Positions 1-64,000 of a stretch of 64,000 nucleotides of DNA are shown here, in pieces. The DNA is from Streptomyces antibioticus (GTDB lineage: Bacteria; Actinomycetota; Actinomycetes; Streptomycetales; Streptomycetaceae), in contig NZ_KQ948425.1 of the NCBI RefSeq assembly GCF_001514065.1, positions 438,519 to 502,518 on the forward strand, in the 5' to 3' direction. The position numbers were made by a program, and so were the translations under genes. Below the pieces are notes generated by a model. It was not told the DNA's origin. It saw only the letters and a program-made list of their open reading frames with translations, and searched no databases. Positions within the stretch are counted from its first letter, which is position 1; every line of letters starts with the position of its first letter.

Positions 1-2
1 CC

Positions 3-560
3 GCGGCCACCACCGCCGCACGACAGACCCGCCGCCTCCAGGCCCTCGCCGAAGACCTGCTGCTCCTGGCCCGCCTCGACACCCGCGCCACCTCAACCGA
101 CCCCGAAACCGTCGACCTGACAGCCCTCGCCTCCCGCCTGACCGAGCAATACCCGCTCACCGAACGCCCGTTGACCCTCACCTGCGACAGCACCGCCTCC
201 GCATACGTACGGGGAAACCCCGACGAATACGAACGCCTCCTGCGCAACCTCATCGACAACGCCGTCCGCCACGCCGCCCACCGCATCCAGATCACCATCC
301 GGAACCAGGACGACCAGGTCGTCCTCACCGTGCACGACGACGGCCCAGGCGTCCCCACCGAGCACGCCGAGCGCATCTTCGAACGCTTCGTCCGACTCGA
401 CGACGCCCGCTCCCGCGACCACGGCGGCACCGGCCTGGGCCTCGCCATCGCCCGCGACCTGGCCCACCGCCACCAAGGCACCCTCACCCTCACCCCCCGA
501 ACCCTGGGGGCGTGCTTCGAGCTACGCCTTTCCCGATCCCTCACGCCGGCCGAGAAATGA
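3..560 (+). CDS. Sensor histidine kinase, C-terminal part (5' end outside window)
   Basis: The gene enters from the left edge, so only the last 185 residues are visible. They begin with the end of a HisKA dimerisation helix (QALAEDLLLLARLDT, the usual sequence just after the phospho-accepting His) and continue into a complete HATPase_c domain. Visible ATP-site motifs are the N box (LLRNLIDNAVRHA), G1 (DDGPGVP), the F box (IFERFVRLDDARSRD) and G2 (GGTGLGLAIARD). It would phosphorylate a response regulator encoded to the left. The membrane sensor part cannot be seen, so the signal is unknown. Confidence 0.9.
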   Translation, partial: AATTAARQTRRLQALAEDLLLLARLDTRATSTDPETVDLTALASRLTEQYPLTERPLTLTCDSTASAYVRGNPDEYERLLRNLIDNAVRHAAHRIQITIRNQDDQVVLTVHDDGPGVPTEHAERIFERFVRLDDARSRDHGGTGLGLAIARDLAHRHQGTLTLTPRTLGACFELRLSRSLTPAEK

Positions 561-629
561 CGCGCCTCACCGCGGCAACCTCCGCTGCTGCCGCGCTCAT
601 TCGAGACAGGCGGACACCTCTACTGCGCG

Positions 630-1353
630 CTACCTGCTCAGCTTGTCTTCGATCCACGCGATGGCGAACTCGATGACTTCCGCGGCCTCGAACAGATAGC
701 TGTCGGCAGCGCCGACGCTGCCCTGTCGGCCGATTCCCGCGGCGAGCATGTCCCGGGCGATGGCTTCGAACGGCTCCGTCCCTTCGGGCACCACGCCCGA
801 GTAGTCGAAGGCCCCGTCTTCCGAGTCGATGTCGTGGAAGCGGCGCCAGACCCGTTGGCCTGCCACGAGGATGGGCTGTTCGTACTCCACGAACCGTTTG
901 CCGGGGGCGTCGGCGAGCGCCTCGGCGTGGTGCAGCAGCGTCATGGTGTCCAACGGGGCGCCGAGCAGCAGGACCCGGCCGCTGTGGGCGGTCAGCCGTG
1001 CGAGGGGGCTGTCGGGGCCATGGGGGTCGTTCCAGGGGTGGTCGGCCATCAGCTCGGCTGCCGCTGCTCCCAAGGCCGCGAAGCCGGCGTCCGGGTGACG
1101 GCTGCGGACGGCTCCGGGCCGGCGGCGCAGTGCTTCGGGGAGACGGCCGTTGTTGTGATCGGCCTCGCTGAGGGTCGGGTCGTACGCGGGATGTTCCGCG
1201 CGCAGGGCGTCCTGCCACTCCTGTGGCCAGGGACATGCGGGTGTGGAACATGACGACATCGCCGTCTCCGAGGCCGAGCGCGGCCAGGTCACGGCGGATC
1301 CGGCTTCGGGTCACGGGACCGCCGGAACGCTTCAATAACTCCGTTTCGTCCAT
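630..1353 (-). pseudogene. Aminoglycoside N(3)-acetyltransferase, disrupted by internal deletion/frameshift
   Basis: AAC(3) enzymes acetylate the 3-amino group of 2-deoxystreptamine aminoglycosides using acetyl-CoA. The start at 1353 gives a family-like N-terminus (MDETELLKRSGGPVTRSRIR ... GDGDVVMFHTRMS). At about 1230 the homology jumps to another frame and resumes with WPQEWQDALRAEHPAYDP, running to the stop at 630 with strong family features (NNGRLPEALRRRPGAVRSRHP, RVLLLGAPLDTMTLLHHAEA). From memory of the family, about 40 residues between these blocks are missing and the frame is shifted, so no intact enzyme can be made. A shorter in-frame product starting at 1292 would lack the N-terminal core. 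Flanking genes are intact, so this looks like local decay of a resistance gene. Confidence 0.85.
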
Positions 1354-1531
1354 GGTCACGAAACTGTCCCCCGCACTGCCACCGCCCAACGGCCTCGATG
1401 CCCACGCCCCGGCACCGGACCACAACCGGACCTCAAGCGTTACGCGTCCGATCCAGTCACCACACCAGGACGCAAAAAGCCCGGCCGACCGTGGAGTCGT
1501 TCACGCACGCCGTTCAGGAGGAGGCCGGGCG

Positions 1532-2797
1532 TTGGGGATCGAGCAGTTGTCCATGTACGGGTACGCGTCGAAAGCGGAAGTCCTCGCCGACGCGCGGCGG
1601 TACTGGAACCCGGACAAGACCGCGTTCTGGCAGGACGAGGGCGTTCCGCTCGTCATCGGGGACCGGTCCGGGTACCGCCTCACCGACGTCGACGGACACG
1701 AGGTGATCGACGTCCATCTGAACGGCGGCACCTACAACCTCGGGCATCGCAACCCCGAGCTGGTGGACACCCTCACGTTCGCCCTTCGGCATCTCGACAT
1801 CGGCAACCACCACTTCCCCACCCCGGGCCGCGCCGCCCTGGCCCGCCGGCTGGTCGAGGCGACGCCGGGGGCGGACAAGGTTGTCTTCGGGTCCAGCGGC
1901 GGGGAGGCGGTGGACGTCGCGTTGAAGAGCGCCCGGTACGCCACCGGCCGACGGAAGATCGTGTCGGTCGTGAAGGCGTACCACGGGCACACCGGACTGG
2001 CCGTCGCCACGGGCGACTCGCGGTTCTCGCAGCTGTTCCGCTCGGACAGCCCCGCCGAGTTCGTCCAGGTGCCCTTCAACGACCTGGACGCGATGACGGC
2101 GGCCCTCTCCGGCGAGGACACCGCCGCCGTCATCATGGAGACGATCCCGGCGACCTACGGCTTCCCGATGCCCGAGCCCGGCTATCTGGCCGCCGTCAAG
2201 CAGGCCTGTGAGGACACCGGCACCCTCTACATCGCGGACGAGGTGCAGACCGGCCTCGGCCGGACCGGCGAGCTGTGGGGCGTGTACGGCGAAGGCGTCA
2301 CCCCGGACGTCCTGGTGACCGGCAAGGGCCTCGGCGGCGGCCTCTACCCGGTCAGCGCCGCCCTCCTCGGCCCGGCGGCGAGCGGCTGGCTGGAGCGCGA
2401 CGGCTTCGCCCACATGGCGACCTTCGGCGGCGCCGAGCTCGGCTGTGCCGTGGCCGCGAAGGTCCTGGAGATCACCCAGCGGGCCGAGACCCGCGCCAAT
2501 GTCCGCCGGCGCATCGACCAGGTCACCGAGGGCCTCGCGGAACTGCGCGCCGAACTGCCCCACGCGCTCACCGGGATCCGCCAGAAGGGCCTGGTCATCG
2601 GCCTGGAGTTCGGTGCCGTCGGTGCGAAGCCGGTCATGACCGAGCTGTACCGGCAGGGCGTGTGGGCGATCTTCTCCACGCTCGACCCGGCCGTCCTCCA
2701 GTTCAAGCCCGGTCTGCTGCTCACCGAGCAGGAGACGGCCGAGATCCTCACCCGCCTGCGGGACGCCGTACGGAAGGTGGCGGCTTCCCATGTCTGA
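1532..2797 (+). CDS. Class III PLP-dependent aminotransferase or phospholyase
   Basis: A fold-type I, class III (ornithine/4-aminobutyrate aminotransferase family) PLP enzyme of about 421 residues. The N-terminal substrate region is followed by the glycine-rich cofactor phosphate loop (FGSSGGEAVDVALKSAR), the Asp motif (IADEVQTGLGRTG) and the Schiff-base lysine in VTGKGLGGGLYPVSAAL. TTG at 1532 is chosen because AGGAGGAGG lies 7 bases upstream. ATG at 1553 is the alternative but is too far from that site. The stop overlaps the start of the next gene, a kinase, by 8 bases. Class III enzymes paired with this kinase type are known as phospholyases acting on phosphoethanolamine or 5-phosphohydroxylysine, so elimination rather than transamination is a real possibility. 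The substrate cannot be read from sequence. Confidence 0.88.
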   Translation: MGIEQLSMYGYASKAEVLADARRYWNPDKTAFWQDEGVPLVIGDRSGYRLTDVDGHEVIDVHLNGGTYNLGHRNPELVDTLTFALRHLDIGNHHFPTPGRAALARRLVEATPGADKVVFGSSGGEAVDVALKSARYATGRRKIVSVVKAYHGHTGLAVATGDSRFSQLFRSDSPAEFVQVPFNDLDAMTAALSGEDTAAVIMETIPATYGFPMPEPGYLAAVKQACEDTGTLYIADEVQTGLGRTGELWGVYGEGVTPDVLVTGKGLGGGLYPVSAALLGPAASGWLERDGFAHMATFGGAELGCAVAAKVLEITQRAETRANVRRRIDQVTEGLAELRAELPHALTGIRQKGLVIGLEFGAVGAKPVMTELYRQGVWAIFSTLDPAVLQFKPGLLLTEQETAEILTRLRDAVRKVAASHV

Positions 2798-3788
2798 CAC
2801 CTGGGACGGGCAGATCACCGCCGCGCTCACCGCGTACGGGCGTGCCGGCGCCCTGTCCGGCGCCCGGCTGCTGAGCCTCTCGGAGAACGCCACCTACCTC
2901 TGCACGTTCAGCGACGCCCCCGACCCGCTCGTCCTGCGCCTGCACCGGCCCGGGTTCCGCACGCTGCCGCAGATCCGCAGCGAGCTGATGTGGACCGAGC
3001 GGCTGCGTGCGGACGGCGCGGTCGCCACACCCGCGGTCGTGCCGACCCCGGCAGGCGAGGCGGCGGCGAGCTTCCCCGGTGCGGGCGGGGCGCTCCAGCA
3101 CGCGGCGCTCTTCGAGTTCGCGCCCGGCGCCGAACCCGACACCACCGACTTCGCGGAAGTCATGGAGGTCGTCGGGCGGGAGACCGCGGCCCTGCACGAA
3201 CACGCGTCGCGGTGGCAGCGCCCGGACGTCTTCACCCGCCCCGAGTGGGACCTCGACAACCTGATCGGTGCCGCCTCGCTGTGGGGCCGCTGGCGGGACA
3301 ACCCCGACGTGCCCCCGGGCGGCGTCGAGGTCCTCGCCCGGGCCGAGCAGAAGATGACCCGCGAACTCGACGCCTACGGCAGAGGCCCGGCCGAATTCGG
3401 TCTCATCCACGGCGACCTGCGCGCAGCCAACCTCCTCGTCGCCCCCGACGCCGTACGGCTCATCGACTTCGACGACTGCGGCCACGGCTGGTTCCTGTAC
3501 GACCTGGCGTGCTCCCTGTCGTTCGTCGAGCACGATCCGCGGGCCGCGCACTGGGTGGCCGCATGGCTGCGCGGCTACCGGGCGCGTCGGCCGCTGCGGG
3601 AGGAGGACGTACGGGCCATTCCCGCGCTCGTGATGCTGCGCCGGCTGATGCTCGTCGCCTGGGTGCACAAGCGCGGGGACACGCCCTTCGCCGCCTCGCT
3701 CCGGCCGGCGTTCGCGGCACAGTCCGTCGAACTCGCCCGTCTCTACCTGGCCGACGGCTACCTCACCGCCGTACGCCATGACCACTGA
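2790..3788 (+). CDS. Aminoglycoside-phosphotransferase-fold small-molecule kinase
   Basis: A 332-residue APH/choline-kinase-like enzyme. The N-lobe (ENATYLCTF ... LVLRLHRPG) supplies the ATP lysine-equivalent region. The C-lobe has the Brenner motif HGDLRAANLL and the metal-binding IDFDDCGHGWFLYDLA, both intact. The closest known functional types are homoserine kinase II and hydroxylysine kinase (AGPHD1) rather than drug-resistance kinases. It overlaps the upstream PLP enzyme by 8 bases and the downstream regulator by 11, so the three are translationally coupled. Inferred role: phosphorylation of a hydroxylated amine that the PLP enzyme then cleaves. An aminoglycoside-inactivating role is less likely given these partners. 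Confidence 0.85.
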   Translation: MSDTWDGQITAALTAYGRAGALSGARLLSLSENATYLCTFSDAPDPLVLRLHRPGFRTLPQIRSELMWTERLRADGAVATPAVVPTPAGEAAASFPGAGGALQHAALFEFAPGAEPDTTDFAEVMEVVGRETAALHEHASRWQRPDVFTRPEWDLDNLIGAASLWGRWRDNPDVPPGGVEVLARAEQKMTRELDAYGRGPAEFGLIHGDLRAANLLVAPDAVRLIDFDDCGHGWFLYDLACSLSFVEHDPRAAHWVAAWLRGYRARRPLREEDVRAIPALVMLRRLMLVAWVHKRGDTPFAASLRPAFAAQSVELARLYLADGYLTAVRHDH

Positions 3789-4587
3789 GCGGGGCCCGCT
3801 CGGCCCGGCGGCGGGCCGGGTCGCGGCCGGTGTGCTGGCGATGATCGGGAACGGTGAGGTGCGCATGGGAGGCCGGCTGCCTCCCGAGCGCCGGCTGACG
3901 GAGCTCTTCGGCGCCAGCCGGGAGTCCGTCCGGCGGGCGCTGGCCTGGCTCGAGGCGGAGGGCGAGGTGTGCAGGCTGCGCGGCAAGGCCGGCGGCACCT
4001 TCGCGCTGCGCCCCAACCCCAACTGGCCCGTCTACAGCTGGAGTCGGCTCGCACACGGCCGCGACCGGGTGGTGGCGCGGCAGCCGGGCGTCGACGTGAA
4101 CGTCCCCGCGCTCCTGCGGCACCAGGACTTCGCCGAGGCGACCCGGGTGGTGTCCACCGGGCTGCGGCGGGGCGAACCGGAGGTCTGCGCCGGGCTCGGT
4201 CTGCGGGAGGGGTCCGTCACGGTCGCGATCGAGCGGGTGCGGCTCGCCGACGGGGTGCCGCTGTCGTGGGAGCGGCTGTTCGTGTCGGCCGACCGCTTCC
4301 CCCGCCTCCTGGACCAGGACCTGACCGGCTCCCTCTCCCAGGTGTTCCGCGACGTCTACGGCGTCACGGCGTGCGAGGTCTCCGAGCGGATCCGCGTCCG
4401 CCTCGCCGAGAGCCACCACACCCACCACCTCGACGTGTCGGTCGGCCAGCCCCTGCTGGCGATCACCCGCACCTCGCACGACCAGCACGGCGAGCCCCTG
4501 GAGTTCTCCTACGACCTCTTCCGGGCCGACCGCACCGAACTCCACGTCTCCTCGACGAACCGCCCGCCGCAGGACCCGGCCGTATGA
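3778..4587 (+). CDS. GntR-family transcriptional regulator, HutC type
   Basis: 269 residues: an N-terminal winged helix-turn-helix (about 10-75, with LPPERRLTELFGASRESVRRALAWLEAEGEV) and a C-terminal UTRA ligand-binding domain (about 95-260, with the family pattern around VAIERVRLADGVPLSWERLFV and EPLEFSYDLFRADR). UTRA domains bind small effectors and release the operator. The start lies inside the upstream kinase gene, so it is co-translated with the kinase and PLP enzyme and probably controls that operon in response to its substrate. Confidence 0.9.
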   Translation: MTTERGPLGPAAGRVAAGVLAMIGNGEVRMGGRLPPERRLTELFGASRESVRRALAWLEAEGEVCRLRGKAGGTFALRPNPNWPVYSWSRLAHGRDRVVARQPGVDVNVPALLRHQDFAEATRVVSTGLRRGEPEVCAGLGLREGSVTVAIERVRLADGVPLSWERLFVSADRFPRLLDQDLTGSLSQVFRDVYGVTACEVSERIRVRLAESHHTHHLDVSVGQPLLAITRTSHDQHGEPLEFSYDLFRADRTELHVSSTNRPPQDPAV

Positions 4588-4627
4588 CGGCCGCGCCGTC
4601 CTCCAACTCCTCGATCAAGGAAGCGAC

Positions 4628-5428
4628 ATGAACTCCCAGCCCCAGACCAGGAAGGTCGCCGTCGTCGGCGGCACCCGCGGCATCGGCGCCGCCGTCACCT
4701 CCACCTTCATCCGCGCCGGACACGACGTCCTGCTGACCGGCCGCAACGTCCCTCAGGTCGTCCTGGAGAAGTTCCGAACCGAAGCCGCGCGGGAGGGTCA
4801 GCGCGTCGAGGCGCTCGCCCTCGACTCCGCCGCGCCGGACTCGGCCGAGCGGCTCGCCGAGGCCGCTTCCTCGCTGCTCGGTGGTCTGGACGTGCTGTGC
4901 CTCAACGCGGGGATCTTCCCGAACAAGTCGCTGGCGGAGTTGACGTACGCCGATGTCCGTGAGGTGTTCGCGGTGAACGTGGAGAGCCAGATGCTGGCCG
5001 TCGCCGCGTGTCTGCCGCTGCTGCGGGAGTCGGCGGCGGGACGGGTGGTACTCACCTCGTCGATCACGGGTCCCGTCACCGGCTTCCCGGGCTGGAGCCA
5101 CTACGGCGCGAGCAAGGCCGCCCAACTGGGCTTCATGCGCACGGCGGCCCTGGAGCTCGCCCCCTTCGGGATCACCGTGAATGCCGTGGCCCCCGGGAAC
5201 GTGGCGACCGAGGGGCTGGACGGCATGGGCGAGGAGTACCTCGCGCAGATGACGGCGACGATCCCGCTCGGCCGCCTGGCACGGCCCCAGGAGATCGCCG
5301 ACGCAGTCGAGTTCCTCGCCGGCGAACGGGCGTCGTTCATCACGGGGCAGGTCGTGACGGTGGACGGCGGCCAGACGTTGCCCGAGTCGCCGGAGGCGGT
5401 GCTGCCGGTCAGGGGGGCGGGGAGCTGA
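4628..5428 (+). CDS. Short-chain dehydrogenase/reductase (FabG-like)
   Basis: 266 residues, a classical SDR. It has the cofactor loop VVGGTRGIGAAV, NAG in LCLNAGIF, catalytic Ser in LTSSITGPV, YxxxK in YGASKAA, and the C-terminal signature DGGQTLPESP. An Arg in the glycine loop and the GRN sequence after strand 2 favour NADP(H). An AAGGAAG ribosome-binding site lies 4 bases before ATG. It follows the kinase/PLP/GntR genes on the same strand after 40 bases and may oxidise or reduce the carbonyl product of that route. The exact substrate is unknown. Confidence 0.88.
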   Translation: MNSQPQTRKVAVVGGTRGIGAAVTSTFIRAGHDVLLTGRNVPQVVLEKFRTEAAREGQRVEALALDSAAPDSAERLAEAASSLLGGLDVLCLNAGIFPNKSLAELTYADVREVFAVNVESQMLAVAACLPLLRESAAGRVVLTSSITGPVTGFPGWSHYGASKAAQLGFMRTAALELAPFGITVNAVAPGNVATEGLDGMGEEYLAQMTATIPLGRLARPQEIADAVEFLAGERASFITGQVVTVDGGQTLPESPEAVLPVRGAGS

Positions 5429-5451
5429 GCCTTGATCGATATTCGCGACGC

Positions 5452-6972
5452 TCAGCTCTGGCGGGAGTGGACCGGGCTGTTGGCGACTTCCTCCGGGCAG
5501 CGGCGGTGCGAGGCCTCGGCGCCGCGATCACGCAGCCAGTCGGCCACGGCCAGCGCCAGTGAGGCGGTCATGCCGACGAGGGCCAACCCGAGGGCGGCCA
5601 GCAGGGCCGTGCGGTAGTGGTCGGTGTCGCCCAGCACGAGGTAGTAGATGCCCGGCAGCGCCGCCGTTCCCACGGCCGCGCCCAGGCGCTGGCCGGTCTG
5701 AAGGGCGCCGCCCGCCGCCCCGGCCATACGGACGGGGACCTCGCGCAGGGTCATGGTGATGTTCGGGGAGACCACGAAGCCTCCGCCGATGCCCGCGGCG
5801 AAGAGGGCCGGCGCGGCCGCCCAGCGCGCCGCGTCGTCCGGCACGAGCCACAGCAGCACCGCGGCGGTGCCCAGACCGATGATGACCGCGCTCAGCCCGC
5901 ACACGGTGAGCAGGCGGCCGAAGCGGTCCACGAGGCGGCCGGCCGTCACCGCGGCGGCGGCCGAGCCCAGCGCGAAGGGAGTGACCGCCAGCCCGGACTG
6001 CAACGGGGTGAAGTCCAGCCCCCGCTGGAAGAAGAGGGCGAAGACGAGCCACACCCCGCTGAAGCCGATGAAGTAGAGCGTGCCGACGCCCGCGCCCACG
6101 GCGTAGCCGCGCACGGTGGAGAACAGGCGCGGGTCCAGGAGGGGTTGGGCGCCGCGGGCGACGAGGCGGAACTGACGCCGGACGAAGAGCGCGAGGAGCA
6201 CCCCGCCCACGGGGAAGAGCCACCACAGGCGTCCGAGGCCGCCGGCCTCCGCCTGCACCAGGGGGTACATGACCGCCAGGACTCCCAGGCCGAGCAGGAC
6301 GATGCCGGGGACGTCCACCGATCCCCGTCCGGAGCGTTCGACGCGTGGCAGCAGACGCAGACCGAGCAGGACGGCGAGGACGCCGATCGGGACGTTGACG
6401 AAGAAGATCCACCGCCAGCCGTCGGCTGAGCCGGCGAGAGCGAGGATGGCTCCGCCGGTCAGCGGCCCGGCGGCGGAGGAGATGCCCACGGTGGCGCCGA
6501 AGAAGCCGAAGGCGCGGCCCCGTTCGGCGCCGCGGAACATCTGCTGGATGAGAGCGGAGTTCTGCGGGGCCATGAAGCCGGCGGCCAGGCCCTGGACCAG
6601 TCGGGCCGCCACCAGGAGGGTGATGTCGGGGGCCGCGCCGCACGCGGCGCTGAAGAGGGTGAACGCACTCAGGGCCAGCAGGAAGATGCGGCGTCGATCG
6701 AGCGCGTCACCGAGCCGTCCGGCGGTGACCAGGGCCAGGGCGAACGCCAGCGCGTAGCCGGAGACCACCCACTGCACCTGGGTCGGTGTGGTGCCCAGTC
6801 CACGTTGGATGGTGGGCAGGGCCACCGCCACGATCGTCACGTCGAGCAGGCTCATGAATCCGGCGACGAGGGTCACCCACAGCGCACGCCACCGGTTCGG
6901 GTCCGGGGTGTGTCCGGCCTCGCCACCGCCTGCGTGCGGTCCGTCCGCACCCGAGTCCGACACCGCTGCCAC
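5452..6972 (-). CDS. MFS transporter, DHA2 (EmrB/QacA) drug efflux type
   Basis: 506 residues with the 14-TM DHA2 architecture. Visible motifs are LLDVTIVAVALPTIQRGL in TM1 (motif D1), GRLGDALDRRRIFL after TM2 (motif A) and the motif C region AGPLTGGAIL in TM5. The expected function is proton-driven export of hydrophobic compounds. GTG at 6972 has AAGGGGA just upstream. It lies 94 bases downstream of the HxlR regulator on the same strand, which may control it. It converges on the SDR at 5428 with a 23-base gap. Confidence 0.9.
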   Translation of the reverse strand: MAAVSDSGADGPHAGGGEAGHTPDPNRWRALWVTLVAGFMSLLDVTIVAVALPTIQRGLGTTPTQVQWVVSGYALAFALALVTAGRLGDALDRRRIFLLALSAFTLFSAACGAAPDITLLVAARLVQGLAAGFMAPQNSALIQQMFRGAERGRAFGFFGATVGISSAAGPLTGGAILALAGSADGWRWIFFVNVPIGVLAVLLGLRLLPRVERSGRGSVDVPGIVLLGLGVLAVMYPLVQAEAGGLGRLWWLFPVGGVLLALFVRRQFRLVARGAQPLLDPRLFSTVRGYAVGAGVGTLYFIGFSGVWLVFALFFQRGLDFTPLQSGLAVTPFALGSAAAAVTAGRLVDRFGRLLTVCGLSAVIIGLGTAAVLLWLVPDDAARWAAAPALFAAGIGGGFVVSPNITMTLREVPVRMAGAAGGALQTGQRLGAAVGTAALPGIYYLVLGDTDHYRTALLAALGLALVGMTASLALAVADWLRDRGAEASHRRCPEEVANSPVHSRQS

Positions 6973-7066
6973 AGGTCCCCTTCCGCCGCTCCACGATCAG
7001 GGAACGGGTTCCCGCCCGCGGCCACACGCACACCCGGGCGACCGCCGCTCGGCTGTAGATCAGCCG

Positions 7067-7447
7067 TCAGCCGTCGAAGCGGTGGCGGGCGGCCTCGATG
7101 TGGCCGAAGTAGCGGTGCGTCCAGTCGCACATTCCGTCGACGGTGGCGCGCAGTCCCTGGCCCGGCTCGGTGAGGGTGTATTCGACACGCGGCGGGACCG
7201 TGGGGTGCACGTCTCTCTCGACCAGGCCGTTGCGCTCCAGCATGCGCAGGTTCTGGGTGAGCATCTTGTGGCTGATGCCCTCGATCTCGTTGCGCAGTTC
7301 ACTGAAGCGCAAGGTGCGGTCACCGAGGGTCTCGATGATCAGGAACGCCCACTTGTTGGCGACGTCGGAGAAGATCTCCCGCGCCAACGAGTCCGCGCGC
7401 CTGAGATCTGCTTCCTCGTTCGGGCCGTTGATCTGTTTGGTCACCAT
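7067..7447 (-). CDS. HxlR-family winged-helix regulator
   Basis: 126 residues with the HxlR signature. FSDVANKWAFLIIETLGDRTLRFSELRNEIEGISHKMLTQNLRML is the helix-turn-helix, followed by the wing ERNGLVERDVHPTVPPRVEYTLTEPG. The N-terminus lacks the Cys found in redox- or aldehyde-sensing members. It is transcribed divergently from the Rid-like gene at 7568 and upstream of the MFS gene at 6972, so either or both could be targets. The 120-bp intergenic region should hold its operator, but I see no strong palindrome there. Confidence 0.9.
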   Translation of the reverse strand: MVTKQINGPNEEADLRRADSLAREIFSDVANKWAFLIIETLGDRTLRFSELRNEIEGISHKMLTQNLRMLERNGLVERDVHPTVPPRVEYTLTEPGQGLRATVDGMCDWTHRYFGHIEAARHRFDG

Positions 7448-7567
7448 GAGGTTCCCCAGTCACTGAAAAGTGCGTTCTTCCATGTCAGCGTTCACTCTCC
7501 TACGGTTCCTGAGTAACCACAAGAGAGCAAAGGCGTCCACAGGCGCTCAGGACAGGAGACCGGCACC

Positions 7568-7975
7568 ATGGCCATCAACCTCATCAACCCGACCGGATTG
7601 CCCAAGATCGATGTCTACCGTCAGGTGTCCGTCGCCACGGGGTCGAAGCTGGTCTTCATCGCCGGCCAGGTCGCCTGGGACGCCGAGGGGATCACGGTCG
7701 GCGAAGGCGACCTCGCCGCGCAGGTCGAGCAGTGCTACCTCAACATCGGCACCGCCCTGGCCGAGGCCGGCGGCTCCTTCGACGACGTGGCGAAACTGAC
7801 CGTCCACGTCGTCGACTGGACCCCCGACAAGATGCCCTCGCTCCTGGAGGGCATCTCCCGGGCGTCCGCGAAGCTGGGCATCACCCCGGTCCCGCCGGCC
7901 ACGCTGCTGGGTGTTGCGGCCCTGGACGTCCCCGACCATCTGGTGGAGGTGGAGGCCACCGCGGTCCTCGACTGA
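7568..7975 (+). CDS. RidA/YjgF/UK114-family protein, non-archetypal
   Basis: 135 residues, full family length, with the core strands (KLVFIAGQVAWDAEG, QVEQCYLNIGTALAEAGGSFDDVAKLTVHVVDW). Archetypal RidA deaminates reactive enamine/imine intermediates and needs an Arg in a PARxxV context near the C-terminus. Here the aligned segment reads VPPATLLGVAALDV, with Thr at that position, so the classic deaminase activity is doubtful. A good ribosome-binding site (GACAGGAGA) lies upstream of ATG. It is divergent from the HxlR gene, a common pairing. Its substrate is unknown. Confidence 0.9.
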   Translation: MAINLINPTGLPKIDVYRQVSVATGSKLVFIAGQVAWDAEGITVGEGDLAAQVEQCYLNIGTALAEAGGSFDDVAKLTVHVVDWTPDKMPSLLEGISRASAKLGITPVPPATLLGVAALDVPDHLVEVEATAVLD

Positions 7976-8008
7976 ACAGATGCCCTTCGCCCACGGAGCG
8001 GGCGGGTC

Positions 8009-9469
8009 TCACGCCGGTTCCTCGACCGTGTGCGAGTCGGTCAGGGTGAGGGCGCCGGCTGTCGCGATCAGGCCGACGAGCACCGCCAGGACGCCGTAGA
8101 TGATCCGCTCGCCGTGGAAGAAGGACTGCACGAGGTCGCTGCTCCAGGTGCCCGCGGGCAGCTGGGTGGTGACCAGTGCCGCGATCAGGGTGCCGACGAC
8201 GGCGGTGCCGACGCTGGTGCCGACTTCCTGGGCAGTGTCGTTGAGCGCCGCGGCGATCGAGGTGCGGTTGTCCGGCATCGCGTCGACCAGGGCGATGGCG
8301 CAGATCGTCATGACGGTGCGCAGTCCGATGGTCATCACGACCATGGCGGCGGCGATCGCGGCGTACCCGTGGTCGACGCCCCAGGCGAGCCCGGCGAGCG
8401 CACCGGCGAGGCAGGCCGCGCCGACCAGGCAGGCGACGCGGTGGCCGAACTTCTTGGCGAGCCCTTCCGACAGGGGGGTGGCGACGATCATCGTCACGAT
8501 GATCGGCAGGTTCGCCAGGCCGGCCCGTACGGGGCTCCATCCGTAGGCGTACTGGAAATGGAGGATGAGCCCGAACATCACGCCGGCCATCGCGATGGAC
8601 GTCCCGATCTGGGCGATGGCGGCGCCGCGGACGGTCCCGCCGGCGAAGACGGTGAGGTCCAGCATGGGTGCCGCGCTGCGGCGCTCGTGCCGTATGAACC
8701 CGAGGCCCGCGGCCACGGCTCCGACGATGGACGCGAGCGTGGTCGCGGAGAGCCAGCCGTGCTCGACGCCGCTGGTCAGCGCGTAGCAGGCCAGGCCGAT
8801 GGTGAGGACGCTCAGGGCGGCGCCCGGCAGGTCGAGGCGGTCGTTCGTCAGGTCCTCGGGGCGGTCGGCGGCGACGCCGAGCCGCACTCCGATGCCGGCG
8901 ATCAGCGCGATCGGCGCGTTGATCAGCAGGAGCCACTGCCAGCTCACGTGGGCGAGCGCCGTACCGCCGAGCAGCGGGCCGAGCACGAACCCGGACATGC
9001 CGACGACGATCATCAGGGTCATCGCGCGCATCCGCAGTGCCTGCTCGTCGAACAGGCGGAAGACGAGCGAGTTGGTGATGGGTGCCATGGCGGCGGCGGC
9101 GATGCCGAGTCCGGCGCGCAGGGCTATGAGCTGCCCGGCGGAGTCGACGGCGATGACGCACAGGCTCAGCAGGCCGAACACGGCGAGGCCGATCAGCAGC
9201 ACGCGTCGGCGTCCGACGCGGTCGGCCAGGGAGCCGGCCGTCAGCAGGAGACCGCCGAACGTGAGCGAGTAGGCGCCGGTGACCCACTGCAGGGCGGTGG
9301 TGCCGCTGCCGAGGTCGCGGCCGATGGTCGGCAACGCGATCGAGAGCAGGGTGTTGTCGACCATCTCGACGAAGAAGGCCAGACAGAGCGCGGCCAGCGG
9401 AATCCAGGCAGCGCGCAGGGATGAGTAGGTGCGGGTCGAAGCTGACTCGGTGGTGGTGGTCGCGGTCAT
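8009..9469 (-). CDS. MFS transporter, DHA2 type, divergent from TetR
   Basis: 486 residues with 14 predicted TM segments: TM1 has LAFFVEMVDNTLLSIALPTI, motif A is GSLADRVGRRRVLLIG and motif C is FVLGPLLGGTAL. ATG at 9469 is preferred because AGGAGG lies 7 bases upstream. Longer starts would run through the operator array and into the TetR gene. The promoter region is shared with the TetR gene at 9587 and carries an array of palindromes, so it is almost certainly repressed by that TetR. It converges with the Rid gene. Confidence 0.9.
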   Translation of the reverse strand: MTATTTTESASTRTYSSLRAAWIPLAALCLAFFVEMVDNTLLSIALPTIGRDLGSGTTALQWVTGAYSLTFGGLLLTAGSLADRVGRRRVLLIGLAVFGLLSLCVIAVDSAGQLIALRAGLGIAAAAMAPITNSLVFRLFDEQALRMRAMTLMIVVGMSGFVLGPLLGGTALAHVSWQWLLLINAPIALIAGIGVRLGVAADRPEDLTNDRLDLPGAALSVLTIGLACYALTSGVEHGWLSATTLASIVGAVAAGLGFIRHERRSAAPMLDLTVFAGGTVRGAAIAQIGTSIAMAGVMFGLILHFQYAYGWSPVRAGLANLPIIVTMIVATPLSEGLAKKFGHRVACLVGAACLAGALAGLAWGVDHGYAAIAAAMVVMTIGLRTVMTICAIALVDAMPDNRTSIAAALNDTAQEVGTSVGTAVVGTLIAALVTTQLPAGTWSSDLVQSFFHGERIIYGVLAVLVGLIATAGALTLTDSHTVEEPA

Positions 9470-9498
9470 GGCCGGCCTCCTGTCGGGAGTGGAAAGCG

Positions 9499-9570
9499 TG
9501 GAACGGGATTCGATTAACGAACGATGTTCGATACTGGAACGCCGTTCGAGAGTAGAACGTCGTTCGATGA
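9499..9570. promoter_or_regulatory. Operator array: four palindromes at an 18-bp period
   Basis: Between the divergent MFS and TetR starts the sequence GAAC-N3-GTTC occurs at 9519-9529, 9537-9547 and 9555-9565. A degenerate first copy (GAAC-GGG-ATTC) lies at 9501-9511. The spacing is exactly 18 bp each time, and most copies are followed by GA, giving an extended core GAACGNNGTTCGA. The symmetric core and position are those of a TetR-family operator. Repetition of the site suggests cooperative binding of several dimers. Confidence 0.85.
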
Positions 9571-12648
<3,078 letters not shown>

Positions 12649-12658
12649 GCGACCATCA

Positions 12659-12703
12659 GGGCCCACAGGTCAGGAGCCCCCGGGGCTCCTGACCTGTGGG
12701 CCC
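12659..12703 (+). terminator. Strong hairpin terminator after katG
   Basis: Perfect inverted repeat with 22-base arms (12659-12680 and 12682-12703) around a single central base, 10 bases after the katG stop. The arms begin GGGCCCACAGG and end CCTGTGGGCCC. This is a factor-independent terminator without a U-tract. Confidence 0.85.
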
Positions 12704-12793
12704 ACGACTCGTCCGCCCTGGTCGAAGGCGCCCGTGCTGTGACACGCCGCCGGATGGCCTATCGAGACCATTTGCCGATCTTCTGGTCATAAC

Positions 12794-13864
12794 GTGCCGA
12801 ATATGATGAAAACTCATGTCGCCGCTCTGGCATGTGCCGCGGCACTCACCGGGGCAGCACTCGGCGCCGGACCGGCCGTCGCCGCCACCCCCGTGACGCA
12901 CCTGGTCTTTCCCGGGGACTCGATCCAGAAGACGGTGGACGCCGCCAAGCCGGGAGACACCGTTCTGCTGACCCCCGGCACCTACCGTCAGAGCGTCAAG
13001 GTGACCACGCCCGACCTCACCCTCCGCGGCATGGGCCGCCTCACCGTCCTGGAGCCGGCCCAGACCAAAGTCGCCGCGAGCTGTGGTGAGCACGGCAACG
13101 GCATCTGCGTGGTCGGCACGAAGGACAAGGACATCGAAGGCGTCACCATCGCCGACCTGACCGTGACCGGCTTCTCCAACGCCGGGGTCATCGCGGTGGG
13201 GACCGACGGGCTGACCGTGCGGAACGTGACCGCGCTCAAGAACAAGGTCTGGGGGATCGCGCAAGAGCGTTCGATCCGCACCGTGCTGCGCCACAACACC
13301 GTCCGGGACAGCGGCGACGCCGGCCTGTTCCTCGCGAACACGATCAAGGCCGAGGAGGGCGCCGTCGACACCGAGGGGACCGTGATCGAAGGCAACCTCC
13401 TGGAGGGCAACCGGATCGGTGTCACCGTCCGGCGGCTGCGCGACCTCACCGTCGCGCACAACCGCATCTCCGGCAACTGCGCGGGCGTCTTCGTCGTCGG
13501 CGACGAGAACAAGCCGAAGGCCGGCGCCCTGACCGTGCGCGACAACCGCATCGCCCGCAACAACAAGTCCTGCCCCAAGACCGCCCGGCTCGAAGCGCTC
13601 CAGGGTTCCGGCATCGTGCTGACCGGCGCCGAGGACACCGTGGTGACGAACAACCGCGTCATCGACAACGTCGGCACCTCCTCGATGTCCGGCGGCATCG
13701 TCCTGGCCAAGAGCTTCGTGGGCACCCCCAACGACCGGAACCGGATCACCGGCAACGTGCTCCAGGGCAACTCCCCGGCGGATCTCGTCAACGCGGGCAC
13801 CGGCGACGGCAACACCTTCCAGGGCAACTCCTGCCGCGCGTCCCGGCCCGCCGGCCTGTGCTGA
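12794..13864 (+). CDS. Secreted right-handed parallel beta-helix protein
   Basis: 356 residues beginning with a Sec signal peptide (hydrophobic VAALACAAALTGAALGAG, cleavage after AVAA). The mature part opens with a periplasmic-copper-protein/NosD-like start (SIQKTVDAAKPGDTVLLTPGTYRQSVKV). It continues as beta-helix coils with repeating G-N-x-I/V turns (VIEGNLLEGNRIGV, VAHNRISGNCAGVFV, RDNRIARNN, VTNNRVIDN, ITGNVLQGN). Such folds are typical of pectate lyase-like or other polysaccharide-acting proteins, but no catalytic set is recognisable. GTG at 12794 or ATG at 12803 are possible starts. It stands alone between two terminator-bounded units. Confidence 0.85.
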   Translation: MPNMMKTHVAALACAAALTGAALGAGPAVAATPVTHLVFPGDSIQKTVDAAKPGDTVLLTPGTYRQSVKVTTPDLTLRGMGRLTVLEPAQTKVAASCGEHGNGICVVGTKDKDIEGVTIADLTVTGFSNAGVIAVGTDGLTVRNVTALKNKVWGIAQERSIRTVLRHNTVRDSGDAGLFLANTIKAEEGAVDTEGTVIEGNLLEGNRIGVTVRRLRDLTVAHNRISGNCAGVFVVGDENKPKAGALTVRDNRIARNNKSCPKTARLEALQGSGIVLTGAEDTVVTNNRVIDNVGTSSMSGGIVLAKSFVGTPNDRNRITGNVLQGNSPADLVNAGTGDGNTFQGNSCRASRPAGLC

Positions 13865-13907
13865 CCGCCGCGGCACGGCTCATGAACTCCACGAAGGAGG
13901 GCGGACC

Positions 13908-14951
13908 ATGACGACCGCACAGACCTCACCCACCACATCCACCGCGCCGCCGCCCATGCGGCTCAGGGAACTCGCCTTCGGTGCGGCCTGCGCGGCCGCT
14001 CTCCGCGCCGCGAGCCGCCTGAACGTCGCCGACGCCCTCGGCGACACCCCGCTCACCGCCGAGCAACTCGCCGCCGCGGTCCGCACCGAACCGAAACCGC
14101 TGCGACGGCTGCTGCGAGCCCTGTCCTGCTACGGCGTCTTCGCCGAGCGCCCGGACGGGACGTTCACCCACACCGACATGTCCCGGCAACTACGCACGGA
14201 CGACCCGCACAGCCTGCGCGACATCGTGCTGTGGTGCACCGAGCCGTGGACCTGGGACGCGTGGCCGCGCCTGGACGAAGCGGTGCGCTCCGGCCGCAAC
14301 GTCGTGCAGGAGCTCTACGGCAAGGAGTTCTTCCCCTACCTCAACGAGGACGCCCCCGAGTCGGCCGACGTCTTCAACCGCGCCATGACGACCTCCAGCA
14401 TGCAGTCCGCGCGCGATGTCGCGGCGTTCCTCGACCTGTCGGGGGCCACCTCGGTCGCCGACATCGGGGGCGGCCAGGGGCATGTGGTGGCGAGCCTGCT
14501 GGAGAAGTACCCGTCGCTGCACGGCACTCTGCTCGACCTGCCGCGCGTGGTGGCCAACGCCGATCCACGGCTGCGGGCGCACGGCACGCTCGCCGACCGG
14601 ATGCGGCTGGTGCCCGGCGACTGCCGTGAGGACGTCCCGGTCAAGGCCGATGTGTACGTCATCAAGAACATCCTGGAGTGGGACGACGACAGTACGACCC
14701 GCACCCTGAGCAACGTCATCCGGGCGGGCGGTCCCGGAGCACGGGTCGTGGTCATCGAGAACCTCGTCGACGACACCCCGTCGATGCGGTTCAGCACCGC
14801 CATGGACCTGCTGCTGCTCCTGAACGTGGGCGGCGCCAAGCACACCACCGCCAGCATGACCGACCGGCTGACCAAGGCGGGCCTGGTCATCGACGACGTA
14901 CGCCCGGTCAACCCCTATCTGCACGCCTTCGACTGCACCGTCCCCGGGTGA
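13908..14951 (+). CDS. SAM-dependent O-methyltransferase (polyketide tailoring type)
   Basis: 347 residues: an N-terminal winged-helix dimerisation domain (about 20-100, LNVADALGDTPLTAEQLAAAV, RLLRALSCYGVF) and a C-terminal Rossmann domain with SAM motif I VADIGGGQGHVVASLLEKYP, acidic loop GTLLDLP and post-motif GDCREDVP. This is the TcmN/hydroxyneurosporene-type methyltransferase family, common in aromatic polyketide clusters. The start has GAAGGAGGGCGG upstream. It converges on the spore-pigment cyclase across a shared terminator, so methylation of the pigment is plausible but not shown. Confidence 0.85.
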   Translation: MTTAQTSPTTSTAPPPMRLRELAFGAACAAALRAASRLNVADALGDTPLTAEQLAAAVRTEPKPLRRLLRALSCYGVFAERPDGTFTHTDMSRQLRTDDPHSLRDIVLWCTEPWTWDAWPRLDEAVRSGRNVVQELYGKEFFPYLNEDAPESADVFNRAMTTSSMQSARDVAAFLDLSGATSVADIGGGQGHVVASLLEKYPSLHGTLLDLPRVVANADPRLRAHGTLADRMRLVPGDCREDVPVKADVYVIKNILEWDDDSTTRTLSNVIRAGGPGARVVVIENLVDDTPSMRFSTAMDLLLLLNVGGAKHTTASMTDRLTKAGLVIDDVRPVNPYLHAFDCTVPG

Positions 14952-14972
14952 CCGGAGCCGACCCCGCAAGAC

Positions 14973-15017
14973 CTCAAGAACCGCCGGTCGCATGCCCAGC
15001 GACCGGCGGTTCTTGAG
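14973..15017. terminator. Bidirectional terminator between methyltransferase and pigment operon
   Basis: Perfect 19-bp stem (14973-14991 with 14999-15017) and 7-base loop between convergent genes. The arms begin CTCAAGAACCG and end CGGTTCTTGAG, which would also give a short A/U-rich base to the stem. Confidence 0.88.
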
Positions 15018-15023
15018 GATGCT

Positions 15024-15356
15024 TCAGGAGCCGGCGTCCCGCTCCCAGCGGTAGAAGCAGCGCGCCATCGCGTCCTTCGGGGAGCGCCAGGTCGCCGGGT
15101 CGTACGCGGTGACGTACGCCGACAGCCGTTCGCTGACGTCCCGGAACTCGGGATGCCCGGCCGCCTTGGCGATGGCGGGTGCGGGGTCCCGCTCGGACTC
15201 GATGAGGTGCAGATAGACATCGCCGAACTGGAAGAGGCTGCGGCGGGCGACGCCCACGAGGTGCGGCAGCTCTCCCCTGTCCGACTCATCGAAGATCTTG
15301 GCGATGTCGAGGGCCGACTCCGGCGCCATGCGGGCGACGATCAGGGACTGGTGCAT
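15024..15356 (-). CDS. TcmI-type polyketide cyclase (WhiE ORFVII-like)
   Basis: 110 residues, the usual length of TcmI-family cyclases, which are dimeric alpha+beta-barrel proteins closing late rings of aromatic polyketides. Recognisable family sequence: MHQSLIVARM, ELPHLVGVARRSLFQFGDVYLHLIE and FRDVSERLSAYVTAYDPATW. It is the last gene of the pigment operon, 20 bases after the aromatase. ATG at 15356 has GGAGGACAGG upstream. Confidence 0.92.
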   Translation of the reverse strand: MHQSLIVARMAPESALDIAKIFDESDRGELPHLVGVARRSLFQFGDVYLHLIESERDPAPAIAKAAGHPEFRDVSERLSAYVTAYDPATWRSPKDAMARCFYRWERDAGS

Positions 15357-15376
15357 CGTCCTGTCCTCCGTCCGGG

Positions 15377-16115
<739 letters not shown>

Positions 16116-16170
16116 GCGGTGTTTCTCCCTGCGGTGTCGGGTGCTGGGTGAGGGGGCTGGCGATGCCTCG

Positions 16171-17418
16171 TCAGGAGGCGTCGCCGGCGCCGCGCCGGAG
16201 CACGAGCGCCGAGTTCGACCCCATGAGTCCTCGGCTGAGGACGAGCGCGGTGCGCAGTTCGGCGGCGCGGGCGCGGGAGGTCACGAGGTCGAGGTCGTGG
16301 CAGGCGTCGAAGACGTTGGGGGTGGGCGGGATCAGACCGTGCTCCAGCGCGAGCACGGCCGCGGCGACGTCCAGGACGGGCGCCGCCGCGTAGCTGCGGC
16401 CGGTGCCGGTCTTCGGCGCGGTGACGGGGACGCGCCTGCCGTGCGCGCCCAGGGCGTCGACGATCGCCAGCGCCTCGGCACGGTCCGCCTCCGGTGTGCC
16501 GAGGGCGTCGGCGAAGACCACGTCGATGTCCTCGGGCGCGCAGTCGGCCTCCGCCAAGGCCCCCAGGACGGCCTGGGCCAGGCCCTGCCGGGATTCCTCC
16601 CAGCGGGAGGCACCCGTGAACGTGGCCGCGTGGCCCGCCACGGTGGCCCGCACGGCCGCGTCCCGGTCCCGGGCCGCGGCCTCGCTCTCCACCACGAGCA
16701 TGGCGCCGCCTTCGGCGGGCACGAATCCGCACGCCGCCGCCGTGAAGGGGCGGTAGGCGCGCCCCGGGTCGTCGACGGTGCTCAACTCCTCGTAGCCGAG
16801 CTGGCAGACCATCGAATACGGGGCCAGCGGCGCCTCGGTCGCGCCGGCCACGAGCACGTCGGTGCCACGCCGCACGGCCCGTGCCGCATGCGCCACGGCG
16901 TCGAGACCGCCGGCCTCGTCGGCGGCGACCACACCGCAAGGTCCCTTGAAGCCACGGCGGATGGAGATCTGGCCGGTGCTCGCGGCGTAGAACCAGGCGA
17001 TGGACTGATACGGCCCGACGAAGCGGCTGCCCTTGTCCCACAGTTGTTGCAGTTCCCGCTGCCCGAACTCGCCGCCACCGGAGCCCGCCGCGGTCACCAC
17101 ACCCACGGCGAACGGCGCCGCGTCCGTGTCGCTGCGGCCGAGACCGGCGTCCTCGAGGGCTTGGTCGGCGGCGGCCATCGCGAAGTGGGTGAACCGGTCG
17201 GTCTGGACGAGGTAGCGCTCCTCGACCAGGGCCGGCGGGTCGAAGTCCCGGACCTCGCCGGCCACCCGCAGCGGCAGGTGTCCGCATCCCTCACGGGTGA
17301 TGCGGTCCAGGACGCTGATGCCCTCCTTGGTCGACTTCCAGAAGGTGTCGGTGCTGGTGCCGTTGGGCGCGACCACGCCGATGCCGGTGATGGCCGCGCG
17401 CCGAGGATGTCCGCTCAT
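16171..17418 (-). CDS. Chain length factor, KS-beta of type II PKS (WhiE ORFIV-like)
   Basis: 415 residues, thiolase fold. It pairs with KS-alpha and sets chain length. The ketosynthase nucleophile Cys is replaced: the segment reads [14 protein letters not shown], with Glu168 aligned to the Cys of KS. Most CLFs of this family carry Gln there. Other CLF features are present ([35 protein letters not shown]). Its start overlaps the KS stop by 4 bases (ATGA), ensuring equal synthesis of both subunits. Confidence 0.95.
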
Positions 17419-18683
17419 CGTGTCTCCTCCCTCGGCAGGTTGAGGACCACCGCGGACTGGAAGCCGCCGAATCCGCTGCCCACGGAGAGAACGCTGTTCA
17501 GCTTTCGCTCACGGGCGATGCGCGGGACGTAGTCCAGATCGCATTCGGGGTCCGGCGTCTCGTAGTTCGCGGTGGGCGGGACGACCTGGTGGGTCAGGGA
17601 CAGCGCACAGGCGACGAGTTCGATCGCCCCGATCGCGCCGAGCGAGTGGCCCACCATGGACTTGATGGAGCTCATGGGCGTGTCGTAGGCGTGCTCGCCC
17701 AGGGCCCTTTTGACCGCGGCCGTCTCGTGCCGGTCGTTCTGGAGGGTGCCGGAGCCGTGCGCGTTGACGTAGTCGATCGCGGTGCGGTCCAGCCGGGCCT
17801 GGTCCAGGGCGTCCTCGATGGCCCGGGCCATCTCCAGTCCCGCACTGGTCAGACCGGTCATGTGGTAGGCGTTGCCGTACGTGGCGTAGCCGCCGATCTC
17901 GCAGTACACCCGCGCGCCGCGGGCCCGGGCGTGTTCCAGCTCCTCCAGGACGAGGACCGCGCCGCCCTCCCCCATGACGAACCCGTTGCGGTCCGCGTCG
18001 AAGGGGCGCGAGGCGTGGGCGGGGTCGTCGTTGTTCGGGGACGTCGCCTTGATCGCGTCGAAGCAGGCCATGGTGATCGGTGAGATCGGCGAGTCCGACG
18101 CCCCGGTTATGCAGATGTCGGCCCGGCCCTCCTCGATCGTGTGGAAGGCGTATCCGACCGCGTCCAGGCCCGAGGTGCAGCCGGTGGAGACCGTCTGCAC
18201 CGGGCCGCGGGCCTCGAACCGCTCGGCCACCGTCGAGGCGAGGGTGCTCGGCGAGAACGCCCGGTGCAGATGCGGGTCGGCCTGCCGGTGGTCCACGTCC
18301 CAGCGCTTGCCCCGCTCGCTGACCAGCACGTAGTCGTGCTCCAGTCGGGTGGTGCCGCCGACCGCGGTGCCCAGGGAGACCGCCACGCGCCACGGGTTCT
18401 CCACGGCGAGGTCGAGACCGGAGTCCCGTACCGCCTCCTCCCCCGCCGCCAGGGCGAACTGAATGTACCGGTCGCAGCGGGCGATCTGCTCCGGGTCCAG
18501 GCCGTGGGCCGCCGGGTCGAAGTCGCACTCGGCGGCGATCTGCGAGCGCAGCCCGGCCGGGTCGAAGAAGGTGATGCCCCGCGTCGCCGTGCGCCCGTGG
18601 GACAGCAGGTCCCAGAAGGCCGGGACCCCGATGCCCTGCGGGGCGACGACGCCCAGGCCGGTGACCGCCACGCGCCTGGTCAT
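17415..18683 (-). CDS. Ketosynthase KS-alpha of type II PKS (WhiE ORFIII-like)
   Basis: 422 residues. The active-site Cys169 lies in [12 protein letters not shown], with the two catalytic His in [11 protein letters not shown] and [14 protein letters not shown]. The conserved Lys-region SSIKSMVGH is also present. It catalyses decarboxylative malonyl condensations with the CLF. ATG at 18683 overlaps the upstream cupin stop by 4 bases. Gene order and lengths match the whiE spore-pigment locus rather than antibiotic clusters. Confidence 0.96.
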
Positions 18684-19138
18684 GAACGGACCTGAGGTCG
18701 CTCGGCCACCCGCCCCATGCCCGTGTGGGTCGGTTCCACCGCGATCGGCACTCCGTCCGCGTCCTCGGTGTCGACATGGCCGAGCGGCGGGCTCGGGGCG
18801 AGCGGGCCGAGGTGGAAGACCATGCGGGCCTCCACCTTGCCGACGTTGCGGAAGCGGTGCCGCATGTAGGCGGGGATCAGCAGCCCCTGCTCGGGCTGGA
18901 GCGGATGGGTCTCGCCGTCGAGGTCCACCTCCAGTTGTCCGCAGAGGACGTAGATGAACTCCTCGGAGTAGGGGTGGTAGTGCTCGGCGATGCGGTCGCC
19001 GGGCTGCACGATGGCCACGCCCATGAAACCGCTGGTGGAGCCGACGGTGGCGGGCGTGAGCATGGCGCGCAGGTCCCCGCCGCGCCGGGTGTTGGGCGCG
19101 ACTTCGCTCAGGTCCACGATTCCGGGAAGTTTGGTCAC
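18680..19138 (-). CDS. Cupin-domain protein of spore pigment cluster (WhiE ORFII-like)
   Basis: 152 residues from GTG at 19138, chosen because GGAGG lies 6 bases upstream. It is a single cupin barrel with metal-ligand motif 1 [23 protein letters not shown] and motif 2 [15 protein letters not shown]. Homologues occur in most spore-pigment loci directly before the KS. Proposed roles are cyclisation or oxidative modification of the early polyketide. It overlaps the KS start (ATGA). Confidence 0.9.
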
Positions 19139-19209
19139 GACGTTCCTCCGAACATGTGTTGCGTCGGCATGGCGCGTGGACATCACGGCCCGGTTGCCGG
19201 CGGGGCGAT

Positions 19210-20361
19210 TCAGGCGTCGGACGCCCGGCGGTCGGTGACGAGGTCCATACGGGCGACGCTGAGGTGGTGTGCGGGGGCGACGTCCGTCGGTCCCGCGCTG
19301 CCGGCGTCGAGGGCTTCCGCGTCCAGGAGTTCCGCGAGCTCGGTCGCCTGCTCAGGGTCCGTGAGACCCAGCATGGCAACGTTGTCGAACCCGGCACGCA
19401 CGTCCACGAGCCGTACCACCACGTCGTCGCGCTGGAAGATCGTGCTGCGCAGCAGCGGCGTGCCCGGATCGTCGGACGCCGCCGCGTCCTGCCGGGCGAG
19501 CAGCTCGGCCAGGCGCATGCCGCACCCTTCACGGGCCGGGTAGTACAGCGCCTGCCGCACGGCATCCGTGCTGTCCTGACCCGACGTCACATGGTGTACG
19601 GCGGGCAGCGCCGCGCGGGTGAAGAACAGGCGGGCGGCCTCGGGGTCGTCGAGGTCCCTGTCCTGCTCCAGATAGGGGTTGATGGCTTCCTCGACGGCCC
19701 GCACCTCGGGCTGCTTGGCGACATGACGCAGCGCGGCGAGCAGATCGCCCCGCACCTCGATGGCCCGGACCACCCGGTTGCCGTGCATGAACAGGGAGGT
19801 GCGGCACAGCTGGGTGGTGTCGTCGACGCGTGACTCCGGCGAGGCGTATCCGGCCAGGATCTCGGCCACGGCGGCCTCGCTGCCCGGCTTGACCGTGAAG
19901 GTCAGCGCGTGCCGGACCAGTCCGTCACCGATTCTCGGGGAGGCCTGAAGACCGCGGGCGCCGGACTTGGCGGCCGCCGCCGGGCCGCCGGTCTCCCGCA
20001 CGACGTGGAAGCGCAGCGACCGGGTGTCGCGGACGCAGCTGTGCAGCGGCTCCACCATCCGTACGTGGTCCTCGCTGTTCACCCAGGTGAGGAAGGGCGG
20101 GGCACTCTCCCACTCGCTGGTGATGAGCCACTGCGAGGGGTTCTCGATGGACTGGCACAGCTGGTCGCTGACATGCCCGGGGACGGAGGCGACCTGGTTG
20201 CACAGCTGCTCGTAGGCCTCCAGGAACTGCTGCTGGGCGCCGTCGTAGACGTCCACCAGCAGGACGACACGCAGCCGGGAACCGTCGAAGACGGACTGAG
20301 AGACGCGCTGCGACGCCTCTCGCATGAGAGTTTCCGAAACACGTTCGGACGTGGTGGTCAT
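19210..20361 (-). CDS. SchA/CurD-like protein (WhiE ORFI-like)
   Basis: 383 residues from ATG at 20361, with AAGGAG 11 bases upstream. The N-terminal part (about 20-120: [34 protein letters not shown]) resembles ferredoxin-like antibiotic monooxygenase domains. A second related half follows ([26 protein letters not shown] ... [22 protein letters not shown]). This architecture is found as the first gene of spore-pigment operons. The function is not established, probably oxygenation or ring modification. It is the first gene of the operon, so the pigment promoter should lie in 20362-20528. Confidence 0.9.
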
Positions 20362-20432
20362 CCTGCGCACATCTCCTTGACGGGGAACGGACCGGACGGG
20401 TGTCGATCGCGTCGATGCGGCTCCGACGTGAT

Positions 20433-20456
20433 CGATCCCTCGATCTCTCGATCCTG
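20433..20456. repeat. Three tandem 8-bp repeats upstream of the pigment operon
   Basis: CGATCCCT, CGATCTCT and CGATCCTG follow one another directly, about 70-95 bases upstream of the first pigment gene. Two more TCGAT occurrences lie at 20403 and 20412. They could be binding sites for a developmental regulator, but no known consensus is recognised. Confidence 0.45.
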
Positions 20457-20528
20457 AGCCCGCTGCCGGAGGCGCGCGACTCGTATGCGACTGGGCGGGC
20501 GACCCCGGGGCCCGCGGACCGGGCCCGC

Positions 20529-21182
20529 TCAGACCAGATGGGCGAAGACCACCAGGTTGTCCGTGTAGTCCCTGACCGCGTGGTCGTAGTCACCCGCACA
20601 GGTGATGAGCCGGACCTGCGCCTGGGCTGTGTCGGCGTAAACGCGCCGGCTCGGGAAGTTGTCCTTCTCGAACGTCTCCACGCTGTCGACCACGAAGGAC
20701 GCCGAGCGCCCGTCGGCGCGCCGCACCGTGAAGGTGTCCCCCTTCTCCAGCTCTCCGAGGTCCACGAAGACGGCCGCCGAGGTCGCCGTGTCGACGTGAC
20801 CGGCGATGATCGAGGTGCCCGCCTCCCCGGGGGAGGCTCCCTTGGCGAACCAGCCGACGAGGTTGGTGTCGGCGGCCGGAGGCGGCTGGAGCTGTCCGGT
20901 GGGGCCGATGGCGAGGTCCGTGAAGGGGGCATCGACGGAGATCTTCGGGATGAGCAGGCGTACGGGTCTCGAGCGCGGCAGATGTTTCCCCGCGGTCCGT
21001 GCGGCCGGCGGGGCCGCCGCGGCCTCGGTGTGCGGGGCCCGGGTCGGGCGGGAGGCGTCGGCCGGCGCGCCGTCATTGCCGCCGAACAGACCCATGGCCA
21101 GCACCAGGGCCGCTGCCGCAGCCACCACCAGCGCTTTGGTTCGGGGCGGGTTGTCTGCGAGGGAAGGGGGACGGTCGGCCAT
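20529..21182 (-). CDS. Class F sortase
   Basis: 217 residues: an N-terminal membrane anchor (about 17-34, LVVAAAAALVLAMGLFGG), a Pro/Ala-rich linker and a sortase beta-barrel. Catalytic residues are His in IIAGHVDTA, Cys in RLITCAGDYD and Arg in HAVRDYTDNLVVFA. Sortases join the Thr of a C-terminal sorting signal to peptidoglycan. The neighbouring gene at 21302 encodes a protein with a sorting-signal-like tail and is the obvious candidate substrate. Both lie between the PKS genes and the FAD hydroxylase. Confidence 0.92.
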   Translation of the reverse strand: MADRPPSLADNPPRTKALVVAAAAALVLAMGLFGGNDGAPADASRPTRAPHTEAAAAPPAARTAGKHLPRSRPVRLLIPKISVDAPFTDLAIGPTGQLQPPPAADTNLVGWFAKGASPGEAGTSIIAGHVDTATSAAVFVDLGELEKGDTFTVRRADGRSASFVVDSVETFEKDNFPSRRVYADTAQAQVRLITCAGDYDHAVRDYTDNLVVFAHLV

Positions 21183-21246
21183 CGGACGCTACCTCACCAA
21201 GGCATAACAGAAGTTCAGACGAGGGACGGGTACAGCGGAACCGGCG

Positions 21247-21275
21247 GGCCGCCACGCGACACGCGCGTGGCGGCC
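21247..21275 (-). terminator. Hairpin between surface protein and sortase genes
   Basis: Perfect 12-bp stem GGCCGCCACGCG / CGCGTGGCGGCC with a 5-base loop, 27 bases downstream of the surface-protein stop. It may end or attenuate transcription into the sortase gene. Confidence 0.7.
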
Positions 21276-21301
21276 GCAGCGGCTATCGCATCCGGCATGG
21301 C

Positions 21302-21820
21302 TCAGGCCACGCTTCCGGAGATCTTCTTACGGCGCGCCGCGTACAGTCCGGTGCCGGCGACCGCCAGGACGGCCAGCCCACCCGCGGTCACGGCCGGCGA
21401 GGCGAGTGCGCCGCCGCCGGTGTGCATGCCGCCGCTCGGCTTCTCCTCGTGGCCGCTCCACCCGTCGCCACCGTCCTGCTTCCCACTCCAGGAGTCCTCC
21501 TCCTGCTTGGTGCTGTCGGAGTCCTTGCCCTGCCCCTTGTCCTTGTACGTCTCCGGGTCGAACCTGGGGTCCTTCGCGGTGTCCGAGCCGTCCGCGTTCA
21601 CCGCGGTCAGGGCCCCACCACCGGTGTGCATGCCACCGTGCGGCGAGTCGTGATCACTGTCCTTGCCGTGCTCCTTGCTGTACGAGGAGTCCGTTTCCTT
21701 GCTGTACGAGGAGTCCGTGTGGTCCTCCCAGTCGCTGCCGGCGGCATGGGCGCCGGGTGCACCCAGAACGAGGACGGTCGAAGCCGCCGCGGTGGCAAGG
21801 AGCATGCGAGCAGAGTGCAT
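21302..21820 (-). CDS. Secreted surface protein with atypical sorting-signal tail
   Basis: 172 residues from ATG at 21820 with GGAGGG 8 bases upstream. A signal peptide (MLLATAAASTVLVLGAPGAHA) precedes a hydrophilic, charged mature region rich in D, S, K and G, with a tandem TDSSYSKE repeat. The tail is built like a wall-sorting signal: GGMHTGGGALASPAV, then a hydrophobic stretch (TAGGLAVLAVAGTGLYA), then RRKK. No LPXTG or LAXTG motif is present. An identical GGMHTGGGAL occurs once more in the middle. Inferred to be the substrate of the adjacent sortase. The biological role is unknown. Confidence 0.8.
   Translation of the reverse strand: MHSARMLLATAAASTVLVLGAPGAHAAGSDWEDHTDSSYSKETDSSYSKEHGKDSDHDSPHGGMHTGGGALTAVNADGSDTAKDPRFDPETYKDKGQGKDSDSTKQEEDSWSGKQDGGDGWSGHEEKPSGGMHTGGGALASPAVTAGGLAVLAVAGTGLYAARRKKISGSVA
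21672..21719. repeat. Two tandem 24-bp repeats in surface-protein gene
   Basis: 21672-21695 and 21696-21719 are identical except for the last base and encode the doubled TDSSYSKE. Near-identity at synonymous positions indicates a recent duplication. Confidence 0.85.
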
Positions 21821-21989
21821 CTGACATTCCCTCCGCCGAGGAGCGGACAGCTGGCGCTTCGTCAGCTGAGTTGATCCGTCCCCGACATGATCCACCGTCA
21901 GGGCTGACGGTGCCTCGCACCACTCGGGACGATCGCTCGGGTGAACCCACCCGCCCGACCGGCGGAAGCGGAACCACCGCCCCATGACA

Positions 21990-22024
21990 CGGCCGACCGG
22001 CCCCATCGAGGGACCGGTCGGCCG
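21990..22024 (-). terminator. Terminator after FAD monooxygenase
   Basis: Perfect 11-bp stem CGGCCGACCGG / CCGGTCGGCCG with a 13-base loop, 13 bases beyond the monooxygenase stop. Confidence 0.8.
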
Positions 22025-22036
22025 CATCTGCCAAGG

Positions 22037-23716
22037 TCAGACGAGTGCGAGCAGCGTGCTCAGCGCTTGGCGCAGCGCTGACTCGGCGTCAGGATCCGCC
22101 CCTGCGGCCCGCCAGGCCACGAACCCGTCGGGCCGGACGAGTACGGCACCTCCAAGTTTCGTTCCGTGAGCGGTCGCCCAGTCCGTCTCGTCCTCGGGTG
22201 TCAGCTCGGCATCGGAGCTGCTGCCCACCCGGTACGAGGTCAGGGGGACGGACATCGTCGCGGCGACGCGGAGGGCCGCCTCGTGCCAGCCACTTGGGTG
22301 ATCGGCGTCGCTGAGCAGGACGAACGACTTCTCGTAGAGGTCGAGGGTGGAGATCCGTTCGCCTCGGTGACGGACCGACAGGTGCGGCGCCCTGCTGCCG
22401 GGTTCCCCGGACAGCTCGAAGCGTTCCGGTACGACCGGTGCGTCGGGGTCGGTTCCGAGGACGGCTCCGCGCGGATAGCGGTAGCCGAGCACCACGCCGA
22501 GGATGCCGCGCTGCGGGCCGCCACCACCGCCACCGGCCATGCCGGGTGGCGGAGCGAAGCCGGGGTGGCTGTGCTCCACGGACCGTGCGGAGGCGCGGGC
22601 GCTGGTCGCCTCGGCCACCGGGCGCCGCTCGGCGTCGTAGCTGTCCAGCAGCGCCTCGCCCGCCCAGCCGCCCAGCACCGCGGCCAGCTTCCAGGCGAGG
22701 TTGTGCGCGTCCTGGATGCCGGTGTTGGAGCCGAAGGCCCCGGTGGGGGACATCTCGTGGGCCGAGTCGCCGGCCAGGAAGACCCGTCCTTCCCGGTAGC
22801 TGCGGGCGACCCGCTCGGCGGCGTTCCAGGGAGCCTTGCCGGTGACCTGTACGTCGAGGTCGGCCACGCCGACCGCGCGCCGGATGTGCTCCGCGCACCG
22901 CTCGTCGGTGAACTCCTCCAGCGTTTCGCCCTGTTCGGGATGCCAGGGAGCGTGGAACACCCAGTTCTCCCGGTTGTCCACCGGCAGCAGCGCCCCGTCG
23001 GCCTCCGGGTTCGTCAGATAGCAGACGATGAAGCGGCGGTCGCCCACGACGTCGGCGAGACGGCGGGACCGGAACGTGATGCTGACGTTGCTGAACAGGT
23101 CGCCGGGACCGCTCTGCGTGATGCCGAGTTGCTCACGAACGGGGCTGCGGGGGCCGTCCGCGGCGACGAGGTAGTCCGCGCGGATGGTGGTGTGCTCGCC
23201 GGTCTCCCGGCTCTTGACCACCGCGGTGACGCCGGAGGAGTCACTGTCGAACGACAGCAGTTCGGTGCCGTAGCGCAGGTCGCCGCCGAGCCGCCCGGCG
23301 TGTTCGAGCAGCACCGGCTCCAGGTCGTTCTGGCTGCACAGACACCATGAGCTGGGACTGAAGCGGGCCAGTGCGCCGCCCGCGTCGATCTCCTTGAACA
23401 GCCACTCCCCCGCGTCACCCACGAGGGTGGGTGTCTGGAGAATCCCGTGGTTGTCGTCCAGGACGGCGGCGGCCTCCCGGATCCCCGGCTCGATGCCGGC
23501 GGTCCGGAACAGCTCCATCGTCCGGACGTTGTTCCCGCGCCCACGAGGGTGAATGGACGTCCCGGCGTGCCGCTCCACCAGTGTGTGCCGTACGCCCAAC
23601 CGGCTCAGGAACAACGACGTCGACAGCCCGACGAGTGATCCTCCGACGATGAGGACGGGAACGTGATGGATCGTCTCGTCGCCCTGGTCCTCTGTTCGTT
23701 CCGTACTTCGTGCCAT
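22037..23716 (-). CDS. FAD-dependent aromatic polyketide hydroxylase
   Basis: 559 residues, class A flavoprotein monooxygenase. The Rossmann GxGxxG variant is VLIVGGSLVGLSTSLFLSRLG, the NAD(P)H/FAD motif is ADYLVAADGPRSPVRE, and the FAD ribityl motif is GRVFLAGDSAHEMSPTGAFGSNTGIQDA. A C-terminal thioredoxin-like domain follows, as in phenol hydroxylase types. The sequence resembles anthracycline hydroxylases (RdmE/TcmG group). The whiE locus of S. coelicolor has such a gene (ORFVIII) next to the PKS genes but divergent. Here it is on the same strand, separated by sortase and substrate genes. GGAGG lies 6 bases before ATG. Confidence 0.9.
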   Translation of the reverse strand: MARSTERTEDQGDETIHHVPVLIVGGSLVGLSTSLFLSRLGVRHTLVERHAGTSIHPRGRGNNVRTMELFRTAGIEPGIREAAAVLDDNHGILQTPTLVGDAGEWLFKEIDAGGALARFSPSSWCLCSQNDLEPVLLEHAGRLGGDLRYGTELLSFDSDSSGVTAVVKSRETGEHTTIRADYLVAADGPRSPVREQLGITQSGPGDLFSNVSITFRSRRLADVVGDRRFIVCYLTNPEADGALLPVDNRENWVFHAPWHPEQGETLEEFTDERCAEHIRRAVGVADLDVQVTGKAPWNAAERVARSYREGRVFLAGDSAHEMSPTGAFGSNTGIQDAHNLAWKLAAVLGGWAGEALLDSYDAERRPVAEATSARASARSVEHSHPGFAPPPGMAGGGGGGPQRGILGVVLGYRYPRGAVLGTDPDAPVVPERFELSGEPGSRAPHLSVRHRGERISTLDLYEKSFVLLSDADHPSGWHEAALRVAATMSVPLTSYRVGSSSDAELTPEDETDWATAHGTKLGGAVLVRPDGFVAWRAAGADPDAESALRQALSTLLALV

Positions 23717-23882
23717 GGCCCGCCTCCAGCTCGCTGTCTCTGTCGACCCGGCCGCATTCGGCCGCGAGCCTCATGCATGCCCCCCTGGCAACGGCACGGG
23801 CCCAAGCTTCACCCGCTCTACTCGCCGGGTTCGCCGAGTCAGCGGAACCGGTGGGTTGTCGGTGCCGGATGGGACACAAGAG

Positions 23883-23914
23883 GGCGGCCGGTGGGCAGCT
23901 GCCCATCGGCCGCC
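23883..23914 (-). terminator. Hairpin after DUF7144 gene
   Basis: Inverted repeat with 16-base arms (23883-23898, 23899-23914) and one G-T wobble, centred on the palindrome GGGCAGCTGCCC, 27 bases after the DUF7144-like stop. Confidence 0.7.
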
Positions 23915-23940
23915 TTGCCGCTCGGCGTGCCGCGCTGTGG

Positions 23941-24423
23941 TCACGCGGGGCCGTGCGGTGTGGAGACCGGTGGGCGCTCGTCGACTGTCGGTCGTTCCTC
24001 GGACAGGTCGTAGAGGTTGTCGCGCTGGACCACGCACAGGGCCCAGATGATGAAGCCGGAGAGGGCGATCATCACCACCGACCACACCGGGTAGTACGGC
24101 AGGGACAGGAAGTTGGCGATGATGACGAATCCGGCGATGACCACGCCGGACACGCGCGCCCAGGTCGCCGTCTGGAGCAGCCCGATACTGACGATCACGG
24201 ACACCACGCCCAGACCGAGGTGGACCCAGCCCCAGCCGGTCAGGTCGAATTCGAACACGTAGTTGCGCGTCGTGACGAAGATGTCGTCCTCGGCGATGCC
24301 CATGATGCCCCGGAAGATGTCGAGCAGGCCGACGAGGAAGAGCATCACGGCTGCGAAGGCCGCCAGGCCGGTTGCCCACTCCTGCTTCGCCGTGTGTGCC
24401 GGCCGTGTGTGTGTCGCGGTCAT
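23941..24423 (-). CDS. DUF7144-type four-TM membrane protein
   Basis: 160 residues with four hydrophobic segments (about 20-42, 68-88, 92-112, 115-135) and short charged ends. Family-like sequence: GLLDIFRGIMGIAEDDIFVTTRNYVFEFDLTGWGWVHLGLG. Homologues are widespread in Streptomyces but have no known function. Followed by a terminator and preceded by a SHOCT protein gene on the same strand, it is probably part of a membrane or stress-related group. Confidence 0.8.
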   Translation of the reverse strand: MTATHTRPAHTAKQEWATGLAAFAAVMLFLVGLLDIFRGIMGIAEDDIFVTTRNYVFEFDLTGWGWVHLGLGVVSVIVSIGLLQTATWARVSGVVIAGFVIIANFLSLPYYPVWSVVMIALSGFIIWALCVVQRDNLYDLSEERPTVDERPPVSTPHGPA

Positions 24424-24453
24424 CTTGCGCCTCGATTCGTGTGGCCCGGACGC

Positions 24454-24915
24454 TCAGCGACCGGTGGTGCCGGGCGTGGAGCCGGTGGGCTGCGCGGGTC
24501 CCTGGCCGGCCAGCACCAGGTCCTTCGCCCTGCGGAACTCCTCGTCCGTGATGTCGCCGCGGGAGCGGATCTCGGACAGCTTGGCGAGCTCGTCGACGCT
24601 GCTGGTCCCGCCGGACGCGGTCTGCCTGATGTAGGTGTTGAACTCCTCCTGCTGGGCACGCGCCTGGGCGATCTCCCGGCGTCCCATGTTCTTGCCGCGG
24701 GCGATGACGTAGACGAACACGCCGAGGAAGGGCAGCACGATGGTGAACACCAGCCAGCCTGCCTTCGCCCACCCGCTCAGCTGGTCGTCGCGGAAGATGT
24801 CGACGACGATCCGGAAGAGCAGGATGAACCACATGATCCACAGGAAGAACCAGAGCATGCTCCAGAAGACGCTCAGCAGGGGATAGTCGTACGCCAGGTA
24901 GGTCTGCGCGCTCAT
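24454..24915 (-). CDS. PLDc_N / SHOCT domain membrane protein
   Basis: 153 residues. Two TM segments (about 12-38 and 50-70) carry the PLDc_N-like pattern FRIVVDIFRDDQLSGWAKAGW. The C-terminal SHOCT motif is VDELAKLSEIRSRGDITDEEFRRAKDLVLA, a short helical domain attached to many unrelated membrane proteins. The function is unknown. GGAGGAGAGAC precedes ATG. It is 30 bases upstream of the DUF7144 gene and likely co-transcribed with it. Confidence 0.88.
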   Translation of the reverse strand: MSAQTYLAYDYPLLSVFWSMLWFFLWIMWFILLFRIVVDIFRDDQLSGWAKAGWLVFTIVLPFLGVFVYVIARGKNMGRREIAQARAQQEEFNTYIRQTASGGTSSVDELAKLSEIRSRGDITDEEFRRAKDLVLAGQGPAQPTGSTPGTTGR

Positions 24916-24991
24916 GTCTCTCCTCCGTCCCGGGCCCCCGTCCCGCCGCCGTTCCTGTCCTTAGCGTGGACAGGACGAGGGCCGCGCGGCC

Positions 24992-25999
24992 TCACCCGGT
25001 GCGGGTGAACGGGCGCCGGACGGCAGCCGCCCGGTACCAGGCGGTGGAGGCGACGTACTCACCGAGAGCCAAGGCGGAGACGGCCACCAGGAAGACGGCG
25101 ATCAGCCAGGAAAGAAAGGTGAAGACGGGGCCCAGCGGGCCGAACTCGTCCAGGCTGCGCTCCATCGCCGCGGGCAGCACCGCATGGGCGGCCCGGCTCA
25201 ACAGGACCGTACCCGCGCCGGCCAGCACCGCTCCGGGCAGCAGGCTCGGCCAGCCGATCCGGCCGCCCAGCAGCAGATGCTGGGACCACCACCACAGGAT
25301 CGTCGCCGAGAGCAGGGAGAGCACCAGCCCGGTCAGGGCACCGGCGCCGAAACCGTCGCGCAGCGGCGCCTGGAGCAGGAGGTAGGCCAGCCAGACGACC
25401 AGCCACAGCAGCCAGCGCCAGACCGCGGTGCGCACCGGCGCACGCGGCAGCTGCCAGCACCGCTCGCACACCGCCTGAAGTGCCCGGCTGAACGCGGTGG
25501 CCGACGCCAAGGTGACGACCACGCCGACGGCCCCGGTGGTGTTGCTGGTCGGGCCGGTGGCGGAGAAGACGTCGCGCAGCTCTTCGAGGGTGTCGCCCCT
25601 CACCCCCAGAACCGCGCGGAGGGAGTTGGCCAGCAGGTCCTGCAGCCAGCCGGGGGCGAAGGCCGCGACGGTCATGAGAAGGGGAAGCGCGGTGAGGAAG
25701 GCCTGCGCGGCGAGCCGTACGGAGCCCTCGACGACGTTGAGTGCCGTGAACCGGGACAGCAGCCGGGCCGCGGCTCCGGCCCGCAGACTCTCCATGAGCG
25801 CGTGAGCACGGACGCGCGGAACACTGGTCGGCTGCGGACGGTGCGCCGGCGGCGAGGTTCTCCGATCGCTGCGACCGAGGCTCACGGGGCCGTCCGCTCT
25901 GCGGCCGTACGGGCCGCCACCCCGCGGGTCGCCGGGTTGATCAGGGCGGCCATGGCGGCGCCCGCGGTGCGTGCTCGGTAGTCCGTCGGGCGGCGTCAT
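24992..25999 (-). CDS. YihY/BrkB-family inner membrane protein
   Basis: 335 residues from an ATG that overlaps the upstream HdeD-like stop (ATGA). The first 68 residues are hydrophilic, Arg/Pro/Gly-rich and unlike the family, so the conserved protein may begin at ATG 25795 (MESLRAGAAARLLSRFTALN). About six TM segments follow, with family features FLTALPLLMTVAAFAP, LASATAFSRALQAVCERCWQLP and FTFLSWLIAVFLVAVSALALGEY. BrkB proteins are poorly understood and not ribonucleases as once annotated. Coupling to HdeD suggests an envelope-stress setting. Confidence 0.85.
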   Translation of the reverse strand: MTPPDGLPSTHRGRRHGRPDQPGDPRGGGPYGRRADGPVSLGRSDRRTSPPAHRPQPTSVPRVRAHALMESLRAGAAARLLSRFTALNVVEGSVRLAAQAFLTALPLLMTVAAFAPGWLQDLLANSLRAVLGVRGDTLEELRDVFSATGPTSNTTGAVGVVVTLASATAFSRALQAVCERCWQLPRAPVRTAVWRWLLWLVVWLAYLLLQAPLRDGFGAGALTGLVLSLLSATILWWWSQHLLLGGRIGWPSLLPGAVLAGAGTVLLSRAAHAVLPAAMERSLDEFGPLGPVFTFLSWLIAVFLVAVSALALGEYVASTAWYRAAAVRRPFTRTG

Positions 26000-26652
26000 G
26001 CCGCCGTGTCAGGGCCCGGCCCCGGAGGAAGCGTCTTTCGCAGTGCGGCTCGCCACGCCAGGGCGACCGCCGCCTCCGCCAGCCCCAGCAGGACGAGCCA
26101 CAGGCCGAGCAGCCGGGTCAGGGCGCGGGCCGACTCGGTGGGGAAGGAGAGCACCACGATCCCGGCGACGATGCCGAGCAGGGCAGCGGCCGCGACGACG
26201 CCTCGGTGCGGCAGGGACCTGACGGAGATCGCCGTGTAGAGGGTGAGGATGCCGGACACGAGCCAGACGGCCCCGGTGATCAGCGAGAGCGCGGCGATCG
26301 TCTGCAGCGGGTTGCGCAGGCTCAGCACTCCGGCCAGGACGTACAGCACGGCCAGGAGCAGTCCCGCCCACCGCTCGTGCTCCTCCCGGCCGAAGACGGC
26401 CACGAACCGGAACCCGCCGGTCACCAGCAGGTACAGGCCGATGAGGACGGCCAGGACGTGCAGTGTCGCCTCCGGCCAGACCAGCACCAGCACCCCCGGC
26501 ACGAGCGTCGTCACGGCGGAACCCATGAGCCAGGTCCAGGAACGGCCGAGCCGGGCGAGTTCCTCCGCGGGATCGCCCGTCGGAGGGGCGCCCGCCCCGT
26601 CAGGCCCGTACGGCTCCCCGGTACCCGAAACCGGTTCACGCGACATGGTCAT
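25996..26652 (-). CDS. HdeD/DUF308-family membrane protein
   Basis: 218 residues from ATG at 26652 with AGGAGGAG upstream. Six TM helices form three pairs of a DUF308 repeat (ATLHVLAVLIGLYLLVTGGFR, YVLAGVLSLRNPLQTIAALSLITGAVWLVSGIL, LLGLWLVLLGLAEAAVAL). In E. coli, HdeD belongs to the acid-resistance island, but a mechanism is not known. It overlaps the BrkB-like gene and is probably its operon partner. Confidence 0.88.
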   Translation of the reverse strand: MTMSREPVSGTGEPYGPDGAGAPPTGDPAEELARLGRSWTWLMGSAVTTLVPGVLVLVWPEATLHVLAVLIGLYLLVTGGFRFVAVFGREEHERWAGLLLAVLYVLAGVLSLRNPLQTIAALSLITGAVWLVSGILTLYTAISVRSLPHRGVVAAAALLGIVAGIVVLSFPTESARALTRLLGLWLVLLGLAEAAVALAWRAALRKTLPPGPGPDTAA

Positions 26653-26718
26653 GGCTCCTCCTCGCGTGATCAGCCGCCGCTCCGAGAGCCGACGGGGCGG
26701 GTGAACGGGGTGTTGCAC

Positions 26719-27066
26719 CCGACCGGTCCAGGGTCACGCCGGCCGCTCGGTGACCGGCTCACCCACCACGGGTGAGCCGCGGCCGCCGCCGTGACGGTGA
26801 GCTGGAGGTCCCCCGGCTCCCGGCTGGTCCGGCGCCCGGCCGGACGGAACGAGACGACACGACATGAGCGATCCGAGCAGAGCCCGACCGGACCGTGCCC
26901 GGTCCGGGCCGGTGGCACGCCCCCCGGATGCGGTCGGCGGTCGTCCCGCTCCCACACCCGCAGCACCGCCGTCGGGCCGCTCCTCGACAGCGCCGTCACA
27001 CCGACCGTGGCGCGCTCGTCCAGCGGCAGCGGGCGGCGCCGGGGCATCGGACAAGGAGGCGGGACC
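26719..27066. other. Intergenic region between HdeD-like and DUF2252 genes
   Basis: 348 bases with divergent genes on either side, so both promoters should lie here. The only clear structure is a perfect 10-bp inverted repeat CGGCTCACCC / GGGTGAGCCG with a 5-base loop at 26755-26779. I see no convincing coding sequence. Confidence 0.6.
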
Positions 27067-28476
27067 ATGACCGTGCCGAGCGTTTTCACCGCGTCGCTGT
27101 CCCCGGCCGAGCGAGCGGCCCACGGCAGGGAGGCGCGGCGGCGGGCGCCGCGCTCGTCGCACGCCTGGTACGAGGCCGCTGCGCAGCGGCTCGACCCGGT
27201 CGAGGTGGTGGAGCGTCAGTCGGCGGAGCGGGTACCGGAGTTGGTGCCGATCCGCTACGGCCGCATGCTGGAGTCGCCGTTCCGCTTCTACCGCGGCGCG
27301 GCCGCGATCATGGCGGCCGACCTGGCGCCCCTGCCCGACACCGGGTTGCAGGTGCAGCTGTGCGGGGACGCCCACCCTCTGAACTTCCGGCTGCTCGCCT
27401 CTCCCGAGCGCCGTCTGGTCTTCGACATCAACGACTTCGACGAGACGCTGCCCGGGCCGTTCGAGTGGGACGTCAAAAGGCTCGCGTCCGGTTTCGTGAC
27501 GGCGGCCCGGGCGAACGGCTTCTCGCGCAAGGAGCAGAACAGCACCGTGCGGGCCTGCGTGCGGGCCTACCGGGAGCGGATGCACGAGTTCGCCGGGATG
27601 CGCACCCTGGACGTCTGGTACGCCCAGGACGCCGTCGACCGGCTGCGGGAGCTGCTGGTCTCGGCGATGGACGAGCAGGAGGCCCGCCGTACCGCGCGGG
27701 CCACGGAGCGGGCCCGTACCCGCACCCACCTGAAGGCCTACGCCAAGCTCACCGAGATGACGGCTCAGGGGCGTCGTATCACCCCGGACCCGCCGCTGAT
27801 CACCCCGCTCGACCAGCTGCTGGACGATCCTTCCGAAGAGGGGCGCGAGAAGCAGCTGCGCGGCCTCGTCGACCAGTACGCGCAGACCCTGCCGTCCGAG
27901 CGGCGCCATCTGCTGAGCCGCTACCGTCTGGTGGACATGGCCCGCAAGGTGGTGGGCGTGGGCAGTGTCGGCACGCGCTGCTGGATTCTCCTGCTGCTCG
28001 GCAGGGACGACGACGATCCACTGCTGCTGCAGGCCAAGGAGGCCGGCAAGTCCGTGCTGTCCGCCCCCACAGGCGGCGACCGGTTCGACAACCAGGGGCG
28101 CCGGGTGGTGACCGGACAGCGTCTGATGCAGACGACCAGTGACATCTTCCTGGGCTGGACGAGCGTCGTGGGTCTCGACGGACAGGACCGGGACTTCTAC
28201 GTACGCCAGCTGTGGGACTGGAAGGGCATCGCCCAGACGGAGACCATGGGGCCCGACCTGCTCGACCTCTTCGGCCGGCTCTGCGGGGCGTCCCTGGCCC
28301 GGGCTCACGCCCGCTCGGGCGACCCCATCGCCCTCGCCGCCTACCTGGGGACGAGCGACCGCTTCGACCGTGCGCTCACCGAGTTCGCCCAGTCCTACGC
28401 CGACCAGAACGAGCGGGACTTCGCGGCACTGGAGGCCGCCCGCCGCTCCGGTCGGATCAAGGCGGAGCAGCGCTGA
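27067..28476 (+). CDS. DUF2252 family protein (kinase-like fold)
   Basis: 469 residues from ATG at 27067 with AAGGAGG upstream. Characteristic blocks are RYGRMLESPFRFYRGAAAIMAADL, VQLCGDAHPLNF (resembling the HGD-containing loop of phosphotransferases), VFDINDFDETLPGPFEWDVKRLA (a DFD-like metal site) and LLLQAKEAGKSVL. The family is distantly related to APH-type kinases, but no substrate is known. It is monocistronic and converges with a small gene at 28524. Confidence 0.85.
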   Translation: MTVPSVFTASLSPAERAAHGREARRRAPRSSHAWYEAAAQRLDPVEVVERQSAERVPELVPIRYGRMLESPFRFYRGAAAIMAADLAPLPDTGLQVQLCGDAHPLNFRLLASPERRLVFDINDFDETLPGPFEWDVKRLASGFVTAARANGFSRKEQNSTVRACVRAYRERMHEFAGMRTLDVWYAQDAVDRLRELLVSAMDEQEARRTARATERARTRTHLKAYAKLTEMTAQGRRITPDPPLITPLDQLLDDPSEEGREKQLRGLVDQYAQTLPSERRHLLSRYRLVDMARKVVGVGSVGTRCWILLLLGRDDDDPLLLQAKEAGKSVLSAPTGGDRFDNQGRRVVTGQRLMQTTSDIFLGWTSVVGLDGQDRDFYVRQLWDWKGIAQTETMGPDLLDLFGRLCGASLARAHARSGDPIALAAYLGTSDRFDRALTEFAQSYADQNERDFAALEAARRSGRIKAEQR

Positions 28477-28523
28477 GCGGACTGTGCCGCTCCGCTCGTC
28501 CCCCCCCCACTCCGGCAGTCCCC

Positions 28524-28721
28524 TCACTCCGGCAGCTGGCGCATCTCCAGGACACGCAGTCCCAGTGACTGGCACCTCGCCAACAGGCCGTACAGGTGCG
28601 CCTCGTCGACGACGGGGCCGAACAGGACCGTCTGACCGGCCATCACCACGTGGCCGAGTTCCGGAAAGGCCTTGGCCAGCGTTTCCGACAGATGTCCTTC
28701 GACGCGGATCTCGTAGCGCAC
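28524..28721 (-). CDS. Small hypothetical protein
   Basis: 65 residues from GTG at 28721, which has GGGAG 9 bases upstream. GTG at 28736 would add five residues. The sequence (VRYEIRVEGHLSETLAKAF ... VLFGPVVDEAHLYGLLARCQSLGLRVLEMRQL) has an alternating beta/alpha pattern that could form a small ferredoxin-like fold. I do not recognise a characterised family. Confidence 0.6.
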   Translation of the reverse strand: MRYEIRVEGHLSETLAKAFPELGHVVMAGQTVLFGPVVDEAHLYGLLARCQSLGLRVLEMRQLPE

Positions 28722-28845
28722 GAGCTGTTCTCCCACGGAGTGCGAGACGGGTGGACGTGCCCTTGACTACGATCGTCCCGCCCGCGTGTCGGTCCGGGCC
28801 TCACCCGGTACAGGTGACCGTGCTGCGCAGGTCAGAGGTCGTCGA

Positions 28846-29352
28846 TCAGTGCGTCAGGACGATCTTGAAGGTGATGATCAGCAGGCCGAGCACCAGATTG
28901 ACCGAGGCGGTGGCCGCCATCAGTCGCGGCGTGGCTCCGGCATGCCGTGCCGCGGCCACGGACCAGCCCACCTGGCCTGCGACGGCGACGCACAGGGCCA
29001 GCCATCCGGCAGCGCGCACGTCCATGCCCAGGAGCGGGCTGACGGCCACCGCCACGGCCGGGGGGACGGCGGCCTTGACGATCGGCCACTCGTCCCGGCA
29101 CACGTGTGCCACGACCCGCCGGTCCAGGGGCTGTCGCGCGAGGCGGGCCCCGAAGAGCTGGGCGTGCACGTGCCCGATCCAGAACACCACGCCGGTGAGC
29201 AACAGCAGCAGCACCAGCTCGGTGCGGGGGAACGAGCCCAGGGAACCGGCGCCGATCACCACGGAGGCCGCGAGCATGGACCCGTAGACCCCGCCGGTGT
29301 AGTCCTCCCGCGATTCCTGGCCCGTGGCCGTGCCGGTCCTGATTCTGGACAC
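28846..29352 (-). CDS. Hypothetical membrane protein
   Basis: 168 residues with about four TM segments (26-44, 46-63, 96-128, 140-165) and a charged central loop (RLARQPLDRRVVAHVCRDEWPIVK). No known domain is recognised. Its start lies 18 bases downstream of the MFS stop on the same strand, and GAGGGAG precedes GTG, so it is the last gene of a GH15-MFS-membrane protein unit. Confidence 0.75.
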   Translation of the reverse strand: MSRIRTGTATGQESREDYTGGVYGSMLAASVVIGAGSLGSFPRTELVLLLLLTGVVFWIGHVHAQLFGARLARQPLDRRVVAHVCRDEWPIVKAAVPPAVAVAVSPLLGMDVRAAGWLALCVAVAGQVGWSVAAARHAGATPRLMAATASVNLVLGLLIITFKIVLTH

Positions 29353-29370
29353 CGGTGACTCCCTCCGGAC

Positions 29371-30999
29371 TCAGTGCGTCGCACCCGTGCCTTCGGCCGG
29401 GGCCTCGGCGTCCGGCCGCCGCGGCCGGCTCTCCCGTGCGGCGGGCAGGTGGTGAGTGACCAGGAAACTGGCGAGAGCGATACCGCCCGTGGCCAGGATG
29501 GCCGCCTTCAGACCGTCCAGTTGCGCGTCGGCGTAGGAGTCCGCGACGGCTTCCACCTCGGAGTCCGGCAGTCCGGCGCGCTCGGCGGCGGTGCGCACCT
29601 GGTCGGTGGGGACGAAGGCGATCCCCGCCTCCAGGCGGACACCGACCTGATCACTCGTCGCCTCGGACAGCTCAGGATGGCTTTCCACCTGTGCGGTGAA
29701 GGAGTGCGCCAGCGCACCGATGAGGATCGACCCGATGAGCGCGGTCCCCAGCGCGGAGCCCAGGTTCTGCGCCGTGAACTGGAGCCCTCCGGCCTCACTG
29801 CGTTCCTCCTCACTGACGCCGGACTGGACGACGTTGCCCAGCTGCGAGGCGAGCAGGCCGACACCCACGCCCAGCAGCGCCATGGCGCCGGCGAACTGGG
29901 CGTCGTCGATGGCCGGCTCGATGGTGGCCAGCAGCCACACGATGGAAGCCGTCAGGATCAGCAGGGCCAGCCGGACCACCCGGCGCGGCCCCATGATCCG
30001 GCCCAGCGACGACCCCGACAGCGAGGTCACGAACATGGTCACGGACACCGGAAGCAGACGCAGCCCCGTCTCGAAGGCGTCGAACCCCTGAACCACCTGG
30101 AGGTACAGCGGGATGGTGAAGAACAGCCCCAGCAGGATGAGGTTCTGGCTCAGCAGCGTCAGCAGCCCGGACCGCAGCACCGGCCTGCCCAGCAGCGACA
30201 GGTGGACGAGGGGGTCGGCGCCGGTGGCGTCGCGTCGCCGCTCCCAGTGCCGGAAAACGGCCAGGACGGCCGCCCCGGCCGCGACGACGAAGAGCGTGGG
30301 GGCGAAACCGAGGACGGTGAAGGGAGCGTTGCGGGGCTGCACCCACCCCCAGGTGCTGCTCTGCAGGACCCCGAGCACGCACAGCCCCAGCCCGGCCGCG
30401 GAGAGCACCGCGCCGACCCAGTCCAGCCGGGGACGCGGGCCGGCCGGGGCGGGCGTCGCGATCACCCGTCGGCACAGCAGGATCGCCACGACGATCACGA
30501 CCTCGCCGGCGAAGACCAGCCGCCAGGTCAGATACGTCGTCACCCAGCCGCCCAGCAAGGGGCCGACCGCGATGCCGGCACCGGCGAGCCCGCCGATGAC
30601 CGCGTAGGCGACCGCCCGGTCCTTGCCCTGGTACGACTCCGCCACGAGGGCGGCCATGGCCGGCAGCACCATGGCCGCCCCCAGCCCCTCGATGACGGAC
30701 CAGCCCAGCGTGAGGACCCACAGCGTGGGTGCCACCGCGGTCAGCGCGGAGCCGATGCCGTAGACGACCAGCCCGACGAGGAACATGCGGCGCCGGCCCA
30801 GGATGTCCCCGAACCTGCCGCCGATGATCATGAATGCGGCCATGACCAGCGCGTACAGGGTGATGACCGCCTGGATGGCGGTGACCTCCGTGTCGAAGTC
30901 CTCGACCAGCTGGCTGACGGACACGTTCATGACGGAGGTGTCCAGGACCATCAGGAACTGGGCCGTGCCGAGGACGATCAGAGCCCGCCAGTGCTTCAT
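29371..30999 (-). CDS. MFS transporter, DHA2 type
   Basis: 542 residues from ATG at 30999 (GAGGTGG upstream) with 14 TM segments. TM1 has FLMVLDTSVMNVSVSQLVEDF, motif A is GGRFGDILGRRRMFLVG, and motif C is GIAVGPLLGGWVTTYLTWR. A long external loop near the C-terminus (VESHPELSEATSDQVGVRLEAG) is typical of this subgroup. It follows the GH15 gene by 28 bases on the same strand. Confidence 0.9.
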   Translation of the reverse strand: MKHWRALIVLGTAQFLMVLDTSVMNVSVSQLVEDFDTEVTAIQAVITLYALVMAAFMIIGGRFGDILGRRRMFLVGLVVYGIGSALTAVAPTLWVLTLGWSVIEGLGAAMVLPAMAALVAESYQGKDRAVAYAVIGGLAGAGIAVGPLLGGWVTTYLTWRLVFAGEVVIVVAILLCRRVIATPAPAGPRPRLDWVGAVLSAAGLGLCVLGVLQSSTWGWVQPRNAPFTVLGFAPTLFVVAAGAAVLAVFRHWERRRDATGADPLVHLSLLGRPVLRSGLLTLLSQNLILLGLFFTIPLYLQVVQGFDAFETGLRLLPVSVTMFVTSLSGSSLGRIMGPRRVVRLALLILTASIVWLLATIEPAIDDAQFAGAMALLGVGVGLLASQLGNVVQSGVSEEERSEAGGLQFTAQNLGSALGTALIGSILIGALAHSFTAQVESHPELSEATSDQVGVRLEAGIAFVPTDQVRTAAERAGLPDSEVEAVADSYADAQLDGLKAAILATGGIALASFLVTHHLPAARESRPRRPDAEAPAEGTGATH

Positions 31000-31027
31000 G
31001 CTCGCCACCTCGCCGGGTCCGTCCCGC

Positions 31028-32848
31028 TCAGCGGGCCGCGTCCATCTGCTCGTCGAGCGAGAGGGCAGCCGTGATCAGCGCGAGGTGGGTGAAGGCCTGC
31101 GGGAAGTTGCCCAGCTGTTCTCCCGTGGGCCCGACCTCCTCCGCGAACAGCCCTCCGTGATTGGCGTACGTGAGCATCTTGTCGAAGGCGTACCGGGCCT
31201 GCCCGAGCCGCCCGGCCCGGGCGAGCGCGTTCACGTACAGGAAGCTGCACAGCGAGAACGTGCCTTCGCTGCCCCGCAGTCCGTCCGGGGACGCCGCGGG
31301 GTCGTAGCGGTAGACGAGGCTGTCGGAGACGAGTTCCTCCTCCATCGCGTCCAGGGTGGACAGCCAGCGCGGATCGTTCGGTGCGATGAATCCGACGGAG
31401 GGCATCAGCAGCAGGGACGCGTCGAGCGTGGTGTCGTCGTAGTGCTGGACGAACGCCCTGCGGTCGGTGCTCCAGCCGCGGTCCATCACCTGGCGCAGGA
31501 TGTCGTCCCGCGCCGTGACCCACCCCGTGAGGTCGGCGGGGCGGGCGAAGTCGCGGGCCATCCGGATGCCCCGGTCGAAGGCCGCCCAGCACATCAGCCG
31601 GCTGTAGGTGAAGTCCTTCTGTCCGCCCCGGGTCTCCCAGATGCCTTCGTCGGGCCGGTCCCACGCCTTGACCAGCCAGTCGAGCACTCCGGCCAGGGAC
31701 TGCCAGCCGTCGTACGGCGGCGCCTGCGCGGCGTCCTCGACGGCCTGGGACAGGGCGAGGACCGCCTCCCCGTAGATGTCGAGCTGCAACTGGCCCGCCG
31801 CGCCGTTGCCGACGCGGACCGGCGCGGACCCTCGGTAGCCCTCCCAGTGGTCGAGGACCTCTTCCGGCAGGTCCGGGTCGCCGTCGATCCGGTACATGAT
31901 CTGCAGGGGCTCACCGCTGACCGTGCCTCCCGCCCTGATCCGGTCGCCCAGCCACTCGCGGAACGCGTGCGCCTCCTCCAGATGGCCGAGCCCCAGCAGG
32001 GCACCGACCGACATCGAGCCGTCCCGGACCCAGGTGTAGCGGTAGTCCCAGTTGCGCCCGCCGCCGATCTGCTCCGGCAGCCCCATGGTGGGAGCCGCGA
32101 CGGGCGCTCCGGTGGGCGCGTAGGTGAGCAGCTTGAGGGTGATGGCCGCCCGGTTCACCATGTCCTGCCAGCGTCCGCGGTACCGGCTGCGGCGCACCCA
32201 CGCGTGCCAGAAGTCACGGGTCTGCTCGAACAGCGTCACCACGTCGGCCCGGCTCAGCGGGGGCGGAGCGGCGTCGTCGGGGTCCCCGACCGTCAGGACG
32301 ACGGCGGCGGAGTCGTCCGGCCCCAGGATCGCCTCGCCATGGACGTCGTCGCCGTCCCTGCGCCAGGTCACCGGCCCGACGCTCTGCACCGTGGCCTGGG
32401 CGCCGGGCGCGTCGAACCGCACGGCGTCCTCGGCGACGTCCAGCCGGTGGCCGACGCGGCCGTAGTCGAAGCGGGGGCGGCACTCGATGGTGAAGCGGAC
32501 CCGGCCGCGCGTGACCCGCAGGACGCGGACCAGCCGATGCCGGCCTTCCGGTCGCCGTGTCGAGGCCACCGGCATGAAGTCGACCACCTCGCCCACCCCG
32601 TCCTCCGACAGGAAACGCGTCACCAGCACGGCGGTGTCCTGCAAGTAGAGCTGGACCGGGGGCCGCGGGGTGTCGGCGCGGACGCTGAAGTGTCCGCCGC
32701 GGTCGTGGTCGAGCAGCGAGGCGAACACGCTGGGCGAGTCGAAGCGTGGGGCGCACAGCCAGTCGACCGTGCCCTCGGAGGAGACGAGCGCGGCCGTCTG
32801 CAGGTCTCCGACCATCCCGTGATCGGCGATCGGGGGGTAGCGACGCAT
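31028..32848 (-). CDS. GH15 glycoside hydrolase (trehalase/glucoamylase type)
   Basis: 606 residues from ATG at 32848 with AAGGAG 8 bases upstream. An N-terminal beta-sandwich (RYPPIADHGMVGDLQTAALVSSEGTVDWLCAPRFDSPSVFAS) is followed by an (alpha/alpha)6 catalytic barrel with GGGRNWDYRYTWVRDGSM and GQLQLDIYGEAVLAL, where the general acid Glu is expected. No signal peptide is visible, so it is probably cytoplasmic. Actinobacterial members of this form include trehalases, so trehalose or maltooligosaccharide cleavage is likely. It is divergent from the SpoIIE-like regulator at 33058. Confidence 0.9.
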   Translation of the reverse strand: MRRYPPIADHGMVGDLQTAALVSSEGTVDWLCAPRFDSPSVFASLLDHDRGGHFSVRADTPRPPVQLYLQDTAVLVTRFLSEDGVGEVVDFMPVASTRRPEGRHRLVRVLRVTRGRVRFTIECRPRFDYGRVGHRLDVAEDAVRFDAPGAQATVQSVGPVTWRRDGDDVHGEAILGPDDSAAVVLTVGDPDDAAPPPLSRADVVTLFEQTRDFWHAWVRRSRYRGRWQDMVNRAAITLKLLTYAPTGAPVAAPTMGLPEQIGGGRNWDYRYTWVRDGSMSVGALLGLGHLEEAHAFREWLGDRIRAGGTVSGEPLQIMYRIDGDPDLPEEVLDHWEGYRGSAPVRVGNGAAGQLQLDIYGEAVLALSQAVEDAAQAPPYDGWQSLAGVLDWLVKAWDRPDEGIWETRGGQKDFTYSRLMCWAAFDRGIRMARDFARPADLTGWVTARDDILRQVMDRGWSTDRRAFVQHYDDTTLDASLLLMPSVGFIAPNDPRWLSTLDAMEEELVSDSLVYRYDPAASPDGLRGSEGTFSLCSFLYVNALARAGRLGQARYAFDKMLTYANHGGLFAEEVGPTGEQLGNFPQAFTHLALITAALSLDEQMDAAR

Positions 32849-33057
32849 GTGCGGGGCTCCTTCCGGCGGCACGTCCCGGTCGTCGTGGCGCGCCCGGACT
32901 GTGCCCACCTTCGCCGCGACCGGACCAAGCCTGCTTCCCCCGTCGCGGGTGAGTCTCCGCCGGGCCGCCGGCGTCCGGGCCCAGCAGCCCGAGGATGCAG
33001 CGGCCCGGGGCGCAGAGGACGCTGGGAGGACGTCCCGATGCCCGAGGGAAGCGGTAG

Positions 33058-35136
33058 GTGATCTCCATGGCGGACGGTGCTGCCGGCCGGCCGGCGGACG
33101 AGACGGCGGTCTCGATGCTGGACGCGTTGTTCGACCAGGCACCGATCGGGCTGCATCTGCTGGACGCCGACCTGCGGGTCGTACGCGTCAACACCGCGAC
33201 TCCCGCGATGCGGGGTGTGGCCGAGGACGAGCTGGCGGGGCGCCCGGCCCGCGAGGTCTACGCCATGGTCGACACCGATGTCGAGGCCCTGCTGCGCGAG
33301 GTCCTGAAGACGGGCGTGCCCTTGGTGCGCCACCTCGTGCCGGCCCGCATCGACGGGGTGCGGCACCACTACGAGGTGACGGCACTGCGGCTGCGGAACC
33401 CGCACGAGAGAGTGCTCGGTGTGGCGCTCGCCGTGGTCGACGTCACCGACATCGAGCGGGCCCGCGCCCGCGCCCGGGTGCTCGACACCGTGCGCGTGCG
33501 CGTGGGCCGCACGCTGGATCCCACCGTGACCGGCGAGGAGCTCGTGGCCTCGGTGGTCCCCGATTTCGCCGATGTGGCCATCGTGGAGGTGGTGGACGCG
33601 GTGATCCGTGGCGACGAGCCGCCCCTGGCTCCCCTGCCGCCGGGCACCCCGCTGATGCGCACCGCGTTCCGCAGTACCCGCACCCCCTCGCCCCAGGCCC
33701 ACCCGGTCGGCGACGTGTGCACCCTGCCGGCCCCCACGCCGTTCACCCAGGCGCTGACCGACCTGCACCCTCGGACGGTCGCACTGGACGGCGCCGCCCC
33801 CTGGTACTCCGTCGATCCCCCGCGTGCGGAGGCCATCCGCTCCTCCAAGGCCCACTCGCTGCTCGTGGTCCCCCTGGCGCTGCGCGACGCGGCGCTCGGC
33901 GTGGTCAGCCTCTACCGCACCGGGCAGTCGCCCGCCTTCGACGAGGGCGACCAGGAGCTGGCCATGGAACTGGCCGCCCACACCGCCCTGTGCATCGACA
34001 ACGCACGCCGCTACACGCGGGAACACACCGTCGCGGCCACGGTGCAACGGCAGTTGCTGCCCCGCCGACCGGAGACCCACACATCGCTGGAGGCCGCCTA
34101 TCTCACCCTCACGGGCGCCGACCCCGGTGCCTGGTACGACACGATCGCCCTCTCCGGCGCACGCACCGCTCTCGTCGTCGGCAACGTGTCGGGCCGCGCC
34201 CTGAACGCCGCGGCGACCATGGGGCAGCTGCGCACCGCCGTGCGCTCGCTGACGGCGTTCGACCTGCCCCCTGACGAGCTCATGGCTCGTCTCCACGCGA
34301 CCGCCGGTCAGCTGGCCGCGGAACGCGCCGGCCTCCCCCTCGGCGATCCGCTGCGCCGCGAGGCCCTCACCGCCGACTGCGTGTACGCGGTCCACGACCC
34401 GCTCTCCAACACCTGCACGCTGGCCGCGGCGGGCGCTCTCGCCCCGCTGGTCGTGCGCCCCGATGCCACCGCGCTGCTTCCCCGGACTCCGGCAGGACCG
34501 CGCCTGGGCACGGCACCGGACGTACCCTTCGCGGCCACCGAGATCGACGTGCCGGACGGCAGCGTGCTGGTGTTCACCAGCGATCCGCTCCTCACCTCGT
34601 ACCTGTCGGACGTCTCCGGGCCGCTGACCTCGGCGCCCCACTTCCGGGACCGCCCGCTGCAGGATCTGTGCGACGCCCTGGTGTACGCCCTCGGCGCGGG
34701 CCCGGGGATCGGCGCCGCGGCGATGATCGTCGCGCGCACCCGGGCCTTTCCCGCCGACCGGCGCGCTGCGTGGCCCCTCGACGCGAGCCCCTCGGCCGTC
34801 GCCGTCGCCCGACGCCGTACCCGCGAACAGCTCGCCGCCTGGGGCCTGAAAGGCGAGACGGCGGACGACACCCAGCTCATCGTCAGCGAACTCGTCACCA
34901 ACGCCGTCCGCTACGGCACACCGCCCATCGAGCTCCGCCTGATCAACGACCGGACGCTGACGTGCGAGGTCCGGGACGCCGGCTCGGCCTCTCCTCGCCT
35001 GCGGCACGCCGGTGTCGTGGACGAGGGTGGGCGCGGCCTGTTCATCGCCGCCCAGCTCGCCCAGGCGTGGGGCACGCGGTACACCGCGTCGGGCAAGACG
35101 ATCTGGACGGAGCAGACGCTGCCGCCCGCCGACTGA
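33058..35136 (+). CDS. PAS-GAF-SpoIIE-HATPase regulator with degenerate phosphatase site
   Basis: 692 residues: PAS (about 20-130), GAF (about 150-325), SpoIIE/PP2C-like (about 335-560) and RsbW-like HATPase (about 575-690; SELVTNAVRYG, VRDAGSASP, GGRGLFIAAQLAQAWG). Such fusions act in partner-switching control of sigma factors or anti-sigma antagonists. The phosphatase metal ligands are all changed: GAWYD (Ala358) instead of GDWYD, GNVSGRA (Asn376) instead of GDVxGHG, TSD instead of TDG at 507-509, and GA instead of DD at 552-553. Active dephosphorylation is therefore unlikely, while the kinase-type domain looks intact. GTG at 33058 has AGGGAAG upstream. Confidence 0.9.
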   Translation: MISMADGAAGRPADETAVSMLDALFDQAPIGLHLLDADLRVVRVNTATPAMRGVAEDELAGRPAREVYAMVDTDVEALLREVLKTGVPLVRHLVPARIDGVRHHYEVTALRLRNPHERVLGVALAVVDVTDIERARARARVLDTVRVRVGRTLDPTVTGEELVASVVPDFADVAIVEVVDAVIRGDEPPLAPLPPGTPLMRTAFRSTRTPSPQAHPVGDVCTLPAPTPFTQALTDLHPRTVALDGAAPWYSVDPPRAEAIRSSKAHSLLVVPLALRDAALGVVSLYRTGQSPAFDEGDQELAMELAAHTALCIDNARRYTREHTVAATVQRQLLPRRPETHTSLEAAYLTLTGADPGAWYDTIALSGARTALVVGNVSGRALNAAATMGQLRTAVRSLTAFDLPPDELMARLHATAGQLAAERAGLPLGDPLRREALTADCVYAVHDPLSNTCTLAAAGALAPLVVRPDATALLPRTPAGPRLGTAPDVPFAATEIDVPDGSVLVFTSDPLLTSYLSDVSGPLTSAPHFRDRPLQDLCDALVYALGAGPGIGAAAMIVARTRAFPADRRAAWPLDASPSAVAVARRRTREQLAAWGLKGETADDTQLIVSELVTNAVRYGTPPIELRLINDRTLTCEVRDAGSASPRLRHAGVVDEGGRGLFIAAQLAQAWGTRYTASGKTIWTEQTLPPAD

Positions 35137-35164
35137 ACGGCAGGGCGGGGCGCCTGCGGAAGGA

Positions 35165-37918
35165 TCACAGCAGCCGGAGGTCCCGGGCGCGGCGCACGGC
35201 GTCACCCCGCCGGTTCACCGCGAGCTTTCGGTAGACGCTCTTGAGGTGCGTCTTCACCGTGTTCACCGACAGGTAGAGGTCGGCGGCGATCTCCTCCGTC
35301 GACATCATCCTCGCCAGCCGCTCCAGCACGTCCCGCTCGCGTCCGCTCAGTTCCACCGCGACGAGCGGTGGGAGCGACGACTCCGGTCGCGGCCCCTCAC
35401 TGCCTCCCGGCGACCCCGGCGTCAGCCAGCCCGCCGCCAGCTCGTGCAGCGCGGACGTGGCCAACAGGGGCCGGATCCAGGCACCGGCGTCGAGGAAGGG
35501 ACGCCGCAGCCGCTCGCGGCGGGCATCCAGGAGCGCCCGCGCCACCAGCCGGTGCGCGGTGGCGGAGTCTCCCGCCTCCGCGGCGGCCTGAGCCCGCACC
35601 AGCGCCGCCCGCACGGACACCGCCGGACCCGTCCCGCCCTGGGTGTGGATGCTGTCGAGCAGGTCGATCGCCTCCCCGGGGCGTCCCGCGGCGAGCTGGA
35701 TCGCCGCGGCCTCCACGGCACAGGCGGGCTGGTCCGCGCTGATGCTCCGGAGCGCCTCGGCGGCCTCGTCCGGCCGGCCTTCGGCCAGGTGCGCGGCGGA
35801 GGTGACGAGCGCTTCGTGGCTTTCCGCCCATGGTGAGGACACCACGCCGGAAACGGCCGCGTCCGACGCCTCGACGGCAGCTTGTGCCCGGCCCCTGACC
35901 AGCAGCAGCCGGGCCGTGGTGAGGGCTCGTCCGGCCCTCGGCACCGGGTCACTCGTTCCCGCCGGCAGTTCGGCCGTCTCGTCGAGGAGGGCCTGGGCCC
36001 GGTCCAGTTCATGACGGTCGACCGCCACGGCCGCCAGGACCAGTCGGCCGATGCCGGAGCCGGACGACTGCGGCAGCCCGTCCTGCTCGGCCTCGGACAC
36101 CGCCGCCAGGGCCTTGCGCTCCGCCCGGGTGAGCCAGCCGTTCAGATAGTCCAGCAGGGCCAGGTGCGCCCTCGACTCCTCCCGGGGCATCGCGGTGGCG
36201 GCTCCTTCGGGAGCACCGGCCACCGCGGTCAGGGCAGCACGTGCCTCCTCGAAGCGTCCGGCCCACAGCCGCACCGAGCCCAGATGGGTCAGCAGCAGCG
36301 CCGGCAGTTCGGGATGCCTGTCCAGAAGGTGCCGCGGGATCTCCCGGCGCAGTGCGTCGGCGGCTTCGGCGGCCCTCTCGGCCTGTGGGAGGCTTCCGGT
36401 CAGGCGGGCGGCCAGCGTCTCCAGCAGCGCACAGCTCAGCTGGGCGGCCGCCCGGTCGGGCGCCTGGCCGGCCAGCTGTTCCTCGGCATGGCGCAGGCTG
36501 GCCAGACCGTGATCGAGGTCGTAACGGGCCAGTTCGCGCGCCGCCCGCACCAGTTCCGTGTCGGGACTCCCGGCCCCGGGCGTCATGGTCGAGAACAGCT
36601 GGGCCAGGTCGTCCGACGGCGCTCCCGTGAGGAGTCGGCCGATCGCGAGGTCGTCGATGAGGGCGCCCGCCGCCACGTCCCAGTCGCCCGCCGCCGCACC
36701 GTGCGCCACCGTCTCCGGCAGGAATCCGGAACTGCGCAGCCACTGCGCGGCCCGCCGGTGGAGTTCCGGCTCCAGGCCGGGCAGACGCATGCGCAGATGG
36801 GCCCGGAGGATCTCCCCGAACAGCGGGTGGAGCCGGTACCAGGAGCGCCCGAGGTGCTCGACGAAGGCGTTCGCGCGGTGCAGCCCCACCAGAAGGGGCT
36901 CGGCATCGGTGCGGCCGGTCAGTGCGTTGGCCAGCTCGGGACAGAACCGCTCCAGGACGCTGACCCGCAGCAGGAGGTCCTGTGTCTCTTCCGTCTGCCC
37001 TTTGAGGACCTCGGCGAGCAAGAAGTCCGCGATCGAGCTCCGCTCCGCCTCGAACTCCTTCAGATAGAGCTCCGGATCGGCGTTCTCCCGGGCGGCCAGC
37101 GCGGACAGGCGCAGGCCGACGGCCCATCCCCGGGTGCGGTCCACCAGGGCGCGCGCGGCGGTCACCGGAAGGCTCAGACCGTGCAGTTCCAGCAGGGTGA
37201 CGGCTTCCTCCGGGGTGAAGGCCAGCTCGGCGGCACGGATCTCCGTCAGGTCACCGGCCGCCCGGTAGCGGTGCAGCGGCAGCAGCGGCTCGGTGCGGGT
37301 GACGAGGACGAGGTGCAGCCCCTGTCCGGCGTGGTGCAGGACGAACTCCAGCTGCTCGGCGATCTCGGGGGCGCTCACGCGGTCGTAGTCGTCGAGCACA
37401 AGGACGACGGGCCGGTCACGGTCGTTCAGTTCGGCGGCGAGCGTGGCCAGCAGCCTGCCGTCCACCCGCGGCGGATCCGCCGGGAATCCGGCCGGGCCTG
37501 CTGCCAGTGCACCGGCAGCATGCAGGGCCTGGACCACATAGGCCCAGAACACCCCTGGATGCCGGTCTCCCTCTTCGACACTGAGCCAGGCGACGGGATG
37601 CCGCAGACCGGCCGCCCAGTCGGCGGCCAGCAAGGTCTTGCCGGCCCCGGCCGAGCCGTTGAGAAGGGTCAGCGGTGTCCGCAGCGCCTGGTCCAGGTGC
37701 TCGACGAGCCGCGGCCGCCGTACGAAGGTCGCCGGCCTCGCGGGGACGGCGAACCGGGTGCGCAGGAACGGGTCACCCAGGGGATCGGTGCCGGGGACGG
37801 AGGGGTGCCGCAGGGCATCGGCGCCAGGAACAGACGGGTCCCCTGGGGCATCGGCGCCAGGAACGGACGAAGCCCTGTGCTCCGCACCGCCGCTGGATGT
37901 CTCGGCCACTCCGCTCAC
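35165..37918 (-). CDS. Large MalT/LAL-type LuxR regulator
   Basis: 917 residues from GTG at 37918. After a repetitive N-terminus there is a P-loop (LTLLNGSAGAGKTLLAADWA), Walker B (PVVLVLDDYDRV) and a STAND-type ATPase region ending near residue 350. A long helical TPR-like array follows, and the C-terminal LuxR helix-turn-helix is LSGRERDVLERLARMMSTEEIAADLYLSVNTVKTHLKSVYRKL. Such proteins bind an inducer, oligomerise with ATP and activate nearby operons. It converges with the SpoIIE-like gene, with a 28-base gap. No inducer can be inferred. Confidence 0.92.
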   Translation of the reverse strand: MSGVAETSSGGAEHRASSVPGADAPGDPSVPGADALRHPSVPGTDPLGDPFLRTRFAVPARPATFVRRPRLVEHLDQALRTPLTLLNGSAGAGKTLLAADWAAGLRHPVAWLSVEEGDRHPGVFWAYVVQALHAAGALAAGPAGFPADPPRVDGRLLATLAAELNDRDRPVVLVLDDYDRVSAPEIAEQLEFVLHHAGQGLHLVLVTRTEPLLPLHRYRAAGDLTEIRAAELAFTPEEAVTLLELHGLSLPVTAARALVDRTRGWAVGLRLSALAARENADPELYLKEFEAERSSIADFLLAEVLKGQTEETQDLLLRVSVLERFCPELANALTGRTDAEPLLVGLHRANAFVEHLGRSWYRLHPLFGEILRAHLRMRLPGLEPELHRRAAQWLRSSGFLPETVAHGAAAGDWDVAAGALIDDLAIGRLLTGAPSDDLAQLFSTMTPGAGSPDTELVRAARELARYDLDHGLASLRHAEEQLAGQAPDRAAAQLSCALLETLAARLTGSLPQAERAAEAADALRREIPRHLLDRHPELPALLLTHLGSVRLWAGRFEEARAALTAVAGAPEGAATAMPREESRAHLALLDYLNGWLTRAERKALAAVSEAEQDGLPQSSGSGIGRLVLAAVAVDRHELDRAQALLDETAELPAGTSDPVPRAGRALTTARLLLVRGRAQAAVEASDAAVSGVVSSPWAESHEALVTSAAHLAEGRPDEAAEALRSISADQPACAVEAAAIQLAAGRPGEAIDLLDSIHTQGGTGPAVSVRAALVRAQAAAEAGDSATAHRLVARALLDARRERLRRPFLDAGAWIRPLLATSALHELAAGWLTPGSPGGSEGPRPESSLPPLVAVELSGRERDVLERLARMMSTEEIAADLYLSVNTVKTHLKSVYRKLAVNRRGDAVRRARDLRLL
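37761..37859. repeat. Three imperfect 33-bp tandem repeats in LuxR-type gene
   Basis: Units at 37761-37793, 37794-37826 and 37827-37859 encode 11-residue repeats of the form PSVPGADALRH in the N-terminal tail before the ATPase domain. A partial fourth copy follows at 37860. The number of units probably varies between strains. Confidence 0.8.
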
Positions 37919-38036
37919 CACCCTCACCCCTGTCGTCGGGACCAGATCACGGGCGGCGCTCCCCCACCAGCATCGCAGCCCTGCCGGCTCGGCGCACGAC
38001 GTCATCGGGCCGTTCACCAGCCCTTGTGCGCGCCGC

Positions 38037-38891
38037 TCAGCCTCGGATCACGTCCTGTTCCAGGTCGGGCCGGAACGCGTGGAACGCGTCATGGCCGGGC
38101 TCGATGACGCCGTAACTGTTCTCCGGTACCTCGTTCCAGGCGCCGGGCAGGTCACCCAGCGGTTCGGACACGACCAGGCGGGTCTCGTCGGAGATGCCCC
38201 GCAGGAACTCGGCGTCCGGGTGGAGCGCGCGCAAGGTCTCCACCCTGGTGCTGAAGAACAGCGACCGCGAGCGGCCTTCGCTGGAGTGGCGGAACGCCCA
38301 GACACGCTCGCCGTCGGCCACCGCGACCGTCATCTGGAGAGGGTGCCGCACGCCATGCCTGCGGCCCGTCGATTCGACGAAGGCCGCCATGCGCGCCACG
38401 GCACCGGGCGGATCGTCCGTCAGACCGAAGGTCAGGGCCAGGAAGAACATGAGCTCGGAGTCGGTGGACCCCTCGATGTCGGGGTACAGCGCCGGATCGA
38501 CCGCCACGGCCAGGTCGCGGCGCAGGAGCCGGAAGTCGTTGATCATGCCGTTGTGCATCCACAGCCAGCGGCCGTAGCGGAAGGGGTGACAGTTGGACTG
38601 CTGCACGGCCGTCCCGGTCGCCGCCCTGATGTGGGCGAAGAAGAGACCCGAGCGGACGTGGTGGGCGACCTCCCGCAGATTCCGGTTGTTCCAGGCCGGG
38701 CCCACGTCCCGCACCACAGCCGGAGTAGCCACCCCGGCGTCGGCGTACCAGCCGATACCGAAGCCGTCGCCATTGGTCGTCTCCACGCCCATACGGGAGT
38801 GCAGGCTCTGGTCGATCAAGGAGTGCGACGGCTCGAACAGCACCTGGCTGAGCAGGATCGGGGTGCCCGAGTAGGCGATCCAGCGGCACAT
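38037..38891 (-). CDS. Class II glutamine amidotransferase (YafJ-like)
   Basis: 284 residues from ATG at 38891 with GGAGGG upstream. Cys2 directly follows the initiator Met (MCRWIAYSG), as in Ntn-type glutaminases, with the supporting sequence TTNGDGFGIGWY, HIRAATGTAVQQSNCHPF and WMHNGMINDF. There is no synthase domain, so the ammonia acceptor is unknown. Related stand-alone proteins include EgtC of ergothioneine synthesis and YafJ. No egt genes are nearby, so the general assignment is kept. Confidence 0.9.
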   Translation of the reverse strand: MCRWIAYSGTPILLSQVLFEPSHSLIDQSLHSRMGVETTNGDGFGIGWYADAGVATPAVVRDVGPAWNNRNLREVAHHVRSGLFFAHIRAATGTAVQQSNCHPFRYGRWLWMHNGMINDFRLLRRDLAVAVDPALYPDIEGSTDSELMFFLALTFGLTDDPPGAVARMAAFVESTGRRHGVRHPLQMTVAVADGERVWAFRHSSEGRSRSLFFSTRVETLRALHPDAEFLRGISDETRLVVSEPLGDLPGAWNEVPENSYGVIEPGHDAFHAFRPDLEQDVIRG

Positions 38892-39053
38892 CTTGCATCC
38901 CTCCGCTCCGAGGATCGACAGCATCGGGGCGATGGCTTCCGCCGCGCCACGGCCGGACGGACTCGCAGGCGGCGGAGTGGGAGCGTCGTCCTTGCGAGTG
39001 ACGACCAGTATCTCGTGCCCCGGCCCTCGGGGCACGTCGAGCGCGCTGCCCGG

Positions 39054-39788
39054 TCAGATACCGCAGGTCGGTGCGGACCAGTAGGGCGAGGGGTCGAGCG
39101 CCACATGCGTGTGATCGTCATGGTCCGGGTAACCCGGGCCGAGGATCTCCGAGAAGCCGTGTGTACGGGCCTGCTGGGCGAGCCGGCACAGGCTCACCGA
39201 GCCGGTCAGGTCGGCCGCGTCGCCGTACAGGTGGCGACTCGTGGACGATCCCCCGACCGCGCTGTTGCAGGCGTAGGAGCGAAAGCCGCTCGATATCGTG
39301 ATCGGCACGTCACCCAGCGCGTGGCGCATCGCCTCCAGTTTCCACATCGTCTTCAGGGCGTTGGCCTTCGCCGTGGCCGCGGAGACCGCGCCGCCCGACC
39401 AGTCGCCATTGCACTTGTTGAGTTCCGCGTAGCCGAAGTGGACCGGCGTGCAGTCCGCGTCCTGGAGGGAGTAGATCTTGGCGTAGGTCGCGGGGCCCGC
39501 CACGCCGTCGGCCGTCAGACCGTACGCCGACTGGAACTTGGCGACCGCCGCCGCGGTGCGCGCCCCGTACTGACCGTCGTAGGACAGCCGCTCACCGGAG
39601 GTGACCCACCCGGCGACCCGTATCTGCAGCTGTGTCACATCACTGCCGGACGTCCCCTGGGAGAGCGTGCGGCTCCACGTGTAGCACTCGTCGGCCGCAG
39701 CGGTGCCCGCTCCGAAGCCCACCCCCACCACCACGCCTGACGCGATCATGACAAGCGAGGCGACCAAGCGTGCCACCCGTACGAACAT
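39054..39788 (-). CDS. Secreted PG-binding plus M15 zinc D-Ala-D-Ala carboxypeptidase
   Basis: 244 residues: a signal peptide (VASLVMIASGVVVGVGFGAGTAAA), a PG_binding_1 domain (about 40-105, GTSGSDVTQLQIRVAGWV ... DGVAGPATYAKI) and a Peptidase_M15A domain with zinc ligands in TSRHLYGDAADLTG and DDHTHVALD. Layout and motifs match the zinc DD-carboxypeptidase known from Streptomyces albus G. It should trim peptidoglycan stem peptides outside the membrane. Confidence 0.92.
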   Translation of the reverse strand: MFVRVARLVASLVMIASGVVVGVGFGAGTAAADECYTWSRTLSQGTSGSDVTQLQIRVAGWVTSGERLSYDGQYGARTAAAVAKFQSAYGLTADGVAGPATYAKIYSLQDADCTPVHFGYAELNKCNGDWSGGAVSAATAKANALKTMWKLEAMRHALGDVPITISSGFRSYACNSAVGGSSTSRHLYGDAADLTGSVSLCRLAQQARTHGFSEILGPGYPDHDDHTHVALDPSPYWSAPTCGI

Positions 39789-39928
39789 TCCGGCCTCCCG
39801 ACCGCACGTCCCGAAACAGCGCTCCCATGCACCGATCAGCGTGAGGCCGGTCGGCTACGCGCGTCAACGGGCGCGAACTTCCGTCATTTGTCCAGACCTT
39901 GGCGCGCGTTGCGGGGTCGGCACCGGGC

Positions 39929-39976
39929 GAGACGGGTGGTGGGGTCAACCCGGCGGTTGACCCCACCACCCGTCTC
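39929..39976 (-). terminator. Strong hairpin terminator
   Basis: Perfect 22-bp stem (39929-39950 with 39955-39976) and CGGC loop, only 5 bases beyond the stop of the Ala-rich protein gene. The stem starts GAGACGGGTGGTGG. It isolates that gene from the downstream peptidase gene. Confidence 0.9.
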
Positions 39977-39981
39977 TCGCC

Positions 39982-40410
39982 TCAAATCCGGCCGCCGGTA
40001 AGGCGGGTGATCGGGCCGTGTGTACGGCGACCCGCACGACGGCCCGCCAGATACGACGTGGCACCCAGCGCCGACAGACCCGCGCCCAAACCGGCGACGA
40101 GGGCCTTGCGCTGGGCGACCAACGTCCACGTGGTCTTGGCCAGCGCCGCGGCCTGCCCCGAAGCATCGATGACGGCCTTGCGGCCGGCCTGGACGCGCTC
40201 AGCCGCGCTGTTCACGACCGCGGTGGCCGTCCCGGCCGTACGCTCTGCCGCACCCGCGGCTGCTGACGACGCGTCACCCACCGTCTCGGTGGCCTTGTCC
40301 GCCGCCTTTGACGCGGGAGCGGTCGCCTTCGCCGTGGCGCGCCGGGCCTTGACGGAGGCGTTCTGCCCGGTCTTGGAATCTCGATTCGTGTCGCTGTTCG
40401 ATTGGCTCAT
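39982..40410 (-). CDS. Ala-rich helical protein with C-terminal hydrophobic segment
   Basis: 142 residues from ATG at 40410. Residues about 10-85 are rich in A, T, K, D and S and predicted to form long amphipathic helices resembling LEA or phasin-like repeats (KATAPASKAADKATETVGDASSAAAGAAERTAG). A short hydrophobic stretch (KALVAGLGAGLSALGATSYLAG) precedes a basic tail. No characterised family is recognised. A membrane-associated stress or inclusion-binding role is possible but unproven. Confidence 0.65.
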   Translation of the reverse strand: MSQSNSDTNRDSKTGQNASVKARRATAKATAPASKAADKATETVGDASSAAAGAAERTAGTATAVVNSAAERVQAGRKAVIDASGQAAALAKTTWTLVAQRKALVAGLGAGLSALGATSYLAGRRAGRRTHGPITRLTGGRI

Positions 40411-40549
40411 GTATTGCGCGTTGCCGCCCACGCGCATGGCAAACACGCTCGGTCGTTGTCGTCAAAGGAGGCCCGGCTGCCGGAGTCGTTCAGGGGCATG
40501 CGTACGGGAGACAAAACCGTCACACGGATCGAGGGAGCCTCATGGACCG

Positions 40550-40810
40550 ATGCCGAACCACAGCACGCGGAGCGCGCTCGTGAACGGCGGCATGCCCCCG
40601 CTGCGTGGCCGTCACTTGGCCGCGGGCTTCATCGTCGTCATGTATGCGCTGCTCGGGGTCCTGGCGGCTTGTCTGGTCGTGGCAGGGTTCTCAGGGCGCG
40701 ACACCATCGCAGGCGTGGCAGCTGTGGTGGGCGGACTTCTGGGAGGCGCTCTCGGCGTCTGGCGCATCCGTCGCACGCCCGAGGACGAGCGCGCCGACGA
40801 CTCCAGCTAA
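40550..40810 (+). CDS. Small two-TM membrane protein
   Basis: 86 residues with two clear TM helices (AAGFIVVMYALLGVLAACLVVAGF and TIAGVAAVVGGLLGGALGVWRI) and a charged C-terminus (RRTPEDERADDSS). GAGGGAG lies 14 bases before ATG 40550, so the start is uncertain. Transcription is divergent from the Ala-rich protein gene. Function unknown. Confidence 0.6.
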   Translation: MPNHSTRSALVNGGMPPLRGRHLAAGFIVVMYALLGVLAACLVVAGFSGRDTIAGVAAVVGGLLGGALGVWRIRRTPEDERADDSS

Positions 40811-40983
40811 CCCGCGCCGGGCTGGGCGGTGAGCGCCGTATCCCGAGACATTGCGCGGCGCTGGTCACCGATTCGCAACAGACGGCGCCAGGGTGATCAA
40901 ATACGCCACGGCGTGGCTGAATATGGTCTCTCCAGCTCACGCGGTCACACAGGTGGCCGCCGCAACCACCCTCGGGGGACATC

Positions 40984-41628
40984 ATGAAGGTCACGCATCG
41001 CCGCAGACAGACCGCGCTCCGGACGCTCGCCCTGAGCGCATGCGCGGCCGGCGTCCTGGCGCTCACCGCCTGCTCCTCCAACTCGCCGGACGAGGCCGCT
41101 GCGACAACGGCTGCCACTGCCTCGCCGGCCAAGGCCGGAAGCGGTGCCAAGGCGACCGCACCTGCCACGGCCGCGCCCGCCGGGAAGGTCTCGACGCCGC
41201 CCGCCTCCAAGGCGACCCCGCCCCCGGCGCCCCCCACCGGCACGCCGATCGCCGCCATCACCGAGGGCGGAGACGACGGCTGCGACCACAAGATGCCCAT
41301 CTCGCCGGACGAGATCGCCGTCTACCGTTACACACCCGAAGGCGGCTCCCTGAGCCTGATCTTCCGGCACGGCAACTGGGGCTGCGGCACACCCGATTCC
41401 GACGGCGCCCCGTTCGAGACCGTCGGCAAGGAAACCTATCTGCCGCTGGACCAGGCCGCGTACATCACCGCCACCAACCCCATCGTGGCCAGCACCGAGA
41501 ACCAGCACATCGGCGTCCAGGAGTTCCTGGACTGGCTGGAAGCACACCCCGACAGCGGTCTGGTCTTCAAGTACCACGTGGGCGCGGACGGGGCCATCGA
41601 CAGCCTTGAGGAGATCTTCACCCCCTGA
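40984..41628 (+). CDS. Secreted lipoprotein of unknown function
   Basis: 214 residues. The twin-Arg/Lys N-terminus and lipobox LALTAC|SSNS predict lipidation at Cys30. An Ala/Thr/Pro linker (about 35-90) leads to a compact C-terminal domain containing two Cys (DGCDHKMPIS and GNWGCGTPD) likely to form a disulfide. No known domain is recognised. Clearly secreted and membrane-anchored. It converges with the GH27 gene. Confidence 0.8.
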   Translation: MKVTHRRRQTALRTLALSACAAGVLALTACSSNSPDEAAATTAATASPAKAGSGAKATAPATAAPAGKVSTPPASKATPPPAPPTGTPIAAITEGGDDGCDHKMPISPDEIAVYRYTPEGGSLSLIFRHGNWGCGTPDSDGAPFETVGKETYLPLDQAAYITATNPIVASTENQHIGVQEFLDWLEAHPDSGLVFKYHVGADGAIDSLEEIFTP

Positions 41629-41636
41629 CGCAGCCG

Positions 41637-41662
41637 CGCCGCGCGGTCCTCGCCGCGCGGCG
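41637..41662. terminator. Bidirectional terminator between lipoprotein and GH27 genes
   Basis: Perfect 10-bp stem CGCCGCGCGG / CCGCGCGGCG with a 6-base loop between convergent genes. Confidence 0.75.
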
Positions 41663-41683
41663 TACCGGCGGGCGTATGACGCC

Positions 41684-42970
41684 TTACGGGGTCAGCCTGA
41701 ACAGGGCGGCGCCATGTGCGGGCAGGTCGAGGTGGAGGGCGCGGCCGTCGTGCGGCAGGTCGGTGCGGGTCCACAGTTCCCGCACCCGGTCGTCGGGCCG
41801 GGCGCCGAGGGAGCCCAGGGGCACGTCGATCCGCTGAGGGCTGTCGGCGAGGGAGAAGACCGCGGCGTAGCGGGTGCGCCCGTCGGTGTCCCCGGCGCTC
41901 CACAGCACCAGGTCCCTCTCCCGGAGCACCTCACGGTTGTCCCTGCTGTGCCACAGCACCTCGAGCGCCTCGTCGTTGGTGAGGAGGTCGATCGTCTCCC
42001 GCGGACTGGTGGGCAGGTCGCCGCCGGTCATCAGCGGGGAACGGGAGATGAACCACAGGGTCAGCAGGCTGATCTGCTCGGCAGGGGTGAGCCGGGACAT
42101 GCGGTCCTCGCCCCGCTCGGCGCGGATGCCGATGTGGCCGAGGGGCAGCATGTCGGCGTCGGCCCAGCCTCGCTCGCCCTGCCAGGGGGCCCAGCGGGCC
42201 ATGCGGGAGAACTGCGCCTCGACGTCCTCCCAGCGGTCCCACAGGTCGTCGCACACGCGCCACATGGTGGCGTTCTCCCGGAGGTGATCGAGGTGCGCGA
42301 GGGAGACGTCGGTGCCCGGGGAGAGGCTCAGTTCGATGGGCCGGCCGCTGCGGGCTATGGCCCGGGCGTAGGCGCTGATCTCCCGGTCGTGGTACGGGAA
42401 GAGCATGTCGTCGGCCTTGATGAAGTCGACGCCCCACCCGGCGAACTGGGCGACTTGCGAGTCGTAGTAGGCCTGGGCGCCCGGGTGGTCGTGGTTCAGG
42501 CCGTAGTTGTCGGAGTTCCAGGGGCAGACCGAGTCGGTGTCGGCGACCTCGTCGGCGGTGAAGTCCGTGCCCGCCACGGGCAGTCGGGCGGCGACGGCGC
42601 GGCGCGGGATGCCGCGCATGATGTGCAGGCCGAACCGCAGGCCGAGTTCGTGCACGCGGTCGGCCAGCGCCGTGAACCCCGCGCCGCCCGCCGCCGAGGG
42701 AAACCTGTTCGGGGCGGGCAGTTGGCGACCGTGGTCGTCGAGGACCAGCGGGGCGTCCGGGTTGTAGCCGTGGGCGCGGGCCGTGGGCTCGTACCACTGG
42801 ATGTCGACGACGACGGTGTCCCAGCCGTGTGCGAGCAAGTGGTCATGCATGAAGCGCGCGTTGGCGAGGACCTCCTCCTCGGTGACGGTCGTGCCGTAGC
42901 AGTCCCAGCTGTTCCAGCCCATCGGCGGACGCAGGTGTCGTGCGGGGATCGGGCGTGCGGATCGGGTCAT
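41684..42970 (-). CDS. GH27-like alpha-galactosidase
   Basis: 428 residues from ATG at 42970. A (beta/alpha)8 barrel opens with the family signature PPMGWNSWDCYGTTVTEEEV. The nucleophile Asp lies in WGVDFIKADDML and the acid/base Asp in MWRVCDDLWDRWED. A C-terminal beta domain follows from about 340. No signal peptide is seen, so it acts in the cytoplasm or is released otherwise. It lies downstream of the PHP metallohydrolase and a small hypothetical gene on the same strand. Substrates could be alpha-galactosides or related alpha-linked sugars. Confidence 0.88.
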   Translation of the reverse strand: MTRSARPIPARHLRPPMGWNSWDCYGTTVTEEEVLANARFMHDHLLAHGWDTVVVDIQWYEPTARAHGYNPDAPLVLDDHGRQLPAPNRFPSAAGGAGFTALADRVHELGLRFGLHIMRGIPRRAVAARLPVAGTDFTADEVADTDSVCPWNSDNYGLNHDHPGAQAYYDSQVAQFAGWGVDFIKADDMLFPYHDREISAYARAIARSGRPIELSLSPGTDVSLAHLDHLRENATMWRVCDDLWDRWEDVEAQFSRMARWAPWQGERGWADADMLPLGHIGIRAERGEDRMSRLTPAEQISLLTLWFISRSPLMTGGDLPTSPRETIDLLTNDEALEVLWHSRDNREVLRERDLVLWSAGDTDGRTRYAAVFSLADSPQRIDVPLGSLGARPDDRVRELWTRTDLPHDGRALHLDLPAHGAALFRLTP

Positions 42971-43094
42971 GGCGGCTCGTTTCCGGTGCGGGTGTGCGGA
43001 ACGGTGGACAGAGGTCGCTGCGAGTCCCTGCGTCACGCATGATCGCATCAGGCGTACTCCGCACTCGCACAACTCCGTTGGCGGCGGTAGACGT

Positions 43095-43607
43095 TCAGTG
43101 GTCCGCGCAGCACGGGGTCGGCTGCGGTACCTCGAACGGGACCAGCACTCCCCCGGCCGCCGGCAGGGCTGCCAGTACGAGTTCGCCGCCCTGCCACTGC
43201 GGGCGAACGTGGTCGCGTGTCACCAGCACCGTGTCGGGAGCGGGCGGGCCGGGGGTGCCCAGTACCGTCACGCGGTCGATCGCCGAGCGTGTCAGCAGTT
43301 CCGCGATCGTCAGGGTGCCGGTGACGGCGGCGGCCCCCGGGTAGAGGACCGCACGGCCCACCGGGTCGGGCAGACCGTCGCGCACCTCGTGGGCCCGCGC
43401 GGCGAGCCGCTCCCGGACGGTGCTCAGGAGCGGCTCGGACGGCACGGCCAGGGAGAGGGTGACGCGCGGGCGGTCTCCTCGCAGCAGGTGCGTGCAGCCG
43501 AACACGCCCTCGGGGAGGGCGAGTTCGGTGGCGAGCTCCTGGAGCAGGTGATCGCCCGCACGCAGATCCCGGACCCCGGGGTCCAGTGTGAGTGCGTACC
43601 GTGTCAC
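43095..43607 (-). CDS. Hypothetical protein coupled to PHP metallohydrolase
   Basis: 170 residues from GTG at 43607, which overlaps the upstream stop (GTGA). It is hydrophilic with no signal peptide. It contains TRYALTLDPGVRDLRAGDHLLQELA and a C-terminal PTPCCADH, a possible metal-binding Cys-Cys-x-x-His end. I do not recognise a family. Coupling with the His-rich PHP protein suggests a shared role, perhaps involving metal. Confidence 0.7.
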   Translation of the reverse strand: MTRYALTLDPGVRDLRAGDHLLQELATELALPEGVFGCTHLLRGDRPRVTLSLAVPSEPLLSTVRERLAARAHEVRDGLPDPVGRAVLYPGAAAVTGTLTIAELLTRSAIDRVTVLGTPGPPAPDTVLVTRDHVRPQWQGGELVLAALPAAGGVLVPFEVPQPTPCCADH

Positions 43608-45304
43608 GACGGCAGGACCCAGATCGGGTTGGAGTAGAACCACAGGTCGAGCCACGGGTCGGCGTCGCCCAGGACGTCGATGGCCGGGCCGGCCGGGTCG
43701 ACGGCCGCGCCCATCGCTCCGACGGCGGACCGGTTGCCGTCGCTGCCGCGCAGCCGGACGTACAGCGGCCGGTCGACCCGGCCGAGCTGGTGGGTCAGCC
43801 GGACGACACCGGAGGACTTGTCCACCTCGTAGGAGCGGACGACCTTCGCCGTCGGTGCGGTGAACGTGTCCTGGTCCGCGACCGGTCCGGTGACATCGCC
43901 CTGGATGACGTCGACGCGCGCCAACTTGGGCAGGTATCCGGCCCAGTTGGGGCCGCCCGCGAGCGCCACGTCGACCGTCAGCGTGACGCTCGTGCCCTTC
44001 TTGACGTGCAGGGCGCCGCCCAGCGTGGCCCAGCGGCCGCCGCCCGCGACCCTGGCGTCCAGGCCGTCGAGGAGTTGTCCGTGGTCGACCCAGACCCGGC
44101 CGGCGCGGATGCCGTCCATGACCGCGGCGTAGGAGAAGCCGTCGGCTCCGACGTGGGTACGGCTGTACTGGCCGGGCCAGTAGTCGCCCTGCGTGATGTC
44201 GATCTTGCCGCCGTAGACCGGGTCCTCGTAGCGGCCGTTGGCGTTGAAGTCGCCGCCGGGTCCGCGCACCGCGGTGTCGGCGTAGACCTGGTGGCTGTCG
44301 CTGTTGGCGGTGATCCACCACGGCTTGCCCTCGGCGAGGAGGCTGTCCCACAGTCCGCCGACGGTGGCGGTCATCCAGTCGAAGCCGCCCCAGGTGCGGT
44401 AGCTCTCCAGGGGGTAGCCGGCGAAGGAGTTGGCGCTGGGGCTGTTGTCGTAGATGCCGCGGGCGCGGGCCATGCCCAGGGGCGCGGGCAGTCCGGCGGC
44501 CTGATGGCCGGGGGCGCCCTCGAAGCCGACGGCTATCTGGCGGCCCGAGCCGGTGGCGTCCCGCCAGCCGCGGATCTCGTGCGGGGAGTCGACACCGCGC
44601 CGCGCCGGGTGGTTGGCGAGCATCAGCGCGTCCTTCACCTTGCGCCGCCGCACCTGCTCGGCCAGGAAGTTCAGGCCCGCGACGGCGAGCGCCTCGTTGG
44701 CGGGCGTGGAGTCGCTCGCGCTGTTGACGCTGCCGTCGTAGTCGGTCTCGAACTGCTTGAGGACGGCGACCTCGTTCTTGCCGGGGTGCACGAAGACGGT
44801 GCCGTGCTCGGCGGCCGGGATGTTCCATTCCAGGCCCTGGAAGACGAGGGTGTCCTCGTAGGCGGCGCGGGCCTGCCTGATGTCCGGGTTCACCTTGTCG
44901 ACGCCGATCTTGGCGTGCGTGGCGCTGCCGTGATCGGTGATGACCATCCAGTCCAGGCCGTGCCGGGCGCCCTGGCGGACCTGGTCGACGACACGGTACT
45001 TGCCGTCGCTGCTGTACTGGGTGTGGATGTGATGGTCCCCGGCCAGCCACAGGAAGCCCTGGGGGTGACGGCCGCCGGAGGCGGGTGCGGCGGCGGCCGG
45101 TGTGGTCGCGGCCAGGACGTTACCGGCGGCAAGTCCCGCGCCGAGCAGTCCGGCCCGGCGCAGCAGGGTGCGGCGGGACTGCTGTTCGGGGGTGAGGGCC
45201 TCGTCGGGCACGGAGGTGTCGAAGGCCGCGGGCAGGGCGGCAGCCGCCTCGTGCGCGTGGCCGTGATCGTGGTCGTGACTGTGGTGGTGATGTCCGTGCC
45301 CCAT
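43604..45304 (-). CDS. Tat-exported CehA/McbA-type PHP metallohydrolase with His-rich N-terminus
   Basis: 566 residues. Residues 3-18 contain ten His interleaved with Gly, Asp and Ser, followed by a Tat signal (SRRTLLRRAGLLGAGLAAG, Arg44-Arg45). The PHP domain starts with WLAGDHHIHTQYSSDG and has WMVITDHGSATH and WWITANSDSHQV as further metal ligands. PHP proteins use two or three metal ions for phosphoester or other hydrolysis. A C-terminal beta-sandwich (about 410-560) follows. The His tract lies before the signal peptide and would be removed on export. It is the first gene of a three-gene unit ending in GH27. Confidence 0.87.
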   Translation of the reverse strand: MGHGHHHHSHDHDHGHAHEAAAALPAAFDTSVPDEALTPEQQSRRTLLRRAGLLGAGLAAGNVLAATTPAAAAPASGGRHPQGFLWLAGDHHIHTQYSSDGKYRVVDQVRQGARHGLDWMVITDHGSATHAKIGVDKVNPDIRQARAAYEDTLVFQGLEWNIPAAEHGTVFVHPGKNEVAVLKQFETDYDGSVNSASDSTPANEALAVAGLNFLAEQVRRRKVKDALMLANHPARRGVDSPHEIRGWRDATGSGRQIAVGFEGAPGHQAAGLPAPLGMARARGIYDNSPSANSFAGYPLESYRTWGGFDWMTATVGGLWDSLLAEGKPWWITANSDSHQVYADTAVRGPGGDFNANGRYEDPVYGGKIDITQGDYWPGQYSRTHVGADGFSYAAVMDGIRAGRVWVDHGQLLDGLDARVAGGGRWATLGGALHVKKGTSVTLTVDVALAGGPNWAGYLPKLARVDVIQGDVTGPVADQDTFTAPTAKVVRSYEVDKSSGVVRLTHQLGRVDRPLYVRLRGSDGNRSAVGAMGAAVDPAGPAIDVLGDADPWLDLWFYSNPIWVLPS

Positions 45305-45576
45305 GACGCCTCCTGGTTGCGGCTGCCTTCCGCCGCGCGACCGCGCCGCGTGTGTGGAGGATCAAGGTGGTAGATGAACGGCGAACAAGCGGGGAGTGGC
45401 CGACGGACGCCCCGCACGCGGCAGATCGCCACACCTGCCCCGAGGACCCCAACACCCCTTGTTCGGCTGACTGTTGACCTCCCGTGCGCACTCGGGGCAC
45501 TGTCGCCTGTTTCGTCGGCCTCGCCTACAAGTTCTCAACTCAGCGATGCCGTAGCGGACTTCCTCGGTCGCACCTC

Positions 45577-45605
45577 TTGACGGCTTTGGTGTAGACCTTT
45601 AGGTT
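45577..45605 (+). promoter_or_regulatory. Promoter of GH18 gene
   Basis: -35 TTGACG (45577-45582) and -10 TAGGTT (45600-45605) with a 17-base spacer, about 120 bases upstream of the GH18 start. The spacer is occupied by the DasR-like palindrome. Confidence 0.65.
45585..45600. promoter_or_regulatory. DasR-responsive element (dre)-like operator
   Basis: TTTGGTGTAGACCTTT matches the known dre pattern (TGGTCTAGACCA core) at TGGT-TAGACC with a near-palindromic GGT-GTAG-ACC centre. DasR is the GntR repressor of chitin and N-acetylglucosamine genes in Streptomyces and is released by glucosamine-6-phosphate. The location in the spacer and up to the -10 box of a GH18 gene fits repression. Confidence 0.75.
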
Positions 45606-45727
45606 CACGAGCCAGCAGCCTTCCCATGCATGCAATCCATGAACACATATGTGAACCCCCTGTTCACCTCTCACCGCCTCACGCCGGCGGCGTCCACCCC
45701 CCACCCCAGGACGAAAGGCCCCTCGCC

Positions 45728-47101
45728 ATGCAACGCCTCGCCCTGCGCTGCGCTCTCGCCCTCTCGCTCGGCCTCACCGCCGTGGGCACCCTCGCAGCCC
45801 CCTCCGCCTCGGCCGCCACCGGAACGATCACCGGCCTCGCCGGCAAGTGCCTCGACGTGGCCGGCGCAAGTGCGGCCGACGGCACGGCCGTACAGCTCTA
45901 CGACTGCAACGGCACCGCCGCCCAGCAGTGGACGGTCGGCTCCGACGGCACCATCCGGGCCCTGGGCAAGTGCCTTGACATCACCGGCGGTTCGACGGCG
46001 AACGGCGCCCAGCTCCAGCTCTGGACATGCGGAGGCGGCGCCCACCAGAAATGGACGGTCAGCGCCGCGCGCGACATCGTCAATCCGGCCGCCGACAAGT
46101 GCCTCGACGCCACCGGTAACTCCTCCGCCAACGGCACCCGCATCCAGATCTGGACCTGTACCGGCGCCGCCAACCAGAAGTGGAACGCGCCCGCCGCCGA
46201 CGGCGGTACGACTCCGCCCGGCTCCGCGCCGATGGCCGTGGCCCCGTACCTCTACAACGGCTGGGGAAATCCGCCCAGCCCTACGACTGTCATGAACGCG
46301 ACCGGCGTCAAGTGGTTCACCCTGGCGTTCGTCCTGAGCAACGGCTACTGCAACCCGCAGTGGGACGGCGGCCGCGCGCTGACCGGCGGGGTCGACCAGC
46401 AGACCATCACCACCGTGCGCGCCAATGGCGGCGACGTCGTCCCGTCCTTCGGCGGCTACAGCGGCAACAAGCTGGAGAGTTCCTGCTCCAGCGCGGGCGA
46501 GCTCGCGGCGGCGTACCAGAAGGTCATCAGCACCTACTCGCTCAAGGCGATCGACATCGACCTGGAGGCCGCCGCGTACAGCAGCGCGACCGTGCAGCAA
46601 CGGACCGTGGACGCCCTCAAGACCGTCAAGGCCAACAACCCGGGCATCAAGGTGTACGTCACGATCGGCACCGGACAGAGCGGTCCCGACACCGGTCTCA
46701 TCAATCGGGCCGCGTCGTCCGGGCTGACCGCGGACGCCTGGACGATCATGCCGTTCGATTTCGGCGGCGCGGGCCAGAACATGGGCACGCTGACCCAGCG
46801 GGCGGCCGAGGGGCTCAAGACCGCACTGAAGAACGCCTACGGCTACAGCGACGACGCGGCCTACCGGCACATGGGCATCTCGTCGATGAACGGCATCACC
46901 GACGACAACGAGACCGTCACCACCGCCGACTTCCAGACCATCCTCGGCTACGCGCAGGCCCATCACCTGGCGCGGTTGACGTTCTGGTCCGCGAACCGCG
47001 ACCGTCCCTGCCCGGGCGCCTACCCCAACGACGACACCTGCTCGGGCGTGAGCCAGAGCAACTGGCAGTTCACCAGTATCTTCGCCCGCTACACCGGCTG
47101 A
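45728..47101 (+). CDS. Secreted GH18 chitinase with N-terminal ricin-type lectin domain
   Basis: 457 residues: a signal peptide (to SASA, about residue 30), a ricin B-type CBM13 domain of three Q-x-W repeats (about 32-155), a short Gly/Pro linker and a GH18 barrel. The catalytic motif is KAIDIDLEAAAYS with Glu280 as acid. The opening APYLYNGWGNPP and VKWFTLAFVLSNGYCNPQW match bacterial chitinases of the ChiC/D-like subgroup. It degrades chitin outside the cell, and its promoter has a DasR-like site. A ThuA-like gene follows after 41 bases. Confidence 0.93.
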   Translation: MQRLALRCALALSLGLTAVGTLAAPSASAATGTITGLAGKCLDVAGASAADGTAVQLYDCNGTAAQQWTVGSDGTIRALGKCLDITGGSTANGAQLQLWTCGGGAHQKWTVSAARDIVNPAADKCLDATGNSSANGTRIQIWTCTGAANQKWNAPAADGGTTPPGSAPMAVAPYLYNGWGNPPSPTTVMNATGVKWFTLAFVLSNGYCNPQWDGGRALTGGVDQQTITTVRANGGDVVPSFGGYSGNKLESSCSSAGELAAAYQKVISTYSLKAIDIDLEAAAYSSATVQQRTVDALKTVKANNPGIKVYVTIGTGQSGPDTGLINRAASSGLTADAWTIMPFDFGGAGQNMGTLTQRAAEGLKTALKNAYGYSDDAAYRHMGISSMNGITDDNETVTTADFQTILGYAQAHHLARLTFWSANRDRPCPGAYPNDDTCSGVSQSNWQFTSIFARYTG

Positions 47102-47142
47102 CGTACGCGCTCCGCGGACCCACGGAAAGGACCGACCAGACC

Positions 47143-48441
47143 ATGAGCACCGTCAGATCCGACTCCACCCGCGCACTCCTGCGCGTCCTGCTCCTGCTCG
47201 TCACACTGCTGGGCCTCGCGACCGTACCGCCCGTCGCACGGGCGAGCACCGCCGCGACCCCGTTCAAGGTCCTCGCCCTGTACAGCGGCACCTACGACGC
47301 GGCGCACATCGACTTCGACAAGGAGGCGAACGTCTGGTTCCCGCAGCAGGCGGCCGCCAACGGCTTCACCTACACGGCCAGCACCAACTGGGACCTGCTC
47401 GCCAACGGCGGGGTCAACTCCTACCAAGTCGTGCTGTTCCTCGACGACTTGCCGCAGACCTCGGCCCAACGCACCGGTTTCGAGGCGTACATGAGGGGCG
47501 GGGGCGGTTTCATGGGCTTCCACGTCTCGGCGTTCACGACCGACGCCGCGAGCTGGTCCTGGTACCACAACACCTTCCTCGGCTCGGGCAACTTCGCGTC
47601 CAACACCTGGGGCCCGACCGCGGTGACCCTGAAGGTGGAGGACCACACGAACCCGGCCACCGCGAACCTGCCGGCCACCTTCACCTCGTCGGTCAGCGAG
47701 TGGTACAGCTGGTCCAGAGATCTGCGGCAGAACCCGGACATCAAGGTCCTCGCGTCCATCGATCCCAGCAGCTTCCCCGTCGGCACGGACCCCAACCAGT
47801 CCTGGTACAGCGGCTATTACCCGATCCTGTGGACCAACACGAAGTACCGGATGCTGTACGCGAACTTCGGCCACAACGCGATGAACTACACCACCAACAC
47901 GCGGCTGTCGTCGACCTTCGCGAGCGCGACCCAGAACCGGTTCCTGCTGGACGGGCTCAAGTGGCTGGGCGGGAACGGCACCACGACCCCGCCGACCGGC
48001 GACCCGATCTCCGAGACCGCCTGGTACAGCCTGCGGAACGGCGGCAACGGCACGTGCGTGGACGCCCGTTCGGCAGCCACCGCCAACGGGACGGCGATCC
48101 AGCAGTACGCCTGCAACGGCACGACGGCGCAGCACTACCAGTTCCGGAGCACCGACAGCGGATACCTGCGGATCACCGCCCGCAACAACCCCACACAGGT
48201 GATCGACGTGACCGACCGCTCGACGGCGGACAACGCGCCCTTGCAGCTGTGGGCCTACTCCGGCGGCACCAATCAGCAGTGGCAGCCGGTACGCGAGACG
48301 AGCGGGCTCTACCACTTCGTCGCCCGGCACAGCGGCACATGCCTGACGGCCGCAGCGGCGGCGCCGGACAGTGTCCAGCTCACCCAACGAACCTGCGACG
48401 GCTCGCTCGCGCAGGCCTTCCAGCTCGCCGTGCAGTCCTGA
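47143..48441 (+). CDS. Secreted ThuA-domain protein with C-terminal ricin-type lectin
   Basis: 432 residues: a signal peptide (LLRVLLLLVTLLGLATVPPVARA), a ThuA-like glutamine-amidotransferase-fold domain (about 40-270, FKVLALYSGTYDAAHIDFDKEANVWF, GGGGFMGFHVSAF, YRMLYANFGHNAMNY), a Thr/Pro linker and a ricin-type domain (about 295-432) with Q-x-W-like repeats. ThuA relatives are linked to trehalose or other disaccharide metabolism and some to glucan binding, but the catalytic role is unclear. It is probably co-transcribed with the GH18 gene. Confidence 0.9.
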   Translation: MSTVRSDSTRALLRVLLLLVTLLGLATVPPVARASTAATPFKVLALYSGTYDAAHIDFDKEANVWFPQQAAANGFTYTASTNWDLLANGGVNSYQVVLFLDDLPQTSAQRTGFEAYMRGGGGFMGFHVSAFTTDAASWSWYHNTFLGSGNFASNTWGPTAVTLKVEDHTNPATANLPATFTSSVSEWYSWSRDLRQNPDIKVLASIDPSSFPVGTDPNQSWYSGYYPILWTNTKYRMLYANFGHNAMNYTTNTRLSSTFASATQNRFLLDGLKWLGGNGTTTPPTGDPISETAWYSLRNGGNGTCVDARSAATANGTAIQQYACNGTTAQHYQFRSTDSGYLRITARNNPTQVIDVTDRSTADNAPLQLWAYSGGTNQQWQPVRETSGLYHFVARHSGTCLTAAAAAPDSVQLTQRTCDGSLAQAFQLAVQS

Positions 48442-48528
48442 GCCACTGCACGGCGATCGACCAGTTGATCGGTTGCATGCCGCCTCGAGTCCCATGACCG
48501 CGATCAGGGACCCCACTGCCTGCGCCCG

Positions 48529-48570
48529 GTTCCGATGCCGCACACCTGCCGGTGCCCGGCATCGGAACCA
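48529..48570 (+). terminator. Terminator after ThuA-like gene
   Basis: Perfect 13-bp stem GGTTCCGATGCCG / CGGCATCGGAACC with a 16-base loop that itself can form a CACC/GGTG mini-stem. It lies 87 bases after the stop. Confidence 0.75.
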
Positions 48571-48711
48571 TCCGCAGTGCTCCCCGCACGGCATGATGCC
48601 CGCCCGACGCCCGCCCGCGCATTGCCGGGTCCCGGCAGAGTTCACTAGGGTCTGCATGCCGGTGAAGCGCTAAGAATCCGTCACCGGGGCATCAAGACTG
48701 CGGGGGACGAC

Positions 48712-49770
48712 ATGTCGGAGCGGGAGATACCCGAGCAGTATCTGGACGGCTATGCCCGCATCCTGACGGACGTCTCGGCCACCGGCCGCCGTCTCACCCG
48801 CGCGGAGATCGAATCCCGGCGCGCACTCGGCGAACAGGCCGCGGACGCCGGCCACGGTCTGCGCGCCCTGGTCGTCACTCACCTCGCCGCGGCCCGCGCC
48901 GCCTGGCCGAGCGCCCCCGCCTCGGCCGACAGCACACTCGCCGCCGTGCAGCAGGTCATCGACGCCTTCGCCGAAGGCTACGAACGCGCCCAGCGTCTGG
49001 CGGTACGTCAGGAGGAGGCCGCCCGCCGGGAGTTCATCGACGACCTACTCTACGGCCGCAGCGACCTGGGCCGCCTCGCCGAACGCGCCGAGCGCTTCGG
49101 ACTGCGCCTGTCCCACGCCCACGCCGTCGCCGTCGCGCAGGGCCCGGCCGCCTACGACGAGGGCGGTGCGGTGCCCCGGCGGGTGGAACAGGCCCTGATC
49201 ACCCGCTTCGGCAACCGCAACGTCCTGCTCACCACCAAGGACGGCAGGCTCCTGTGCATCGCCCCCGGTCACGAGGACGAGGTCCTGCCCTACTTCGCCA
49301 GGCAGGCGCACGCCGCCACCGGCGGCGGCCGGGTCGCCATCGGCCGCCCGCAGCCGGGTCCCGGCGGGGTCGTCCAGTCGTACGAAGAAGCCCTGAGAGC
49401 CCTGGAACTGGCGGAGCGTCTCGAACTCGAGCAGCCGGTCCTGCACGCCACCGACCTCCTCGTCTACCCCGTCCTCACCCGGGACCGGCAGGCCATGGCC
49501 GACCTGGTGGTGAACGCGCTCGGCCCCCTCACCACCGCTCGCGGCGGCGCCCAGCCCCTCCTCGACACCCTCACCGCCTACTTCGACTCCGGCTGCGTCG
49601 CCGCCGAGGCCGCCCGCCGCCTCTCGCTGAGCGTGCGGGCCATGACGTACCGCCTGCAACGCATCCACCAGCTCACCGGCGCCGACCCGTCCGACCCGGC
49701 CCACCGCTACATGCTCCAGACCGCTGTCATCGGCGCCCGGTTGCTGGACTGGCCGAGCGTGGAGCTCTGA
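48712..49770 (+). CDS. PucR/CdaR-type transcriptional regulator
   Basis: 352 residues. An N-terminal helical region (RsbRD-N-like, about 10-110, with RRALGEQAADAGHGLRALVVTHLAAAR) leads to a GGDEF-like sensor fold and a C-terminal PucR helix-turn-helix: LLDTLTAYFDSGCVAAEAARRLSLSVRAMTYRLQRIHQLTG. Members usually control catabolic genes as single-component sensors. No obvious target lies adjacent. A TfoX-like gene follows on the same strand. Confidence 0.9.
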   Translation: MSEREIPEQYLDGYARILTDVSATGRRLTRAEIESRRALGEQAADAGHGLRALVVTHLAAARAAWPSAPASADSTLAAVQQVIDAFAEGYERAQRLAVRQEEAARREFIDDLLYGRSDLGRLAERAERFGLRLSHAHAVAVAQGPAAYDEGGAVPRRVEQALITRFGNRNVLLTTKDGRLLCIAPGHEDEVLPYFARQAHAATGGGRVAIGRPQPGPGGVVQSYEEALRALELAERLELEQPVLHATDLLVYPVLTRDRQAMADLVVNALGPLTTARGGAQPLLDTLTAYFDSGCVAAEAARRLSLSVRAMTYRLQRIHQLTGADPSDPAHRYMLQTAVIGARLLDWPSVEL

Positions 49771-49925
49771 CAGCGGACGGGACGTGCGCACCAGGTGGTG
49801 GCCGCTCCCGAAGCGGCGGATGCTGGACATGGTCTCGGTGTCCGGCCCGGTGCCGACGCGCGTCACCTGCGCCTTCGATCCCCACCCGCTCGGAGCGAGG
49901 CTTCTGGAACAGGAGTGAGGCGACG

Positions 49926-50255
49926 ATGGCGTACGACGAGGGGCTGGCGGAGCGGGTCAGGGAGCGGCTCGGTACCGACCCGGCCGTCACCGAGAAGCGG
50001 ATGTTCGGCGGGGTGGCCTTTCTGTACGACGGCAACATGGCCGTCGGCGTCACCGGAGACGACCTCATGGTCCGGGTCGGCCTCGACGTGACCGACACCG
50101 CCCTCGACCGGCCGGGCACACGTGTGTTCGACATGACCGGCCGCCCGATGCGCGGCTGGATCGTGGTCGACGGGGCGGCGGTCGCGGAGGACGACGCGCT
50201 CGGCGCCTGGCTGGACGAAGGGCGCGCCTTCGCGGCGAGTCTGCCGCCCAAGTAG
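49926..50255 (+). CDS. TfoX N-terminal domain protein
   Basis: 109 residues from ATG at 49926 with AGGAG upstream. It is a single TfoX_N domain: LAERVRERLGTDPAVTEKRMFGGVAFLYDGNMAVGVTGDDLMVRVG and RPMRGWIVVD. TfoX of Gammaproteobacteria regulates competence, but stand-alone actinobacterial copies are uncharacterised. It converges with a membrane protein gene after 25 bases. Confidence 0.9.
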   Translation: MAYDEGLAERVRERLGTDPAVTEKRMFGGVAFLYDGNMAVGVTGDDLMVRVGLDVTDTALDRPGTRVFDMTGRPMRGWIVVDGAAVAEDDALGAWLDEGRAFAASLPPK

Positions 50256-50280
50256 ATCGCCGATCGAGGCGAAGTCCTGG

Positions 50281-50718
50281 TCAGCGACCGCTGTGTTCAG
50301 GGTCCGGTTCGGCCGGGGCGGCGACTCCGGTGACACGACGGTAGGCGGCTCGGGCGTGGTGGATGCGGGCCATGGCCGTGCCCACGAGCGCGGCGGTGAA
50401 CAGGCAGGTGAGCCAGAAGGTGTCGCGGTACGAGGCCCAGGTGAGGGTGCCCGCGGGCGGGATCGCGAAGCCGTTGAGGAACACCCAGCAGAGCACGGCC
50501 GTACCCGGGGCCGCGGTGAAGCGGGCCCACAGTCCGAGCAGGGCGGCCAGCAGGGACAGCGCGGCCAGGGCGGCGCCGGGGCGGCCCGGTCCTATGAGGG
50601 TGTTGTGCAGGGCCACGAGGGTCAGGGCGCCGCAGCAGGCGGTGGCCCATACCCACCGAGTGGCGACGGGGCGGGGAACGGGCTTTGCCTCCGCGCTGAG
50701 GGACACCCACTCGATCAT
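50281..50718 (-). CDS. Hypothetical four-TM membrane protein
   Basis: 145 residues with TM segments at about 22-42, 47-66, 72-90 and 100-118. The N-terminus is MIEWVSLSAEAKPVPRP, and the charged C-terminal tail ends PAEPDPEHSGR. The pattern is that of a DUF4118/sensor-like small membrane domain, but no kinase part is present and I cannot assign a family. Confidence 0.75.
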   Translation of the reverse strand: MIEWVSLSAEAKPVPRPVATRWVWATACCGALTLVALHNTLIGPGRPGAALAALSLLAALLGLWARFTAAPGTAVLCWVFLNGFAIPPAGTLTWASYRDTFWLTCLFTAALVGTAMARIHHARAAYRRVTGVAAPAEPDPEHSGR

Positions 50719-50882
50719 GCTGTCAGTTCCTTCCGCTCCACCGGCTCAAACCCCGGAGGGGGATTGTCCTACGCGGTCGAGCAGTACGGTGACCCCGCCG
50801 TCATCCCGCGCCGGGCGCACCGGGTTCCGATGGCGGCGACCACGGCCTCGGGAGGCCGTGGTCGCCCCGTGGGGCAGTGCGC

Positions 50883-51458
50883 TCAGGGTGCGTCGACGAG
50901 GGTTCGGCCGTCAGTGGGTACGAGCGCGGCGACGGCACTCGCATAGGCGGACTGGACGCGGGACCTCTCGGTCGCGTCGGGTACGGCGTTCGTGCACGCC
51001 GTACCGGCGCTCGAACCCGACATCAGTTGTGAGCAGGGGCCGGGTTTGGTGTCCGGCAGGCCGAGGCTGTGGCCCAGTTCGTGGGCGGCGATCCGGGTCT
51101 TGTCGTACCCCTGGCTCACGGCCTGGCTGCCGAGTTCGACGCGGACCTGCCGGCCCGGACGAACGGGGCCGAGGGTGGCCTGCGGCCAGCCCGTGGTGGC
51201 GACGATCACGATTTCGGCGCCGGCGCCTGGTGCCGCTTCCACCAGCCTGACGTTGCTCACGTTCGCGTTCCATGAGGCGACTCCGGCCGCGATCGCCGAC
51301 TCCCAGCCTGCGGCGCGGCTGTCGTCGTAGCGAAGGGTCACCACCGCCGCCTGGGCGGTGGGCGGTTCACTCGCGGGGGCGGCGGTCGCGGCGCTCGCCA
51401 GGGCGAGGGTGAGCGCGGCGGCGGATGTGCCTGCCTTGAGCCATGTGCCGAGGGGCAT
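50883..51458 (-). CDS. Snapalysin-family (M7) extracellular zinc protease
   Basis: 191 residues from ATG at 51458 with AAGGAG 6 bases upstream. A signal peptide (TSAAALTLALASAATAAPA) leads to a minimal protease domain. The zinc motif AAHELGHSLGLPD supplies two His and the third Asp ligand, the snapalysin signature HExxHxxGxxD. Two Cys (PCSQLMSG and GTACTNAVPD) form the expected disulfide. It hydrolyses milk-type proteins in related species. A LysR activator often lies next to snapalysin genes but is absent here. Confidence 0.93.
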   Translation of the reverse strand: MPLGTWLKAGTSAAALTLALASAATAAPASEPPTAQAAVVTLRYDDSRAAGWESAIAAGVASWNANVSNVRLVEAAPGAGAEIVIVATTGWPQATLGPVRPGRQVRVELGSQAVSQGYDKTRIAAHELGHSLGLPDTKPGPCSQLMSGSSAGTACTNAVPDATERSRVQSAYASAVAALVPTDGRTLVDAP

Positions 51459-51754
51459 TGCTGCTCCTTCATCCGTGGGGGGATTTCCGGCCCCGGCGGG
51501 GCCGGGTATGCGAAGGGGCGCCGCAGGTCGTCCGGTCGGGCCGGACACACCGTCGAGCGCCCCTCCGAGGCCTTGTGATGGTATGCCCTTGACACGCTTT
51601 CGGTCATGTACCTGCCATGGACAGTTTCCGCCAAAACCCGCTTCCTCGAAGCACATTGAGCATCTGCGCGGGGTGTCTCTGAGTACGTGCGCTCAGGAGG
51701 CGGCGGCCCTTCGGCGGCGAGAGTGGAGGCACACCGAACGACAGGAGAGACACG

Positions 51755-52087
51755 ATGATCACGCCCCGCACCAACACCCGCACCGCATCCGGTCCGTGGC
51801 CCGGAAAGGCCCGCATCGCCGCCGTGCTGGCGAGCGCGGTCGCAGCTCTGACGCTCACCGGATGCGCGGGCTGGGAGTACCGGGAGAACATCTGCAGCAG
51901 CGGCGAGTACCCCGTCCTGGCCGTGGGCTCGACCGGCTCCGCCTGTGTCCCGGACACGGAGGAACCCTCCGCGGGATACGCCAGATACCCCAAGGGGAAG
52001 GTGCCGCAGGAGGTCGGCGACAAGTGGGACGTGTACTGGCAGACCCACACCCTCGACGAGGACGGCAAGACAGTTGACGTCCCGTAG
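51755..52087 (+). CDS. SCO0607-type small lipoprotein
   Basis: 110 residues with a signal peptide and lipobox LTLTGC (lipidated Cys at about 37). The short mature part has conserved sequence AGWEYRENICSSGEYPVLAVGSTGSACV with two further Cys, likely bridged. It is a Streptomyces-restricted lipoprotein family with no known function. ACAGGAGA lies upstream of ATG. It converges with the MFS gene. Confidence 0.82.
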   Translation: MITPRTNTRTASGPWPGKARIAAVLASAVAALTLTGCAGWEYRENICSSGEYPVLAVGSTGSACVPDTEEPSAGYARYPKGKVPQEVGDKWDVYWQTHTLDEDGKTVDVP

Positions 52088-52101
52088 GCACGCTGCCCCT
52101 C

Positions 52102-53367
52102 TTATTCGGACGCCACGGCGCCTGCCGTGGCGAGGGGCTCCTGGCCAGGCTGCCGCCGTGCGCCGACGCGGGCGAGCGTGAGCGTGGCGGTCAGGACCAG
52201 TACGACAACCGCGACTCCCGAGAGCAGGAAGGCCTTCTCCACTCCGGCGAGGGTGATGGCCGTCGAGGCCACGAACGGGGAGATCGACAGGGCTCCCGCC
52301 ACCCCGGCCTCCCACAGTCCGAGCGCCTTCGCCAGATGCCGGCTCGGTATGCGCTGCTGCACCAGTGCGATCAGGGGGATGTCCGTGAGGGCCGAGGCCA
52401 GCCCCGTGGCGGTCAGGAGAAGTGCGGCCACGGTCGTGGAGGTGACCGCTCCCAGCGGTGCACGGAAGATGCCGAGCAGGGCCCACGCCAGCACCGCGGC
52501 CAGTGCCAGTCTGCGGATGCGCAGGCCCGCAAGGAGCAGGGCGCCCACCACTTCGGCGACCCCGGCGACACCGAGGAGAAGGCCGTACTGACCGCCTTGT
52601 CCCACGACGGCGACCAGTCCGACGGTCAGGAAACCGTTGGTCAGGGCGAGGGCGAGCACGAAGGTCACGATGACCACGAGGACGTCGGGAGCAGCCCGTA
52701 CGGCCCTCAGTCCGGCGCCGAGATCGGACCACAGTCCCGTCCGAGCAGCGGTCGGGGCGGGGCGGGTCACGCGGATGGCGGCCACGGCGGCCGCCGAGCC
52801 AAGGAAGGTCAGGCCGTTGACGACCAGCGCCGCCTGCAGCGAACCGAGGGCCAGCAGCGGCGCGAGCACGAGTGGGCCGACGAAGAAGGCGGCCCGGAAG
52901 GCGACTTGGAGGAGTCCGTTGGCCTGCTGGAGGCGGTCGTCCGGCACGATCTGCGTGACGATGGCGTTGCGGGCCGGGGCGAACGGGGCGCCGATCAGCG
53001 CGAGCAGTGCCGTGGTCGCCACGAGCAGGGGCAGGTTCAGCAGGCCGAGGGCGAGCAGGACCGATGCGACGGCCACCACGGCGACCCGCGCCAGGTCGGT
53101 GACGATCATCAGCTTCCGGCGGTCGCGGCGGTCGGCGTACGACGCGACGACGAAGGTGGCCACGAACGCGGGCGCGAACGCGGAGACGCTCACCACGGCG
53201 ACGGCCGTGGGGTCCTTCGTCAGTGACCAAGCCAGCCAGGCGGTCGCGGCGGTGTACAGGCCGTCGCCGAAGCGCGAGATGCCCTGGCCGGCGAAGAGAA
53301 GCAGGAAGTTGCGGTCCTTCAGCAGTGACATGCGGCCACTGTCGGGGCCGGACGGGGCCTGATCCAC
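52102..53367 (-). CDS. MFS transporter (12 TM, macrolide-efflux-like)
   Basis: 421 residues from GTG at 53367 (ATG at 53331 is an alternative giving MSLLKDRNFLLLFAGQGIS). The MFS_3-type N-terminus FGDGLYTAATAWLAWSLTKDPTAVAVV and motif A-like ADRRDRRKLMIVTDLAR resemble enterobactin- or macrolide-efflux proteins. It follows the ArsR-type gene by 19 bases on the same strand, with a small palindrome in between, so it is likely under its control. Confidence 0.88.
   Translation of the reverse strand: MDQAPSGPDSGRMSLLKDRNFLLLFAGQGISRFGDGLYTAATAWLAWSLTKDPTAVAVVSVSAFAPAFVATFVVASYADRRDRRKLMIVTDLARVAVVAVASVLLALGLLNLPLLVATTALLALIGAPFAPARNAIVTQIVPDDRLQQANGLLQVAFRAAFFVGPLVLAPLLALGSLQAALVVNGLTFLGSAAAVAAIRVTRPAPTAARTGLWSDLGAGLRAVRAAPDVLVVIVTFVLALALTNGFLTVGLVAVVGQGGQYGLLLGVAGVAEVVGALLLAGLRIRRLALAAVLAWALLGIFRAPLGAVTSTTVAALLLTATGLASALTDIPLIALVQQRIPSRHLAKALGLWEAGVAGALSISPFVASTAITLAGVEKAFLLSGVAVVVLVLTATLTLARVGARRQPGQEPLATAGAVASE
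52111..52132. terminator. Hairpin at convergent lipoprotein/MFS ends
   Basis: Perfect 9-bp stem CGCCACGGC / GCCGTGGCG with a 4-base loop, inside the last codons of the MFS gene and 24 bases after the lipoprotein stop. Confidence 0.55.
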
Positions 53368-53369
53368 TT

Positions 53370-53387
53370 ATTAGGCAGATGGCTAAT
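53370..53387. promoter_or_regulatory. Small AT-rich palindrome between ArsR-type and MFS genes
   Basis: ATTAG-N8-CTAAT, a 5+5 inverted repeat in an otherwise GC-rich region, in the 19-base gap before the MFS start. ArsR-family operators are short A/T-containing palindromes of this kind. Binding is inferred only from position. Confidence 0.4.
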
Positions 53388-54508
53388 CAGTCGGTCTCCG
53401 TCACCTCGCCGTCGCCATGCAGGAAGCTCTCCAGGCTGGGTGTCAGGCCCGCCACCTGCGTGGGCGCCAGCCGGTACAGGACGTAATAGCCCTCACGGCG
53501 GCGCTCCAGCAGGCCCGCCTCCGCCAGCACCCGCAAGTGCTTGGACAGGGCGGCCTCGCTGACGCCGACGAGCGGGGCCAACTCCTGGGTGCTGCGCGGG
53601 CGTTCGGCGAGCAGGCGCAGGGCGCGCAGCCGGGTGTCGTCGGCGAGCGCGCGGAGTGTGCCGACGAGTTGCGCGGGAGGAATCCTCGGGCGGGCCTCCC
53701 GGACGATCGAGGAGACGGGGAAGACGAGCCCGAGGGGCCACGGGCCGTCGCAGTTGACGCGTACGTGCGGCCACACGTACGCGCTGGGGGCGAGCAGGAG
53801 GGTGTCGTCCGGGCCGATGGCGACCTCGTGGTCGTGCGGTCGCTCCAGCCAGAAGCGTTCGGCCCGCGGATCGCTGCGCACCTCCGGCCACAGGCCGCGC
53901 AGCATGCCGTACAGGCCGCGCTGCTCGATCTGGTGGCCGGCCTCGCTGACGCCGGCGGCGAGTTCGGGTTCGAGCCGTGCCCATTCCTCCTCGAACGCCT
54001 CCCGCCAGTAGCGCTCCAGCATGTTCAGGAACCGTTCGAGCAGTGCGCGCGGGTCGTCGAGGAGCATCGGGGCCATGGCTTCGTCGCTTTCCGCCGCGAG
54101 GCGCTCCCGCAACCGGCGGCGTACGTCCGGTTCGTCGAGCACGCGCGGGTCCCGGCCCTCGCTGCCGCCCGGCCAGGGCGAGAGCAGCGGGACGGCGAAC
54201 TCCAGCCGGACCAGCTCCGGATCGGCCGTACGCAAGGCGGCCAGCTCGTCCGCGAAGCTCGCCAGGCCACCGGTCGGCTGCGGGAAGAGGAACTCGGGGA
54301 AGTACGAGCGCACCGCGTAGGAGAACGCCTCGATCTCCCGCTTCAGCGCCGGGGACAGCTTGCGCATCGCCCGCACCCAGCCGTGCTGGACGGGATGGTG
54401 CTTGGGCTCCACCAGCACATGGAGACTCAGTACGGCTTCCATCGTCGGCGAGTAGGCGAACCCCACCCGCTCCGCACCGCCGGCAGGGACCCGGAACACG
54501 ATCGTCAT
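53387..54508 (-). CDS. ArsR-type winged-helix regulator with large N-terminal domain
   Basis: 373 residues. The N-terminal 260 residues match the DUF5937-like arrangement (GFAYSPTMEAVLSLHVLVEPKHHPVQHGWV). The C-terminal ArsR helix-turn-helix is LVGTLRALADDTRLRALRLLAERPRSTQELAPLVGVSEAALSKHLRVLAEAGLLERRREGYYVLY. The metal-binding ELCVCDL motif of metal-sensing ArsR proteins is absent, so the effector is probably not a metal. It precedes an MFS exporter on the same strand. Confidence 0.88.
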   Translation of the reverse strand: MTIVFRVPAGGAERVGFAYSPTMEAVLSLHVLVEPKHHPVQHGWVRAMRKLSPALKREIEAFSYAVRSYFPEFLFPQPTGGLASFADELAALRTADPELVRLEFAVPLLSPWPGGSEGRDPRVLDEPDVRRRLRERLAAESDEAMAPMLLDDPRALLERFLNMLERYWREAFEEEWARLEPELAAGVSEAGHQIEQRGLYGMLRGLWPEVRSDPRAERFWLERPHDHEVAIGPDDTLLLAPSAYVWPHVRVNCDGPWPLGLVFPVSSIVREARPRIPPAQLVGTLRALADDTRLRALRLLAERPRSTQELAPLVGVSEAALSKHLRVLAEAGLLERRREGYYVLYRLAPTQVAGLTPSLESFLHGDGEVTETD

Positions 54509-54595
54509 GACTCGTCATCCTTGCCGCCCGGCGCCCGCGACGGGAGCCGCGCCGCGCCGCCGGACGGCCCGGCGGCGCGTGCGCTTCGGCGTGCG

Positions 54596-57221
54596 TCAGG
54601 GCGACGGGGTGCCGTACTGCAGGCCACGGCCGTTGGTGCCGACATACACCCGGCCATAGGTGTCGGGGTCGCCGGTGATGACGCCGACGCTGCCGATGGC
54701 GCCCCACTGGTGGGCCTTGTCGTTGACGCGGACCCAGGTGGCGCCCTTGTCGGTGGAGCGGAAGACGCCGGTGACGTTCTTGACCGTGCCGATCAGGTAG
54801 AGGGCCGGGTAGCCGGTGCCCGGCCTGGCCTTGCCGAAGCCGAGGGCGGAGGCGCGCTGCACGGAGTTCAGGGTGGTGAAGGTGCGGCCGCCGTCGGAGG
54901 AGTGCAGCAGGCCCTTGTCGCTGCCGGCGATCCACAGGTCTCCGGCGCGGCCGGGGACGGCCACGAGCTTGCCGGAGGGCAGGTTGCCGGCCCGCGCGGT
55001 GAAGCTCGCGCCGCCGTCGGTGCTGGCGTAGAGCGTGCCGCCGGACAGCGAGTAGAAGGTCTTCGCCGAGGAACGGTCGGCGACCACCACGGCGTCGGTG
55101 CCCAGACCGCCGGCCCGCGACCAGCTCGCCCCCTTGTCGGTCGAGCGGTACGGGGCCTGGCCTGCCTCGGTCCACACGACGGCGGAGCCGTCCGCGGCGA
55201 GTGCGATGTGGCCGCTGGCGGCGCCGGCCACCGGCTCCGCCTTGAAGCCGTGCCAGGTGCGGCCGCCGTCGGTGGAGTAGGCGCCGTCCTGTTCGCCGCC
55301 GGTGCCGACGCGGACCATCATCGACGGCTTGGACTGGGCGAAGTCGATGTCGGTGCTGTTGCTCATCAGCGGATTCTTCAGCCGCCCGGCGGGGACCTTG
55401 TTCAGGTCGTCGTGCCGGAAGCCGCCCTGGTCACCCATGGCGGTGATGACGGTGGCGCCGCCCGGAGGGGCGATCGCGTCCATCAGCGCGGTCTCCTCAA
55501 GGCCGCGGGCGCCCATGCTCCAGTGGCTGGTGCCACCGCTGTCGGAGGCATTGGCGTCCTTGCTGCGCAGGATGCCGTTGCCGGTGCCGTACAGCACATG
55601 CCCGGAGTCGAAGGGATCGATGGCCAGGGCGGTCATCCAGTGTCCCGTGTGCGTACCGACGTACGGGGCACCGGAGGCGTTCCGCACCGATTGTCGGCCA
55701 GGGCCTTCCAGGTCGCGCCGCCGTCGGTGGTGCGGTAGATCTCGTCCTCCGGCCACCAGCGGTCCAGGGTGGTGACCATCACCGTGGACGGCTTGCGCGG
55801 GTCGACGGCCAGACCGGAGAACCCGTAACCGCCCTGCGAAGGCGAGATGTTCTTCCACGCCCCGCGATCCGGCGTGTACTTCCACACCGAACCCCCCGTC
55901 ACGCCGTTGGGCCCGAGGGCGTTGGTGTACGTCACGTACAGCGAACCGTCACCGGAAACCACGCCGTGCTGCGGCAGCTCGCCCGTGGGCTGCCCGGGAA
56001 CCGCCTGCCAGGTGGCGCCGGCGTCGGTGGAGCGGTACAGGGAGGTGGACTTGTCACCGACCCCGACGTAGACCGTCTTGCTTCCGGCCGGGCCGTACGT
56101 CACGAAGGCGATGCCGCCTCCGCTGCCCGCTCCGTCCTTGACGGGGAAGGAGGGGACCTGACGCCATGTCACGCCGTAGTCGCTGCTGCGCCACAGGCCG
56201 TTCTTGCGGGTGCCCAGCAGCAGCGTGCGGTGGTCCGACGGATCGACCACGAGCCGTTCGCCGGCCCCGCGGCCGTCCTCGTTGCCGCCCACCTTGAAGG
56301 GCAGATCGGTGCGCTTGAAGGTGCGGCCACGGTCGGTGGAGCGCAGGATCGCGCCGTTGCCGGCCCAGTCGTTGGTGTAGGTGCCCGCCCCGAGGTAGAG
56401 CCGCTTGGGGTCGACGGGGTCGGTGGCCACCGAGTCGATGCCCAGCAGGTTCCAGTCCTGCTCGCCCACCCAGTCGGTCAACGGCATCCACTGTCGTGCC
56501 CCGTTGTCCCAGCGGTAGGCGCCGCCCATGTCGGTGCGCGCGTACAGCAGGCCCTTCTCCTTCGGGTTGAACACCAGCCCGGTGACGTAACCCCCGCCCA
56601 CGACTTGGGCGTTCTTCCACACGTACGACGCGCTCGCGGCCGCCCCGGACACGCCGCTGCCGGCCACCTTCACCAGCTTCCACCGCTGCCCGGCGCCACC
56701 CGTGCCCGGAGCCTGGACCACCGCCGCGCCCGCGGCCGTCGAGCCGCCCGCGACGCTCAGAACCTGGGCGCTCCTGCGGGAGGTGAGCGTCACCGATCCC
56801 AAGCCGCCCGCCTCGTCGATCCGCCACTCCTGCGAGGTGGCCGAACTGTCGGTCTGCTGCTCGGCGGTGGCCGACCTCGCCGTCGAATTCCCGGTGATGC
56901 CCAGTACCTTGCCGCTGTTGCGGTTCACCAGCTCGTAGTAGCCGCCCCCGGCGGGCTTCAGCCGCCACTGCTGGTTGGCGGTGTTCTGGTCCGTCCACTG
57001 CTGGATCCGGGTGCCGTCGGCCGTGGAGTACCCGTCGACGTCCAGCACCTTGCCGCTGCCACCGACTCCAGCCGGTAGTAGGCGTCGCCCGCCACGGTCG
57101 CCGCCTGCGAGTCCTCCTGCGCGAACAGCAGATACGGCACCAGGATGGCCGGCACGCCCAGCACCAGGCCGGTCGCGGTCCACCGCCGACGGTGCCGTCC
57201 GCCGTTCGTGGGGTTTCTCAT
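54596..57221 (-). pseudogene. GH74-like secreted glucanase with ricin domain, two frameshifts
   Basis: Reading from ATG 57221 (AAGGAGAAC upstream): a signal/anchor (TATGLVLGVPAILVPYLLF), then YYRLESV. A missing base near 57059-57061 (CC where CCC is expected) moves to a second frame with a ricin-type domain (SGKVLDVDGYSTADGTRIQQW) and the first half of a BNR beta-propeller (GGGYVTGLVFNPKEKGLLYARTDMGGAYRW, TLDRWWPEDEIYRTTDGGATW). A second missing base near 55690 moves to a third frame (SVRNASGAPYVGTHTGHWMTALAIDPFD) running to 54596. Restoring both bases gives an intact 875-residue protein. GH74 enzymes cut xyloglucan. Domain conservation is otherwise excellent, so recent mutation or sequencing error is likely. 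Confidence 0.85.
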
Positions 57222-57469
57222 GGGGGGTGTTCTCCTTGCAGCCGTTCATCAGTGGAAGCGGGGATTCGATCGCCGTGATGACCGAACCCGCTTCCTGGTT
57301 GCCGCGGGAACCGCCCAGGTTGCCGTGCGATCCAGAATTTCTTCAGGCGAACCCGGCCGCCCAACATCCCATGTCTGACGCGACGCCAGGCGCCGACCGG
57401 CCAAACTTCCGTACGCAGCCGGTGTTTTGTGTCGCGACTCTAGACACGGGCAACGTTCATGCCTGTTAA

Positions 57470-59086
<1,617 letters not shown>

Positions 59087-59090
59087 CCCA

Positions 59091-59123
59091 CGGGCACGGC
59101 ACCAGCTTCTGGTGCCGTGCCCG
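59091..59123 (+). terminator. Terminator after GH62 gene
   Basis: Perfect 15-bp stem CGGGCACGGCACCAG / CTGGTGCCGTGCCCG with a 3-base loop, 4 bases after the stop and 43 bases before the next start. The esterase gene therefore needs readthrough or its own promoter. Confidence 0.85.
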
Positions 59124-59166
59124 CCAACCCGCTGATTCAGTCATCACTCGCACAGAGGACGCCCGC

Positions 59167-60273
59167 ATGAGAAAGCCCTGGATCCTGCCCGTGCTCACCC
59201 TTGTCGCCACCACGCTCGGGGTGACGGCGACGGGTGCTGCCCCTGCCACCGCCGCCCCCAACACCCCTTTACGGGTCATGCCGTTGGGCGACTCGATCAC
59301 CTGGGGGGTGGGCAGCAGCACGGGTAACGGCTACCGAGGTCCGCTGTGGAACCAGCTCTCCGGGGACGGCCACCCGCTGGACTTCGTCGGCACGGTGCGG
59401 AACGGCTCGATGTCCGACCCCGACAACGAAGGCCACTCCGGATACCGCACCGACCAGATCGCCGCCCTCGCCGACGCCTCGCTGACCCGCTACCGGCCCA
59501 ACGTCGTGACACTGCACATCGGCACCAACGACCTCCAAGGGGCCTCCGAGGTCGACAGCGCGATCGCCCGGCTGAGGTCGCTGGTCAACCAGATCACCGC
59601 CGATGTCCCCGACGCGACCGTCCTCGTCGCCTCCCTGGTCGTGTCCACCAGCAGCTCGGAGGAGCAGTGGCGGGGCACGTACAACCAGGCCACCCGCCAG
59701 ATCGTCAGTGACGCGCAGGCCGCGGGCAAACACGTCGCCTTCGTCGACATGAGCGGCCTGACCACGGCCGACCTGGCCGACCCGCTGCATCCCAACGACG
59801 CCGGCTACCAGAAGATGGCCGACGCCTTCCACCGCGGTATCCAGGCCGCGGACAGCGCCGGATGGCTCAAGAACCCCGCACCCGCGCCCGCGCGCGTGCA
59901 GTCCGGCATCGCCGGCAAGTGCATGGACGTCAACGGTGCCGGCACCGCCGACGGGACCGCCGTCCAGACCTGGAGCTGCGCCGACAGCGCCAACCAGTAC
60001 TGGTCCGCCTACACCGACGGCACCCTGCGCTCCATGGGCAAGTGTCTCGACGCCGCCGGCGGGGCCACGGCCAATGGCACCAAGGTGCAGATCTGGTCCT
60101 GCCACGGCGGTGCCAACCAGGTCTGGCAGCCTTACAACGGCGGCTACCGCAACCCCGCCTCCGGTCGCTGCCTCGACGTTCCGGGCTCCTCGACGACAGA
60201 CGGCACACAGCTCGTGCTGTGGGACTGCAACGGCGGTGCCAACCAGAAGTGGACCACGCTGGCCGCCGGATGA
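59167..60273 (+). CDS. Secreted SGNH/GDSL hydrolase (CE3-like esterase) with C-terminal ricin-type lectin
   Basis: 368 residues: a signal peptide to about residue 30, an SGNH domain (about 35-235) with block I MPLGDSITWGVGSSTGNGYR (nucleophile Ser), block II Gly, block III HIGTNDLQG and block V DPLHPNDAGYQ (Asp and His). A ricin-type domain (about 245-368) with three Q-x-W repeats follows. This architecture is typical of acetyl-xylan/carbohydrate esterases of family CE3. It would remove acetyl groups from hemicellulose alongside GH62. Confidence 0.92.
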   Translation: MRKPWILPVLTLVATTLGVTATGAAPATAAPNTPLRVMPLGDSITWGVGSSTGNGYRGPLWNQLSGDGHPLDFVGTVRNGSMSDPDNEGHSGYRTDQIAALADASLTRYRPNVVTLHIGTNDLQGASEVDSAIARLRSLVNQITADVPDATVLVASLVVSTSSSEEQWRGTYNQATRQIVSDAQAAGKHVAFVDMSGLTTADLADPLHPNDAGYQKMADAFHRGIQAADSAGWLKNPAPAPARVQSGIAGKCMDVNGAGTADGTAVQTWSCADSANQYWSAYTDGTLRSMGKCLDAAGGATANGTKVQIWSCHGGANQVWQPYNGGYRNPASGRCLDVPGSSTTDGTQLVLWDCNGGANQKWTTLAAG

Positions 60274-60279
60274 ACCATC

Positions 60280-60314
60280 CTCCCGGGGCTTGAGCCCTCC
60301 TCAGGCCCCGGGAG
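60280..60314. terminator. Terminator between esterase and FadR-type genes
   Basis: 10-bp stem CTCCCGGGGC / GCCCCGGGAG with a 15-base loop in the convergent junction. The right arm lies in the last codons of the regulator gene. Confidence 0.7.
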
Positions 60315-61026
60315 CGGCGACGCCGGTGACGGCCGGCTGTCCCGAGCTCAGGTGCACCCTCAGCCACTGCTCGGTGTTGCTCACATGCATCAGTGCCGCG
60401 GCCTGGCTGAGGGTGGCATCGCGCGTGGACAGGGCGTTGAAGATCGCCTCGTGCTCCGCGAGCGTGCGGCCCGCGGCCCTGTCGTCGACCAGACCGCGCC
60501 AGATGCGGGCTCGCAGGGTGCGGCCGGAGATCCCTTCGAGGAGGGTGAGGAGGCTTTCGTTGCCGGTGGCCGAGACCACGGCCCGGTGGAAGGCGGCGTC
60601 GTGGACGTTGAGCTGTTCGACGTCGTCACGGGCCTCGCGCATGGCGTCCAGGTGCTGCTTCACCTCGGCCAGCTGGTCATCGGAGATCCGGGTGGCGGCA
60701 AGCGCCGTGGCGACCGGTTCGAGGAGCCGTCGTACCTCCATGAGGTCCTGGAGGGCGGCCGAGTCGCCCTGCAACAGCTCCACCGCACCACCGAGCCCCT
60801 CCAACAGCAGGCTCGGCTGGAGGCTGGTGACATACGTGCCGTCGCCTCTCCGGACTTCCAGGACGCGCGCGACGGCGAGCGCCTTGACCGCTTCCCGGGC
60901 GAGATTGCGCGACAGACCCAGCTGAGCCGCCAGGTCCGGCTCCGGCGGCAGCTTCGAACCCGGCGGCAGGGCACCGGTCCGGATCAGCTCACGGATCTGC
61001 TCGATGGCCTTGTCCGTCAGAGACAT
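60301..61026 (-). CDS. FadR/GntR-family regulator (FCD domain)
   Basis: 241 residues. The winged helix-turn-helix is LPPGSKLPPEPDLAAQLGLSRNLAREAVKALAVARVLEVRRGDGTYV, followed by an all-helical FCD domain (about 95-220) with metal/ligand residues in VHDAAFHRAVVSATGN and EHEAIFNAL. It overlaps the aldo-keto reductase gene by 10 bases and is the last gene of the operon. Inferred repressor of the uronate-type catabolic operon, with a sugar acid as inducer. Confidence 0.9.
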   Translation of the reverse strand: MSLTDKAIEQIRELIRTGALPPGSKLPPEPDLAAQLGLSRNLAREAVKALAVARVLEVRRGDGTYVTSLQPSLLLEGLGGAVELLQGDSAALQDLMEVRRLLEPVATALAATRISDDQLAEVKQHLDAMREARDDVEQLNVHDAAFHRAVVSATGNESLLTLLEGISGRTLRARIWRGLVDDRAAGRTLAEHEAIFNALSTRDATLSQAAALMHVSNTEQWLRVHLSSGQPAVTGVAAPGA

Positions 61027-62030
61027 CCCGCATCCCTCCCCCCAGCGTGCCCCGCGAGCACGTCCGACCTGATCAGCCCCTGGGCACGGAGATCTTTCCA
61101 GAGACCATCAGGGACGCGCTGATCCTTGAGTTCCACGTTCCGTACGACCTGTTCCGAGGTCCGCATGCCGAGGGTGACGTTGATGATACTGGGGTGGGTG
61201 TACGGGAAGGCGATCGCGGCGGCGGGGAGGGTGGTGCCGTACGCCTCGCAGACGTCGGCGATGGCCCGGGCCCGGGCGATGAGTTCCGGTGGGGCGTCCT
61301 GGTAGTCGTATTTCATGCCTTCGGCGGGCCGGTCGCGGGAGAGCAGTCCGGAGTTGAACACGCCGACGGCCACCACGCTCTTGCCGAGTTCCCGTGCGGC
61401 GGGCAGGACGTCGTCCAGAGCGGACTGGTCCAGGAGGGTGTAGCGGCCGGCGAGCATGACGATGTCGGCGGCGGTCTCGCGCAGGAAGCGGGCGAGCATG
61501 GCGGACTGGTTCATGCCGGCGCCGATCGCGCCGATCACGCCCTGGTCGCGTAGTTCCGCGAGGGCGGGCATGGCCTCTTCGGCGGCCTGCCGCCAGTGCT
61601 CGTCGGGGTCATGGAGGTAGACGACGTCGATGCGGTCCAGGCCGGTGCGCTCCAGCGTCTCCTCCAGGGAGCGCAGCACGCCGTCGCGGGAGAAGTCCCA
61701 TTGGCGGCGCAGGTCGTCGCGGACGACGAAGCCTTCGGTGTCGACGCCGTTCGGGTGTTCGTTGGGGACGAGGAGGCGGCCCACCTTGGACGAGACGACG
61801 TACTCGGCGCGGGGCCGGTCGCGCAGGGCGGCGCCGAGCCGGCGTTCGGAGAGGCCGAGGCCGTAGTGGGGTGCGGTGTCGAAGTAGCGGATACCGGCGT
61901 CCCACGCCGCGTCGACGGCGGCCGTGGCGTCGTCGACCGGGGTGACGCGGTAGAGGTTGCCGATCACGGACGCGCCGAAGCCGAGCTCGGTGAGGGAAAC
62001 GGACGTGTGGTGGATCTTCCGCTGCTGCAA
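61017..62030 (-). CDS. Aldo-keto reductase (aldose/L-fucose dehydrogenase-like)
   Basis: 337 residues with the AKR tetrad: Asp and Tyr in YFDTAPHYGLGLSERRLG, Lys in VVSSKVGRLL and His in DVVYLHDPDEHW. NAD(P) site sequences are near the C-terminus (NVTLGMRTSEQVVRNVEL). The sequence is closest to D-threo-aldose 1-dehydrogenase/L-fucose dehydrogenase types, which make aldonolactones. Position after KDG kinase in the operon fits oxidation of a neutral sugar into an aldonate degraded by the following enzymes. Confidence 0.88.
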   Translation of the reverse strand: MQQRKIHHTSVSLTELGFGASVIGNLYRVTPVDDATAAVDAAWDAGIRYFDTAPHYGLGLSERRLGAALRDRPRAEYVVSSKVGRLLVPNEHPNGVDTEGFVVRDDLRRQWDFSRDGVLRSLEETLERTGLDRIDVVYLHDPDEHWRQAAEEAMPALAELRDQGVIGAIGAGMNQSAMLARFLRETAADIVMLAGRYTLLDQSALDDVLPAARELGKSVVAVGVFNSGLLSRDRPAEGMKYDYQDAPPELIARARAIADVCEAYGTTLPAAAIAFPYTHPSIINVTLGMRTSEQVVRNVELKDQRVPDGLWKDLRAQGLIRSDVLAGHAGGRDAGCL

Positions 62031-62066
62031 GACGTGCTCCTGGGGATACGGGCGACGGGGCGCCGG

Positions 62067-63104
62067 TCAGCGTCTGACGTGGGCCGAGCCGCCCGCGATC
62101 AGTGCCTCGACCTCGGTGAGGGTGGCCATGGAGACATCGCCGGGGGTGGTCATGACGAGGGCGCCGTGGGCGGTGCCGTAGGCCAGGGCCCGGTCCAGGG
62201 GGTGACCGGTGAGCAGGCCGTGGATGAGTCCGGCGGCGAAGGCGTCGCCGGAGCCGATGCGGTCCAGGACGTGCAGGCCGGGCATGTGGGGTCCGGTGAC
62301 ATGGCCGGTTTCGGCGGACCAGGCCGCCGAGGTCCAGTCGTTGACGCCCGCCGAGGGCACCTCGCGCAGGGTGGTCGCCAGCACCTGGGCGCCGGGCAGC
62401 AGGTCGGCCACCGCGGCGAGGGCGTCCGGCACCTCGTCGGCCGAGAACCGCAGGGCGCCCGGATGTTCGCCCGCCAGACCGAGGGCGCCCACCACGACAT
62501 CGGCGTGCCGGGCGAGCCGCAGGTCGACCTCGCGGGCCCGCTCCGGTCCGCCGCGGTCGGCCCACAGGCTCGCGCGGTAGTTGGGGTCGTAGGACACGGT
62601 GACGCCGTGGCGGCGGGCGGCCGCCATCGCCTCGTCGGCCACGTCGACGGTGGTGTCGGACAGGCCGGCGAAGATGCCGCCGGTGTGGAACCAGCGCACC
62701 CCGGCCGCGAAGACGCTGTCCCAGTCCACGTCCCCTTTGCGCAGCTGGGAGACGGCGGTGTGGGCGCGGTCGCTGACGCCGAGGGCGCCGCGGATGCCGT
62801 AGCCGCGTTCGACGAAGTTCAGGCCGTTGCGGGCGGTGCGGCCGATGCCGTCGTCGGGTACCCAGCGGATGAGCGAGGTGTCGACGCCGCCCTGGAGGAT
62901 CAGGTCCTCCACGAGCCGTCCGACCGCATTGTCGGCGAGGGCGGTGACCACCGTGGTGCGCAGACCGAAGCAGCGGCGCAGCCCGCGGACGACGTTGTAC
63001 TCGCCACCGCCCTCCCACACCTGGAAGGTGCGGGCGGTACGGATGCGCCCCTCGCCCGGGTCGAAGCGCAGCATCACCTCACCGAGCGCCACCACGTCGA
63101 TCAT
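62067..63104 (-). CDS. 2-keto-3-deoxygluconate kinase-like PfkB sugar kinase
   Basis: 345 residues, ribokinase fold. It has substrate-side sequence VALGEVMLRFDPGEGRIRTARTFQVWEGGGEYNV and the PfkB signature 2 LDRIGSGDAFAAGLIHG with the catalytic Asp. Start and stop fit with the aldolase gene (4-base ATGA overlap). Together with a KDPG aldolase this indicates phosphorylation of 2-keto-3-deoxygluconate (or its galactonate epimer) to KDPG. The FDPGEGR motif is also seen in related deoxygalactonate kinases, so the stereochemistry is open. Confidence 0.88.
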   Translation of the reverse strand: MIDVVALGEVMLRFDPGEGRIRTARTFQVWEGGGEYNVVRGLRRCFGLRTTVVTALADNAVGRLVEDLILQGGVDTSLIRWVPDDGIGRTARNGLNFVERGYGIRGALGVSDRAHTAVSQLRKGDVDWDSVFAAGVRWFHTGGIFAGLSDTTVDVADEAMAAARRHGVTVSYDPNYRASLWADRGGPERAREVDLRLARHADVVVGALGLAGEHPGALRFSADEVPDALAAVADLLPGAQVLATTLREVPSAGVNDWTSAAWSAETGHVTGPHMPGLHVLDRIGSGDAFAAGLIHGLLTGHPLDRALAYGTAHGALVMTTPGDVSMATLTEVEALIAGGSAHVRR

Positions 63105-63733
63105 GTCCTGCTCCTGTCCACCGCGTCGGCGGTCAGCCGGCGGATCTCCTCGTAGTCACCCCGGCCCAGGTGGTCGGCGGTGGCCATCCAGCTGCCGCCG
63201 ACAGCGAGGACCGCGGGCTCGGCCAGGTAGCCGGACAGCTGGTCGGCAGCGATCCCGCCGGTCGGCACGAACCGCGTCCCGGGGAAGGGGGCCGCGAGCG
63301 CACGCAGGGTACGCACCCCGCCGAGCGACTCGGCGGGGAAGAGCTTGACGGTGTCCAGGCCCGCCTTGAGCGCGCGCATCAACTCGGTGGCGGTGGCGAC
63401 GCCGGGCACGACGGGCACCCCGAGCTCACGGCACTTGGCGACGACCTCCTCGTCGAACCCGGGCGAGACCACGAAGCGGGCCCCGGCCGCCACGGCCCGC
63501 TCCGCCTGCCCGGCAGTGAGGACCGTGCCGGCGCCGACGGCGAGGCCACCGTGGTCGGCCATCTCTTTGAGCACCTGCTCGGCGTCCGGGGTGCGGAAGG
63601 TGACCTCGGCGCACCGCGCGCCACCCGCCGCGAGCGCGTCGGCCAGCCGGCCCGCGCTCGCGGCGGACGGCACCGTGAGGACCGGCACCACACGGGCACC
63701 GTCGAGCACGGAGGCCAGGTCGCTCTCACTCAC
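63101..63733 (-). CDS. eda: KDPG/KHG aldolase
   Basis: 210 residues from GTG at 63733, which overlaps the upstream SDR stop (GTGA). ATG at 63745 is an alternative. Class I aldolase with catalytic Glu in CAEVTFRTPDAE and Schiff-base Lys in LDTVKLFPAESLGG. It splits 2-keto-3-deoxy-6-phosphogluconate to pyruvate and glyceraldehyde 3-phosphate, completing the pathway of the kinase encoded downstream. Confidence 0.92.
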   Translation of the reverse strand: MSESDLASVLDGARVVPVLTVPSAASAGRLADALAAGGARCAEVTFRTPDAEQVLKEMADHGGLAVGAGTVLTAGQAERAVAAGARFVVSPGFDEEVVAKCRELGVPVVPGVATATELMRALKAGLDTVKLFPAESLGGVRTLRALAAPFPGTRFVPTGGIAADQLSGYLAEPAVLAVGGSWMATADHLGRGDYEEIRRLTADAVDRSRT

Positions 63734-64000
63734 CGGCCGAGCCATCCGCCGTCGACGGGCAGGGTGACGCCGTGGACGTAGGCGGCCGCGTCGGAGGCGA
63801 GGAAGACGGTGGCGCCGGCGAGGTCGTCGGCGCTGCCCCAACGGCCGGCCGGGATGCGGTCCAGGATGGCCTTGCTGCGGACCGGGTCGTCCTGGAGGGC
63901 CTGGGTGTTGTCGGTGGCGATGTAGCCCGGCGCGATCGCGTTGACGTTCACCCCGTGCGGCGCCCACTCGTTGGCCAGCGCCTTGGTCAGACCGGCGACG
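63730..64000 (-). CDS. SDR oxidoreductase, KduD-like (5' end outside window)
   Basis: Only the C-terminal 89 residues are visible. They begin VAGLTKALANEWAPHGVNVNAIAPGYIATDNTQAL, with RIPAGRWGSADDLAGATVFLASDAAAYVHG and the ending PVDGGWLGR. This matches 2-dehydro-3-deoxy-D-gluconate (gluconate) 5-dehydrogenase, KduD type, of pectin/uronate catabolism. The stop overlaps the aldolase start. The catalytic YxxxK and NAD site lie outside the window, so the assignment rests on this tail and the context. Confidence 0.85.
   Translation of the reverse strand, partial: VAGLTKALANEWAPHGVNVNAIAPGYIATDNTQALQDDPVRSKAILDRIPAGRWGSADDLAGATVFLASDAAAYVHGVTLPVDGGWLGR

Follow-up and report, generated by a model that had tools for sequence, protein, structure and literature searches.

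Most members of the TetR family are reported to bind a single operator of ~15 bp (PMC9210681), and operators of the single-dimer class (TetR, SimR, DesT) are given as 15–17 bp long, compared with 22–32 bp for those that hold a pair of dimers (PMC4150764). Two dimers bind the 28-bp operator of QacR, and two CprB dimers sit on opposite sides of a 22-bp operator, where they are described as cooperative without touching each other (PMC4150764); two dimers on one operator have also been described for MAB_4384 (PMC5895659). Larger assemblies are reported as well, including the cooperative homo-octamer that EthR of Mycobacterium tuberculosis forms on an operator of 55 bp built from direct and inverted repeats (PMC9210681) and the spreading on DNA in vitro of SlmA, a TetR-family protein (PMC6657595). 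Closest in operator sequence to the locus studied here is the SCO7222/SCO7223 system of Streptomyces coelicolor, in which three perfect TGGAACGNCGTTCCA repeats lie in a 146-bp intergenic region (Ahn et al. 2012, PMC3511530). SCO7222 was reported to form three complexes in EMSA, to protect three regions from DNase I and to repress a SCO7223 reporter, and the same source describes three EMSA shifts for ActR, with three weaker palindromes in the protected region (PMC3511530). Because a three-site operator has been published for SCO7222, rows of several such operators are a known arrangement.

In the stretch of Streptomyces antibioticus DNA analysed here (64,000 nucleotides; hereafter, the window), four putative operators lie between a TetR-family regulator gene and an MFS efflux pump gene, together with a predicted promoter of the pump gene:

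8009-9469, minus strand: MFS efflux pump, DHA2-type, Tet(43)-like (PF07690; start codon 9469)
9501-9511, no strand: putative operator A, GAACGGGATTC, degenerate with one mismatch; equivalents in relatives
9519-9529, no strand: putative operator B, GAACGATGTTC, perfect GAACN3GTTC
9537-9547, no strand: putative operator C, GAACGCCGTTC, perfect; predicted to overlie the MFS transcription start
9549-9554, minus strand: predicted MFS -10, TACTCT, directly abutting operator D; conserved across loci
9555-9565, no strand: putative operator D, GAACGTCGTTC, perfect; between the -35 and -10 of the predicted MFS promoter (18-bp spacer)
9573-9578, minus strand: predicted MFS -35, TTGCGT; geometry conserved across loci
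9599-10318, plus strand: TetR-family regulator (PF00440 TetR_N, 45.1 bits; PF02909 TetR_C_1, 34.2 bits; both above cut-off)

The tetR and MFS genes diverge from start codons 129 bp apart (9469 and 9599), and the sites lie in between. The initial annotation had identified the two genes as TetR and MFS, in agreement with the domains found (PF00440, PF02909 and PF07690), and had described palindromes at 9519, 9537 and 9555 with a degenerate fourth at 9501, all of which were located: GAAC-N3-GTTC units start at 9501, 9519, 9537 and 9555, with a pitch of 18 bp throughout. Against the NCBIfam model of Tet(43), the pump scored 776.9 bits over profile positions 1–481 of 484, below the curated cut-off of 999, and by this profile match it is a close, below-cut-off homologue of the Tet(43) tetracycline efflux protein. 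Among the matches listed from the open-licence literature, no studies of a Tet(43) regulator were found. A catalase-peroxidase-like gene (PF00141, 10456-12648, plus strand) lies directly downstream of tetR on the same strand, and the region from 5452 to 7975 holds a second MFS exporter (5452-6972, minus strand), an HxlR regulator (7067-7447, minus strand) and a RidA-like gene (7568-7975, plus strand).

By sequence, the solved structure closest to the regulator was 2hxo (123 bits), which we take to be SCO7222. This assignment is supported by another locus, L102, whose regulator is 63% identical to the 2hxo chain over 216 residues and which carries SCO7222-like sites, namely two GAACN3GTTC palindromes with TGG/CCA edges at a 27-bp pitch. 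The window sites do not match the extended SCO7222 operator TGGAACGNCGTTCCA (sites A and C start with TGG, and none of the four ends with CCA), so by its operators the window regulator is a sister type rather than an orthologue of SCO7222.

Perfect GAACN3GTTC occurs only once elsewhere in the window, at 17489, and the chance expectation from 100 shuffles was a mean of 0.56 per 64 kb, with a maximum of 3. A three-site pattern with an 18-bp pitch and up to three mismatches matched the window at the array only, in two overlapping frames, and gave no match in the 100 shuffles, while across the 10.1-Mb genome to which the window belongs the exact GAACN3GTTC pair at 18-bp pitch was confined to the array. 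The shuffles, together with a reversed control pattern that was found in 0 of 199 Streptomyces genomes, exclude a chance origin of the array. No direct repeats were reported at 9300-9800 by a repeat finder that requires exact 9-base seeds, indicating that the array units have the palindrome in common and little else. Base frequencies across 54 loci (defined below) extended the site to the 17-bp consensus ATCGAACNNNGTTCGAT, with outer bases ATC/GAT, a length that would be compatible with one dimer per site. The alternate dyad GTTC-N7-GAAC was rejected as the true operator because site D stays a perfect GAACN3GTTC even at neighbour distances of 19–25 bp, which abolish the N7 spacing.

A search of genome contigs with the regulator protein sequence, which was blind to operator DNA, yielded 55 loci (L003–L057) from Streptomyces, Actinacidiphila, Actinomadura, Phycicoccus, Pedococcus, Nocardioides, Marmoricola, Aeromicrobium, Nakamurella and a few other genera. 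All except L057 had a divergent MFS gene (54/55), with an identity of 75–98% to the window's pump (L003–L056). L056, in which the regulator matched from residue 118 only, and L057, a short remote match lacking an MFS hit, were excluded before the counts were made, leaving a set of 54 loci made up of the window and L003–L055. Eight orthologues found through their sites (L061, L068, L073, L075, L077, L078, L081 and L094) were included in the tree and kept outside the 54-locus counts. Two to five copies of GAACN3GTTC were present in all 53 orthologous gene pairs (L003–L055), and the multi-site operator that the initial annotation had proposed for this divergent TetR/MFS pair is supported by this conservation: no relative among the 53 kept the gene pair while lacking the repeats, each having at least two sites. 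With mismatched copies included, the 54 loci had two copies in 8, three in 35, four in 8 and five in 3, and at least three sites in 46. The fourth, degenerate site of the window also has counterparts, as the equivalent of operator A is perfect in L005 and has one mismatch in L003, L004, L006 and L030. In L056 (Streptomyces sp. NRRL B-3428), the MFS gene is present and there is no array, the locus's only perfect site being far away at 502; MFS coding DNA lies just upstream of the regulator match (~2300-2500), and the array and the DNA-binding domain are apparently both missing, through a natural deletion or an assembly fault.

Site D has a conserved position relative to promoter-like hexamers on the minus strand. 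In all 54 loci, a TAnnnT sequence begins at the first base past site D; on the far side of D, 6–7 bp off, 53 of them have a TTG-type -35 (51 by script, with L022 and L048 added by eye from aligned rows), giving a spacer of 17–18 bp; L034 has TTACAT in its place. A generic scan for sigma-70 promoters and terminators reported no promoter in the tetR/MFS intergenic region because the -35 is of the TTGC type rather than TTGACA, and it is conservation across loci that suggests an MFS promoter here. The conserved fit of site D between the two hexamers is the strongest sign suggesting that D blocks the pump promoter. Transcription of the MFS gene would be expected to start ~7 bp past the predicted -10, inside operator C. 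For tetR, the intergenic region offered no well-supported promoter candidate, only a weak overlapping -10 recognized by eye.

The 18-bp spacing described initially for the window is kept across relatives in one part of the array and varies in another. Next to the promoter, the D–C spacing was 25 bp in 26 loci, 18 bp in 17 (the window and 16 others, including its nearest relatives L003–L006 and L030), 20 bp in 7, 24 bp in 2, and 19 and 21 bp in one each. Away from the promoter, the C–B spacing was 18 bp in all 46 loci with at least three sites and the spacings beyond C–B were 18 bp in 13 of 14 cases (the remaining one was 17 bp), making 59 of 60. At 10.5 bp per turn, the D–C spacings of the main clades place site D at angles of ~137 degrees (25 bp), ~257 degrees (18 bp) and ~326 degrees (20 bp) from site C, and the rarer spacings place it at ~103 degrees (24 bp), ~291 degrees (19 bp) and ~0 degrees (21 bp). 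On the regulator tree, counted over the 54 loci, C–B changed 0 times, compared with at least 7 changes in D–C, at least 8 in copy number and at least 28 in how far the outermost site lies from the MFS start. Within the three-site group of 35 loci, this last distance, with a mean of 22 bp, changed at least 16 times; at that rate we estimate that the 7-bp C–B linker would have changed ~5 times, whereas none was observed. Because C–B stayed unchanged on the tree while its linker sequence took 20 distinct forms among 46 loci and the flanking distance kept changing, constraint seems to act on the 18-bp spacing away from the promoter and far less on the spacing beside it. Common descent of duplicated units accounts for some of the sameness of the pitch, not for its persistence.

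Sites were chained by a rule that searched 14–29 bp upstream, took as D the perfect site beside a -10-like hexamer, counted one-mismatch sites, allowed a two-mismatch site at 18 bp only and broke ties towards 18 bp. The sole two-mismatch site accepted, in L031, yields two of the 13 further 18-bp spacings. A rule-free listing of sites with at most one mismatch contained 112 spacings, 73 of them at 18 bp, 25 at 25 bp, 7 at 20 bp, 2 at 24 bp and one each at 17, 19, 21, 36 and 91 bp; the spacing of 36 bp corresponds to two units in L031, and that of 91 bp to a misplaced start in L046, for which site D was set by hand. The bias of the chain rule towards 18 bp is small, and the rule-free listing agrees with it. 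No description of this 18-bp regularity was found among the matches listed from the open-licence literature, where searches for other multi-operator TetR arrays likewise led no further than the systems cited here.

Paired GAACN3GTTC sites are not limited to orthologues of the window's gene pair. Among the 199 Streptomyces genomes, 26 (counting that of the window) had the exact 18-bp pair, compared with none for the reversed control. Seven of the 25 best-matching loci taken from this search (L058–L082) were orthologues of the window's gene pair and 18 were not, and 17 of the latter had a TetR from a different subfamily, with no more than 44% identity to that of the window, along short stretches. 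When gaps of 0–28 bp were allowed, 79 of 150 genomes had a pair, compared with a control hit in 2 of 150. From the best matches, 52 paired-site loci were taken (8 are orthologues of the window's pair, and L062 and L097 are the same place); a TetR-like ORF was present in the stretch in 47 of the 52, with 39 scoring at least 33 bits and 8 matching weakly (12–20 bits), and a TetR hit was absent in 5. Recurrent pitches among the matches listed were 15, 18, 24–28 and 38 bp. Taken across these genomes, GAACN3GTTC seems to be a widespread core of TetR operators in Streptomyces, and each regulator subfamily tends towards a pitch of its own. The initial annotation had stated that most TetR systems have one or two operators. 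Most family members are indeed reported to bind one ~15-bp site (PMC9210681), but the implied rarity is overstated, given the published three-site operator of SCO7222 (PMC3511530) and the paired sites near many Streptomyces TetR genes.

Several of these loci form recognizable classes. An array larger than that of the window is at L071 (1501-1641), where six perfect GAACN3GTTC copies (pitches 18, 21, 22, 47 and 22 bp) accompany a different TetR/MFS pair. A 15-bp-pitch class with the form GAACN3GTTCACGTGAACN3GTTC was present near 1501-1526 in L086, L087, L089, L091, L103, L105 and L109, and the adjoining TetRs have the recognition helix GALYRYF or GALYRHF. Palindromes 24–35 bp apart and separated mostly by CGTATCGT-like DNA were found near 1501-1546 in L085, L092, L093, L096, L098, L100, L101 and L108, next to ORFs with weak TetR similarity and a G-T-I/L/V-Y-R-H-F-P helix. 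The window's own genome has one further GAACN3GTTC pair, 36 bp apart, which belongs to the CGTATCGT class (contig C8:175823-175869).

Given the sites observed, their conservation, the promoter-like geometry and the gene context, the array is very probably the operator region of the divergently transcribed TetR repressor and efflux pump, and from these features we infer TetR binding, repression, a ligand and cooperativity in the following form. A single TetR dimer would be expected on each GAACN3GTTC palindrome (ATCGAACNNNGTTCGAT), the arrangement of the TetR/SimR/DesT class. An occupied site D would exclude RNA polymerase sterically and shut the pump promoter, because D lies between its predicted -35 and -10 hexamers. 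Site C would cover the predicted transcription start and sites B and A the early transcribed leader, where B and A could add occupancy and tetR autorepression, with cooperative binding possible. A ligand, likely a drug-like substrate of the pump, would free the sites from TetR and switch the pump on.

The constancy of the pitch could be a matter of close packing without cooperation, with 18 bp as the tightest spacing that suits 17-bp operators and extra sites raising occupancy and the number of dimers to be shed. We regard this possibility as nearly evenly balanced: ATCGAACNNNGTTCGAT falls one base under the pitch, at 17 bp, and single-dimer TetR-family operators are reported to span 15–17 bp (PMC4150764), but packing leaves unexplained why longer upstream spacings are absent (59/60 at 18 bp) and why, among the matches listed, pitches of 15, 24–28 and 38 bp are found near other TetRs. 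Alternatively, dimers on 18-bp neighbours may aid each other in a fixed geometry that sharpens the switch, with D placed separately as the promoter block. A cooperative stack of this kind is a real possibility, though on balance we stop short of calling it probable. In its favour are the 18-bp C–B spacing in 46/46 loci and the further spacings in 13/14, kept across 20 linkers; the 0 changes in C–B on the tree against at least 8 in copy number, 7 in proximal spacing and 28 in MFS-start distance; the 18-bp pitch beside TetRs of other subfamilies; and the precedent of EthR, a cooperative homo-octamer on 55 bp (PMC9210681). Loci with two sites only (8/54) and the variable promoter-proximal spacing speak against it, and since tandem duplication of an 18-bp unit passes on the pitch, recent copies are not independent evidence for it. 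Cooperativity alone would also be no proof of contact, as CprB dimers are described as cooperating without touching (PMC4150764). With these points in view, a fixed dimer-dimer geometry among 18-bp neighbours is plausible from the pattern of spacings.

The initial annotation had gone further and proposed a helical TetR filament through all the sites, continuous over the whole divergent promoter. SlmA spreading on DNA in vitro (PMC6657595) offers a parallel for such a structure, and the window shares a D–C spacing of 18 bp with 16 other loci, L003–L006 and L030 among them. The six D–C spacings across the 54 loci, however, put D at differing angles from C, on different faces of the DNA, and this disfavours the filament, as do the 8 loci with two sites only; we consider it very unlikely. 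The sites could also in principle belong to a global regulator other than the adjacent TetR, for instance as LexA-type SOS boxes, and the half-site CGAAC/GTTCG does resemble the Gram-positive SOS box, which has the form CGAAC-N4-GTTCG. All four window sites have N3, GAACN4GTTC is absent from the 64-kb window, and LexA SOS boxes were rejected on this basis; moreover, the sites go with tetR/MFS pairs and with SCO7222, and the window's genome has the 18-bp pair in a single place, making control by LexA or another global regulator exceedingly improbable.

Possible cooperation among 18-bp neighbours is the best reason for studying this system. The 54 related promoters form a natural series, with two to five sites, one spacing that ranges from 18 to 25 bp and a second fixed at 18 bp, in which side-by-side cooperation of TetR dimers and the effect of operator number on pump induction can be tested. 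The paired sites also suggest candidate operators for many Streptomyces TetR genes that have yet to be studied. A broader conjecture, which we hold to be rather doubtful, is that an 18-bp operator quantum is common to several actinobacterial TetR subfamilies; whole units would then be gained and lost through a conserved side-to-side contact between dimers, copy number would set the steepness of pump induction, and the promoter-blocking site would be placed independently.

Among the systems described, QacR, CprB and MAB_4384 share with the proposal made here the binding of more than one dimer per operator, but theirs are pairs of dimers on a single operator rather than rows of separate palindromes. 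EthR also resembles it in placing several TetR-family dimers on one operator (PMC9210681), while the palindromes of the window are discrete and evenly spaced; the constant 18-bp upstream spacing is compatible with an EthR-type cooperative oligomer rather than proof of one. The TetR/tetA system has, like the window, a divergent repressor and efflux pump, with palindromic operators over both promoters; its two operators are reported to lie 11 bp apart (PMC9210681), in contrast to four near-abutting 18-bp units in the window. In ActR/ActA of Streptomyces coelicolor, too, a TetR regulator gene diverges from that of an MFS exporter, and the palindromes there share CCACCGTT (PMC3511530) where those of the window share GAACN3GTTC. 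In SCO7222, the likeness extends to a TetR regulator, a divergent target and a short intergenic region with at least three GAACN3GTTC sites, but the target is a monooxygenase instead of a pump and the outer bases are TGG...CCA (PMC3511530), compared with ATC/GAT in the window-type consensus. The pitch differs as well, at 27 bp in the SCO7222-like locus L102 and 18 bp in the window. The footprints of SCO7222 are described as three discrete regions (PMC3511530).
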